Source of the DNA: a virus
Virus record (IMG/VR): IMGVR_UViG_3300034122_001692
Span: 1-46,210 of that record
DNA length: 46,210 nt
Strand: one strand, 5' to 3'
Shown here: one piece after another, positions 1 through 46,210 of the stretch
Layout of the letters: every line of letters begins with the position of its first letter
How positions within the stretch are numbered: position 1 is the first letter of the stretch
The notes under the pieces: generated by a model
Told to the model about the DNA's origin: nothing
The model's input: only the letters and a program-made list of their open reading frames with translations
Databases searched by the model: none
Made by a program: the position numbers and the translations under genes

Positions 1-105
1 AGCAATCAATCCATCTAAATATTCATAAAAAGCCATTTGAGCCTCATATTCTGCTTCTGCTTGTGCAGCGCATCCTGCTTCGGATTCCCATTGTTCTTGT
101 GTCAT
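1..105 (-). CDS. Partial small protein, N-terminal half (cut by window start)
   Basis: An open frame starts at ATG 105 and runs off the left edge after exactly 35 codons (MTQEQWESEAGC... ending ...YLDGLIA). It is Glu/Ala rich and soluble in this half. The leader before the ATG carries the AACC-rich motif typical of this arm. If the window is circular, the frame continues without a break into the partial gene at 46106-46210, giving a 69-residue protein with one C-terminal membrane helix. No family recognised. Confidence 0.6.
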   Translation of the reverse strand, partial: MTQEQWESEAGCAAQAEAEYEAQMAFYEYLDGLIA

Positions 106-149
106 TTTATTTAGGTTTTAAGGTTTGGTTGGGTTCACGAATGAGCGAG

Positions 150-401
150 TTAGTGGCAAGCACTAACTCTGTTTTTCAATTCAGCCTTGTAGTCGTAAAA
201 ATTAAGTTGTCTTTTTGCGTCTTCGCCATAATAAGTCTCTTGGTCATACCACATATCTTCTGCACACGAGCCACCACCCATTCTTACGGTTAACCCTTCT
301 TTGGCTTTACGTTCAATCCACTTAAGGATATTTTCCAAGTGACCAGTTTCTAAATCAGACAACTTGATTTTTTTGCCGTCTTTTGTCTTATGAAATTTCA
401 T
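150..401 (-). CDS. Small phage protein, uncharacterised
   Basis: 83 residues. The N-terminus (MKFHKTKDGKKIKLSDLETG) is followed by a short helix and a Gly-rich segment MGGGSCAEDMWYD. The pattern of a KIKLSDLET start followed by an amphipathic helix looks familiar from small uncharacterised phage proteins; no function is known to me. It is preceded by the AACCAAACCTTAAACC-type leader, and its distal leader region resembles that of the gene starting at 105 (shared AACTCGCTYATTYGT), suggesting duplicated intergenic units. Confidence 0.7.
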   Translation of the reverse strand: MKFHKTKDGKKIKLSDLETGHLENILKWIERKAKEGLTVRMGGGSCAEDMWYDQETYYGEDAKRQLNFYDYKAELKNRVSACH

Positions 402-465
402 TTTACTTTAGTTTCATAGGTTTAAGGTTTGGTTGGTTTTACAAATAAGCGAGTTACCTGCAAGC

Positions 466-678
466 CTATGACATCTGCTCCGTTAAAACCTCTTTCAACT
501 TTGCAAAATTTTCATTTGAGCAGTTGACAATAAACAATTCAAGCATAGACATTGGGTCTGTAAAACTGTCTTGTTCAAAAATTTCGCCCATTGCAGTATC
601 AGCATTGGCACAGTTTAAATCTTCAGGCGTATATCCAAACACCTGTAAAATTTTGCATTTTGTTTCTTCTGTTGTCAT
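466..678 (-). CDS. Small acidic protein, uncharacterised
   Basis: 70 residues, acidic, predicted mostly helical (MTTEETKCKILQVFGYTPED...). No motif recognised. The start is supported by the AACCTTAAAACCTAAATAAA-type leader directly upstream, nearly identical to that of the gene starting at 105. It lies 2 bp from the lipoprotein gene end, consistent with leftward cotranscription. Confidence 0.65.
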   Translation of the reverse strand: MTTEETKCKILQVFGYTPEDLNCANADTAMGEIFEQDSFTDPMSMLELFIVNCSNENFAKLKEVLTEQMS

Positions 679-679
679 T

Positions 680-877
680 TTATTTAGGTTTTAAGGTTTG
701 GAATAACTGATACCTCCCACACGAATCGGTCAGGGTCTTGATCTGTGGCCCGAATCCGTTTGAACGGGATAGGACATACTCGCAGGAATCACCCTTGGCC
801 CGGACCTCAATCACCTTCCAAGGGCGGTCGTTGGTGCAGGCGGTCAGGAGGAGCATTAGGAGCGATAGGTATCTCAT
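680..877 (-). CDS. Small lipoprotein
   Basis: 65 residues from the ATG at 877 (MRYLSLLMLLLTAC). A charged N-terminus, a hydrophobic stretch and the lipobox LTAC at residues 11-14 predict signal peptidase II processing and lipid attachment at the cysteine. The mature part is about 50 residues with two further cysteines. This start overlaps the stop of the upstream 33-residue membrane-protein gene as ATGA; a start three codons earlier exists but is less natural. Phage lipoproteins of this size act as outer spanins or superinfection-exclusion factors; which applies here is not visible. Confidence 0.7.
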   Translation of the reverse strand: MRYLSLLMLLLTACTNDRPWKVIEVRAKGDSCEYVLSRSNGFGPQIKTLTDSCGRYQLFQTLKPK

Positions 878-975
878 AGTGTCCAAATTAATGTAAGCAT
901 GATCAAGATAAAGATGGCTGCAGCAATTCCCTTGCCGATTTCAATGAGCAGGTCAATGATGTTTCCGGTGTTCAT
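874..975 (-). CDS. 33-residue single-helix membrane protein
   Basis: Short frame from ATG 975, sequence MNTGNIIDLLIEIGKGIAAA followed by a hydrophobic helix IFILIMLTLIW. One membrane helix with a short N-terminal segment. The stop overlaps the lipoprotein start by ATGA, so the two are probably translationally coupled. The pair of a tiny membrane protein and a lipoprotein is compatible with a lysis role (holin or spanin-like), but nothing in the sequence proves it. Confidence 0.55.
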   Translation of the reverse strand: MNTGNIIDLLIEIGKGIAAAIFILIMLTLIWTL

Positions 976-997
976 CTTGTTTCATTTGATTTGATTT

Positions 998-1096
998 GCA
1001 GCCAGGAAGGGAATTGGTCTAGCAAGAGAGTAGGCTATGCGCACTTGCCGTTTGAAGGACATCTCTTGAACTTTACCAATTCCGCCACCTGACTGC
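998..1096 (-). other. Long nested hairpin, tRNA-Leu-like on one side
   Basis: This 99-nt gene-free stretch contains three nested inverted pairs: 998-1006 with 1088-1096 (9 bp, one wobble), 1010-1018 with 1075-1083 (GGAATTGGT/ACCAATTCC, perfect 9 bp) and 1023-1029 with 1062-1068 (CAAGAGA/TCTCTTG, perfect 7 bp). The single imperfect pair is G-U only in the leftward transcript (C-A in the other), favouring a minus-strand RNA. The minus strand also contains TGGCGGAATTGGTA, a typical tRNA-Leu D-arm string, but D, anticodon and T stems do not fold as a cloverleaf. Could be a structured RNA, a processing site or an attachment/recombination element. Confidence 0.45.
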
Positions 1097-1100
1097 TTTG

Positions 1101-1241
1101 TTATTTTATTAAAGGTTGGATCATCCAAGCCAAAGCAACTATTAACGTAATTAAAAGCAAACCAATATACGACATAATTGCAAGGTAGTATAGGGGGTCA
1201 GTCCAAAAATCATGCCAAATTGTTTTTAACTTATTTTTCAT
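1101..1241 (-). CDS. 46-residue single-helix membrane protein
   Basis: From ATG 1241 the product is MKNKLKTIWHDFWTDPLYYL followed by a long hydrophobic helix (residues about 18-43). Charged and aromatic N-terminus, single helix, short tail. A start 19 codons upstream exists but gives an atypical N-terminus; the chosen one has an A-rich G-poor leader. No family recognised; lies with other small membrane proteins, so a holin-like role is conceivable. Confidence 0.55.
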   Translation of the reverse strand: MKNKLKTIWHDFWTDPLYYLAIMSYIGLLLITLIVALAWMIQPLIK

Positions 1242-1319
1242 TTGTTTTGTTTTTAGTTGACAATGAATGTGTAAATATAAAGCATTGACAGCCAACATTG
1301 TATGCTTTTTAAAAAAAAA

Positions 1320-1640
1320 TTATTCCTCCGGATTTAGACCAATGAACAGTTCATCCCTATACCCTTTCTCTTCTTCTATGTCAAGAATTGACATTCTATT
1401 GGACTTGAACGACTCTTTGTAGTATTCCGGATTGGGAACTGAAGCCTTCATGCCGGCCTCAAAGGCCGCATGAATGGCCCTAGACTCTCTGTTCAATAAG
1501 ATCTGAGCCTTCTTAATGAACGAATCCTTCATGCTCTTGGTCGGGAAGTCCTCAGACCAATGGTGAATAAACAACAGCATCTCGTACATAGGGCTCGTGC
1601 CAGGCGTGTTGAACATAACGTTGTTTTCTATCTTTTCCAT
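1320..1640 (-). CDS. Uncharacterised 106-residue protein
   Basis: 106 residues, starting MEKIENNVMFNTPGTSPMYE, largely helical with conserved-looking Trp/His (IHHWSEDFP) and an acidic C-terminus (LNPEE). No motif or family recognised. A T-rich stretch follows the stop but no clear terminator hairpin. Confidence 0.7.
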   Translation of the reverse strand: MEKIENNVMFNTPGTSPMYEMLLFIHHWSEDFPTKSMKDSFIKKAQILLNRESRAIHAAFEAGMKASVPNPEYYKESFKSNRMSILDIEEEKGYRDELFIGLNPEE

Positions 1641-1678
1641 GTTGCAAATATAGTTGTCATCAAGTTGAATCCGCCCCC

Positions 1679-1906
1679 TTATTGGTTTAGAATTTTAAAT
1701 TGAATGCCATCAACCACGTATCTCCGGAGGCGGATCACGAAACCAATAAAGGGGTTCCGAAGGCGTTTGCTGAGGGACTTAATTTGCCTGATCCAAGCAC
1801 TGGGGTGGTGCAAGTTTGGCTGTTTTTGGCAATCAGACACAGCAGAACTGAAATCTCCTATATTTTCTGCAAATCTATAACCGTGTTTTTCGTTTTTGTA
1901 CACCAT
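1679..1906 (-). CDS. Uncharacterised 75-residue protein
   Basis: From ATG 1906 (MVYKNEKHGYRFAENIGDFS) the frame gives 75 residues with one cysteine and a basic C-terminal half. A longer version from 1954 would overlap the upstream gene, so the internal start is preferred. The opposite strand is also open over much of this stretch (1700-1960), which lowers confidence; the leftward frame fits the operon direction and spacing. Confidence 0.45.
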   Translation of the reverse strand: MVYKNEKHGYRFAENIGDFSSAVSDCQKQPNLHHPSAWIRQIKSLSKRLRNPFIGFVIRLRRYVVDGIQFKILNQ

Positions 1907-1922
1907 ATTTCCCGAGTAAGGC

Positions 1923-2153
1923 TTAAAAAATCTTTTTATACACAATATTGGCATACTTAAAATTGGGTGTTTTTATCCCAACATCCGCACAAACGGACTT
2001 TATGTATGGTTTTCCGTCCTTGTATTTGTGAATAACTTTTGTCTCCATCTGTCCGTCTACGAAGTCGGTTTTAATAAGTGGAGAGCACGAACATTTGCAA
2101 ATTGAGTGGTTTTCGCTTATGTCATCAAGGGGGATCATATGAACTATTCGCAT
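1923..2153 (-). CDS. Small cysteine-containing phage protein
   Basis: 76 residues. The order His-Met-Ile-Pro-Leu-Asp-Asp near the N-terminus, then CKCSCSP, then VIHKYKDGK matches a common uncharacterised small phage family that I recall as H-V-V-P-x-x-D ... C-x-C-x-P ... H-x-S-x-D-G-R-E. The cysteines and histidines could bind metal. Function unknown. First gene of the leftward run below the two rightward genes at 2174-2696. Confidence 0.6.
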   Translation of the reverse strand: MRIVHMIPLDDISENHSICKCSCSPLIKTDFVDGQMETKVIHKYKDGKPYIKSVCADVGIKTPNFKYANIVYKKIF

Positions 2154-2173
2154 CTAGGGGAGTTAATTGGTTT

Positions 2174-2425
2174 ATGGAACAAGATACTACTTATGGGAAG
2201 GCAGATGTCGTTTATAGCCTAAATCCGGATTTTTCTGTGGAAGAATCCGTGATTGAAGAGATCAGGAAGAGGAGCCAAGTTGGATTCAAGAAATACGGCA
2301 AGACCATGACACGGACCGACCTTTCGGTCCGGGAATGGTTACAGCATGCCCTTGAAGAAGCCTTGGACCTGTCGGTATACCTGAAGCGCGTAATTATGGA
2401 AATGGATGGCAAGATTAAGCCTTGA
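2174..2425 (+). CDS. Putative all-alpha NTP-pyrophosphatase-like small protein
   Basis: 83 residues from ATG 2174 (MEQDTTYGKADVVYSLNPDF). It carries RSQVGFKKYGKTM and the helix WLQHALEEALDLSVYLKR. The EExxD arrangement (EEALD) on an amphipathic helix recalls MazG/dUTPase-type all-alpha nucleotide pyrophosphatases, and similar KYG...W.HALEE..D proteins are widespread in phages. It is on the opposite strand to its neighbours. The start at 2174 is preferred to 2078 because the longer version overlaps the divergent leftward gene. Enzymatic activity is inference. Confidence 0.65.
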   Translation: MEQDTTYGKADVVYSLNPDFSVEESVIEEIRKRSQVGFKKYGKTMTRTDLSVREWLQHALEEALDLSVYLKRVIMEMDGKIKP

Positions 2426-2696
2426 ACTATGCCAAAAGGCGTCCTATCCATTGGTGTCCATAAAAGACTACATATCAATTTACAAGGAAAAATACCAAGC
2501 ATGGCTTAAAGAAAGTCAAGTAAGAGCCCTTATAAAAAATGACAAGATTGATTATGTGAAACACAATGACCGCATATACGTGGTCATTAATCAAAGGTCT
2601 ATGGAAGGCTTGAGTACGCCGAAAAATGCCCGAATTCGCATCAAGAAATCGCTGAAAGAGAAGACTCGCTGGGGCTTAACGGATCGCAGGATGTAG
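2406..2696 (+). CDS. Excisionase/MerR-like small DNA-binding protein
   Basis: 96 residues, overlapping the upstream gene by 20 bp. Residues about 17-63 (SIKDYISIYKEKYQAWLKES, then QVRALIKNDKIDYVKHNDR, then IYVVI) look like a winged-helix excisionase/MerR-type fold: helix, turn, recognition helix, then a wing. The last 35 residues overlap the 3' end of the converging leftward gene (2591-3148). A regulatory role is inferred from the fold only. Confidence 0.5.
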   Translation: MARLSLELCQKASYPLVSIKDYISIYKEKYQAWLKESQVRALIKNDKIDYVKHNDRIYVVINQRSMEGLSTPKNARIRIKKSLKEKTRWGLTDRRM

Positions 2697-3148
2697 ATGT
2701 CCTGAGGAGCTGCAGGAATGCCTCCAAAGTAAACCTTCAGCATGTAGGTCACAAAGGGTATCCGAACCTTAAACGTGGTGCAAACGCCGTTTATGCAAAC
2801 CGAAGCGTTGTTGCCTTGGTTTGAAATCAAGCAGTCAACCACATCCCCGGGCTTTACGATAGTGGACTTTCTTATCTCCCGAACGCCATTCACATACGAA
2901 GTGGCGTAGAGCTGAATGGCCTTGCCATCCTCCGTCGGTAGCCAACAGACGCGAACAGAGTTCCGCTTGTGGTACGGCATACCGGATATCCCCCAAAGCT
3001 TGTTGATCCCATAGATGTACCCCTCAGTGGGGTACAAGCAACTTTGCGTGAAAACAAAGGAGCGCTTCCATATTGTCCCCATTGTAGGGAGCATGGGGTC
3101 GTTCAATGGCCAGTTCTGACCCTTCTTTATGACGATTACTTTTTGCAT
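2591..3148 (-). CDS. Bacteroidetes-type uncharacterised beta-rich protein
   Basis: 185 residues. The central order GISGMPYHKRNSVRVCW, then IQLYATSYVNGVREIRKS, then VYFGGIPAAPQDIYI matches a recurrent uncharacterised family in Bacteroidetes and their phages, which I remember with the signature H-H-K-N-S-A-R-F-G-W ... Y-V-N-G-K-R ... Y-F-G-G-x-x-x-A-P-H-D-I. Alternating hydrophobics suggest a beta sandwich. No known function. The 3' end overlaps the converging rightward gene by about 100 bp. Confidence 0.65.
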   Translation of the reverse strand: MQKVIVIKKGQNWPLNDPMLPTMGTIWKRSFVFTQSCLYPTEGYIYGINKLWGISGMPYHKRNSVRVCWLPTEDGKAIQLYATSYVNGVREIRKSTIVKPGDVVDCLISNQGNNASVCINGVCTTFKVRIPFVTYMLKVYFGGIPAAPQDIYILRSVKPQRVFSFSDFLMRIRAFFGVLKPSIDL

Positions 3149-3195
3149 AGGATGTTGTCTAATTAGTTAACAAAATTGGGGAATTGAGTGTTGCA

Positions 3196-3639
3196 CTACC
3201 GGTGGATGATGATTGGTATCGCCTTTCCAATTGGTTGCTTGACAACGGACTGCTCGTCCTTGTAAAGACCATGGCAGACTCTACCGTCAAAGAAGGTGTA
3301 GTACACAATGCGTTTGTGGGAGAAAAGATCCGGAAGCAGAGTTGACTCTATCTTGATGATCGTCCTGGATATTCTATTGTCAACATCGCTGAGGCTTGAA
3401 ATAGTATTATAGGCATGCATGGCAGAAACGTGGTCCGATAGGCCGAACTCCTCGGATATTTTTTGGTAGCCAATTTCCAAATGTTTCCGGCATAGGTACA
3501 TCGCTATGTGCCTGGGCTCTACGTTGTGCCTCTTCTTGCCGGACTTAGCGTTCATGACTTCGGGATCGCATCCGTACTTTTCGCATACGGATTTCTTTAC
3601 TTTATTTACAAGTTCTACAATTTCTTCGTATCGTGGCAT
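3196..3639 (-). CDS. DnaA domain IV-like DNA-binding protein
   Basis: 147 residues from ATG 3639 (MPRYEEIVELVNKVKKSVCE). Residues about 40-80 reproduce the DnaA C-terminal DNA-binding domain: RHIAMYLCRKHLEIGYQKIS, then FGLSDHVSAMHAYNTI (compare FGGRDHTTVLHA of DnaA). No AAA+ ATPase is present, so this is a stand-alone origin-binding-type module followed by about 60 further residues. The start six bases after the methyltransferase stop fits tight packing. It may recruit host replication proteins or act as a regulator at the repeats around 15.4-17.8 kb (inference). Confidence 0.75.
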   Translation of the reverse strand: MPRYEEIVELVNKVKKSVCEKYGCDPEVMNAKSGKKRHNVEPRHIAMYLCRKHLEIGYQKISEEFGLSDHVSAMHAYNTISSLSDVDNRISRTIIKIESTLLPDLFSHKRIVYYTFFDGRVCHGLYKDEQSVVKQPIGKAIPIIIHR

Positions 3640-3644
3640 ATTGC

Positions 3645-5015
3645 TTATTTGTTTATTATTTTTTCTATTAGTTGAATGCGTTGACCAATCCACCGCATAA
3701 CCGGCACGGCCATTGAGTTACCGCAAGCCTTGTACCTCGGTCCATCGGGGCATTGGTCGGCTTCCTTGTTTCGGTAGGGAATCTTCGTCCAATCATCGGG
3801 GAATCCTTGTAGGCGTTCGCACTCCTTGGGGGTCAGCCTTCGGATAGCCATTAAGTGCAACACGGCTCCAATATGCTCGGTGTCTGATTGTGAGCGAATG
3901 GTTTGCGTGGTGTGGTCGTTTGTGGTGTAATTGTAGGTGTCCACGGCTATCGGTTGGGCAACGACATCTCTCTCCCCAAAATTAGCAGAACCACATCCCT
4001 TGAAATAATTTGCGTCAATCGTTCCTGCTATATTTCCATTTATTCCTATCGGTTGAGCAATCTGCTGATCCTGCATTGTGCTAATCGTAAACGCTTGCTC
4101 TTCTTGACCGAGATATCCTTTTCCTCCACCTTCGCATCCACCACGAACCTTGAAGGCTATCGGTTGGGCAACAACATTCGTGCTTCGTACATCTCCAACA
4201 TCAAAGCAATTTATCGTATTGGCCGTTTCATCCTTCTCCCAGGTTTCAAAGTCGCTATCGCTTTGCGCTCTTCTCACTTTACGAAATGGTTGCTGAAGTA
4301 TAGCCCCAAAGTTATCCTTATCCGGCATCCGTTGTGCGCCATTCGCATTCTGCTTGGTTAAGGTTCCTGCAACTTGACTTCCGTCCCACCAACTGCCTGC
4401 CTCTCCAACGCTTCCTTCAGCATTGGCGGTAACTTCTTCCCTCTTTTTTCTGCTCGGTTTAGTATTCCCTTGCAGGCTTTCTCGCTCAAATAGAACCGCT
4501 GCGGCAACTCGCCAGTCTCCAAGGTATCCGACAACAAACACTCTTCTGCGTCTTTGGGCGACTCCGAAGTATTGAGCGTCAAGAACTCTGTATGCGAACC
4601 CATACCCGAGTTCCCCCAACGCCCCGAGGAAGGTGCCAAAATCTTTTCCTCCGTTGGACGACAATACACCGGGGACATTTTCCCAGACGATCCACTTGGG
4701 ACGGAGTTTATCAGCGATTGAAAGAAAGGTAAGCATGAGGTTCCCTCGTGGGTCATCAAGTCCCTTGCGAAGTCCTGCGACGGAGAAGGATTGGCATGGG
4801 GTTCCCCCCACGAGAAGGTCAATTGGTCGTTCATCTGCGATTGGGTTTTGGTTAATGGTTGTCATATCTCCCAAGTTAGGAACCGTTGGGAACCGGTGTT
4901 TCAGCACATCCGAAGGGAATTGTTCAATCTCTGAGAACCATTGCGGCTCCCACCCGAGGTTATGCCAAGCGACTGTAGCCGCTTCAATGCCTGAGCAAAC
5001 TGATCCGTATTTCAT
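3645..5015 (-). CDS. C5-cytosine DNA methyltransferase (orphan)
   Basis: 456 residues with the ordered motifs of C5-cytosine methyltransferases: motif I SVCSGIEAA (5-13), motif IV GGTPCQSFS with catalytic C74, motif VI WENVPG (E112), motif VIII QRRRR (154-158), motifs IX/X LTPKECERLQGFPDDW (from 394) and ACGNSMAVPVMRWIG. It transfers methyl from S-adenosylmethionine to cytosine in phage or host DNA. The target-recognition region (about 180-390) contains three related VAQPIA/IAQPIG segments, as in phage Dcm-type enzymes. No restriction endonuclease is adjacent, so it probably protects phage DNA. A second frame is open over codons 61-219 (see separate entry). Confidence 0.93.
   Translation of the reverse strand: MKYGSVCSGIEAATVAWHNLGWEPQWFSEIEQFPSDVLKHRFPTVPNLGDMTTINQNPIADERPIDLLVGGTPCQSFSVAGLRKGLDDPRGNLMLTFLSIADKLRPKWIVWENVPGVLSSNGGKDFGTFLGALGELGYGFAYRVLDAQYFGVAQRRRRVFVVGYLGDWRVAAAVLFERESLQGNTKPSRKKREEVTANAEGSVGEAGSWWDGSQVAGTLTKQNANGAQRMPDKDNFGAILQQPFRKVRRAQSDSDFETWEKDETANTINCFDVGDVRSTNVVAQPIAFKVRGGCEGGGKGYLGQEEQAFTISTMQDQQIAQPIGINGNIAGTIDANYFKGCGSANFGERDVVAQPIAVDTYNYTTNDHTTQTIRSQSDTEHIGAVLHLMAIRRLTPKECERLQGFPDDWTKIPYRNKEADQCPDGPRYKACGNSMAVPVMRWIGQRIQLIEKIINK
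4358..4834 (-). CDS. Possible overprinted ORF inside the methyltransferase gene
   Basis: A 158-codon frame on the same strand, shifted by one base relative to the methyltransferase. Its sequence looks protein-like, e.g. YCRPTEEKILAPSSGRWGNS, then FYLSEKACKGILNRAEKRGK. I have the impression that this kind of LSxKACxGILxRAEKRGK sequence is annotated as separate proteins in other phages carrying Dcm-type genes, but that could also be conserved shadow translation forced by the methyltransferase codons. Reported as possible, not established. Confidence 0.3.
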   Translation of the reverse strand: MNDQLTFSWGEPHANPSPSQDFARDLMTHEGTSCLPFFQSLINSVPSGSSGKMSPVYCRPTEEKILAPSSGRWGNSGMGSHTEFLTLNTSESPKDAEECLLSDTLETGELPQRFYLSEKACKGILNRAEKRGKKLPPMLKEALERQAVGGTEVKLQEP

Positions 5016-5050
5016 TTATTTGGTTGTTTGGTTAAATTTTCCCTTAAATT

Positions 5051-5078
5051 AAAACGGGGAGATAATTCCCCCCGTTTT
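5051..5078 (-). terminator. Rho-independent terminator for leftward transcripts
   Basis: Perfect 9-bp stem AAAACGGGG/CCCCGTTTT (5051-5059 with 5070-5078) with a 10-nt loop, located between the SSB-like gene and the methyltransferase gene. In the leftward transcript the stem is followed by a T-rich tract (TTTTAATTT). It would separate the methyltransferase group from upstream genes. Confidence 0.65.
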
Positions 5079-5101
5079 TAGCATAAAAAGCAGCCATTCC
5101 T

Positions 5102-5377
5102 TTAGAATGGCATATCATCATCAACACTTTCCGCTTGAGATGGAGCCGATTTTTTGGTTGGAGTCCATTCATTAAGTGAGGCATTGTGAGTGTGTCCGTA
5201 CTTGTCTGGCTGATCAAGTTCCCAGCAGTCAATGGTTACATACCCTTTCTCGTTCTTGTGGTTCTTGAGGAACTCAGAGAACTTGTCTGCCTGGATGTTC
5301 ACGCTGAAGACAGACTTCGTGTTGATGATTTTGGCCCTTACTTTAAAGCCATCAGCAAATGTTTTTTGTGCTTTCAT
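5102..5377 (-). CDS. SSB-like single-stranded DNA-binding protein
   Basis: 91 residues. The C-terminus is an acidic tip DDDMPF, very close to the DDDIPF tip with which bacterial SSB recruits partner proteins; the body (VFSVNIQADKFSEFLKNHKN, then KGYVTIDCWELDQPDKYGHT) is beta-rich and could be a short OB-like fold. Shorter than canonical SSB (about 110-180 residues). Its neighbourhood of nuclease, DnaA-like and methyltransferase genes supports a DNA-metabolism role. Start preceded by the ACTAAACCCC leader motif. Confidence 0.55.
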   Translation of the reverse strand: MKAQKTFADGFKVRAKIINTKSVFSVNIQADKFSEFLKNHKNEKGYVTIDCWELDQPDKYGHTHNASLNEWTPTKKSAPSQAESVDDDMPF

Positions 5378-5416
5378 TTTTTTGGATTTTGGGGTTTAGT
5401 TGTGCAAATATAATCA

Positions 5417-5698
5417 TTAATCTTTCTTCTTGTGCTTTATTGACAAATTAAAAAATCTCAAACACATATCATCAAATCTCAAAGGCTTTTTAACCTCTTG
5501 CCCATTGTACCTGAATGTGCAATCCCATACGTCTGTTTCCAATGCGTCAGGATCCTTGATTAGGTTGACGATCTCTTTCTCGCATTCAAGCATAACTCCA
5601 TCCTTGACATACATCCTCCTCCTAATGGATCCCTCCTTTTTTGATGAGACTAAATACTTGTACATATTATCGTGGTAACCTCTTGAGCCATCATTCAT
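5417..5698 (-). CDS. Uncharacterised 93-residue protein
   Basis: 93 residues beginning MNDGSRGYHDNMYKYLVSSK, basic C-terminus (KHKKKD). A segment VKDGVMLECEKEIVNLIKD looks helical. Start overlaps the stop of the upstream 52-residue gene as ATGA, indicating translational coupling. No family recognised. Confidence 0.65.
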   Translation of the reverse strand: MNDGSRGYHDNMYKYLVSSKKEGSIRRRMYVKDGVMLECEKEIVNLIKDPDALETDVWDCTFRYNGQEVKKPLRFDDMCLRFFNLSIKHKKKD

Positions 5699-5853
5699 TT
5701 CTTCATTCTTTTAAATCTTGAAAATAAAACAGATTCTTCAACGCACATCTTATACTTAATCATTAAGTATCTTCTTACGGCGTTCAGAGGCTTGCCTGAT
5801 TTAGCGGCCACCTCTATGATCGAGTCAATTATGTCTTTGGGTTGCTTCATCAT
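5695..5853 (-). CDS. 52-residue basic helical protein
   Basis: Short frame from ATG 5853: MMKQPKDIIDSIIEVAAKSG, then KPLNAVRRYLMIKYKMCVEE and a basic tail. Two or three amphipathic helices with a turn suggest a small HTH-like fold, though not a recognised family. It has the ACCAAACAAA-type leader and an ATGA overlap with the next gene, which support it as real in spite of its size. A second ATG immediately follows the first. Confidence 0.6.
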   Translation of the reverse strand: MMKQPKDIIDSIIEVAAKSGKPLNAVRRYLMIKYKMCVEESVLFSRFKRMKK

Positions 5854-5863
5854 TTTGTTTGGT

Positions 5864-6082
5864 TTAATTGTCGGAAACGAATTGATTTAAAAGTAATTCA
5901 GTTACACCATCCGGTATGTCTTTAATTGATAGTGGCGAGCCATTAACCTTGGCTTCTAAGATTTGAAAGCCACACTTTTGCATTCCGTAGATAGTCATAC
6001 TCTCTGACTTTTTTATCACGATATCAAATTGAAGTCCATCCCATAGGATGTCAACTGAAAGTGTGTTGTTGTCTTTATTCAT
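5864..6082 (-). CDS. Uncharacterised 72-residue protein
   Basis: From ATG 6082 (MNKDNNTLSVDILWDGLQFD) the frame gives 72 residues, beta-rich with a C-terminal helix ELLLNQFVSDN. A longer start at 6106 would extend the overlap with the upstream nuclease gene; the chosen start gives an 8-bp overlap. No family recognised. Confidence 0.6.
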   Translation of the reverse strand: MNKDNNTLSVDILWDGLQFDIVIKKSESMTIYGMQKCGFQILEAKVNGSPLSIKDIPDGVTELLLNQFVSDN

Positions 6083-6425
6083 TCTTGAAGAATTTTGTTT
6101 TAACAAGGTGGGTCAATATTTTGTACCAATCATCCTTTTCTAGGCAGACAACCGATCCAAGTCTGTTTCTTTTGTGGAATACGGTCCTAATCTTATCCCT
6201 AGGCATATTGGATATTACTTGATGAACACCTGGGGACAATCTCTCAACGGCTTTGCATTGGATGTGATATGGCAATCCAACAAGGTCAACACCGGCATCG
6301 TCCATTCTCTTTGATTCATTCCTTGATGTAAATACATCCTTAAAACCTAAATCAATGTGATCGTTTTTGATGGACAATTCGTAGGTGTTACCCTTCGCTC
6401 TTGGTGACTTTATTTTCTTGGCCAT
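6075..6425 (-). CDS. Putative PDDEXK nuclease (Holliday-junction resolvase-like)
   Basis: 116 residues. The order GNTYELSIKNDHIDLGF (Glu on helix 1), then TSRNESKRMDDAGVDLVGLP (conserved Asp), then YHIQCKAVERLSPGV (Q-x-K) follows the restriction-endonuclease-like core seen in archaeal-type Hjc resolvases and related phage nucleases. It would cut branched DNA during replication/recombination. It overlaps the upstream gene by 1 bp (TAATG) and the downstream gene by 8 bp. The fold is recognised from motif order only; the exact substrate is inference. Confidence 0.6.
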   Translation of the reverse strand: MAKKIKSPRAKGNTYELSIKNDHIDLGFKDVFTSRNESKRMDDAGVDLVGLPYHIQCKAVERLSPGVHQVISNMPRDKIRTVFHKRNRLGSVVCLEKDDWYKILTHLVKTKFFKNE

Positions 6426-6745
6426 TATAGAATCATTTTTAGAATCCTCTTAAACAATGAAACCGGAATCCATTCTCTTGATGAAACGCTGTACATTTCT
6501 TTAGCGCCTCTAGACTTAGCGTATCTTTCGGCATCCGCTATTGACGCGAAGTGATTACCCCAAGTGACAATTGACTCATTGCCAAATGGCTCAAGTATGA
6601 CACAGTTAAACTTGGTTCCTTGTAAGTCGGTTATAGCGTGGATCGAGCAGTAATTCAGAACCGGATACCCCCACTTGGATGGCCCTCTTGTTTTTACCAC
6701 GAATCCTCCATTAACCTTAACTCCATTTGATAGGTATGCTTTCAT
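6425..6745 (-). CDS. Uncharacterised 106-residue protein
   Basis: 106 residues, beta-rich N-terminal half (VNGGFVVKTRGPSKWGYPVL) and a helix IADAERYAKSRGA that resembles the helix of single-strand/duplex-binding small domains, but no family can be assigned. Stop overlaps the next start as TAATG. Confidence 0.65.
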   Translation of the reverse strand: MKAYLSNGVKVNGGFVVKTRGPSKWGYPVLNYCSIHAITDLQGTKFNCVILEPFGNESIVTWGNHFASIADAERYAKSRGAKEMYSVSSREWIPVSLFKRILKMIL

Positions 6746-6750
6746 TGTCC

Positions 6751-7041
6751 TTATGTTTTTTGAATGTCGGTTATGTTTATTGAGTCTAAAAGGTTGTCGT
6801 AAATCAACTCATCTTCGTGCGTATACAGCTCAATGGTTGGTCTTGGGAATGGCGGTTCGGGAAACAATTGCTCAAGGGTAAGGTGAAGATACTCTTCCTT
6901 TTTGCCAGAAAGTTTTGACGATGGTCCGCTAAGGGCATCAATCGCTTTTTGGTTGGCTTCCTCTTGGCTGTCGGCCTCAATAGAGAATCGGACTCTAATC
7001 CAAACCTTGTATTGTTTGTCTGCGTAAAATGGGTGTTGCAT
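6751..7041 (-). CDS. Uncharacterised 96-residue protein
   Basis: 96 residues. The first half YKVWIRVRFSIEADSQEEAN followed by QKAIDAL resembles short beta-alpha modules found in many small phage proteins (strand, then an EEA helix). Pro-rich middle PEPPFPRP. No function recognised. Confidence 0.65.
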   Translation of the reverse strand: MQHPFYADKQYKVWIRVRFSIEADSQEEANQKAIDALSGPSSKLSGKKEEYLHLTLEQLFPEPPFPRPTIELYTHEDELIYDNLLDSINITDIQKT

Positions 7042-7050
7042 AGCTATGTT

Positions 7051-7248
7051 TTAATGTATACAAATATAGTCACTTTTCGCCATTGCACCAATAGCGTTTG
7101 CTGATACGGGATTGGGCTTAGACCGCCCAATTTTGAGCGAGTCATTCTCTTTTTCCAACTCTATTATTCTTTTTTCCATACATCTTATTCTTTCTCTTTG
7201 AAATTCAATTAGCGAAGTAGCGTGTGATCCTGTTGGGTACGTTGGCAT
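7051..7248 (-). CDS. Small coiled-coil protein
   Basis: 65 residues with a heptad-like helix from about residue 14 to 39 (EFQRERIRCMEKRIIELEKE), so probably dimeric. The tail has no recognised motif. Confidence 0.55.
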   Translation of the reverse strand: MPTYPTGSHATSLIEFQRERIRCMEKRIIELEKENDSLKIGRSKPNPVSANAIGAMAKSDYICIH

Positions 7249-7259
7249 GGTTTGTTTAT

Positions 7260-7484
7260 TTAAAGGGTTACGAAATAGGTGGAGTTAACGACGTCGCCGG
7301 CAGGGTTTATCTCAACGACCTCGGAGTATTCCTTCCAGGACTGAGCCTCTGCACCGAACTCATGTGTGTGTTCGCAGTCCATGAATGCCGACACAAAGGT
7401 GTCGCACATCTCGGACTTGTTGCTCGCTTGGCCGTACTGAGACCAATTGATCGCGAAGAATTTGTTTTGTGTTTCGTTGTTCAT
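7260..7484 (-). CDS. Uncharacterised 74-residue protein
   Basis: 74 residues (MNNETQNKFFAINWSQYGQA...). Contains CDTFVSAFMDCEHTHEFG with Cys and His residues, and a beta-like C-terminus. Start overlaps the upstream stop as ATGA. No family recognised. Confidence 0.6.
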   Translation of the reverse strand: MNNETQNKFFAINWSQYGQASNKSEMCDTFVSAFMDCEHTHEFGAEAQSWKEYSEVVEINPAGDVVNSTYFVTL

Positions 7485-7669
7485 GGTTTAGCGTTTAGTT
7501 CCCTTGTAAGCCTATCAAGCAGCGGTTCAATTAAAGATATCTGAGCCTCAAAGCCCTCGTCAATACCTTCCTGAGTTGTAGTATCCCAATCGCCACTCAG
7601 AGCCATTTCAGCGTCTGTCTTGAGGCATCTGAGTACATGAATGGTTGCTTTTAAAAGTTCGTTGTTCAT
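7481..7669 (-). CDS. Uncharacterised 62-residue helical protein
   Basis: From ATG 7669 (MNNELLKATIHVLRCLKTDA) the product is 62 residues, nearly all helical. This start is chosen over 7732 because it follows the arm's AACCCAAACAAA leader. The stop overlaps the next start (ATGA). Confidence 0.6.
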   Translation of the reverse strand: MNNELLKATIHVLRCLKTDAEMALSGDWDTTTQEGIDEGFEAQISLIEPLLDRLTRELNAKP

Positions 7670-7679
7670 TTTGTTTGGG

Positions 7680-7997
7680 TTAAAAAGGGTTAGGGGGTAG
7701 GGGCATCCAGTAGAGAACTGAGGATAATTCATTTAAGGACTCCCAACAAAAAGATGCATCATCAAGCTCAGATAAACATTCTACGGTTTGATAGCCATGT
7801 TTTGTAAACACTAGAACATCTTCACCCAAAGCGGGTTTCTTTTTTTTCAATTTAATCCATTTTCTGCTACGCTCTTCTACAAGCCTAATGATTTCTTCTT
7901 GCTCCTTTTCAGTGAGCATCACATCACCATTCGAATCTCGCATCTGCTCGAAGCATGAGCGCAAGCTCCATTCGGTTTTGATTGTTTTGTTTTTCAT
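7680..7997 (-). CDS. DUF551-type protein
   Basis: 105 residues. The C-terminal half shows the DUF551 pattern: WIKLKKKKPALGEDVLVFTK, a variable middle, then the hallmark YWMPLPPNPF. An N-terminal helical extension of about 45 residues precedes it. DUF551 is common in phages and prophages and has no established function. The gene is a tandem paralogue of 8007-8201. Confidence 0.75.
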   Translation of the reverse strand: MKNKTIKTEWSLRSCFEQMRDSNGDVMLTEKEQEEIIRLVEERSRKWIKLKKKKPALGEDVLVFTKHGYQTVECLSELDDASFCWESLNELSSVLYWMPLPPNPF

Positions 7998-8006
7998 CGG
8001 TTTGGA

Positions 8007-8201
8007 TTAAAATGGGTTTGGGGGTAGGGGCATCCAGTGGCTGACTTCGGTTAGGAACCAAGATTGGTGTTCGTAGGACCAAAGGTGGCGGTTCTCAAGC
8101 CAGCCCATAAATTGATTCATGTCCGTTGTGAAAATCAGGACGGGTTCACCAAGTTCCGGCATACGCTCGGAACATTTAATCCATTTTGTTTCGTCGCTCA
8201 T
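8007..8201 (-). CDS. DUF551-type protein (short paralogue)
   Basis: 64 residues consisting of just the DUF551 module: WIKCSERMPELGEPVLIFTT ... SHWMPLPPNPF. It ends in the same nine residues as its neighbour at 7680-7997, indicating local duplication followed by divergence. Function unknown for the family. Confidence 0.8.
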   Translation of the reverse strand: MSDETKWIKCSERMPELGEPVLIFTTDMNQFMGWLENRHLWSYEHQSWFLTEVSHWMPLPPNPF

Positions 8202-8250
8202 AGTTCATATTTAAAAGTCCTAAGTTAAGGAATAAAATCCACATTTGCAA

Positions 8251-8562
8251 CTACTCAAAGGAGTGAAACTTGACGTTGTTGTCTACTACTTTGTAGATTG
8301 TCATGTGCGATTCATCCTCAATCATCTGCACGATTCTTTGTGCAAACTCGTGGAGAGTTTCGTCATCGTACAACTTGTCAACGGGCAGATGCATACCGGT
8401 CGGTAGTCCAAGCATGCTGAGAGGCAACTTGGTTCCGTACGATGAGTGTCCCGAATAAAGGATGTGCTTGATGGAGCCTTCTACCAGGTTGGTCAGTAGG
8501 GTCATCTCCTCCCTGGCAGGGGAGAAGAGTTGAATGTGAACGATTTTGGTGATGTCTTTCAT
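8251..8562 (-). CDS. Uncharacterised 103-residue protein
   Basis: 103 residues (MKDITKIVHIQLFSPAREEM...), mixed alpha/beta, with a Gly/Ser/His-rich centre (YSGHSSYGTKLP) and acidic helix. Strong AACC-type leader (AAACCTTAAACCAAACC) upstream. No family recognised. Confidence 0.65.
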   Translation of the reverse strand: MKDITKIVHIQLFSPAREEMTLLTNLVEGSIKHILYSGHSSYGTKLPLSMLGLPTGMHLPVDKLYDDETLHEFAQRIVQMIEDESHMTIYKVVDNNVKFHSFE

Positions 8563-8575
8563 TGTTAGGTTTGGT

Positions 8576-8827
8576 TTAAGGTTTAATTATGTTAATTGGT
8601 GAGCTTGTTTCTATGACAACCCTAGCGCCACACGACAGTAACGCCTTGGTGTCACAGCCCGATCCGGAATACACGACCCTACTTGGGCCAAGTATCTCAA
8701 CCTCGTTGCAGTACGTGTTCTTTTTGCCCTGCTTGATGGTTATGACCGGTAAGTCAGTTCCATTTACTTTATTGGAGCGTATGTGGTGCTGATTGACGTG
8801 TATTCTAGTTAAAGATTGTTTAGACAT
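8576..8827 (-). CDS. Uncharacterised 83-residue beta-rich protein
   Basis: 83 residues (MSKQSLTRIHVNQHHIRSNK...). Alternating polar and hydrophobic residues indicate an all-beta fold; VEILGPSRVVYSGSG and ARVVIETSSPI suggest strands. Phage proteins with the HVNQHHI-type start are common but uncharacterised in my memory. Confidence 0.65.
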   Translation of the reverse strand: MSKQSLTRIHVNQHHIRSNKVNGTDLPVITIKQGKKNTYCNEVEILGPSRVVYSGSGCDTKALLSCGARVVIETSSPINIIKP

Positions 8828-8846
8828 GGCTTTTAGTGGTGTTTAA

Positions 8847-9515
8847 TTAGGATATACGGACGATTTGACGCTGAAAGTCTTTGGAATTTTGCAACATTTC
8901 ATCAAGCGATGAATAGGATGGATAATCTCCGTCGTGCAACCAATCGTGCAACGAGTATTGAGTTCCTTTAATCTTTAGCATACGATAATTGGTGCCATCC
9001 TCTAAGATTATGGTTGCCCAATCAGCCTTCGGCGTGATGAATGCAACGAAACACATTGCAGAGCCAATGTTTATTTCCCCAAACCTTGATTGTTTGTAAT
9101 CAACTTTCTGAGTCTTTGTCTTGGAAACAAAGTACGCCTTTATTTGCTTGGATTTAGTTGTGCTGGAAGAATGACGATGCTCTTTGTCCATCCAATCGTC
9201 TTTTAGTTCAAGCAACATTTGGTGGTTACTCATGTTGGGATCTGCGTATTCCCTGCAAAGTTTCACATCAATGACCGACCCGAACTCTTTGGTGAACTCA
9301 TTGATATCGGACAACACTTTCTCTCGGAATAAAGAAAGCATGGCAGAGTTATGGAGGTTCATGTTGCGAGTAAACTCCTGCTTGTCATCTTCGCATTTGC
9401 GTACACTTGCAAGGGTGAATCGCCCATCCGTTTTCTTGGATGCGTCCTTCGCGTTGATGTTGTTGAACTCGCCAATGATTCCATCTACAAGTTCTTGTTG
9501 GGTTTTTGTTAGCAT
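8847..9515 (-). CDS. Uncharacterised 222-residue protein
   Basis: 222 residues, one of the larger leftward-arm products. N-terminal third is helical and charged (TQQELVDGIIGEFNNINAKD), the C-terminal third beta-like (WATIILEDGTNYRMLKIKG). No membrane segment, no catalytic motif recognised. The ATG is preceded by the AACCCTTAAATC leader. Confidence 0.7.
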   Translation of the reverse strand: MLTKTQQELVDGIIGEFNNINAKDASKKTDGRFTLASVRKCEDDKQEFTRNMNLHNSAMLSLFREKVLSDINEFTKEFGSVIDVKLCREYADPNMSNHQMLLELKDDWMDKEHRHSSSTTKSKQIKAYFVSKTKTQKVDYKQSRFGEINIGSAMCFVAFITPKADWATIILEDGTNYRMLKIKGTQYSLHDWLHDGDYPSYSSLDEMLQNSKDFQRQIVRIS

Positions 9516-9534
9516 AATTGTTTTGATTTAAGGG

Positions 9535-9729
9535 TTAATATAAGTGATTCATAAGTGATTCATACACGAAACTTCCGTCCTTGTTGACTTCATCCAATTG
9601 CTCTTTGGTCATTGGCTTGCCATCGTAGTTTGCACTTATGATGAACGCATCGCAGAAATCGGGATAGTCCTCGGTGTCGATACCGTCAAACTCAATGTCG
9701 GATATCTTGGTGTAGTCTAAGGTTTTCAT
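9535..9729 (-). CDS. Small acidic protein
   Basis: 64 residues, strongly acidic (YTKISDIEFDGIDTEDYPDF), with a short EQLDEVNKDGSFVYESL helix typical of several small phage proteins. Very acidic small phage proteins are sometimes DNA mimics, but no specific resemblance is visible. Start overlaps the upstream stop (ATGA). Confidence 0.6.
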   Translation of the reverse strand: MKTLDYTKISDIEFDGIDTEDYPDFCDAFIISANYDGKPMTKEQLDEVNKDGSFVYESLMNHLY

Positions 9730-9968
9730 AGTGTTTGTAGTTTTTGTGAGATTAAAGATAATGCACTCTGTAGTTCTATTTGTTCTTTTGTAACTTCCCT
9801 GAATCCAAACAAGACAAGGCGCTTGATTTGATTAAGAGTCAACTCATCAAGAGATTTTGCTTCTTTGCAATGACTTACAATGGTTTTTTTTGCTTCGGGC
9901 CATTGTTCTGACCGATCAAGTTCATCCCTGACGTGATCGGGTAGTGCTGAATAGAGATTCTTTTTCAT
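9726..9968 (-). CDS. Uncharacterised 80-residue helical protein
   Basis: 80 residues (MKKNLYSALPDHVRDELDRS...), predicted all-helical, with LTLNQIKRLVLFGFREVTKE. No recognised family. Leader ACCCTTAAACTAAATC upstream. Confidence 0.6.
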   Translation of the reverse strand: MKKNLYSALPDHVRDELDRSEQWPEAKKTIVSHCKEAKSLDELTLNQIKRLVLFGFREVTKEQIELQSALSLISQKLQTL

Positions 9969-9980
9969 AATTGATTTAGT

Positions 9981-10577
9981 TTAAGGGTTAGTTTTTTGTG
10001 AGTCTCTGAAGTCTTGCAGGATGCTCTCTCTATCTCTCTCACTCATAAAGTGGAGGTGCTTGTCAATGAACTCCTGCTCGGTAAGTTCGTCATTGATGGC
10101 CCACTCTATGATGGACTCTACCTCACACTCCATGTAGTCATCCGAATCCATAGCGTACTTGCCTTCGTGGTAATCCATCTGCACGTCTTCGCCAAGTTCT
10201 CCCGATGAGGCAGTCATCCAACCGGCAAAGTCATTGCCACATTCCTCGTACTCAAGCCGCACATCAACGCCGTATATTGCGGACAAGGCAAGGGCGAACG
10301 GAGTCGCGGGACTCCAAGCCGTGTCAAAACTAACGGAGAATCCACCCAAATCGTCAGTCGGATTGAGGATGTGTTCGTCACCATTGATGTCCCACTTTGT
10401 GCCATAGGTAGCACAATTGTGGTTGTACCAATCCTTCTCATCGAATTTAGGATTCCTACCGATGAGTGACTCAAAGACCCTGTTGTTTGATGGGTCTGAG
10501 AATTTTTCAGCAATTAAGCTGAGTTTTTCTGGCGTACCTCCCGATACGACTAGAAAGTTTGAGCACCAATTTGGCAT
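9981..10577 (-). CDS. DUF1281/Api92-like protein
   Basis: 198 residues from ATG 10577. It begins MPNWCSNFLVVSG, the hallmark start of the DUF1281 (Api92/YubB-like, ferredoxin-fold) family, and the later pattern AWSPATPFALALSAIYGVDV, then YEECGNDFAGW matches the same family. Role unknown; widespread in phages and plasmids. An upstream start would run through the preceding gene's stop region, so MPNWC is the natural start. A 24-nt element shared with the gene at 14121 lies 13 nt upstream. Confidence 0.8.
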   Translation of the reverse strand: MPNWCSNFLVVSGGTPEKLSLIAEKFSDPSNNRVFESLIGRNPKFDEKDWYNHNCATYGTKWDINGDEHILNPTDDLGGFSVSFDTAWSPATPFALALSAIYGVDVRLEYEECGNDFAGWMTASSGELGEDVQMDYHEGKYAMDSDDYMECEVESIIEWAINDELTEQEFIDKHLHFMSERDRESILQDFRDSQKTNP

Positions 10578-10590
10578 ATAAAAGTTGTTC

Positions 10591-10614
10591 GGTATATCTC
10601 CCGTCCCAGAGTTT
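10591..10614 (-). repeat. Leader element, copy 1 (GGGAGATATACC element)
   Basis: On the minus strand this reads AAACTCTGGGACGGGAGATA then TACC. It is 22/24 identical to 14136-14159, and both copies sit 13-14 nt upstream of a leftward start codon. A small hairpin CUCU-GGGACG-GGAG can form; the other copy changes U-G to C-G, keeping the pair. Likely a post-transcriptional or promoter-proximal element. Confidence 0.6.
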
Positions 10615-11341
10615 AGTGTAGGTTGATTGTTACATTCTTCTTGCCCTTGCCCATCGTGCCGGAGCATAGGCCGCATTTGTCACAGGTTGATTTGTATCCC
10701 GCCTCCTTGGATGCAGGACATACGACCCCCGACACGGGGTCATCCGCCCCCTTGGATAGGAACGATCGATAATCCAACTGCTCCGCCAGGCCGACCTCCG
10801 ACTCGGTGTGCACGGATGCCATAAACCAAGAGCCGTACTCCTTGGCCCAAGGCTTGGCCCATTGGTGGGTGTAGCCGGTCCATACCTTGGCCACACGAGC
10901 CATTTGAGAGACCAAGGCTGCATCCATAAGGCTTGGCTCACCATAGGTGCCAAAGCGGACATACGATGCGTCACAGAGGCTTACAATGCGTCTACGCTTA
11001 TCGTCATCCAAGAGGGTTACATCTTGTGGTTTGATACGCCGTAGCGTGGACAGGAATCCGGAGTATTGCAGGGCCTTATGGGTGTAGCATCCCTGTGTGA
11101 GGGATTTGTCTTTGGCCCGTTGGTTGCCTGAGAAGGGGCAGTCAAGGCAACACGATGAGTCCAGGGCAAAGAACTCCTTCATCGTGAACTTCCTCCCCGA
11201 ATTGGCTAGCCGGTACTGCTCAAGGCTGAAGGTGTAGGTCTGCACGATGTCCGCATTGGAGCCGGTGATCTTCTTGTTGGAAGACGGAGACTTGGATACG
11301 ACAAACAGGTTGCCGCCATCCACATATACTACTTTAGGCAT
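10613..11341 (-). CDS. DUF7227-like cysteine-rich protein
   Basis: 242 residues. Conserved cysteines occur as CCLDCPFS and GCYTHK (about 59-90), and near the C-terminus as CPASKEAG, CDKCGLC, with a final Val/Ile-His end. The family is frequent in phages and is, to my knowledge, uncharacterised (DUF7227-type). The cysteine spacing suggests metal or Fe-S binding. This gene is clearly more GC-rich than its neighbours, suggesting acquisition from another phage. Confidence 0.65.
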   Translation of the reverse strand: MPKVVYVDGGNLFVVSKSPSSNKKITGSNADIVQTYTFSLEQYRLANSGRKFTMKEFFALDSSCCLDCPFSGNQRAKDKSLTQGCYTHKALQYSGFLSTLRRIKPQDVTLLDDDKRRRIVSLCDASYVRFGTYGEPSLMDAALVSQMARVAKVWTGYTHQWAKPWAKEYGSWFMASVHTESEVGLAEQLDYRSFLSKGADDPVSGVVCPASKEAGYKSTCDKCGLCSGTMGKGKKNVTINLH

Positions 11342-11344
11342 AGG

Positions 11345-11746
11345 TTATTGGGTTAAGTACTCGTTATACTCTTCAATCTCTGCAATGAGGGCGCTCCTCA
11401 CTTTGTCCATGACCTTGGGGGACATCCTCTTCACCCCAAATTCTCTGCGTACCTGGTCTTTGTTCACGAAGATCCATCCAATCTGACCGCTATCAAATGG
11501 GCATGAGAACGGTTTATGACTGATGGTGATTCCGCTATGGTCGTACATGTAGATGGGTAACATAAGGGCGATGTCGTGCACTCTGCGTAATGATTCTGCA
11601 AAGTGAGTGAATCCCCAATAATCCCCTGAATTGTAGGGGTTCCTGTCGCCAAGGATGTACCTACGATGGAAGCACAGCATGGTGCCGAGGTTCTCGTTCC
11701 ACTCCCGTGGATTCATAATTTCGGTGGTTTCGGTTTCTTGATACAT
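11345..11746 (-). CDS. Uncharacterised phage protein (REW/CFHRRY type)
   Basis: 133 residues. The segment NPREWNENLGTMLCFHRRYI followed by LGDRNPYNSGDYW is typical of a widespread uncharacterised phage protein family; the second half has a YDHSGITIS element. No known activity. An internal ATG (MNPREW) at about residue 11 could also be the start. Confidence 0.65.
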   Translation of the reverse strand: MYQETETTEIMNPREWNENLGTMLCFHRRYILGDRNPYNSGDYWGFTHFAESLRRVHDIALMLPIYMYDHSGITISHKPFSCPFDSGQIGWIFVNKDQVRREFGVKRMSPKVMDKVRSALIAEIEEYNEYLTQ

Positions 11747-11787
11747 GATAATTGAGTTTATAGGGTTGAGGGTTGAGTGTAAAGAAA

Positions 11788-11811
11788 GGGGGAGGCTTTA
11801 ATACCTCCCCC
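11788..11811 (-). terminator. Hairpin, probable terminator or attenuator
   Basis: Perfect 8-bp stem GGGGGAGG/CCTCCCCC with an 8-nt loop, just downstream of the leftward gene 11820-12791. In the leftward transcript it is followed by a weak T tract (TTTCTTT), so termination may be partial. Confidence 0.5.
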
Positions 11812-11819
11812 ATTGATTG

Positions 11820-12791
11820 TTATTTAGATGACTTCTTGGTTGGGATCAGTACCATCACGGGTGTGCCGTCTTCTGTCCCGTCTTGTACGAGTTCCCAGTT
11901 GTAATCGCTGTCAAGGTAGAACGATCGATGGTGCGTCTCTGGGTTGCTGCTATTCTTCCTAACTTGAATGAAGCCGCCGGTGGCTGCAGTAAGTCCCAAG
12001 GATTTACAAACATCTTCTGAAACAATTCTTCTTTCCTGCCCGGATTTATTAGCATGCTCGGAGAAGTCAAAGTACTTGCTCTCCTCGGGGAAGCAGTCGG
12101 GGTGGTTCTTCTTGATCTTGGGTTTCCAAGTTGAACATGCTAATTCGTGCAGTCCACGGATGGCTTCGTCGGTAGTAGTTCCGTCCAACTTGAAGTGCTC
12201 GGATAGGTACGCCCTTTGCGGTGTAGTTGCTGCTTCGTAGTACTCGTTGAGTAACTCACGGGAGATTTGGATCTGTTTTGACATGGTTGTTTGGGTTTGG
12301 TTTGAGTTTGTGATTTGACGGAATTGTTTTAAGGTTATTTCTACAAATTGAGGATAATCATCAAGGCAGTTTGCGATGGAACCACCATAGTACTTGCTTT
12401 CGTCACGCGGATGGCCGGACACTAGGGTATAACCAACTTGAAAACGGGTGTAGCGTTCATCTGCATTGCTTCTCCACCAAGCATAGAGTTCTTTAAAGTT
12501 TTCTTCTGTGGCTTCGATGCACCAGTGTTCAGGTTGTGTCATGGGTTGTGTGTTTGTGATTTGACGGAATTGTTCGAGGGTGATTTCTTGGTAGGATGGA
12601 TGCCTTTCGGTAAGGCCTTCCTCGGGACCGCCCCAATAATAACTTGAATCTGTTGGGTGCTCTGAAAGCAATATCCTTCCTTCTCTTAGGTCAGCCCATC
12701 CGCTTCCTTTAGTTTTCGTTCGCCACCACGGCTGAAGTTCTGCGCAGTTCTCTTCGGTTACAGGGATGTACCATTTTTCTGGATGTTTCAT
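11820..12791 (-). CDS. Three-cassette protein with tandem WWR domains
   Basis: 323 residues composed of three units. Unit 1 (1-80) and unit 2 (84-162) are homologous: each has a P-E-x-W start, TEEN, an EL..WWR segment, HP.D.S.Y.GG and ends EITL.QFRQITN. Unit 3 (170-323) is unrelated and begins MSKQIQISRELLNEYYEAAT. Both junctions contain an ATG (12542 and 12284) preceded by the arm's AAACC-type leader, which is here translated as linker. So this may be three genes fused by stop loss, or a gene with internal starts. No function known. Confidence 0.65.
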   Translation of the reverse strand: MKHPEKWYIPVTEENCAELQPWWRTKTKGSGWADLREGRILLSEHPTDSSYYWGGPEEGLTERHPSYQEITLEQFRQITNTQPMTQPEHWCIEATEENFKELYAWWRSNADERYTRFQVGYTLVSGHPRDESKYYGGSIANCLDDYPQFVEITLKQFRQITNSNQTQTTMSKQIQISRELLNEYYEAATTPQRAYLSEHFKLDGTTTDEAIRGLHELACSTWKPKIKKNHPDCFPEESKYFDFSEHANKSGQERRIVSEDVCKSLGLTAATGGFIQVRKNSSNPETHHRSFYLDSDYNWELVQDGTEDGTPVMVLIPTKKSSK

Positions 12792-12801
12792 TTGATTTGG
12801 G

Positions 12802-12828
12802 TTTAGGGTTTAGGGTTTAGGGTTTAGG
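12802..12828. repeat. TTTAGGG heptamer repeat
   Basis: Nearly four tandem copies of TTTAGGG on the plus strand (CCCTAAA on the coding strand), forming the leader of the gene starting at 12791. The unit is the same as the usual AACCC/TAAACC leader words of this arm, so it looks like a local slippage expansion of the leader motif. Confidence 0.85.
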
Positions 12829-13275
12829 TTAGATTAGTCCTTCGTTTGCAAGGGATGTGTATCCGTCCGTGGTTAGGATTACATGGTCATGCAGTTTGAT
12901 GTCAAGCATTGACAGTCCTTGCTTTACTTTCTTTGTCAAGTCTTTGTCCTGTTGCGATGGTTCTCTGTTTCCTGATGGGTGGTTGTGCACCAAAATTACG
13001 CTAGAACACAGGTCATCCACCGCGTACTTGGCGATGATCTTGGGGTCTGCCACCGTTCCCGATGTCCCACCTTGGGATATCTTGGCGTAGGATGTGACCA
13101 TGCCGGCACGATTCAGCATCATGATGAACATGGACTCGTAGAGTTCAATGTCCTCATGGTAGAATTGTCGGGCGAATCTTTCGGCATCGTCTGGGCTTTC
13201 TATCTTTACCCTCACAAAGGATGAAGGCTCGGATACACAGGTGATTTGGCGGGATTTTACATAGGTTGTTTTCAT
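12829..13275 (-). CDS. radC: RadC-like JAB-domain protein
   Basis: 148 residues, the length of a minimal RadC/JAB module. Residues 97-110 contain HNHPSGNREPSQQD, the JAMM metal signature (H-x-H-P-S-G-x4-S-x-x-D); upstream, FIMMLNRAGMV and GGTSGTVADPKIIAKYA are typical RadC elements, and DHVILTTDGYTSL is the usual C-terminal core. RadC proteins are common on phages, plasmids and islands; a metal-dependent hydrolase activity is expected but the biological role is unsettled. Confidence 0.88.
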   Translation of the reverse strand: MKTTYVKSRQITCVSEPSSFVRVKIESPDDAERFARQFYHEDIELYESMFIMMLNRAGMVTSYAKISQGGTSGTVADPKIIAKYAVDDLCSSVILVHNHPSGNREPSQQDKDLTKKVKQGLSMLDIKLHDHVILTTDGYTSLANEGLI

Positions 13276-13297
13276 ATTGATGGGTTTAGGTTGATGG

Positions 13298-13537
13298 TTA
13301 AATTTTAGGGAGTTCGATATTGTGTTCTATCCATTCTTGGATTTCGTCCACCTCTTCGGGCGTGAAGGATTCGTACATAAGTTTTGGGTCGTCAAATTCT
13401 ACCGATGAACAATTGAATGCAGGGATGTCCTCATTCGTGTATTTGCCCGAGATTTCATGGCCGTCCACATTGATGCAGAAGCGAATGGTTATCTCTGCAC
13501 GGACAATTTCTTGGAATTCTTTGCTGATTTCTAACAT
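13298..13537 (-). CDS. Uncharacterised 79-residue acidic protein
   Basis: 79 residues (MLEISKEFQEIVRAEITIRF...), acidic, beta strand first half, C-terminal helix EEVDEIQEWIEHNIELPKI. No family recognised. A copy of the 20-bp near-palindrome lies 37 nt upstream of the start. Confidence 0.6.
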   Translation of the reverse strand: MLEISKEFQEIVRAEITIRFCINVDGHEISGKYTNEDIPAFNCSSVEFDDPKLMYESFTPEEVDEIQEWIEHNIELPKI

Positions 13538-13573
13538 ATTGATGGGGTTGAGTGGACGATGTTTGAATTGAAA

Positions 13574-13593
13574 AAGTACACTATAGTAGACTT
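13574..13593 (-). promoter_or_regulatory. 20-bp near-palindrome, copy A
   Basis: Plus-strand AAGTACACTATAGTAGACTT, one base different from the consensus. Located upstream of the leftward gene starting at 13537. All six copies have the same orientation. Confidence 0.6.
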
Positions 13594-13656
13594 TTTATTT
13601 GTTGTTGAATTCATTAATACAAAGGTACGGCTGATGTCTCATTGTACAAATAGCAT

Positions 13657-14121
13657 TTACCAAGATGAGCGATAATAGAAGTCACATTGGTTTTCGGGTT
13701 CCTCTTCAAGGACTTTCTCCAACATTTCTGCGGTTTCTTTGATGTCTTGGAAGTAGAACTCGTCGTAATCTGTTGACCCAAAGAAGCACCCTTCAACTGT
13801 TGGGAGTATCTCCGATGAGTGATCGGGCTTTGCGATTACTTGCCTGCATTCGTGCAGAAGGTCTCTAAGGTTGTCCCTTGACACAAAATACTCCTCGCAG
13901 TTGTCCATTCCGCCTTGGACATTTTCTACAAACCACCGGTGGATTTGGTTTGACTTACGCCACGAGTGGATTTGCTCCTCAATGTAGGATACCCGTTCGG
14001 GCTTGATGTGTGGTACGTCTACGCCACCACACTTGACGGTTACACTATGCCGTTTGTCGGGAGTCATATGGCTCCAATTTTGGACATAGGTTTTCTTGGA
14101 TAGATACATGTCTAGTCCCAT
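13657..14121 (-). CDS. MGLDMYL-type phage protein
   Basis: 154 residues from ATG 14121. The start MGLDMYLSKKTYV is the hallmark of a widespread uncharacterised phage protein family, and YFVSRDNLRDLLHECRQVIA plus TDYDEFYFQDIKETAEMLEK match its typical later blocks. A start 39 codons upstream lies before the shared leader element and is rejected. Function unknown. Confidence 0.75.
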   Translation of the reverse strand: MGLDMYLSKKTYVQNWSHMTPDKRHSVTVKCGGVDVPHIKPERVSYIEEQIHSWRKSNQIHRWFVENVQGGMDNCEEYFVSRDNLRDLLHECRQVIAKPDHSSEILPTVEGCFFGSTDYDEFYFQDIKETAEMLEKVLEEEPENQCDFYYRSSW

Positions 14122-14135
14122 AGCAGATTTTGTTT

Positions 14136-14159
14136 GGTATATCTCCCATCCCGGAGTTT
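14136..14159 (-). repeat. Leader element, copy 2 (GGGAGATATACC element)
   Basis: Minus-strand AAACTCCGGGATGGGAGATA then TACC; second copy of the 10591-10614 element, 14 nt upstream of the start at 14121. The two differences between copies keep the small CUCY/GGAG stem. Confidence 0.6.
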
Positions 14160-14167
14160 GGTTTTGT

Positions 14168-14509
14168 TTAAGGGTTTTGGTGAAGTTCTGGAAATATAAA
14201 TACTGTGCCTGGGTCGTACCATTCGGCATGCCACCCATGTTTGGATAGCAGTTTCATAAACGACCTAAGGGTTCCTCCGTGGTAATTCTTGGATGAATCG
14301 TTGTAGTACGCAAATGCGGTTCTGCCTTTGTAGGTGTATCCGCATTCTCCACATAGCCAAATGCCGTTCTTCCACGCCTCAGTTATGTCTTTGCCCCAAA
14401 AGTCCTCCGTGGTACGGATTAGGGGTTTGTGCCGGTCATTTGGGTCTTCGGTTTGCAGGGATTCGGCCAATATGGCCATCATCGCTTCTCTTGTTTTGTT
14501 TAGGCTCAT
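14168..14509 (-). CDS. Uncharacterised 113-residue protein
   Basis: 113 residues. A CGECGY pair of cysteines sits in the middle (WLCGECGYTYKGRTAFAYYN); the C-terminus is beta-like. Possibly a small metal-binding domain. Start preceded by the ACCCTTTATCCCTAAAGCC leader. No family recognised. Confidence 0.6.
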   Translation of the reverse strand: MSLNKTREAMMAILAESLQTEDPNDRHKPLIRTTEDFWGKDITEAWKNGIWLCGECGYTYKGRTAFAYYNDSSKNYHGGTLRSFMKLLSKHGWHAEWYDPGTVFIFPELHQNP

Positions 14510-14513
14510 GGCT

Positions 14514-14621
14514 TTAGGGATAAAGGGTTGTAAGGAATAGGAATGCTCGCGTTAATGCATACAGACCAAGGATGCCGAGTGCGGCAACAAACAAGGTCTT
14601 TAGGATTTCTCTACTTGGCAT
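14514..14621 (-). CDS. 35-residue single-helix membrane protein
   Basis: Short frame from ATG 14621: MPSREILKTLFVAALGILGL followed by YALTRAFLFLTTLYP. One membrane helix. The start lies inside the last codons of the upstream gene (22-bp overlap) and the stop is 4 bp before the next start. Placement in a compact operon supports it; function unknown. Confidence 0.5.
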   Translation of the reverse strand: MPSREILKTLFVAALGILGLYALTRAFLFLTTLYP

Positions 14622-14872
14622 CTCTTTTCGGTTTTTAGTATTGAGTTGAGTTCCTTTTTGATTCGCCTTGCATCATCGCCTCGCCAAGTTTGTGCATTGC
14701 TCAAGAAATACAGGACAATAGAGTCTCCGGAGTCAAGGCCGTAGTCGTCATAAACTGAATTCAGACTACGCATTGCATCAATGTATGGCACAGCACCAAA
14801 ATAGGGGTTAGGCCAAGTCCTACGAATTTCTGCGGCTATTTCGTAGAGGGGTCTTTGGGATTGATTTGACAT
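14600..14872 (-). CDS. Conserved phage protein (YEIAxEI/YFLSNA type)
   Basis: 90 residues. The order PLYEIAAEIRRTWPNPYFGA, then VPYIDAMRSL, then VLYFLSNAQTWRGDDARRIK is a recurrent pattern of an uncharacterised small protein found in many phages and mobile elements. All-helical. A 20-bp near-palindrome lies about 24 nt upstream. Function unknown. Confidence 0.7.
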   Translation of the reverse strand: MSNQSQRPLYEIAAEIRRTWPNPYFGAVPYIDAMRSLNSVYDDYGLDSGDSIVLYFLSNAQTWRGDDARRIKKELNSILKTEKRCQVEKS

Positions 14873-14896
14873 GGTTTTTGAGTTGGTTTAGTGAAT

Positions 14897-14916
14897 TAGT
14901 ATACTATAGTAGACTT
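14897..14916 (-). promoter_or_regulatory. 20-bp near-palindrome, copy B
   Basis: Plus-strand TAGTATACTATAGTAGACTT, 24 nt upstream of the leftward start at 14872. Confidence 0.6.
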
Positions 14917-14919
14917 TTA

Positions 14920-15177
14920 TCATTGAGAAACACGAATGAATTCTGATGTCTGATTGCTGAAGCGGTGTTTCCTACGCTCCTTCCTTGATGAAACCCATTT
15001 AGGGTCTACCATTGGGATGGCCTCAAACAAGGCCTTTGGCTTTTGCCTCAAGTACTTTGTTTCGCCTCTTTGCAGATAATTTTCTGCAAGCCTTTTATCC
15101 TTTATGCAAGGATGGTCAACTAAATAAAACATATGTGGTTGATTTTGTTTTTGCCTACTTGGTATTGGCATCAGCAT
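14920..15177 (-). CDS. Uncharacterised 85-residue basic protein
   Basis: From ATG 15177 (MLMPIPSRQKQNQPHMFYLV) the product is basic, with VSSRKERRKHRFSNQ near the end. A longer start at 15267 would put the near-palindrome copy C inside the coding sequence; the shorter start leaves that element 10 nt upstream, like copies A and B at their genes. No family recognised. Confidence 0.5.
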   Translation of the reverse strand: MLMPIPSRQKQNQPHMFYLVDHPCIKDKRLAENYLQRGETKYLRQKPKALFEAIPMVDPKWVSSRKERRKHRFSNQTSEFIRVSQ

Positions 15178-15187
15178 TCCAAATGAA

Positions 15188-15207
15188 TAGTATACTATAG
15201 TAGACTT
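15188..15207 (-). promoter_or_regulatory. 20-bp near-palindrome, copy C
   Basis: Plus-strand TAGTATACTATAGTAGACTT, 10 nt upstream of the leftward start at 15177. Confidence 0.6.
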
Positions 15208-15339
15208 TTTTGATAGCATCTCTATGGTGTAGCATTCAATAATACAAAGATAGGCAAGTTTTCCCATTTGACAAATAGCATTTACTGTTCAACGGAACGC
15301 ATCGCATTGGTTCGCCACTCCTTGCGAGATTTATTCAAA

Positions 15340-15359
15340 AAGTATACTATAGTAGACTT
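15340..15359 (-). promoter_or_regulatory. 20-bp near-palindrome, copy D
   Basis: Plus-strand AAGTATACTATAGTAGACTT, the consensus form. It lies in the gene-free stretch 15178-15556, downstream of the terminator at 15525-15546, so it is positioned to restart leftward transcription. Confidence 0.6.
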
Positions 15360-15524
15360 TCCCGGTTTTGTTTTGTTACGCTGCATCGCACCGCATCGCA
15401 TATGATAGTGATAGTGACTTTTTTTCTGTACTCGATCGAGTTTTACGAATGAGTGCCAGGGAACAACAATGTGTTATGAAGGCAATTAGTTCGTATTGTG
15501 TTACGAAAGTATGGGCAAAAAAAA

Positions 15525-15546
15525 ACCCCTTGCTTTCGCAAGGGGT
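15525..15546 (-). terminator. Strong rho-independent terminator, leftward
   Basis: Stem ACCCCTTGC/GCAAGGGGT (525-533 with 538-546, 9 bp) with a 4-nt loop, followed in the leftward transcript by nine T (A run at 15517-15525). It closes the transcript of the single gene 15557-16384 and isolates it from the rest of the left arm. Confidence 0.9.
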
Positions 15547-15556
15547 CTGTAACACA

Positions 15557-16384
15557 TTATGCGTGATTTTTTATGCTTTGTGTTACGAGTTCACGCTGAG
15601 GTTTTGTTAATTTAATGTTACCATAGTCTGTAATCCACTTCTTGGACTTTGTATCCAAGTAATGTGTTACGCCAAATGGCTGATGCCTTTTAGCATCCAA
15701 CAGGATGGTAGGCATAACATTAGTTACATTTTTCAAGAACTCTTGCAGTTCGGTGGGTTCAATGTTATGTAGTTCGGTAACATATCCGCCTTTGTTATGT
15801 TTGGATATTGTTATACCTTGACCTTTGTATAACATATTAAACACAACCTCCTTGGCTTCGTTCTCTTTTGTCTCTTGCTCTTGCTCTAATTGTCTATCGT
15901 GAGACTCCAAAGCATCCGTAACATTAGACGAATTATCGTCGTCTTTTGGTTCGGTTTCTTTATTGTCTTTTGTTTTACCACTACAAAAATCGTTAAAAGT
16001 AGTGGCATCCATAACATATTCCGTAGGTGATTCTGCGTTCAATGTTATAAATTGACCCACTTTTTCGGGGTTATTTTTAACATATTTCCCCATAGTGGCG
16101 AGGCGATAGAAATAGGCTTTGCCCATATTAAATGTAACACTAATTACATCCTCCATCGTAACATCAATCTTTTTCTTCTTTCGTAACTCTTTACACTCCG
16201 CAGAGTTAAAATAGACACGGAAATCGTAACACAATTTGGATAGTTCCACCAATTTTAAGAAACGATTGTGCCTAATGTTACGAAGTTCTGTTAGTAACTT
16301 TTTAACATCAGAAAATTTCACGATGTTACGAACCGAAGGCAAAGCAACAAACAAAGAAACGGCATTCAAAACTGACTTATTCAT
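15557..16384 (-). CDS. 275-residue protein encoded within the TGTTAY array; candidate binder
   Basis: Two-part protein: helical N-terminal region (1-130; e.g. VTFNMGKAYFYRLATMGKYV), an acidic low-complexity linker (137-178, KTKDNKETEPKDDDNSSNVT and Glu/Gln-rich), and a C-terminal domain (180-275) with beta strands and a basic end (LTKPQRELVTQSIKNHA). No family recognised. The coding DNA is filled with TGTTAY/RTAACA words in several codon frames, as is the 1.4-kb region upstream. It is monocistronic (terminator at 15525-15546). A replication, partition or repressor protein binding the array is the natural hypothesis. Confidence 0.7.
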   Translation of the reverse strand: MNKSVLNAVSLFVALPSVRNIVKFSDVKKLLTELRNIRHNRFLKLVELSKLCYDFRVYFNSAECKELRKKKKIDVTMEDVISVTFNMGKAYFYRLATMGKYVKNNPEKVGQFITLNAESPTEYVMDATTFNDFCSGKTKDNKETEPKDDDNSSNVTDALESHDRQLEQEQETKENEAKEVVFNMLYKGQGITISKHNKGGYVTELHNIEPTELQEFLKNVTNVMPTILLDAKRHQPFGVTHYLDTKSKKWITDYGNIKLTKPQRELVTQSIKNHA

Positions 16385-16731
16385 AACAATATATATTTTG
16401 TGTTATGTTTTTGTGCAATGTTATGAGGATTTGCACATATCCGATTTATGCATTGTTATGGGAATGCATACCCACAGTCAATCCGAAAAAAGCATAACAC
16501 AACTTTTTTGTGAGAACATTACTCACATTGTGTTATTTAATTTTTCAATAAGTCAAAGAACGAATCGTCGTAACACATTACGCATCCCTGCGACCTTTAC
16601 TAACGATATACAAATATACAAAAGAAATTTGATATTACAAATAGCCATACAATGCAGTAAAGGGACATTTTGGCTAACAGTTTACCGACACGATGTGAGA
16701 TGTGTTATGGATTACTTGTTTTTGATTGGAA

Positions 16732-16751
16732 AAGTATACTATAGTAGACTT
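16732..16751 (-). promoter_or_regulatory. 20-bp near-palindrome, copy E
   Basis: Plus-strand AAGTATACTATAGTAGACTT. Copies E and F are 56 bp apart and are each followed by GTAGAATGTGTTAYGAAA, so they are a duplicated composite unit of near-palindrome plus TGTTAY word. Confidence 0.6.
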
Positions 16752-16787
16752 TATGTAGAATGTGTTACGAAAATTGCCTATCAGCAA

Positions 16788-16807
16788 AGGTATACTATAG
16801 TAGACTT
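16788..16807 (-). promoter_or_regulatory. 20-bp near-palindrome, copy F
   Basis: Plus-strand AGGTATACTATAGTAGACTT; second member of the E/F duplicated unit in the gene-free region. Confidence 0.6.
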
Positions 16808-17853
16808 TTTGTAGAATGTGTTATGAAATGTAGCAAAACCCTGGATTTGCTATATGCCCACGATAGTGAATTTGTTGTTACAACAATGATTTATTTTTTC
16901 CGTATTACCTACAAGCACTAATAATTGTGTAATATGTTATAGAATAGTGTAGCAATAAAAACCTTTGGTAATTTTTGGGTGTATCGTAACACATTGTTTT
17001 GCATTAGAGTTTTTGGAAGGTGTATCGTTTTGTTATAACAACATAAAATTCAGCCACATACACAAAATCATTTGTTACAAAAATGATGTGTTATGAGTAA
17101 TCCTGTTTTTCCAATAAAAATATGAGATGAAAAATCACAATGTGTTATGAATACACCTGGACTCAGTACAAAGTCGTTTTGTTATAACACAACCATTTGT
17201 AAAACAATATGGATTTGGTAAAAGATGTGTTATGAAAAGATGTGTTACACAATTAGATAAATGATGTGTTACACGGATGAGATAAAACTTGTGTTACAAA
17301 ACAAGACATCCTGTGCAATCATTGGTTTTGTTATAACACAACCACTTACCGAACGAACGATTTTTACTTTTCATAACAATGCTAACCAAAATAATGTGTT
17401 ATAACAATGCGAGTTAGTCATCATTATTTTTGCTCAAAAATAAAAATAGGTTTTATATATTTTTAGTCATTAGAAAAATAATGTGTTGTAACAATGCTAT
17501 GATAAACAATATGTTATAACACAACCACTTTTTGTATCCAATAAATTTATTGTAGCAATTATTCATAACATTGATTACAATTTTATCGTATCATTAGACG
17601 AGCAATAGCATTGTTATATAACACATCATTGTTTTTTTGTCATCATTTTTTTTTGGAATAAAAATCAATCATTGTTATAACATTGCCTAATTGTGCCTGT
17701 TGTTTTAACAAATGATACACTAAATGTAGTAGAGCAAAACTAAATATATTGTTGTAACAACAGATTGACTAATGGATTGTTTATTCAATGTTACGAATAG
17801 GGGGGGACGACTTTCATTTTTGAAACTGAACTAGAAAAATTAGGGGTAAAGCC

Positions 17854-17940
17854 CAAAATTCCATCCATACAATGTTCAAAATTCCATCCATAGGGATCCC
17901 TATTTTGAACAGGGAGTGCTATATCTATATTATTATATAG
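17854..17940. repeat. Direct repeats and nested palindromes before the initiator gene
   Basis: CAAAATTCCATCCATA occurs at 17854-17869 and 17877-17892 (23-bp period). The second copy lies inside an inverted repeat GTTCAAAAT (17874-17882)/ATTTTGAAC (17902-17910) that encloses the perfect palindrome TAGGGATCCCTA (17891-17902). A further small stem CTATAT-TATT-ATATAG spans 17925-17940. Arrangement is typical of origins and operators. Confidence 0.6.
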
Positions 17941-18015
17941 AGGGAAATTAGGGGGGTACCAAAAAAGTGCCCTAGCGATATCAAAAACAGCGTTTTTTAT
18001 TGACATATAATTCAC

Positions 18016-18060
18016 AATGTGGCCAAATTCACCAAAAATGTGGCCAAATTCACCACATTT
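18016..18060 (+). repeat. Iteron-like direct repeats upstream of RepL-like gene
   Basis: Two exact 19-bp copies of AATGTGGCCAAATTCACCA at 18016-18034 and 18037-18055, with a 21-bp period (two helical turns). The second copy overlaps an inverted pair AAATGTGG (18036-18043)/CCACATTT (18053-18060). They end 40 bp before the initiator start, as iterons or an autoregulatory operator would. Confidence 0.7.
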
Positions 18061-18099
18061 GTAAGAACATTTGGGGTAAAAAAGGGTTACTTTTACGAT

Positions 18100-18552
18100 A
18101 TGGCAAAGTTTTTAAGGAAGAGGCAGCTTGTGGATACTCAAACGGGGGAGGAATTCCTTTCGGATGAGCGTATTAGTGTTTTAGGGAGGTCTGCATGGGA
18201 CAGGGCGAGGTTTGTAAAGATGTTTATTCCCGGGTTGGAGGCTTTGGTTAGGCTAAAGCCATCGGAGATCGCCTTGGCTATGTACGTTATGACCAGGCTG
18301 AAGAGTGGTTCCAGGGTGGTTCAGGTGGAGTTTCAGGGGTATTGTGAGTGGGTGGAGCCTATTGTGGGGAAGAAGCCTGATCGATCTTCGTACCACAAGG
18401 CGGTTAAGGGGTTGGTTGGCGAGGGCTGGATGGCGAAGTCCGGGAAGGAGTGGTTGATTAACCACAACATGGCTTTTGTTGGCGATAGGGGGAGGCATTT
18501 GGTTTCAAGCACGGTCTCTTTGGTGCGTTCAAACGAAACTATTGAGCCCTAG
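18100..18552 (+). CDS. RepL-like replication initiator
   Basis: 150 residues from ATG 18100 (MAKFLRKRQLVDTQTGEEFL). The TGEE start region, the helical core FVKMFIPGLEALVRLKPSEI, a winged-helix-like segment (SSYHKAVKGLVGEGWMAKSG) and the end EWLINHNMAFVGDRGRH follow the pattern of RepL-type plasmid initiators (...YxINP...xKG). A frame-open start at 18019 would translate the direct repeats and is rejected. First gene of the rightward arm; probably binds the repeats just upstream and recruits host replication proteins. Confidence 0.6.
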   Translation: MAKFLRKRQLVDTQTGEEFLSDERISVLGRSAWDRARFVKMFIPGLEALVRLKPSEIALAMYVMTRLKSGSRVVQVEFQGYCEWVEPIVGKKPDRSSYHKAVKGLVGEGWMAKSGKEWLINHNMAFVGDRGRHLVSSTVSLVRSNETIEP

Positions 18553-18567
18553 GGCGGTTATAGGGGC

Positions 18568-18807
18568 ATGAACATGAACATCGTTATGTCGTATCCGGGT
18601 ATCATCGTGGAGATGATGGAGGATTACTACGAGTCCGGGAAGGATTTTGAGGAAATAAAGTACGATCATGCAAGGTATTTTATAGAGAAAAACTATTATC
18701 TTTACAGAGACCTTGTGTCAAAGGACTTGGCTTTTTATGAAAAAGCCTTTAACTTGATGACTACAAGGGGGGACTACAAAGACAAAATACTTACCAATGA
18801 AAGATGA
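18568..18807 (+). CDS. Uncharacterised 79-residue protein
   Basis: 79 residues (MNMNIVMSYPGIIVEMMEDY...), acidic and aromatic, probably all-helical. Overlaps the next gene by 11 bp. No recognised family. Confidence 0.6.
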   Translation: MNMNIVMSYPGIIVEMMEDYYESGKDFEEIKYDHARYFIEKNYYLYRDLVSKDLAFYEKAFNLMTTRGDYKDKILTNER

Positions 18808-19153
18808 ATCAATAGAGGGAAGAGTTTTAGAGCCATACGGTTTTGAATATGTAAATTCGTCCTGGATGAGCGACGAAGCGGATGGCCCGGGGTATTGGCG
18901 GAGTGCTACGCACAAAGTCATAAAGCACGAAGACGACCGGTACACGATCTTTCAATTTGGCGAAATCAGCGATTACGACGAAAAGAACAAGATTTTCACG
19001 GTGTCGCACTTTGATGAGTTGGGTTTTGTGTGCTTTTTTGGGATGATTGATTGGGAGGACGAGGAGTTTTGCGACAAGTTGCTCACAATGGTTGGGGCGA
19101 TCATAGAGATTGATCACGACTTGGATGACGTCTTTGGGGAAGACGAGGAGTGA
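18797..19153 (+). CDS. Uncharacterised 118-residue acidic protein
   Basis: 118 residues, very acidic C-terminus (IEIDHDLDDVFGEDEE), otherwise beta-like with aromatic residues (SHFDELGFVCFFGMIDWEDE). No family recognised. Position between initiator and virion genes gives no strong clue. Confidence 0.65.
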   Translation: MKDESIEGRVLEPYGFEYVNSSWMSDEADGPGYWRSATHKVIKHEDDRYTIFQFGEISDYDEKNKIFTVSHFDELGFVCFFGMIDWEDEEFCDKLLTMVGAIIEIDHDLDDVFGEDEE

Positions 19154-19199
19154 ACAAAGCACAAAGCCGTATTGTTAATGATGCAGAACTAACAAAATT

Positions 19200-19913
19200 A
19201 TGGCAAGTGCAATTCGCTTTACCGAGGTAATTAACAGCAATGGGAATGTTCCAACAGGAACTCCGGTTTCCCTTCGTGAGACGGCTATTTCCTCTGACGA
19301 CTTTAAGTGGGCTTACTCCGGGGGAGGTAACAACCGGTACGTAGAGTTCTACGATGCGCAGATTGGTGCCAATCGGGTAGCGACCATCACCACGGCATCT
19401 TATACGGCCCTTACGAGCGTTTCGGGTACACTCACCCAGGTAACAAGTACCGTCAGCGGTATTGGTAAATACGACGCTCCTGTCACGGGTGTTTCTACAG
19501 CCACAGGGTCTTTCATCGTCAACTTGGAGCACATCGCCATTGCCTACTTAACGGCAGCGGGTTCTTCCAATGTTCAGTATGTATTCAAGAACAAGTGCTT
19601 TGAGTTTGCCATTAACAGGACTCCGGCTCAACTTCGTACTGCCGCAATAACGAATAATGCAGTCAAGCTGATGTCCTTGGAGTTCCCACTTCTCTTTATG
19701 AGCAACAACCGGGTATTGAATGCGTCCACATCCGGTGCATCTGGTTGCATTTTTGCTTTCTCAAAGCTGAAATCCGCAGGGGTTATTGCAGACGACCGTC
19801 GTTTTATTGACGCAGGAGTTACAGGCGTTGTCAGCGAGATTTATCTTGACACCCCAGATAGTTTAGTTTTGGCTACCACAACTCCTCTTACAACCATTAT
19901 TCCCGGATTCTAA
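19200..19913 (+). CDS. Virion-like protein upstream of packaging genes (1)
   Basis: 237 residues, Ser/Thr/Gly/Ala-rich and beta-rich (VATITTASYTALTSVSGTLT), no membrane helix after the N-terminus. Such composition is typical of capsid decoration or head-fibre proteins. Stop and next start overlap as TAATG, and the neighbour 19913-20677 has a similar style, so the two may act together. No homology recognised. Confidence 0.6.
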   Translation: MASAIRFTEVINSNGNVPTGTPVSLRETAISSDDFKWAYSGGGNNRYVEFYDAQIGANRVATITTASYTALTSVSGTLTQVTSTVSGIGKYDAPVTGVSTATGSFIVNLEHIAIAYLTAAGSSNVQYVFKNKCFEFAINRTPAQLRTAAITNNAVKLMSLEFPLLFMSNNRVLNASTSGASGCIFAFSKLKSAGVIADDRRFIDAGVTGVVSEIYLDTPDSLVLATTTPLTTIIPGF

Positions 19914-20677
19914 TGAGTCAACTTTTTAACTTTTCGTTTCAGACACTTGCTGGAGCCCCGGATTCTCCTGGAGCCATCAACAGGAATCAAGTGGTTTATG
20001 CGTATGCCACGCAGTCCACGAAGACTTTGTTGGTGTTCACGAACGGAGATTCAAGGATTGCCGACAACACATTGGCATCAATCAAGTCAATCTTTGGGTT
20101 GACATCTATTGGATCGCCAACAAATGTAAACGGGCAGGTCGTATCCCTTGGCGAGGTTTTCGTAAACCAAGACTACATAACGCAAGTTTTTGACAGAACG
20201 TCTTCTCGCATAGTTGAGATGAATCAACCAGCTAGTTCACCGGTTATTTTTACAACAACGACTTCCCTCGCTGGCGTTGCAGGAAACTCTATTTTTGCGG
20301 AAAAAGGATACAAGGAATGGGTTGGAACAATTGATGTAAACGGAACAAATGCGGCGACTGGAAACACGCTGTACAACACCATGGGCGTTTCACCAACCGT
20401 TACCACTGTTACAGGTGGAACGTTAAATGGCACTTTATCAAATGTATACTGGAAGCTTGGCTTCCCGGGCGTTGTCACATCTGGAAACATAGCTACAAGC
20501 TCTGTTGCGAATATTACGGCTGGAAATCAAAACAGCCTAAACAGTACAACGATTCCTCGTTTGAGTTTAGGAACTTCCGAAGAGACTTCAAGTTTCGTCA
20601 TCGCGACTTGGTCTACAAGCACAGCAAATAGCGTAGTTACGAACAAGTTTTTAGTCTCAATTAAGTTTTTTGCTTAA
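19913..20677 (+). CDS. Virion-like protein upstream of packaging genes (2)
   Basis: 254 residues, Ser/Thr-rich, beta-rich, with VTTVTGGTLNGTLSNVYWKL and a hydrophobic beta end (NKFLVSIKFFA). Probably a virion surface or decoration protein by composition and position. Not a recognised family. Confidence 0.55.
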   Translation: MSQLFNFSFQTLAGAPDSPGAINRNQVVYAYATQSTKTLLVFTNGDSRIADNTLASIKSIFGLTSIGSPTNVNGQVVSLGEVFVNQDYITQVFDRTSSRIVEMNQPASSPVIFTTTTSLAGVAGNSIFAEKGYKEWVGTIDVNGTNAATGNTLYNTMGVSPTVTTVTGGTLNGTLSNVYWKLGFPGVVTSGNIATSSVANITAGNQNSLNSTTIPRLSLGTSEETSSFVIATWSTSTANSVVTNKFLVSIKFFA

Positions 20678-20714
20678 AAGCAGAACTAAGGCAAAAAGCC
20701 TTGGTTAACGTTGT

Positions 20715-21197
20715 ATGCTATTTAAAATAAGTCAAGAGGATGTCTTTGATGACAATCCTCATTTGTCCATACTCACAGAGTTTAAGGGCATAACATCGGA
20801 CGAGTTCAAGTTCGTAGCCTTGTACGCGGATTGGAAGTCCCCCTACAAGAATCTATCCCCCGAGGAGCGTTACCAAAAAGCACTCCTCAACGTGTCTTCA
20901 GTCCGCAAGGACAAGATCGGTAAGTACATTGAAGCATACCACGACATGCAGGGCATTGGTTCGGAGAGAGAGTCCCTGGAGGCTCTGGAGGCAGCCCTGT
21001 CCGAAATACGCAAAAGACTCAAAGGTGCCCAAGGCTTAGAGGCCGACGAGATTAAGAAGCTTTCCGCATCGCTCATTGACCTGACCAAACAACGCAAAGC
21101 CATTGAAATCATGATTAACACGGAGATGAACATGGACATACAGAAGGATTCTTCGGCCGAGGACGAGATGTCCGCCATTGACAGCTTTCACGCATGA
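20715..21197 (+). CDS. Putative small terminase subunit or packaging accessory protein
   Basis: 160 residues ending 4 bp inside the TerL gene. N-terminal part DEFKFVALYADWKSPYKNLS followed by PEERYQKAL; C-terminal long helices (ESLEALEAALSEIRKRLKGA, then LIDLTKQRKAIEIMI) predict an oligomeric coiled coil. Small terminases are usually 150-200 residues, helical and directly upstream of TerL, so position, size and structure fit. No sequence motif proves it. Confidence 0.55.
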   Translation: MLFKISQEDVFDDNPHLSILTEFKGITSDEFKFVALYADWKSPYKNLSPEERYQKALLNVSSVRKDKIGKYIEAYHDMQGIGSERESLEALEAALSEIRKRLKGAQGLEADEIKKLSASLIDLTKQRKAIEIMINTEMNMDIQKDSSAEDEMSAIDSFHA

Positions 21198-23080
21198 AGC
21201 AAAGCCTGGTTGATTACCTTTTCAACAGCGCCTTTGACGTCAACGAGAGGGTCAGGTACTACTTGGACAAGATTGGACAAATACAGATGTCCACTTACAA
21301 GCCCAAGAAGATGATTATTCCTTCGTTTTCCAGCCGGACCGAGCAGTCCAAATGGGAGAACGAACAGATACGCAGGACGAGGTTTGGGCATGATGGCATC
21401 TGCGGGATGATGTACATGTACACCTACTTCTGGAAGATGAAGTCCAAGAACGGGGGGCTTATTTCCCCGGAGTTTCGAAGGTGCAACGCGGAGTTCTTCA
21501 ACCTTATTGAGTCTTGCCTGTACGGCGAGTCAAGCCTCTACCCGGACAATACCAGTAGTGGCGTCATCCTTGGTGGACGGCGCCGTTGGGGCAAGTCCTA
21601 CAGCCTTGCCAACGCGATGTACTGCACGGCGATCCATAATCCCTATTCGGAGATTGGTTTCACATCCAAGTCAGAGGAGGACATGAAGAAGTTTATGAGC
21701 GACGTACTGAAGACCGGCTACAACAACCTGCCGTCTTTCCTGCGCGCTACATCTATGGCCGGTAACTCGGCATCGCGCCTAGAGTTCGCCAAGAAGATTC
21801 GCGACAAGGATGGCAACATCAAGAAGGTTGGGCTTAACTCGGTCATCTTTGGTCGTTCGCCTGAGCCAACGTCGTTTGAGGGATCCGGTATGCGCATGGT
21901 GGTGTACGAGGAGCCCGGTAAGTGGGACCCAGGTCAGCTCAAGCAGAATTGGTCCTATACAGAGCCGGCTTTGGCAGCGGATGACGGTATTACCCGGAAG
22001 GGCGTTCCCATCCTGGCCGGTACGGCGGGAGATGCTGCAGAGAATGGCGATGACTTCAAGGACTTTTGGTACAACGCGGAGGGCTACGGCCTTATCCGCT
22101 ACTTTGCTGCCGGCTGGAGCGGGTTCATGATTGACAACGAGCTAGGCAACGAGAACGTCATTGAGGGGCTGAAATACATCCTTAGTGAGCGTGAGAAGAA
22201 GCGTAAGCAGTCCATGAAGCGGTATTACGACTTTATCGTTCAGTACCCCTTGGAGGCTGAGGAAATGTTCATCCAGGTGGGTGATTCGCCTTTTGACGTG
22301 GAGTTGATTAACAACCGGATCGCGCACTTGGACACCCATCCACCCAAGATGAAGAGGGGTCTGTTCCGTAAATCCAACGACAAGGTGGTATTCATTCCCA
22401 AGGAAGACGGGGACGTCATCATGTTGGAGGAACCCTCTGACGACGTTCAGTATGCCGCCGGGTGTGACCCGACGGATGGCGCCAAGAAAGAAGGCATTGG
22501 CTCGGACCTGTCGTTCTTTATCGCGAAGGGGCTGCACTTGGGGGAAGAAGAGACGCACAGCGGTGGTGCCGTATTGCAGTATACAGCCAAGCCCAAGGAC
22601 ATGAACGAGGCTTACGAGCAATGCGCCCTGGCGGTGGAGTACTACAGCAAGAAGAACACCTGCACGGTGTTGATTGAAAGAAACAGAGCCCGAATGATAT
22701 CCTACTTCCAGGATAGGGACTTGACGAAGTTTCTGGCGAAAAAGCCACCCAAGATTGGCAAATTAGCCAGACCGGGGAATGTCATAGAATACGGGGTCTA
22801 CATGGACGAAATGGTTAAGGATCAGATGATTGGCGTTATTGACGATGACTTGACATCCAACATTGAACACTACCAATACTCTGATTTGCTGTCGGATTTG
22901 GCCAATTACAACCCAGAAAACAAAAAAAGAAAATATGACCGAGTAGATGCTTGGGGTCTTACCTTGATTAATTTACGAACGGTAGCCAAAAGTCGTTTGT
23001 TAAGAAAAGAGACAAGCAATGACCTATTCAAGGGATTTGACTATGTTTTCAGTAAGGAGGGAAAACTACAACGTAAATGA
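21194..23080 (+). CDS. terL: Terminase large subunit
   Basis: 628 residues. ATPase: Walker A GGRRRWGKS (127-135), Walker B-like MRMVVYEE (233-240, with Tyr where Asp is usual), coupling motif ILAGTAGD (273-280). Nuclease (RNase H fold): D425 in GCDPTDGAKKEGIGSD, E495 in TVLIERN, D582/D585 in YDRVDAW. It packages DNA into the prohead and cuts it. Overlaps the upstream gene by 4 bp and the portal gene by 4 bp. The last 400 bp are visibly more AT-rich than the first 1.4 kb. Confidence 0.95.
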   Translation: MKQSLVDYLFNSAFDVNERVRYYLDKIGQIQMSTYKPKKMIIPSFSSRTEQSKWENEQIRRTRFGHDGICGMMYMYTYFWKMKSKNGGLISPEFRRCNAEFFNLIESCLYGESSLYPDNTSSGVILGGRRRWGKSYSLANAMYCTAIHNPYSEIGFTSKSEEDMKKFMSDVLKTGYNNLPSFLRATSMAGNSASRLEFAKKIRDKDGNIKKVGLNSVIFGRSPEPTSFEGSGMRMVVYEEPGKWDPGQLKQNWSYTEPALAADDGITRKGVPILAGTAGDAAENGDDFKDFWYNAEGYGLIRYFAAGWSGFMIDNELGNENVIEGLKYILSEREKKRKQSMKRYYDFIVQYPLEAEEMFIQVGDSPFDVELINNRIAHLDTHPPKMKRGLFRKSNDKVVFIPKEDGDVIMLEEPSDDVQYAAGCDPTDGAKKEGIGSDLSFFIAKGLHLGEEETHSGGAVLQYTAKPKDMNEAYEQCALAVEYYSKKNTCTVLIERNRARMISYFQDRDLTKFLAKKPPKIGKLARPGNVIEYGVYMDEMVKDQMIGVIDDDLTSNIEHYQYSDLLSDLANYNPENKKRKYDRVDAWGLTLINLRTVAKSRLLRKETSNDLFKGFDYVFSKEGKLQRK

Positions 23081-25302
23081 GCGCTACCGCAATACAAACA
23101 ACTTTCCCCAATATGTGGGTCCAAGACTCGCAGAAGGGGGAAGATTATCACAAGCAAGCCATCTTGGCTATTCTTGGGCAGACGGTGGCGAACGGTTACA
23201 TTCCCAACCTTTACACAGCCATGGACCGGTCTATGAACTTCTACAATGGAGACTACGACCTTTCCAAGAAGTTTGACTTCCTGCAGAAGGATTACAACGG
23301 CCGAAGTCTTCCGGCATTGTGGATTAACTTCAACAAGATCCGCAACAAGGTCAACCTCCTAGAAGGGGAGGTGGCTATTCAGAAGCTGGACGTATCGTGT
23401 AAGACACTAAATCGTGATGCTGTATCTAGGAAGATGAAGAAGAAATCTTCCATTGTAGCACAAAAGATTATGATGTCTGTCATTCCAAAGATTGACCCGA
23501 CAGGCGAACTTATTGAGATGAAAGAGCCGGATTTTATTCCGTACTCTGAAGAAGAATTGGACCTCTACATGCGTTCCTCTTACAAGGAACCCATTGAGCG
23601 CACCATGGACTCCATCTTGCGCTATGAGATTGAGAGGGATAAATACGTGCAGACCAGGCTTGCCTTTTGGAGGGACATCCTGATAACCGGCCGGGCTATT
23701 GGTAAGCACGAGCTCAAGTATGGAAAGCCGCACATCCGTCGTGTGGACCCGCGCTATGTCATCGTGGATCCTTACGTCTTTGACGACAGCTTTAGCACAT
23801 CGGCATTTATTGGAGAATGGCGCTACGCTCCGGTTACGGAGGTCTGCGACACCTATGGCTTGACGCTTGAGGAGTTGAATACGATAAGGTACGACCAAGG
23901 TTCTTGGCTATGGGGCGGTTATTCGCAGAACGGAACGAACTTCTTGTTGCCTTACATCACCGTGAACAATCAGTTTATGTGCTTGGTGTTTTACGCGGAG
24001 TGGAGGGACATTCGCCAGGTACGCGCCAAGGTAACCGTGGACCAATATGGCGGTGAGCATGTCAAGATCCTCGGGAAAGACGAAAGACCAAAGTTGACGG
24101 AAAAGGAGAAGGAGAATGGAGGACGCATTGAAACAAGGAATGTTGAGACAATTCGCAAGGCGACCCTTGTGGGGTCTAGCATTGTGAAGGAATGGGGCGA
24201 GATGAATAACATCGTTAGGGATAGCGTCGACAATCCGGTGAAAGCCGAGTACAGTTACACGATTATCTCCCCGCAGTACACCAACTTTAGGACTGTGTCC
24301 AAGGTTGAGGAGATGTCCGCTCTGCAGGAGTTCAAGGACCTAATTATGTACACCGTGCAACAAGAGATGTCCACGGCAGGGCGTAAAGGTTTTGTCTACG
24401 ATCTTCGCTACAAGCCAGACAACCTGCAATTGCAGGATGTGATGTACTACCTAAAGACATCCGGTATTGCCTTTACGAGTAGCGGGCAGGAAGCGGTACC
24501 GCCCAATGGTAACCCATTCCCAAGCATTGACACAGGTATCTCCAATTCAATTAACCTATACCTCAACTTGGCGTCATACATCGATATGGAGATCGACAAG
24601 ATTTCTGGAATCAACGACGCTCGCCAAGGCTTTCAAAAAGGGGATTCTCTTGTTGGAGTGAATCAGATGGCGGTTATGCAAAGCAGTCTTATTACTCAGC
24701 CGTTGAACAAAGCGTTTGAGATTTTTGAGAATGAATTATTGCAGAAATACGCCAACTACATTAAGACGATTTTCCCATTCTTAAAAGAACAATATGAGCC
24801 AATTGTCTCGCAAATCGGCATTGACCTTATGGAGATTGATGAAGATGTACCTCTTCAGGATTATGGTATTTTTATCAAGGTTAACTCCGATGATATTATG
24901 AACAATAGGCCGAAGTTCGAGCAACTTGTTAGTTCCGCCGTACAGGCTAACAGCCTAAGTATTTCCGAGGCTATGGTTCTTTTATTCAATCCAGACACCA
25001 AAGAGGGCGTCAAGAAGTTCCTTGCACTCCAAGACCGAAAAGCATCTCAAGCGGAACAATCGCAAGAACAGCAAATGATGATGCAACAACAGATGGCTCA
25101 ACAGCAAATCATTGGAGATACTGAGAAACAAATTCAAGTTGATAGGGCTCGTTCCGAGAACAAAGGACAACTCCAAATGTTAAGGGAGGAGTTAAAGAAT
25201 CGTACGATGGAGCAACAAACTCAACTTGATATGCTCAAAAAAGAGCAAGAACAGAACTTCAACCTCATCATTGAGGCATTAAAAGAACAAAAAACCCAAT
25301 AA
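23077..25302 (+). CDS. Portal protein
   Basis: 741 residues, directly after TerL. The N-terminal region (MDRSMNFYNGDYDLS, then NKVNLLEGEVAIQKLDVSCK) matches P22-like portals; GFQKGDSLVGVNQMAVMQSS is the type of clip/stem segment expected near residue 520. The C-terminal 100 residues are a Gln/Met-rich coiled coil (QEQQMMMQQQMAQQQ), like the barrel extension of podoviral portals. Forms the dodecameric DNA gate at the capsid vertex. GC content falls along the gene, as in TerL. Confidence 0.88.
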   Translation: MSATAIQTTFPNMWVQDSQKGEDYHKQAILAILGQTVANGYIPNLYTAMDRSMNFYNGDYDLSKKFDFLQKDYNGRSLPALWINFNKIRNKVNLLEGEVAIQKLDVSCKTLNRDAVSRKMKKKSSIVAQKIMMSVIPKIDPTGELIEMKEPDFIPYSEEELDLYMRSSYKEPIERTMDSILRYEIERDKYVQTRLAFWRDILITGRAIGKHELKYGKPHIRRVDPRYVIVDPYVFDDSFSTSAFIGEWRYAPVTEVCDTYGLTLEELNTIRYDQGSWLWGGYSQNGTNFLLPYITVNNQFMCLVFYAEWRDIRQVRAKVTVDQYGGEHVKILGKDERPKLTEKEKENGGRIETRNVETIRKATLVGSSIVKEWGEMNNIVRDSVDNPVKAEYSYTIISPQYTNFRTVSKVEEMSALQEFKDLIMYTVQQEMSTAGRKGFVYDLRYKPDNLQLQDVMYYLKTSGIAFTSSGQEAVPPNGNPFPSIDTGISNSINLYLNLASYIDMEIDKISGINDARQGFQKGDSLVGVNQMAVMQSSLITQPLNKAFEIFENELLQKYANYIKTIFPFLKEQYEPIVSQIGIDLMEIDEDVPLQDYGIFIKVNSDDIMNNRPKFEQLVSSAVQANSLSISEAMVLLFNPDTKEGVKKFLALQDRKASQAEQSQEQQMMMQQQMAQQQIIGDTEKQIQVDRARSENKGQLQMLREELKNRTMEQQTQLDMLKKEQEQNFNLIIEALKEQKTQ

Positions 25303-25304
25303 AC

Positions 25305-26441
25305 ATGTCAGAAGATTTAGATTTGCTAGCCCTTCAGAAACTGACGGGCGAGGCGGAATCTCATTCGCCCATAGGCGATGAGAACGAACAAGCGGCACTA
25401 AACGCCCTTAATGGTCAGCCAGAGGCGCCTCCACAGCCTGTGGCACAAACTCCCGAAGCTCCGGCAGAAACTGCCCAAGACTTGGAGGAAGAGGCAGATG
25501 TTGATGATACTGCAAACGAAACGGGTGCAGAAAATGTTAATGCAGATGAGAACCCTAACACGGACCTCAATTTCGACATTGATTTGGACGAAGGCGTTGA
25601 AGTACCTGCTGCGGATGATTTCGTAACAAAGTACAAAAACGAGTTTGCGGACCTTGGACTTGAGGGAGTTAACACCTCCCAGGATTTTGTAGAAAAGTTC
25701 AAGAGCCTAAAACAGGAGTTGGAGGAAACGAAAGAATCCACCAAGACCGTATTCGCCAGTGATATGATCCGAGAGGCGAATGAGATCATGAAGCAGGGAG
25801 GCGACTGGCTGAGTTATTTAGGCTTGTCTACTCTTGATTACGACTCAGTTCCAGATGTGGACCTTTTGTCGTATGAGCTTAAATCCGACTTTGATACAAA
25901 GGAGGAACTTGATGAGTACATTGCCTCCCTTGACGAGACCCAAATTCGCCTTAATGCGAAGAGGATACGAAAGGACTTGAAGTTGCAGCAGGAAGTTCAG
26001 AAGCAACAGGTTGCTTTACAAGCGCAGGAGCATCAGCGTGTTTACGATGATAACCTTCGCAAGGCAATCAATAGCATCGAAAAGGTGGACAGGGTCAAGG
26101 TCAAAGACCAAGACCGGGCAAGCATTCAAAAGATGCTCACCACTTACAACGATAAGGCTAAGGCAACTGAGTTCCAGATCAAGCACTTCCTGAAGCCTAA
26201 TGGAGAACCGGATTTCCAAAAGATGGTGCAAAGCGCCTACAAATTGGAAATGTTCGACAAGGTACTTGAGTACGCTACTCGTAGCGCCAAGAATTCAGGA
26301 AAAGCCGCTGTGATTCAAAACCTGTCCAACGTAGAGAGACCGAAGGCAACAAATATCGCCGAGGCTACTCCACGAAAGGCTTTGTCTACTGTTGAATCCG
26401 AAGTTGAAAGGTTGAGAAAGGGTGAAAAACCTTTGTTCTAA
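25305..26441 (+). CDS. Scaffold-like protein
   Basis: 378 residues between portal and capsid genes. The first 110 residues are acidic and Pro/Ala-rich with low complexity; the middle and end are charged helices (LKLQQEVQKQQVALQAQEHQ). Such acidic, coiled-coil proteins immediately before the capsid gene are usually scaffolding proteins of the prohead. Identified by position and composition only. Confidence 0.65.
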   Translation: MSEDLDLLALQKLTGEAESHSPIGDENEQAALNALNGQPEAPPQPVAQTPEAPAETAQDLEEEADVDDTANETGAENVNADENPNTDLNFDIDLDEGVEVPAADDFVTKYKNEFADLGLEGVNTSQDFVEKFKSLKQELEETKESTKTVFASDMIREANEIMKQGGDWLSYLGLSTLDYDSVPDVDLLSYELKSDFDTKEELDEYIASLDETQIRLNAKRIRKDLKLQQEVQKQQVALQAQEHQRVYDDNLRKAINSIEKVDRVKVKDQDRASIQKMLTTYNDKAKATEFQIKHFLKPNGEPDFQKMVQSAYKLEMFDKVLEYATRSAKNSGKAAVIQNLSNVERPKATNIAEATPRKALSTVESEVERLRKGEKPLF

Positions 26442-26459
26442 ACTTAAATAAACAAAAAA

Positions 26460-27833
26460 ATGGCTTACATTAATACAATCAATCCAAACAATGCTGCTCC
26501 CAATACCATCAGAACTGGCAGTGTGGATAGCACCTACGTTTTTGGCGGAATCCAAAAACCCGATTTCAGCGACTACATCACGTATCGCTTCCCTCAGTAC
26601 ACCATCACAACTCTTTTGAGCCGTATCGGCCGTAAGAACCCTGTCGTTGGTAACGACGTTTTCAACTGGTTTGAAAAAGGCAAGTTCCGCCAATCAGTCG
26701 CTGTATCTGCGGTAACAAGTACTACTAGTGGCGATACGGCTGGAACAGTTGCGTTTGCAGGTGGATCAACCATTCAGGCTACATTTTTAGTCGGCGATGT
26801 TATTCGTTTTGAAAACGATGCTTACGCGGTTGTAACGGCAACTACTGGCGCTACTGGGTCAACTTCATCCGGAACTCTTGGTCTCAACGCTCTTGGAGCA
26901 AACTTTGGGTCAGCTATTACGGTCGGGATGAAATTTGCTCACTTGTACAATTTACAGGCCGAATATTCCGACAGCCCATCCGGTCGTGTATGGCAAGAAA
27001 ACCAGGTCAGCGAGTACCTAGGCATCCTTCGTCGTTCTGTGGTTTGTTCTACAACTCAAGGATCTAACCTCAAGTACGTAAAGAAGTCTGACAGCGAGTG
27101 GTCTTACTACTACATCAACGAGATGGAAACCATGCAAGAGATGGCTATGGACCGCGAGATGTACATCTTGGCCGCAAAGTCAAACGGATCAGCTACAACC
27201 GGTAACGTAATGTCTGGCCGCCTTGGCGGTAACGGTATCTTGCAGCGTGTGATCACTAACGGTGTTGTAGGGACCTACTCTTCAGCTATTGCCGAGACTG
27301 ACTTAGCCGAGCAAGTTCGCTTGATGTGCCTGAACAGCAGCGGAAATGAGTTCACCGTCCTTTGCGGTAGCTCTGCCTATGCCGACGCCCAGTTCGCTCT
27401 CCGCGACTACACCTTGAACGGTGGCATCAGCTTTGGTGTGTTCTCCGGCGATGGTATCATGACCGGTTTGAACATCACCAAGTACAAGTTCATGGACAAG
27501 ATCTTGAACTTCGTTTTGTACTACCCATTCGCCAACGAGGCCCTGTTCCCTGCTCCTGCCACTTCCGGCATCAACTGGGATAAAGCCATGTTGTTCTTGA
27601 ACATGGGTACCGACGATCGTGGCAACCCGCTCATCAACTTGCGCTATAAGCAAGACCTGTTGGGCCAAAGCCTTGAGTTCCGTCGCACCGTCCAAGAGGG
27701 TATCACTACCCCAGAGGCCGGTTCCGGAGCCGCTCGTGCTAACGGTAAAGATGGATTCACAGTAGACTTCTACTCTTCCATCGGTGTTGAATTGCGCGCA
27801 GCCAACAACCACGGCTTGTTGTACGCAGCGTAA
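26460..27833 (+). CDS. Major capsid protein
   Basis: 457 residues. It starts with a short extension, then YITYRFPQYTITTLLSRIGR and FNWFEKGKFR, and has a Ser/Thr/Gly-rich inserted region (about 80-160) that may be a surface domain. Position after portal/scaffold, C-ending codons typical of high expression and a strong terminator directly downstream all support the major capsid protein (HK97 fold expected). Start preceded by an A-rich leader (AATAAACAAAAAA) and no Shine-Dalgarno box. Confidence 0.85.
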   Translation: MAYINTINPNNAAPNTIRTGSVDSTYVFGGIQKPDFSDYITYRFPQYTITTLLSRIGRKNPVVGNDVFNWFEKGKFRQSVAVSAVTSTTSGDTAGTVAFAGGSTIQATFLVGDVIRFENDAYAVVTATTGATGSTSSGTLGLNALGANFGSAITVGMKFAHLYNLQAEYSDSPSGRVWQENQVSEYLGILRRSVVCSTTQGSNLKYVKKSDSEWSYYYINEMETMQEMAMDREMYILAAKSNGSATTGNVMSGRLGGNGILQRVITNGVVGTYSSAIAETDLAEQVRLMCLNSSGNEFTVLCGSSAYADAQFALRDYTLNGGISFGVFSGDGIMTGLNITKYKFMDKILNFVLYYPFANEALFPAPATSGINWDKAMLFLNMGTDDRGNPLINLRYKQDLLGQSLEFRRTVQEGITTPEAGSGAARANGKDGFTVDFYSSIGVELRAANNHGLLYAA

Positions 27834-27855
27834 TCCCTCTTAACTGAGGAAACGA

Positions 27856-27880
27856 AGCCCTCGCCCACAAGGCGGGGGCT
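27856..27880 (+). terminator. Strong rho-independent terminator after capsid gene
   Basis: Stem AGCCCTCGCC/GGCGGGGGCT (10 bp, one wobble) with loop CACAA, followed by TTTTGTTTT. It ends the capsid transcript, so downstream genes need readthrough or their own promoter. An inverted pair AATTTTATG/CATAAATTT and one TGTTAT word lie just downstream (27901-27930). Confidence 0.92.
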
Positions 27881-27936
27881 TTTGTTTTGGAACTGAACGA
27901 AATTTTATGTGTTATAGTGTCATAAATTTTTAAAAA

Positions 27937-28740
27937 ATGCCAGTTAAACAAAGCGACTTTGAGTTCTTTCTTTTGCAGTCCGGCAATGGGAGCACTTTCC
28001 ATTTTTCGGAATACAAGACCTTGGATGGTGTAGTCCATAGACTAACGGAAACGATTTTACCTGATGGCCGGACTCGTTATAAGCGGTTTCACTTTAATGT
28101 AGGTGAGCCTATGGTCGTGCATAAGTCAAACAAAGAGTTGCTTGATTTTTTGACAAATCATCCAAACAACCCGGAATCTCCATGGTTTAATGGAAACGCT
28201 TTATTCAAAAGGCTACAGCCAGAAGTTGAGTCAAAGTTACGTATTGAGGACAAACTCCTAAATGCAAAGGCAATCACATTAGCCTCTGAACTGAAAGGAA
28301 GAAGGCTTCTTGAGGTCGCATCGCTATGTGGGATGTTCTACGATGAGGAAGATGAAATCATCGCATTTGAAAATGTTTTGACTTACGCAGAGCGCAATCC
28401 AAAACAGTTCCTAAAGATTTACGCAATTCCTAATCGTGAGGCCCGAATGCGTCACTTGGTCCGAACCGCCATTGGGCGAGGAGTTATCACAACAAACGAT
28501 GGCGTATATCGCTTTGGTAGCTACACCTTGGGCGTTGACGAAGACTCAACCATTGGGAAAATTGTAAACGAGAAGGAAGTCCTTGAGATGATTGAGAGCC
28601 GTCTTGGATTCTTGGAATCCGACAGGGAGTCAAAGGCTGAGAAGCCTGCTCCAAGCGTTGCCCCGGAGCCTGTGCAGGAAGAGCCAGAGATCACCATGGC
28701 CGATATCAACAAGTACGCCAGGAACAGGAAGCCCCAATAA
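27937..28740 (+). CDS. Uncharacterised 267-residue protein after capsid
   Basis: 267 residues. Central block (FLTNHPNNPESPWFNGNALF, then LRIEDKLLNAKAITLASELK) is helical; C-terminal 45 residues are Glu/Pro-rich linker plus EITMADINKYARNRKPQ. Not a recognised family; position suggests a head-completion or virion-assembly role. A-rich leader before the start. Confidence 0.7.
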   Translation: MPVKQSDFEFFLLQSGNGSTFHFSEYKTLDGVVHRLTETILPDGRTRYKRFHFNVGEPMVVHKSNKELLDFLTNHPNNPESPWFNGNALFKRLQPEVESKLRIEDKLLNAKAITLASELKGRRLLEVASLCGMFYDEEDEIIAFENVLTYAERNPKQFLKIYAIPNREARMRHLVRTAIGRGVITTNDGVYRFGSYTLGVDEDSTIGKIVNEKEVLEMIESRLGFLESDRESKAEKPAPSVAPEPVQEEPEITMADINKYARNRKPQ

Positions 28741-28752
28741 GGAGCACAAGTA

Positions 28753-29319
28753 ATGCCATCAACATTTACAGATACAGAGCTACGCATCTTGAGGTACCAA
28801 AAAAGGTACCCAGATGCTAGTCCTGTTGAAATAGCGGCGAATATCGGATCTTCGTCCGATAGGGTGTCCGCGTTTTTGGCTACTCAGGCGTCACAAGTTC
28901 CTGTTCCGCAAGTGCAGCTTGATGAAATAGAGACGGCCTACATTGAGCAAAACGATTTGATTCTGCGATTTGTCAGCGGCCGATTGGTCAATGCCGGCAG
29001 GGTTGTTGGCAGCAATGGTGCTACTGGACCTGCGGGTCCAACCGGAGCATCCGGAAGTACGGGACCACAAGGACCAACGGGACCACAAGGCCCACAAGGG
29101 ATACAGGGATTCCCTGGAGACTTGGGGCCTCCTGGTGAGGTAGGTCCACAAGGCCCACAAGGTGCAACAGGACCTGCGGGTCCTGGGTTCAGCAATGGAG
29201 ATGCCAAGGGAGACATCAAGTACTGGGATGGGTCTTCTTGGAAGAACTTACCCATAGGAACAAACGGTCAAGTGCTGACCGTTGGCGAAAACGATGAGTT
29301 AGAGTGGACCGATAAGTAA
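28753..29319 (+). CDS. Collagen-like protein with HTH-like N-terminus
   Basis: 188 residues in three parts. Residues 1-45 ([20 protein letters not shown], then SSDRVSAFL) resemble a winged-helix/HTH; residues about 93-143 are a Gly-X-Y collagen-like repeat ([20 protein letters not shown]...); the end ([20 protein letters not shown] then QVLTV...LEW) is typical of trimeric phage fibre tips. The last two parts suggest a virion fibre; the HTH-like start may be a capsid-anchor resembling a known fold by chance. Followed by its own terminator. Confidence 0.75.
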
Positions 29320-29340
29320 AGGATTTCTAGTTGGTTGGTT

Positions 29341-29360
29341 AAGGGAGCTTCGGCTCCCTT
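29341..29360 (+). terminator. Rho-independent terminator after collagen-like gene
   Basis: Stem AAGGGAGC/GCTCCCTT (8 bp) with a stable TTCG tetraloop, followed by TTCTTTT. Ends the 27937-29319 transcript. Confidence 0.92.
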
Positions 29361-29414
29361 TTCTTTTGAACCCGTGTGTTGGATTGTTTGTTAAATGAAA
29401 GATAGAGGTATAAA

Positions 29415-30155
29415 ATGACGACAGCAGAACTAAGCTCAAGATTTGATTTGATTTGCGATAAGGTGGGTTCTCCCTACTTTACTGCGACAGAAAAAGCCGA
29501 TTTCTTCAATACGGCTCAACTGAGCATTATTGACGAAATTATCTTCCCGACCAAGAAGCAAGATCGCAAGGATGTCGACATTTTTGACTTCAGCCGGGAA
29601 GACGCTTTTCAACAAGGCATTGGCACTTTAGTAAGGACTGCCACGGTTACAGGCATTGCATCTGGAACCACAAACATTACCTTTACCCAAATAAACACCG
29701 CCTTGGTGTCGGGTACGGTATACAAAGTCATAGACTTCCTCGTACAGGCATCCACAGGCTCTACAACGACTTACAACAGCGCTAAGAGGGTTAGGACTAT
29801 CAATTCAGCGTCAAGGGTTTATGGGAACCTTAGGACGTTTAATTCTTTCACAAACAACACGGGTAGGTCTGCGATTTACACCATTTCTTCTTTTGCGTCT
29901 GGGACAACTGGAACGACAAGCCAGGGAAGGATTGAGTTCTTCCCTGCAGCTCCTGTATCTGGGAGTTCCTACCTGGTTGAGGTGGTTGTATTCCCAAGAC
30001 CCATTAGCCTTACAACCGGCAGCGTGGTGAACCCAGAGATTGACGCTATGTTCCACAACGAACTTCTGTTCCGGTCTCTTCAACTTGCCGGTATATCGAT
30101 AAGGGAAAAGGAACTTTACGATGGCACTAACCTAGAACAAGCCAAAGAGCAATGA
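29415..30155 (+). CDS. Head-tail connector-like protein (1)
   Basis: 246 residues. Helical ends (MTTAELSSRFDLICDKVGSP, and FHNELLFRSLQLAGISIREK) bracket a Thr/Ser-rich beta middle. This alpha-beta-alpha layout, the size and the position before another such gene fit a connector or ring protein of a short-tailed phage. 4-bp overlap with the next gene. No direct family match. Confidence 0.55.
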   Translation: MTTAELSSRFDLICDKVGSPYFTATEKADFFNTAQLSIIDEIIFPTKKQDRKDVDIFDFSREDAFQQGIGTLVRTATVTGIASGTTNITFTQINTALVSGTVYKVIDFLVQASTGSTTTYNSAKRVRTINSASRVYGNLRTFNSFTNNTGRSAIYTISSFASGTTGTTSQGRIEFFPAAPVSGSSYLVEVVVFPRPISLTTGSVVNPEIDAMFHNELLFRSLQLAGISIREKELYDGTNLEQAKEQ

Positions 30156-30847
30156 TTAATACCGTAACAATCGATCAGGTCATCAGCAACGCGATGATTG
30201 CCTTGGGCATGGAGAATGACCGCTACAGGGTCATCTTCTACGAATGGGCTTTCCAGGGTCTGCGGGATATCGGCTTGACGACTATAAGCCTCACGACATC
30301 GACTGGAACCATCACAACGGGCAATACCTTTTCTATACCGACGAACTGCGTTTACATTGACTCTATTGCCGTCAAGAACAGTACAGCAGGAAATGTGGCT
30401 TACCCCATGTTTGACTCCAACTATTGGTCTTCGGTTCCGGATGACGACCAAACGACTTACGACAAGGACTATGTGGTAAGCAAGCAGGGTTCGGACCTCG
30501 TGTTTAGCACGACGATTCGTGGCAACTCCTACGACCAGGTGATCATCCGGTACTACGGTATGCCTGTGGATTCCAACAATATACCGTTGATTCCGGAGTA
30601 TTACTTGAGGGCTATTGTCGCTTACATTGAATACATGTTCGTGAAGAGAGAGCGTTACCGCAAGCGGAACGAGATTCCAATGAGCGAGATTCAGACTTTG
30701 TACCAACAATGGGTAACCTTGAAGGCAGACGCTATGTCTAAGCGCAATCAGCCTCAGAAGCCTGAGATTGAAGCAGCTATTGCTACTTGGCTCACGATGC
30801 TACCAAACCAAAAGAGATTGATGCGCACCCCCAAAACGCCTAATTAA
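30152..30847 (+). CDS. Head-tail connector-like protein (2)
   Basis: 231 residues: helical start (IDQVISNAMIALGMENDRYR), beta centre (FSIPTNCVYIDSIAVKN), then a helix with LIPEYYLRAIVAYIEYMFVK and a basic tail. The pattern of strands followed by a Pro-x-Tyr helix region is typical of gp4/gp11-type adaptor and tail-tubular proteins of podoviruses. Stop overlaps the next start as TAATG. Confidence 0.6.
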   Translation: MINTVTIDQVISNAMIALGMENDRYRVIFYEWAFQGLRDIGLTTISLTTSTGTITTGNTFSIPTNCVYIDSIAVKNSTAGNVAYPMFDSNYWSSVPDDDQTTYDKDYVVSKQGSDLVFSTTIRGNSYDQVIIRYYGMPVDSNNIPLIPEYYLRAIVAYIEYMFVKRERYRKRNEIPMSEIQTLYQQWVTLKADAMSKRNQPQKPEIEAAIATWLTMLPNQKRLMRTPKTPN

Positions 30848-33800
30848 TGGAGATTAAAAAGGAAGGACAAGCCTTTTTTAAAGGGATGAACAAAGACTTC
30901 TCTCCGGCCTATCAACCGGAGGGGACTTACCGTAATGCGCTTAATATGGAGCTCACGGGTGCCGGCGAGCAGATGATCATCAACCAGATTAGGTCTTCAG
31001 GGCTTTTAAGAACTCAAGATATTGCAACGGGGTTTCCTGTTGAAAACATCAATATCCTTGGCTACACCGTTGCTAAAGCAGAAATCGGCGGAGTTGCAAG
31101 AGATGGGTTTGTTGTTTATTCGTATGTTGACGAAAACGGAGGGTCAAGCGTAAGAAATTGGATTCACTTTTTTGCTCAAGATTCAATATACGCTAATGTA
31201 GGTGTTTACGAAATATGCTCGGACTCTGGATTGAACTTTTCTCCAACAGGCAGTATTGACTCTTTCTTTACTGAAGATAGGGAAAACAAGTCGGTTTACT
31301 TTACGGATTTTACCAATACGATTCGAAAGATTGATATGGACAATTCGTCGTGGCCATATACATCTGCTTCCTCTTTAAACCTTATATCAAAGGCAAGCAC
31401 GGCTATGAGTTTGTCAATAACATCTATTGGCAACAATGGCGCCTTGCTTGCCGGAACATATCAATTCGCTTACAGATTAAAGGAAACGACGACGCTTGAA
31501 ACAACAAAGTGGTCAACGTTTACCAATCCGGTTCCTGCCATACCTCTTGCTTACACAAGTGGAACTACCGTCAATTACTATGGCGGAGCAGTTGGTCAAC
31601 AGACAACCAGGTCAATTAATTTTTCCATACCGATAGGGGTTGGAGAATCGGCTTCCAATTACGACAAAATAGAAATAGCTGTCGTCAAAAACAACGATGG
31701 CACATACATTAGGCAGTTGGTTGGGTATGTGAGCGAAATAAGCAATTCGGTTACAGGTAGTACCGGAACAGTTACTGGCACCTACAAGGGGACCGAGTCG
31801 GAATATGAATTAGATATTGACGAAATTACGGCTCCCGATGCTCCAGTAGAAACCGTTAAGACAATTGTTGAGAAAGACAATCGGCTTTTGGCTGGCAACA
31901 TAAAATACTTTGATAGACGAATACCAGACGGTAACCCTCAAATTATAGAGGCAAGGACGATTAGGAGGATGATTGATTACGAGGACCCCATTAATACCAA
32001 TAAGTACCGAGGTTATTTTAGGGATGAAGTTTACCGATTTGGGATAACATACCATGATGAATACGGAAACTGGTCTCCTGTCAAGCCTATTGATTTTTCT
32101 TCATTCACGAAGAGCGTACCTAAAACTACAAACGCGACAACTGGAACGATCACCACTGGAGGTGTAGACTACAATAAAAACACAATAGAAATAAATAGGC
32201 TGACAAACTGGCCGACTGGAGTTACTGGATACGCTCAAGGAGAGTCGGTATCGTGCACTATGACGATAAGTGGAACGACGCTTAGTTTTGAATCAGACAT
32301 TGTTTCTGTATCAACAACTAGACTTATCATTCTTTGTCCGGCAAGTATTTTGGCTCCATACCCAAATTTTCCTTCAACATCTGGGACAGCAAGCGTCTTG
32401 CCATTAAAAGGAAATGCATACAACCATTCCTCAGACCCATTCTCCTGGAAATTCCCAAAGAGAGAATATCTTGGAACAATCGCTACATCAACAACCGGGA
32501 CCTTTGGGACAAACGAATTTGGAAATTATTCTTTGTTGGCATCTGTCGTTGATGGAGTCAGCTTGCCTCAAGCATTGGGGCTTGGAATTGACGTTTCAGG
32601 ACATCCATCGTGGGCGAAAGGTATGGCTATTGTTAGGATGGATCGAGATAGAGATATTGTTTATCAAACTCCCATTGTTCCGGCATCAATGTATGTTGGA
32701 GTAACAACGCCCGGCAGAGATCCCAATGGTACTTCAAACGACTACACCGTAACCAATGGAGTTGGAGAACTTGACTATTTGGGACCAAAGTCTTTAAAAA
32801 TGGGCGCGGCAAGAAGCATGGAGTTCTTGTCTGTGTTTGGAGGTCCATCATACCAGCTTCCTGCGTACAAGAGTATAAACAGCATTCCTGAGAACAGAAT
32901 GATGTGGAAGAAGTGTTTTGCCCCATCAGTTGACTACGTCTACAACTCCGAGGGGACACCATTGATACCAACTCCAGAGCTAATATCATTGAATTTAGAC
33001 ATTGTTGATGTTTGTGGATTTACATTGTCGTCCCTAACTCCAACGACAACTACGTCAACCGTTACATCTGGAGGAATGTCTATATCGTATCCAACCGGAT
33101 ACGTTGAGGCAAGGGTTTATTCTTGTTTGGACCACAGATTGCATTGGTACCCGAACAATTATATCAATATGCGTACGCAAAGTTCAGCCGGCACCGGAGG
33201 AGACTATGTTGATACGTACAACAGAAAAATACAAGAGTCGTTTCTTCAAGTAAATGGGATACAGACTGCATCATACATTGGTCAGCAAAAATACGCGGAT
33301 GTAACCGGAAGCCTTGCAAGTACGGGATTGCCTTTTGCGTATTACACAAGAACAATGATGAACCTAAGCTCTTTGTCAACAACAGAGCTGATTATACCAA
33401 TAACAAAGGGGCAATCAAAAATACTTTTGAGGTCATCAGAGCAAGCCTCTTCTCCTGGGTCAACAATTACTGCGGCAAGAAGCATCGTCAATTATCTATT
33501 AGCCGGAACTGATTTGACAAGTCAGCAAAGAAACGCGTCTATTGACATGTCCTCTACAAATACCTCCCTTTGGAATTCTAATATTGAGGCGCAAAGATCT
33601 TTGGCGATTTCAATGAATCAATTCCTTGACGACCCGCTATATCTAATTACGGCCAATTACTGCCCATTGAGCGCGGGACAATTTGGGTATATTCCAAGAG
33701 ACACGACTAATACTGGAAGAGTTAATACTTTTGCGAGCGTTGCTTTTTCTCAGTACTTAAACCCGTACAACCCAACAGGCGGAACAAAGCAACTCAGAAA

Positions 33801-35667
33801 TGGACTTATCTATGGAAATCCATTAATGAATGTAACTTGGCTTGGGTCTCAACTTCCTGGATTCAACGTCAATGCAATACCGTCCTATCCAACAATTGTT
33901 TCCGGTAAAGCCGCGGCTCCAGTAGAAAATGTTGATTGTGGCGTAGAGTTTTCTTATGTTGGCGGAGATACACCTTTTAACCAATACTCAAGCCCTTCAA
34001 CGGACATTCAGCAGGCGCTGTATGTTGCCAACATAAGAGAAGGTAAGCAGGATTCAAGGTATGGCGACCCAAACCGAATACAAGAATATTTCCACACGGG
34101 AGCATATTCGGCGATTACTGGAACCAGTCAAAGGGTTGTTCTTGAGGTGTGGGGAGGCGACTGCTTTATATCAAAGTATCGTTATAAGGTTAACGATGAG
34201 TACAATGTGCCTTCGTATTATGTACCAACATCAAGTGGAACATACGGACTTTTTGCCGATGTTCAAGGCAACTGCAATTCAACGAGCACAAAAGTATTTA
34301 AGACTGGAACAAAAACAAGTCCCGAATACATTGAAATGTACACGGAAGGAGAGGCCAATGCTTTTTACAATTCAGACAGAGATCGCTTCCCCTACTACAA
34401 CCTAACCGGCGCTACGGCTGGAACTGTTGGTCATTACCAAGCCGACGCGTTCTACAACTACAATTTTGGGTATTCTATTGAGAACTTGCCTAAATCGTTC
34501 TTCTCGGAAAACAGGCTTGTTCAAATCTCTAACAACTACCCTGCAAGGCTTATTTATTCGGATGCTCGATCGGCTGATTTGGGGGTTGATGGGTTTTCAA
34601 GATTTAGGGCTCCGAATTATTTTGACATGGACGAGCGCTATGGCAAAGTCACCAAGATTGCTCTCCTTAACGACGGAGAGCCCATCATTGGTCAGGACGA
34701 CGCTATATCTCTTTTGTATGTGAATAAGTCGCTAACGACACTTCAAGACAATGAGGTGTTAACCGTGCAGGGCGGAACTTACATTAGCGAAAATTCTCCC
34801 CCCAAAACGATAACATCAAATTATGGGGTAGAACTTATTCGCTGCATGATTCCGACAGAGAATGGGGTTTATGTATTAGACACGAAAAGAGGCGCCCTGG
34901 TCAACATCTCCGATGGAGCCAAGATTGTTTCGCTTGCTAGGATGGAAGAAGAGTTTAGGACTAAGTTTTCAAAGACGAATGTTCCATGGCTTGAGAATTC
35001 TATAACCCTGTCTTACGACCGCGTTGACAAGAACTTGTACATTATTGGGTTTTTGAGAAACAACGATAATCCGTACGATAACCAAGACGTCAATGTATGG
35101 ATGACTTACAATGCCAAGCTAGACGCTTTTGTATCTAACCTGGACTGGACTGTTCAGGGTCAAGGGCATGGCGGCAAATACGGCAACAGGCCGCTGTACA
35201 TCTTTGACTTGAACGGGAGCACCTATATGATCCAATCACATAGCGGTAACCAGGCCCATGATACGGTTGACTTGCATATTAATCAATGGAAAGGAGGGAA
35301 CGACTACCTAAGCCTTCTTACCGGAAACCACATAAGAGCGGTTAATGCGGAGATTGAGTATGTCTTCAACAAAGACATCAATGAACCAAAAGTGCTAGAC
35401 ATTGTTGGTATTAATAGTCAGTCTCTTTTCAGTCAATACAATGTCACGGCTTATAACGACACATCAACATTGGCATCCGATACAACCGGAAACCAAACAA
35501 GCAATATCGTTAGTCGTCTTGGTATGGCTACGGCAAACATCATTCGTAACGCATCCGAGAAGAGGCTTGTCGGATCTTACCACACCATAAGGCTGCTCTT
35601 CAGTAATACTACTAGTGCAATAAACCTTCGGTCAGCAGTTAATCAATTCAGAAAGGTCTTCAGATAA
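30847..35667 (+). CDS. Giant tail/stabilisation-like virion protein
   Basis: 1606 residues. The start GQAFFKGMNKDFSPAYQPEG then TYRNALNMEL is the typical opening of large stabilisation/tail-needle-side proteins of P22- and crAss-like podoviruses (F.GGMNKD....P.G.YRDALN). The body is all-beta, Thr/Ser/Tyr/Gly-rich, as in propeller or Ig-like tail proteins. No enzyme motif seen. AT-rich codons compared with the capsid gene. Stop overlaps the next start (TAATG). Probably part of the tail hub or spike assembly. Confidence 0.65.
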   Translation: MEIKKEGQAFFKGMNKDFSPAYQPEGTYRNALNMELTGAGEQMIINQIRSSGLLRTQDIATGFPVENINILGYTVAKAEIGGVARDGFVVYSYVDENGGSSVRNWIHFFAQDSIYANVGVYEICSDSGLNFSPTGSIDSFFTEDRENKSVYFTDFTNTIRKIDMDNSSWPYTSASSLNLISKASTAMSLSITSIGNNGALLAGTYQFAYRLKETTTLETTKWSTFTNPVPAIPLAYTSGTTVNYYGGAVGQQTTRSINFSIPIGVGESASNYDKIEIAVVKNNDGTYIRQLVGYVSEISNSVTGSTGTVTGTYKGTESEYELDIDEITAPDAPVETVKTIVEKDNRLLAGNIKYFDRRIPDGNPQIIEARTIRRMIDYEDPINTNKYRGYFRDEVYRFGITYHDEYGNWSPVKPIDFSSFTKSVPKTTNATTGTITTGGVDYNKNTIEINRLTNWPTGVTGYAQGESVSCTMTISGTTLSFESDIVSVSTTRLIILCPASILAPYPNFPSTSGTASVLPLKGNAYNHSSDPFSWKFPKREYLGTIATSTTGTFGTNEFGNYSLLASVVDGVSLPQALGLGIDVSGHPSWAKGMAIVRMDRDRDIVYQTPIVPASMYVGVTTPGRDPNGTSNDYTVTNGVGELDYLGPKSLKMGAARSMEFLSVFGGPSYQLPAYKSINSIPENRMMWKKCFAPSVDYVYNSEGTPLIPTPELISLNLDIVDVCGFTLSSLTPTTTTSTVTSGGMSISYPTGYVEARVYSCLDHRLHWYPNNYINMRTQSSAGTGGDYVDTYNRKIQESFLQVNGIQTASYIGQQKYADVTGSLASTGLPFAYYTRTMMNLSSLSTTELIIPITKGQSKILLRSSEQASSPGSTITAARSIVNYLLAGTDLTSQQRNASIDMSSTNTSLWNSNIEAQRSLAISMNQFLDDPLYLITANYCPLSAGQFGYIPRDTTNTGRVNTFASVAFSQYLNPYNPTGGTKQLRNGLIYGNPLMNVTWLGSQLPGFNVNAIPSYPTIVSGKAAAPVENVDCGVEFSYVGGDTPFNQYSSPSTDIQQALYVANIREGKQDSRYGDPNRIQEYFHTGAYSAITGTSQRVVLEVWGGDCFISKYRYKVNDEYNVPSYYVPTSSGTYGLFADVQGNCNSTSTKVFKTGTKTSPEYIEMYTEGEANAFYNSDRDRFPYYNLTGATAGTVGHYQADAFYNYNFGYSIENLPKSFFSENRLVQISNNYPARLIYSDARSADLGVDGFSRFRAPNYFDMDERYGKVTKIALLNDGEPIIGQDDAISLLYVNKSLTTLQDNEVLTVQGGTYISENSPPKTITSNYGVELIRCMIPTENGVYVLDTKRGALVNISDGAKIVSLARMEEEFRTKFSKTNVPWLENSITLSYDRVDKNLYIIGFLRNNDNPYDNQDVNVWMTYNAKLDAFVSNLDWTVQGQGHGGKYGNRPLYIFDLNGSTYMIQSHSGNQAHDTVDLHINQWKGGNDYLSLLTGNHIRAVNAEIEYVFNKDINEPKVLDIVGINSQSLFSQYNVTAYNDTSTLASDTTGNQTSNIVSRLGMATANIIRNASEKRLVGSYHTIRLLFSNTTSAINLRSAVNQFRKVFR

Positions 35668-36116
35668 TGGATCCAAGTTTATACAACCCTGTTATGATGC
35701 CAAGCCGGACAGACTATGTCCGAGAGATGGGAGACAGAGCCAAAGAAGAACAACGGGCCAAGGCATCTCCATGGACCACGGCTATTGGCACCGGATTGGG
35801 AGCTATTGCTGGGTCTTTGTTAGCTCCTGGTGCAGGAACAGCGGCTGGGGCTAAACTTGGAGCTACCCTTGGGGCCAGCATTGGGGGGGCTTTTGGTGGA
35901 GCGGCGTCAGGGCTGTTCGGAGGTGGAGCTGCAAGGGAAGCTGAACAGAATGCCGAAGAGAGTTACGATGCGATGTACGCCAGCGAAATGGCCGATAGAA
36001 ATAGGGCTATTTCTGACGCTATGGCGCAAGTAAGGCAAGATGCTTACCTTAACGAAATCCAAAATATGCGGAAAAATGTTATGCCTAATAGGGCTGAATA
36101 CCTTAAATTTGTATAA
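35667..36116 (+). CDS. Glycine-zipper virion/ejection protein
   Basis: 149 residues. Residues about 37-90 are a Gly/Ala-rich glycine zipper (IGTGLGAIAGSLLAPGAGTA, then GATLGASIGGAFGGAASGLF), which can form a membrane-inserted or pore-like helix bundle; the rest is charged helix. Internal ejection proteins of short-tailed phages often have this composition. Immediately upstream of other candidates for that role. Confidence 0.6.
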   Translation: MDPSLYNPVMMPSRTDYVREMGDRAKEEQRAKASPWTTAIGTGLGAIAGSLLAPGAGTAAGAKLGATLGASIGGAFGGAASGLFGGGAAREAEQNAEESYDAMYASEMADRNRAISDAMAQVRQDAYLNEIQNMRKNVMPNRAEYLKFV

Positions 36117-36118
36117 AG

Positions 36119-37000
36119 ATGAGCTACGATCAATTATTAGCACAAAGCTTAAAGTCAAGAATGGGTGTAAATCCATTGTTTTCGGTTGGGGCTCCGATAG
36201 CAGGAAATATTCTTTCGGCATTGGTGTCCAATAGGGCTCGCAGGAGAGCCCAAGAGCAACTCAATTCGTTGCAAGCCCCTACTTTGCCTCAATTTAGGGC
36301 AAATCCAATTTTGTCGCAAAGAATAGCTCAACAGCAACAATTGGTTGACCAGCCAAGAATGGGTTACCAAAGGATGGCCGATGAGCAAGCAGGAAGGCAG
36401 TTTGAACGTGGCAGACAGATTGCCGCGAACTTGGGTGGTGGTGCCGGATTGGCCTACATGCAGGGCATCAGTTCAAACATTGCAGATCAACAACGCAAAG
36501 GTCTCCTTAATGACGCGATTATGCAGCAAAAGAACAGATCCGAACTGGATCAGTTGGTCAACATGCGTAATCAAGAGTTAGCCCAAGAAAGAGATCAAAA
36601 TTTGAGGGTCTATCAACTCGCTATGGAAGATTTCGTGAATCAAAGAGCTGGATTGCAAGGAGACGTCAGTCAACAGCGCTCTAATATTGGGGCATCACTT
36701 GGCGCAATACTCGGAGATATTCCGAATTACATGACTTCAATTAACAATTATAAGTCATGGAAGAAAATGTCGGAGAAAGAAAAAAGCGACGCAGTTGCGA
36801 TGGCTGAAGAGGCCGAGCGAAATGCATTATCAACTCCCGATAGCTCAGGGTATTCCTATGTACCCGAGATGATGGGAGGGTTTGGAGTACCAATGGGAGG
36901 AGAGTTTTACTATTCCAGATTATTTCCAGACTATATGTATGGATCTCCAGAGAGGGTCCCCGTATTCGGGCCTAGAATGCCTTCGCGTATAAAAAGATAA
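36119..37000 (+). CDS. Ejection-type virion protein
   Basis: 293 residues. A short hydrophobic, glycine-containing start (GAPIAGNILSALVSNRARRR) is followed by long Gln/Arg-rich helices (LDQLVNMRNQELAQERDQNL) and a Pro/Gly/Met-rich end. Composition is like P22 gp7/gp16/gp20-type internal proteins. No homology recognised; inferred from position and style. Confidence 0.55.
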   Translation: MSYDQLLAQSLKSRMGVNPLFSVGAPIAGNILSALVSNRARRRAQEQLNSLQAPTLPQFRANPILSQRIAQQQQLVDQPRMGYQRMADEQAGRQFERGRQIAANLGGGAGLAYMQGISSNIADQQRKGLLNDAIMQQKNRSELDQLVNMRNQELAQERDQNLRVYQLAMEDFVNQRAGLQGDVSQQRSNIGASLGAILGDIPNYMTSINNYKSWKKMSEKEKSDAVAMAEEAERNALSTPDSSGYSYVPEMMGGFGVPMGGEFYYSRLFPDYMYGSPERVPVFGPRMPSRIKR

Positions 37001-37033
37001 TGACGCCAATAATAGATAAAAAAACAAAGGTAT

Positions 37034-38275
37034 ATGCCTGTTGAATTAACCCCAAATAACTCTCGGCAAACCGCTGGGTTTGGATTTCAAGTGCCTGTGT
37101 TTAGAATGAACCAGGGCGTCAATGCTGCTACGGCAAACCCACTTTCTCGTGGTGCTATGCAGCAACCTATGGACATGGTTTCCGAGTCGCAATTTGGTCT
37201 AGACCCCAATGTGATGGCAACGGCCGAAGATGCCGTAAGACAGCAGTTTTACGCAGGCATTGATGAATTGAACCAATTTGTCAACAAGGCGGCTCAACTT
37301 GGTATTGACCCAAGTAAAGTTGACATGACGTCGCCTGAAAGTTTTACATTGAACCAAGAATTCCGAAAGATGACTCAGTCGCTTCAGCAAAAAGCTAGGG
37401 ACATTCAATCGGGTGCCGCCCAAAAGGTCTATGCGCAAAATCAACAGGCTGAACAAAGAAGGATTCAGGACCAAAAAATGCAGGAGGATCTTTACAATAT
37501 GCAAATTGGTGGTCTAAAAGAACAACAGGAAGATCGTAAGCGTAAAAAACTTGAGGGAAACATCCGGGCAGATTTGGGCGGGGATATCTTTGAAAAAACA
37601 AGAGATTATATTTTGTCTCAATCAAATCAAGGAATTGATCGAGGAGATAAGGCCGGCTTGAACGAATTAAAGACAGTCACTAGGACTCAGTTAGAAAAGG
37701 CAAAAAAGGTGTCCCAAAAATACATAGACGACCCGGATGCCTTACAATACATTTCTCCGCTTATTGAATTCTATGAAGGCGTATTAAGCGGTGAAAGAAT
37801 AATTCTTAACACTAAACAACCAACCGGAACAACAGCTCCTCTAACAATCCCTACTGGAGATGCAATGTTATCAGCCCCTACTCAAATGGAAGGGCTAGCG
37901 AATCCTGTTGTTGGGGTAAATGGCGAAGTGTTAATCGGCAAGCCAACTATTAACGAGGTAAGAACCTACCCATATTATTTAAAGGACGGGAAGAAAGTGC
38001 CTATTTTAACACCAGAAGATGCTGTTGGAAAGAAGGTTGTCGGCAGAGCTCCAGTTGGTGTTGGTTGGGTTGAGAATAAGGTGCAGGCAACAGTTGGTCA
38101 AAGAGGTGCGACAGGTCAGGTGTTAGAAACAGAGGCATATGTCGTTCTTGAGGAGAATAGGGCTAGGCAACTACTTCTTAGCAAAGGAGCAAATTTGGCT
38201 CCTACTAAAAGGCAAGTCCAAAAAGGAACTGCAGTAGATGAACTAATCAAGAGGTCTTCTAGTAAAATAAAATAA
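37034..38275 (+). CDS. Uncharacterised virion-region protein
   Basis: 413 residues. N-terminal half is helical and Gln/Lys-rich (QAEQRRIQDQKMQEDLYNMQ), the C-terminal half beta-like with VNGEVLIGKPTINEVRTYPY and a short KVVGRAPVGVGWVENKV segment. No family recognised. Sits between ejection-type genes, so probably another internal virion protein. Confidence 0.6.
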   Translation: MPVELTPNNSRQTAGFGFQVPVFRMNQGVNAATANPLSRGAMQQPMDMVSESQFGLDPNVMATAEDAVRQQFYAGIDELNQFVNKAAQLGIDPSKVDMTSPESFTLNQEFRKMTQSLQQKARDIQSGAAQKVYAQNQQAEQRRIQDQKMQEDLYNMQIGGLKEQQEDRKRKKLEGNIRADLGGDIFEKTRDYILSQSNQGIDRGDKAGLNELKTVTRTQLEKAKKVSQKYIDDPDALQYISPLIEFYEGVLSGERIILNTKQPTGTTAPLTIPTGDAMLSAPTQMEGLANPVVGVNGEVLIGKPTINEVRTYPYYLKDGKKVPILTPEDAVGKKVVGRAPVGVGWVENKVQATVGQRGATGQVLETEAYVVLEENRARQLLLSKGANLAPTKRQVQKGTAVDELIKRSSSKIK

Positions 38276-38276
38276 G

Positions 38277-41200
38277 GTGCCAAAAATAAAATACAAAGAA
38301 CTCGCTGCTGCATTACGGCAGGATTTTGGAAATGATGTCGCTAATTTGGATGACTTAACGCTAGCCCAAAACTGGGTTAATGACAACCCGGATAAAGCAG
38401 ACCTAATAGAGTTTAATGTAGAATCTCCTCCGACAAAAAGGACAGGAAATTTAATGGAGGACTTAAAGTCTGCTCCTCCATTGCCAAGGACAAAAGTTGC
38501 TTTTCAGCGAGAAAGAGGCGGAGTTGAAGTTCCGTTTATTCCTCAGCAGTTTGGTTTTCAAGGAGGTGAAATGGTTCAACCGGCAAGACCCGAAATTGAT
38601 GAGTCAAGTTTAGAGAGTCCGTTTGTTCAGGTTGACAGCGAGCCAGTTATTGGGAGAGGAACGGAAATACTTCCAACAAAGTTCTCAAATACAATAGAGG
38701 GAAGAAATATACTTGATTTCACGGCAGGGAAAAAGGATCCAAAATCAATTGAGGATTACTACAAAAATATAGCCAAAGAAGGAGCTGTTGGCTCCGAGTC
38801 CGATTTTGGCGAAGAGATGAGGCTAGCAAATACGATACGTGTTAGCGAAGCATTTGCTGCTGATGACTATAATGAGAATTATCCGGACGCTCCTCTTTCT
38901 TTTGATGGCATAAAAGCCTCTTTATCAAACCCCGAGTTTGCAAATGAAAGAAACGCTGCTATTGACAATATCAATTCCACAATTAGCAAGGCCAATTGGT
39001 ACGGCGCTATGGATCTTCAAGATGAGTACAACCAATACGCTGAACTTGCTAATCAGTTGCAGGCTGATTTTGACGCAAAATTTGGCGACTTTGAAAGAAG
39101 TTATGCAGGCTACGAGCAGTCTGTTAAAAAGTATGGAATACCAGAGGCGCAAGGGCGATTAGTAGAAATTAATGAAAGAGTTCTACAGCAGGCAAAAGAG
39201 CTGGATGAAACTAACTTCTTCGGGAAAGCATCCTTAGCTGCTTCAAGGTTTATTAGTGGTGGCGGATACTTACTTTCCGATTTTGCCGGAGCACTAGGCG
39301 CAACAGATATTGCGGACAAAATGAAGTCATCCTTGATGGATAGTCAGTTGGCAACCAAGGATCCGCGACTTGCGCTTTTTAAGGCTCCCTATGACCCAAA
39401 GACCGGTCAATTCGTTGAAGGAGGGTTGTTGTCTGCAAACACTTTAGGCTTTGTATTTGAGCAAGGATTAAATATGATTCCGTCTATTGTTGCTGCTGCA
39501 ACACCTTACGGTAGGCTTGGTCAATTAGCGGTTGGAGCAATTGGAACAGCGGCACTTACTTATGATGAATATTCTGCGGAAATAGATCAGGCTGCGTTGC
39601 AGGCTGGCGCAAAGATAGACCCACAGACAAGGGCTATCCTTTCTGCGGTTGGAGCCGCAAAGACTGGCCTTATTGAGAACGCCATTCCGATAAACAGGTT
39701 TTTCAAAAACGGAATGAGTAAAGCGTTTTCTGAAAATGCCGTGAAAGCATTAGCATCCGGGAAAAGTCTTGATTTCGCGATAAAGGCCGGTACTCAAGGC
39801 ATAAAGGCGTTTGGGTTAACATCAGGAGTTGAGGTAGCAGAAGAGCTATTAGACCAGGGCGTTCAAGAGTCCATTAATGCATCCATCACGAATCAGTTCC
39901 CTGAATTAAAAGGACAACCCCAATTTGAAGAGAAGAGCCTTGAGGATTATGCTGGTATAGCCGTAAATACGCTTGTTGCCGTGGCTCCATTGGGGGGTGT
40001 GGGCTTTGCTTATTCGGGATCAAGGCTTAAAGAAGACTTGTTCCATAATGTGGCAAGAAATAACAAGGTTGAAGTGACTCTTAATCTGTTTGAGCAAAAC
40101 AAGGATAAGTTCAAAGACTCTCAGTACAAAAAGAATGTTGATAGGCTTTCCTTGATTGGCAACATATACAGTCAAATACCGGAAGACATTGATGATGTTT
40201 CTGCCAGGAAGATTGCCGATAAAATGCTTGAAATTGAGTCAATCAATTCAAAGATGGACAAGAATACGCCTCAAGCAATACGCGAAAGGAATACTGCCAA
40301 GATAGACAAAATAAATCAAGAAATCTCGTCTATATTTAGCGAGGCAGAAATGTCTCGTCCAGCAGTCACAGAAGCTCCTGAAGAAGCCTTTCCGACTATT
40401 GAGCTACAGATACCGGAATCAGACCAAAATGTCTTAAACGCCGTTTCTGAAAGGATTGAGCCCATCATTGCTCCCTTAGCACAACGAATGACCAATGCCG
40501 AAGAAATTGATATGGCTGAGATTGAGGCTGTAGCCGAACAGATGATTGACGAACAAAGCCGTATCTTAGAGTCCGAAAGTCTTTCTGAAACAGAAAGGCA
40601 AAACCTTTCCGATTTAATTGAGTCACAAATTGACAATTTACTAAACTATGAATTCGCAACAACTACTATTACTGAACAAGCTGGACAAGGAATCGAGGTT
40701 AAAGGTGTTGTCAGAGCTGCTAAACCAGGGCTACCGCAAAAAATCTCGGCAGAAAGATTCCACGGAGCAACAATCACAGACCCCAAAACAGGAGAGAAAC
40801 GAATTGTTGTCCTCAGAAGAGTCCCAATCACCCAATCAAGAAGCGGTCTAGTATATCAATTAGCTCCAAAGTCTTTTAGCGGTAAGTTACTTTCTTCTCC
40901 AGAAAGTCAACAAGTCGTTTCGGAAGAAGAATCAAAAAGCACTCCGTTTTCGAATATGGAGTATGTGTCTTCGGTCTTTGACGATGCGGGAAGGTTTATG
41001 GGCGTCATATTGCGTGACGCAAATACCGGCGAAGAGATACAACTTGACAACGCTTTCGCCCCCGGGGCAAAGTCTACTCAGGGTGAAACAATGGGCTGGA
41101 ATGATTTAGCGTTGGATATTGCTATTGCAGAATCTCAAAGGCAAATAGGCACAGTACCTGAAGGTGCTTTCATACGAACGATACAGCGCGTTGTTCCTGT

Positions 41201-44200
41201 GGAACAAGTGAAAAAGATTTTCCCTAATCTCAGGGAAACGGGAACGGCACCCGAAGCTGCCGGAGTTCAACCTCAAACCGAACAAGATGTACGGCAAGAA
41301 ACCAATGTCACCCAAGAAAGAGGTGATGAAGGAGAAACCCCTCCCCGCCTTCCTCAAGAAGAAGGGCGCCAAGAAGGGCAAGTAACTCCGGCGGTAGAGG
41401 GAGGAGCTCAGGCTCCTCCTACCGCAAAAAAGCCAGTTCAAGAAAAGCCAACAACTCAGCCGGACGTATTAAAAGACGTGGAGAGTACGGCTAAGGCTTT
41501 GGAAGCGGCAAAAGAGGATGATACTGTAACTTTTGTTGACGAAATTGTCAATGGAGAAGAGGGATATAGGGCGGTTAGTAAAATTCTTGACATAATAAAT
41601 TTAGCACAACGCGGAGACAAAAGAGGCAATATATCTATCCCATCAGCTATACCATTTCTGCCCAAAACAATAAAGTCCGTTCATTTGGCTAGGAACGAAA
41701 ATGACAAAAGAAGTATACTTAAAAACGGGTTTGATGAGAAACAGTCATCAATAGACTCTCCAATTCCTGGTGTTTACTTCAGTAGCGATGATTGGAGCGC
41801 TAATGATAGATTTGGACGAGAAAAAAAACATGCGCTATATGTTTCAATAAAAAACGAGGGGCTTGTTTATTTTGACGACGTTGCCTCTTTTGCTGACTAT
41901 CTGGAAAAAAACAATTTGCCAAATAGGGGACAAACACTTACTCAAGAGCAATTAAATAAATTAAAATCGAAAGGTGTAAAGGGGATATTGTTAAGAGAAG
42001 ATTTTGCTAGTGACACAAGGAACGAACTGATAGTCATAGATAGCTCTATTATAGAAAACATATCTGATAATGAAATCCCAATAACGGAACTTCCAAGCTC
42101 TTTTAGTGATTCAAGTAAAATGGCCGAAGCCTACCACAAAGCCAAGAAAGACGGATCAAACCCCGAATTGGTCAAAGCAGTAGAAGACTTGTTGGCCGGA
42201 GAACAACAGCAAGAAAAAGCAGAAAAGCCAACAACTCAGCCGGATACGCAGGCAAAAAGCGTAAAATCTTCCGCTCAAAAAGCGGCAAAGTCTTTATCTA
42301 ATTGGGTTAAAGGAGGCGAAAGCAGAGGGCTCGGTATAGCAAATCTGCCTGAGCAGGATGCAGAAAGATTTAAAAAGTTTACCGAAGATGTTGGAGAACT
42401 AATTTCTGCATTAATCAATAACGGAGTCACGAGGGCTAGCACGGCTCTAGGAATGATTAAGCCGTACTTTGCAGAAAACGGACCGCAATTTTCTAAGTAC
42501 GCGAGTAGGTTTTTCAAAGACGAATTCAACTTGGCCATAATAGATAGGTATCCTGATTTGTATAAAAAGGCTCAAGGACTTGAAAAGAAACTTGAGAAAG
42601 CTTTGACTCAAAAGGAAAAACTATTAGCCAAAGATGTTGAAGAAGCTAGGAATAGCATCATTGAAAAAATAAAACTTAGGCTAAATCCATCCAGTTGGTC
42701 AAAAGCAAAATCGGGTATATTGGCAAAGGCAAAACTCACGAATGAGTCAATATCTGAGTTGAAGCTTTATTCTGAAATCTTTAATGACGAAAGCCTAAGC
42801 CAAATGGATGGCAAGGAATTAAAGGCACTATACAACGAGATAAACTCAATATTTAAGTCTGGTGCTAGATCTCAGTCTGCTACAAACAAGATATTGAGTA
42901 ACCACAATAAGTCCTTAAAGGAACGATCAATAATAGCTATATCAAATTCTTTGGGGACATCGGAAAAGGTCAATGATTACAAGTCGGCCGAAGAGAAGTC
43001 AAAAAGGCCGGGTGTTGCCTTTTATATTATTGATAACGAAAGCGGACAGATTCAAGAGGTAGATAGGAAAAACATATCTGAATGGAAAGACTTTTTTGAA
43101 AGCAATTCGTACTCCGTAATCGCTATAGACACAAATCGGAATACCTTGCGAAACAAAAGTCTTTTAGGGAGACTTGGAAAATTTACAAGTAAACTGAAGT
43201 TTGATCATCTTTTTGACACAAGGAATATAGTTGCCGTATTTTCCAACAACGATGAATCTTACGATTTCTTTGAGAAGAACTTTATTGACTTGATTTGGAA
43301 AGCCGATTTCAGCAGAGATGAATTAAAGCAACAAATCGGCAGATTTGATAAAATATCCGAAAAACTAAAGAATGCCGGCTTTAACATTGATATTTCCAAA
43401 AAGGTAAAGTCAATTGTCCTAAGGATAGGAGATGTGTATGCAGAAGGAACGAACGAAGATGGGCTGACTATTGGGCAAATAATAGACACATTCATGATGC
43501 TTAGGGATCCGGATGCTATAGTTAGGGCAGGTGGAGAAGGGCTCGTCAACTACAACAAGGAAGATATAGATAGCATCATTGACTATGTGTTAAATGATGA
43601 AGGATTAATGAGGGCCGTAAGCGAGATCACTCAAGCATACCAAGATTTTCTAAATGAACAGATATTGCCTACCTTAACAAATTACGGATATAGCACGATT
43701 TCATTTGATCCTAAGCAGTACAACAAAAACTCTTCTTTCTCAAAGAATCCGGATGAAAACGCAAGGGCTATAGAAATCCTTAATAAGGTTTATTCAAACA
43801 ACATACCTCAGTCTATACCGTATTCTCCGCTGTCAATAGTCGGCGATGATGCAATGATTGATGAGTCTATTGATGTTCTTAGCTCACCAAATAAGGACGG
43901 GGTGATGTCGGTAATGTCAAACAATGTTATCTCAAGGGGAGATGGAGGGCAAATTGTTTTCTCAAATGTGGCGTACAAGTATAACAACTACATGGATGGA
44001 ATGATCGATATGGTCACCAGAATGCCCCTGTTGAATAATGCTAAGGCTATGTTTGGCAAAGAGCAGATGACATTGATAAAAAACAAATATGGAGAAGCCG
44101 GCGCCGATTCAATAAAGTCAAATGTACAAAGAGTCGTCACAAATAAGAGTTCAAAGATAGAAGCAAAGATTATTGGTGAAGGAGTTGCTAATTGGGTGAA

Positions 44201-45851
44201 CAGATCCGTATTAGGTCAGATGTGGTTTAACACAAGGGCCGCTCTTTTCCAACCTATTGCCGCGCTGAATTTTGCTCCATTAGCTCCAAGTATTGGCAAA
44301 TATCTCAGTTCAGTTAAATCAATGAATTGGATTTCTACGACAAAAGAAATCCAAAGTATGTCGTGGGTCAAGGAGAGATTCGGAGGTAGAATATTCAGCA
44401 TTGACGCAAGAGAACTAGAGAGAAGGACGAAAGATGGGCAAATTGACATTTTCTCATTAGTTGACAAAATGCTCAAAATAGGATACACTCCAACGGCGGT
44501 TTTTGACTTTTTGTCAATTGTTATCGGTGGAGGACCTCTTTATGATTCTATTAAGAACGAAAGGTATAAGGAATACATAAAGACGATGGATGAAAGCAGC
44601 GCAAGAATAGCAGCTCAAAATGATGCCAGCTTTGAACTTTATAAGGCAACAAACGCGTCGCAACAATCAGGAAATAACATGCTGATCAGTAATGCTCAAA
44701 GAAATCCGCTTTTAAGACTTCTTATGAGCTACCAGACGGCTAGCCAACAGATGATGAGAGGTGCAATCCTTTCTGCACAATTGTTATCAAAAGGCATAGG
44801 GGATCCCGCAAGACATGCTTACATTATGCTGCAATTTGGGCTCATAAGTACGGCCCTATTCACGCTTGTTTCAAGAACTCCCGAGTTGGTTTATGGGGCA
44901 CTTGGCTTTGGCGATGACGATGAAGACAAAGACTTAAAGAAATCAAAAAGACAAAAAGAGTCAGAGTCAAAGTATTACACGGAGTTGTTGAGCGGGTTTT
45001 TCTCAGGATTTGGCGTCCCAGGGAACCTGATGTTTGCTGTTGGAATAAAACCATTTATCACGGACTCGTTTGATCAAGAGAAATACGATGAAGTATCAGC
45101 TATGGAGAAATTTAATATGGCTGTTGAAAAATTATCTGATTACATATCCGCAGGCGCTCCCGGTCTTTCAATAAAGTTTCGTCAGTTTGGGGATTCCGCT
45201 GAGTCATTTGATGAAGGCGAAATATTGCGAGGAATTGCTAATGCTGGATCGGCATTGGCAGGCATACCATTAGCTAGACTCTTTGAGATTTTTGACCAAT
45301 TTGCAGAAGCGGCCACAAGGGATTACAATGCTATGGAAAGAATGCTTAGGGCTACAGACATATTCAACAAGTCTTGGTCGGAGAAGCACTACCAGGAGCA
45401 GGTACTGAAGGGCAAAATTGAGCCTAAAACAAAAATTGAAAAAAATGAAATCCAAAAGTCAAACATAGAAGAGTTAAACTCTATGATGAAAGACTTGGGT
45501 TTTAGGGCCGCTAGACAGACCGGTGCCGAAAGAGACAAATCTTTAGACAAGGTTAAGCGATACACCGATTATGCAGCTAGAGAATACTCTATGACTCAAG
45601 ATCAGTATGAAGGTTTAGTAAAGAACTTTAATAAGGGATATTTTACAGGCCAGGTACCCGATGAGTTCTTGGATTTCGCTAGGCTATCAAGTGAGTCAAA
45701 AGTAAAAGCTATAGCCAAAAAGATAAACTCCATTGATGGCCTTAAAGAAAGATCTAATTATATTATTAGGCTAGACAGCGCAAATGTCGGAAACGACATT
45801 CTTTCTGAGTCAGAAATAGAAAAAGTAAGAAATCTCTTGGATGACAAATGA
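38277..45851 (+). CDS. 2524-residue polyvalent-type virion protein with ART-like domain
   Basis: Starts at GTG 38277, one base after the previous stop codon; the first ATG is 57 codons later. Layout: coiled and hydrophobic N-terminal region (hydrophobic about 388-428), charged helices, then an ADP-ribosyltransferase-like segment (about 1135-1275: PGVYFSSDDWSANDRFGREK, then ALYVSIKNEGLVYFDDV), further helices, an LPD38-like block (about 1884-2002: ISRGDGGQIVFSNVAYKYNN and WVNRSVLGQMWFNTRAALFQ), and a C-terminal hydrophobic stretch (2182-2212). Large polyvalent proteins are injected with phage DNA to counter host defences. The ART-like part is flanked by 24-bp direct repeats. Domain names are from pattern memory. 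Confidence 0.7.
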   Translation: MPKIKYKELAAALRQDFGNDVANLDDLTLAQNWVNDNPDKADLIEFNVESPPTKRTGNLMEDLKSAPPLPRTKVAFQRERGGVEVPFIPQQFGFQGGEMVQPARPEIDESSLESPFVQVDSEPVIGRGTEILPTKFSNTIEGRNILDFTAGKKDPKSIEDYYKNIAKEGAVGSESDFGEEMRLANTIRVSEAFAADDYNENYPDAPLSFDGIKASLSNPEFANERNAAIDNINSTISKANWYGAMDLQDEYNQYAELANQLQADFDAKFGDFERSYAGYEQSVKKYGIPEAQGRLVEINERVLQQAKELDETNFFGKASLAASRFISGGGYLLSDFAGALGATDIADKMKSSLMDSQLATKDPRLALFKAPYDPKTGQFVEGGLLSANTLGFVFEQGLNMIPSIVAAATPYGRLGQLAVGAIGTAALTYDEYSAEIDQAALQAGAKIDPQTRAILSAVGAAKTGLIENAIPINRFFKNGMSKAFSENAVKALASGKSLDFAIKAGTQGIKAFGLTSGVEVAEELLDQGVQESINASITNQFPELKGQPQFEEKSLEDYAGIAVNTLVAVAPLGGVGFAYSGSRLKEDLFHNVARNNKVEVTLNLFEQNKDKFKDSQYKKNVDRLSLIGNIYSQIPEDIDDVSARKIADKMLEIESINSKMDKNTPQAIRERNTAKIDKINQEISSIFSEAEMSRPAVTEAPEEAFPTIELQIPESDQNVLNAVSERIEPIIAPLAQRMTNAEEIDMAEIEAVAEQMIDEQSRILESESLSETERQNLSDLIESQIDNLLNYEFATTTITEQAGQGIEVKGVVRAAKPGLPQKISAERFHGATITDPKTGEKRIVVLRRVPITQSRSGLVYQLAPKSFSGKLLSSPESQQVVSEEESKSTPFSNMEYVSSVFDDAGRFMGVILRDANTGEEIQLDNAFAPGAKSTQGETMGWNDLALDIAIAESQRQIGTVPEGAFIRTIQRVVPVEQVKKIFPNLRETGTAPEAAGVQPQTEQDVRQETNVTQERGDEGETPPRLPQEEGRQEGQVTPAVEGGAQAPPTAKKPVQEKPTTQPDVLKDVESTAKALEAAKEDDTVTFVDEIVNGEEGYRAVSKILDIINLAQRGDKRGNISIPSAIPFLPKTIKSVHLARNENDKRSILKNGFDEKQSSIDSPIPGVYFSSDDWSANDRFGREKKHALYVSIKNEGLVYFDDVASFADYLEKNNLPNRGQTLTQEQLNKLKSKGVKGILLREDFASDTRNELIVIDSSIIENISDNEIPITELPSSFSDSSKMAEAYHKAKKDGSNPELVKAVEDLLAGEQQQEKAEKPTTQPDTQAKSVKSSAQKAAKSLSNWVKGGESRGLGIANLPEQDAERFKKFTEDVGELISALINNGVTRASTALGMIKPYFAENGPQFSKYASRFFKDEFNLAIIDRYPDLYKKAQGLEKKLEKALTQKEKLLAKDVEEARNSIIEKIKLRLNPSSWSKAKSGILAKAKLTNESISELKLYSEIFNDESLSQMDGKELKALYNEINSIFKSGARSQSATNKILSNHNKSLKERSIIAISNSLGTSEKVNDYKSAEEKSKRPGVAFYIIDNESGQIQEVDRKNISEWKDFFESNSYSVIAIDTNRNTLRNKSLLGRLGKFTSKLKFDHLFDTRNIVAVFSNNDESYDFFEKNFIDLIWKADFSRDELKQQIGRFDKISEKLKNAGFNIDISKKVKSIVLRIGDVYAEGTNEDGLTIGQIIDTFMMLRDPDAIVRAGGEGLVNYNKEDIDSIIDYVLNDEGLMRAVSEITQAYQDFLNEQILPTLTNYGYSTISFDPKQYNKNSSFSKNPDENARAIEILNKVYSNNIPQSIPYSPLSIVGDDAMIDESIDVLSSPNKDGVMSVMSNNVISRGDGGQIVFSNVAYKYNNYMDGMIDMVTRMPLLNNAKAMFGKEQMTLIKNKYGEAGADSIKSNVQRVVTNKSSKIEAKIIGEGVANWVNRSVLGQMWFNTRAALFQPIAALNFAPLAPSIGKYLSSVKSMNWISTTKEIQSMSWVKERFGGRIFSIDARELERRTKDGQIDIFSLVDKMLKIGYTPTAVFDFLSIVIGGGPLYDSIKNERYKEYIKTMDESSARIAAQNDASFELYKATNASQQSGNNMLISNAQRNPLLRLLMSYQTASQQMMRGAILSAQLLSKGIGDPARHAYIMLQFGLISTALFTLVSRTPELVYGALGFGDDDEDKDLKKSKRQKESESKYYTELLSGFFSGFGVPGNLMFAVGIKPFITDSFDQEKYDEVSAMEKFNMAVEKLSDYISAGAPGLSIKFRQFGDSAESFDEGEILRGIANAGSALAGIPLARLFEIFDQFAEAATRDYNAMERMLRATDIFNKSWSEKHYQEQVLKGKIEPKTKIEKNEIQKSNIEELNSMMKDLGFRAARQTGAERDKSLDKVKRYTDYAAREYSMTQDQYEGLVKNFNKGYFTGQVPDEFLDFARLSSESKVKAIAKKINSIDGLKERSNYIIRLDSANVGNDILSESEIEKVRNLLDDK
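41441..41464 (+). repeat. 24-bp direct repeat, left copy (flanks ART-like domain)
   Basis: Identical to 42221-42244, 780 bp (260 codons) away and in the same frame; encodes the linker EKPTTQPD. Starts AGAAAAGCCAACAACTCAGC. Confidence 0.9.
42221..42244 (+). repeat. 24-bp direct repeat, right copy
   Basis: Second exact copy of 41441-41464, encoding the same EKPTTQPD linker after the ART-like segment of the giant protein. Confidence 0.9.
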
Positions 45852-46122
45852 TGATCCAATTGAACTGAGTTCTTTCAAGTACTGCGTTCTTAGAAGCAAC
45901 AGCCGATTGAGGCAACTAATCAAGTTACAAATAAAGAGAAAGCAATCCTCTTTGTTAAAAGTATGCTCTGAAAACGAACTTGATTACCAAAGGATACAAA
46001 AGTACATGAGCACACCCTATTTTGAAAAAGGCAACAAGAATTATGCGTCACAAAAAGACGTAATGGCATTAGCCCACGTCTTGGGGATACAGGTAGATCT
46101 ATCCTTTAAGGTCTTGAAATAG
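45841..46122 (+). CDS. Small HTH-like protein at end of late arm
   Basis: 93 residues. The end (LLKVCSENELDYQRIQKYMS, then YASQKDVMALAHVLGIQV) resembles a XRE-type helix-turn-helix. Overlaps the giant gene by 11 bp and the converging leftward gene by 17 bp. A late-arm-end regulator is possible; no clear family. Confidence 0.5.
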   Translation: MTNDDPIELSSFKYCVLRSNSRLRQLIKLQIKRKQSSLLKVCSENELDYQRIQKYMSTPYFEKGNKNYASQKDVMALAHVLGIQVDLSFKVLK

Positions 46123-46210
46123 CAAGAACTCCTGCGGTAAAGCCAAGAACTCCTACAAGCACGGGGTGCTCGTACCATTTTCTTTTGGGTTGCACAACGG
46201 AGAATCCGGA
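46106..46210 (-). CDS. Partial membrane protein, C-terminal half (cut by window end)
   Basis: Open from the right edge, in the first frame, with 34 residues SGFSVVQPKRKWYEHPVLVG then VLGFTAGVLAISRP and a stop at 46106. One membrane helix. Joined to the frame at 1-105 it gives a 69-residue protein, so it is probably the same gene cut by linearisation. Its 3' end overlaps the rightward gene 45841-46122. Confidence 0.6.
   Translation of the reverse strand, partial: SGFSVVQPKRKWYEHPVLVGVLGFTAGVLAISRP

Follow-up and report, generated by a model that had tools for sequence, protein, structure and literature searches.

Phage domain mosaicism, in which non-homologous proteins share a fragment, has been described as a continuing process by which related genomes gain, lose and exchange such pieces, though the study was agnostic on the genetic process behind it (PMC10684548). 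In Cluster K mycobacteriophages, start-associated sequences (SAS) are repeated just upstream of the starts of small non-structural genes. SAS is a fixed 13-bp motif (GGGATAGGAGCCC) of actinobacterial phages, and the authors proposed that it could be a target of homologous recombination, adding to mosaicism (PMC3203893). Rickettsia palindromic elements (RPEs) are palindromic repeats of about 150 bp which were inserted in frame within the ORFs of unrelated genes, adding a conserved peptide to their products (PMC10969869). Single parts of the mechanism proposed below are therefore already known from these three precedents.

Here we analysed a stretch of viral DNA of 46,210 nucleotides (IMG/VR record IMGVR_UViG_3300034122_001692), called the window, in which one gene contains two copies of an 80-residue unit, U, followed by an unrelated unit, U3. 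As in domain mosaicism, U was common to non-homologous proteins, namely those of U3, of a gene called X and of AAA ATPases. However, it was one defined small piece without a stop codon, joined at leaders, with empty and filled sites. Unlike SAS, the leaders of the window were A+C-rich, of AAACC type and had hardly any G (a mean of 1.2 per 20 nt), the 13-bp motif was not found in them, and leaders of the U system become translated linkers. U resembled RPEs in standing in frame at unrelated genes for which empty sites exist, whereas it was about 260 bp long, non-palindromic, located in leaders and equipped with its own start, and it is predicted to form a folded domain of 80 residues. The inverted repeats expected of RPEs or of MITEs were not present at U in either region scanned (L023:3400-3800 and L035:3950-4400). 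Integron gene cassettes are modular, are added successively in one orientation, and are normally complete genes with stops. U pieces were likewise modular, successive and of one orientation; however, they had no stop, and an inverted-repeat scan found none at their borders.

The three-unit gene and its junctions

The ORF at 11820-12791(-) encodes 323 aa with the architecture U-U-U3. Its features were as follows.

Unit 1 (U1), 12543..12791, minus strand: residues 1-83, a type-A U domain with the linker ITNTQP
Unit 2 (U2), 12285..12542, minus strand: residues 84-169, a type-B U domain with the linker ITNSNQTQTT; inner ATG at 12542
Unit 3 (U3), 11820..12284, minus strand: residues 170-323 (154 aa), unrelated to U; inner ATG at 12284
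Junction 1, 12543..12588, minus strand: conserved unit end (CAATTCCGTCAAATCACAAAC), then a leader-like A+C stretch, then the ATG at 12542
Junction 2, 12285..12342, minus strand: conserved unit end, then a G-free leader-like stretch (CAAACCAAACCCAAACAACC), then the ATG at 12284
Leader of the whole ORF, 12792..12828, minus strand: includes a tandem (TAAACCC) array of 4.3 copies at 12799-12828

A sequence-only reading of this gene had pointed to three fused cassettes, and as an observation it was confirmed, the coordinates, both inner ATGs and both linkers being correct. The two units of about 80 residues which it took to be homologous were 44% identical over the unit, and the third, which it called unrelated, was not matched in a profile search with U. 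It had also noticed flanking sequence shared by the leaders; the two unit ends had in common a 40-nt direct repeat (12303-12342 and 12549-12588, 88% identity), in which CGTCAAATCACAAAC was contained exactly. The ORF was not an assembly artefact because a second record (L002) was 99.96% identical to the window over 10,981 bp around the gene. The window carried terminase, portal and virion genes on its other arm and therefore belongs to a tailed phage.

Some other observations were made in the window. The heptamer TAAACCC, of which the leader of the ORF (12799-12828) contained 4.3 exact copies, is also the repeat unit of plant-type telomeres. A protein-like ORF of 158 aa (4358-4834(-)) lay in another frame wholly within a DNA methyltransferase ORF (3645-5015(-)), and both matched PHROG families annotated as DNA methyltransferase. 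Two adjacent genes on the minus strand (7680-7997 and 8007-8201) had the common ending WMPLPPNPF and matched the same PHROG families, another small duplication within the arm of the ORF.

The resemblance of the junctions to gene leaders was analysed by taking the 20 nt upstream of the two inner ATGs and comparing them with the same stretch upstream of 29 ORF starts and of 92 further internal ATGs in frame, all on the same arm. The starts were hand-picked from mechanical ORFs and a few may be wrong, which would weaken the contrast between starts and internal ATGs, not produce it. A+C accounted for 19 of 20 nt before 12542 and for all 20 before 12284, and G was absent at both. None of the 92 other internal ATGs reached 19 (maximum 18). 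The means per 20 nt were 14.0 A+C and 1.2 G for the starts and 10.6 A+C and 4.7 G for the internal ATGs. The position-weight score grouped both junctions with real starts: their scores were 6.1 and 5.9, where the median start had 5.2 and the median internal ATG -5.2, and only 2 of the 92 internal ATGs scored as high. AAACC occurred within 35 nt upstream of 10 of the 29 arm starts, of 2 of the 92 internal ATGs and of the 12284 junction, and was absent from the 35 nt before the 12542 junction. The claim that the same AAACC-type leader precedes both inner ATGs was thus strictly correct for 12284 alone. Judged from the leader type, the host of these phages is probably a member of the Bacteroidetes.

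Relatives, empty sites and exchange of units

Relatives were collected by scans of viral contigs and by profile searches, and U was found in the following architectures.

U-U3: L020, L038 and L199
UU-U3: the window, L003, L006, L008, L010, L019 and L042
UUU-U3: L004 and its copies L005 and L009
UUUU-U3: L007, with a GTG start at 4992
UUUUU-U3: L036/L037
U-X (gene X): L023-L027 and L029
U-ATPase: L033, on the same contig as L006; a dynein-related ATPase of AAA_5/CbbQ type
UU-ATPase: L178, on the same contig as L020; a second ATPase, also AAA_5/CbbQ type
U as a separate ORF: L035, L039 and L040; its tail is the leader of the next gene

Unrelated genes, namely X, U3 and the two AAA ATPases, thus carried the same piece in frame, and empty sites existed for X and for a gene whose product begins MNLLEQ. 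Duplication and fusion of cassettes, as suggested earlier, agreed well with one to five units before the same U3 and with U as a separate ORF or fused elsewhere; the homologues were not all full-length fusions with unrelated junctions. The expectation that the units occur as separate proteins in relatives was borne out for U (L035, L039 and L040) and not for U3, since every one of the distinct U3 loci recovered had at least one U. That U3 was once a gene by itself was therefore not demonstrated, which counts against the explanation preferred below. For the first ATPase, a relative without U (L049) was 74% identical, its upstream region being too different for an empty-site comparison. Distant, older-looking U fusions without a leader-type linker were found in L181 and L180. 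L181 had two neighbouring paralogous genes (2271-3618), each with a distant U domain and then a second domain without such a linker, possibly an older form of the U fusion. U and a C-terminal domain may therefore be an old pairing, with only the extra units and the exported units being recent. Annotated phage records gave no relative at E values up to 10, the L181 protein had only insignificant matches among annotated phages, and no relative was confirmed in bacterial or archaeal genomes.

Gene X gave the clearest view of an insertion site. Of its loci, 12 lacked U and 7 carried it, and their X proteins matched the query at 88-100% identity. Filled and empty sites occurred in genomes with near-identical flanks. 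In the alignment the empty leader read AACCCTTAAACCCCAAAACA-ATG and the filled one AACCCTTAAACCCTAAACCATAAACCAA-ATG...U...CGTCAAATCACAAACCCAACCCCCAAAACA-ATG. Between AACCCTTAAA and the ATG of X lay 10 nt in the empty L055 and 273 nt in the filled loci, indicating an insert of 263 bp within the X leader. The residual leader CCCCAAAACA was identical in both, untranslated when the site is empty and coding for the linker when it is filled. This is a direct demonstration of a translated ex-leader, and it supported the earlier proposal that leaders are read as linkers. Empty X also occurred beside differing upstream sequences (L056, L058 and L059). This variety of contexts favours insertion over loss or precise deletion, as an argument and not as proof. 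On the X tree filled and empty alleles were interspersed, which makes it likely that gain, loss or recombination happened more than once. The ends of the X insert had only short AAACCC-like similarity and no clear target-site duplication.

At the MNLLEQ gene 37 loci were empty and three (L035, L039 and L040) were filled. In the filled loci ATGAACCTACT... was duplicated on both sides of U (24 nt at 92% in L035), the first codons of the MNLLEQ gene thus standing ahead of U as well, and the 5' joint differed among the three. The unit end entered AACCCAAACCTTAAATC, read as NPNLKS, so that U ended in ITNPNLKS, and its stop was a TGA overlapping the ATG of the next gene. Because the stop was supplied by the following leader, U has none of its own and the sequence downstream decides whether a fusion results. 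The loss of a stop codon, by which the fusion had first been explained, is probably a wrong or unneeded assumption, as the U piece simply runs into the following leader. An origin from three once-separate genes that lost their stops was rejected for U on the same ground.

Units were also exchanged within and between phages, as indicated by the tree pairings, by a contrast between two filled X loci and by the pattern in L178. The unit tree comprised 35 units, without the later-found L178 pair, and showed three main types. The type-B clade, home of U2 of the window, had a support of 100/99, and all units outside U3 fusions were of type A, as is U1 of the window (the L178 pair was outside the tree). 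The units borne by X resembled either U1 of the window (90% nucleotide identity) or a unit of another phage (88%): those of L023 and L025 were closest to U1 of the window (90.1% and 88.5%), and that of L029 paired with unit 2 of the L007 U3 fusion (support 100/94). Between L023 and L029 identity was 97% in the upstream region and 94% in X, whereas U reached only 86%. In L178 (2989-3540) the two units before the AAA ATPase were near-identical in their middle part and diverged at both ends, a pattern as after gene conversion or end exchange. Furthermore, units with under 60% protein identity showed codon identity above the codon-usage expectation at the unit end (by 0.54 at R76, 0.34 at I78 and 0.38 at T79). 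Taken as a block, the last eight codons exceeded the rest at a marginal p = 0.05, and some positions near the unit start likewise exceeded the expectation. This excess would suit a recombination tract and was taken as supporting evidence only.

Origin of the arrays and the inner ATGs

We observed directly that copy number varies, that U has several unrelated recipients, that sites occur both empty and filled, that units are exchanged between loci and between phages, and that the X leader serves as a linker. From these observations we consider it likely that the gene arose by cassette accretion, in which a stopless U was joined at leaders and the leader of the recipient became translated. The cassette would consist of a short leader and the 80-residue coding unit, whose stopless 3' end (...CAATTCCGTCAAATCACAAAC) would itself be leader-like. 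It would be joined upstream of a gene at an AAACC-type leader, so that the recipient leader comes to be translated. If joined in frame, the leader would become a linker and U would be added to the N-terminus of the recipient; if joined out of frame, the leader would provide a stop overlapping the ATG of the recipient, and U would be a separate ORF. Repeated joining would give arrays of one to five units, and U1 and U2 of the window would have been placed before U3 by the same route. Since the insert ends were leader-like, the breakpoints A+C-rich and of AAACC type, inverted repeats lacking and the orientation constant, we infer that joining occurred by illegitimate or short-homology recombination at the leaders, with no dedicated enzyme. 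However, N/T/Q/P-rich linkers are common between domains and are A+C-rich through their codons alone, which counts against this explanation.

An added claim, compatible with cassette accretion, is that the inner ATGs are functional, giving nested products (full-length, U2-U3 and U3) with the recipient still made alone. We regard this as an open possibility, somewhat short of an even chance, judging from sequence features. All 18 unit-to-recipient junctions had retained the ATG, as had 12 of the 17 between units (Fisher p = 0.019, with rows that are not phylogenetically independent), and the ATG at the start of U3 (12284 in the window) was present in all 13 distinct U3 fusions. However, recent joints would retain their ATG anyway, and its loss at 5 of 17 unit-to-unit junctions indicates that relatives can do without the start at 12542. 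In L036 two of the four unit-to-unit junctions (4089 and 4614) had TTG or ATT, the others ATG. In Flavobacterium johnsoniae, A at positions -3, -6, -12 and -13 favours initiation (PMC6847099). Junction 2 had A at all four positions and no G, whereas junction 1 had A at -12 and -13 and none at -3 or -6. Initiation at 12284 is thus plausible, and less so at 12542.

More tentatively, the stopless cassettes may form an N-terminal tagging system, in which leaders would act both as start context and as recombination joints and tagged and untagged protein would both be made. If so, a mobile domain could be added, removed or exchanged at many N-termini in one step, and recipients could still be translated from their own starts.

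It seems improbable that U is a non-autonomous mobile element, similar to a MITE or to an RPE, moved by a trans-acting enzyme that targets leaders. Such an element would account for the discrete 263-bp insert, the filled and empty alleles, the exchange across phages, the use of one target class (a leader adjoining an ATG) at several sites and the 24-nt flanking duplication at the MNLLEQ site. However, the borders were without inverted repeats, for which reason a transposon-like reading was set aside. Nor was a constant target-site duplication evident: none was clear at X, that of L035 was 24 nt, and the 5' joints of L035, L039 and L040 differed. U moreover never changed orientation and in every case preceded a gene.

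Still less probable is ordinary tandem duplication of a domain in one old multi-domain protein, with accidental N/T/Q/P linkers and Met: repeat proteins in general vary in unit number, as does one fusion family here, the unit-to-unit Met was lost at 5 of 17 junctions and distant fused forms exist. However, it leaves unexplained why the same unit precedes X, the MNLLEQ gene and both AAA ATPases, why near-identical genomes have empty sites and why the X linker equals a pre-existing untranslated leader, and the empty and filled X sites have largely refuted it already.

Predicted fold and meaning for the phages

The AlphaFold2 model of unit 1 (mean pLDDT 89) predicted a compact alpha/beta domain, and that of U3 was poor (pLDDT 57). 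Neither U nor U3 matched a Pfam or PHROG family or, by sequence, a PDB entry; U had no PDB match by fold either, and a viral fold library gave only weak matches (best E 0.054, an unnamed protein). U was attached to AAA ATPases and to X- and U3-type genes, often as several diverged copies, and our best guess, held with low confidence, is that it is a small accessory module, perhaps protein-binding.

The real finding, beyond the single gene, is a wider system of a stopless cassette that makes linkers out of leaders as it spreads. The origins of multi-domain proteins are usually inferred from old events, whereas here the intermediates coexist in related viruses: the empty leader, the out-of-frame cassette as a separate ORF, the in-frame fusion and the arrays of two to five units. 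Together, a stopless cassette and a translatable leader provide a concrete route to fusion, by which small genes fuse almost stepwise. Bacteroidetes-type leaders have no Shine-Dalgarno G runs and are read through as N/T/Q/P linkers. Whether such leaders ease gene fusion, compared with those of other bacteria and their phages, is thus a testable question.
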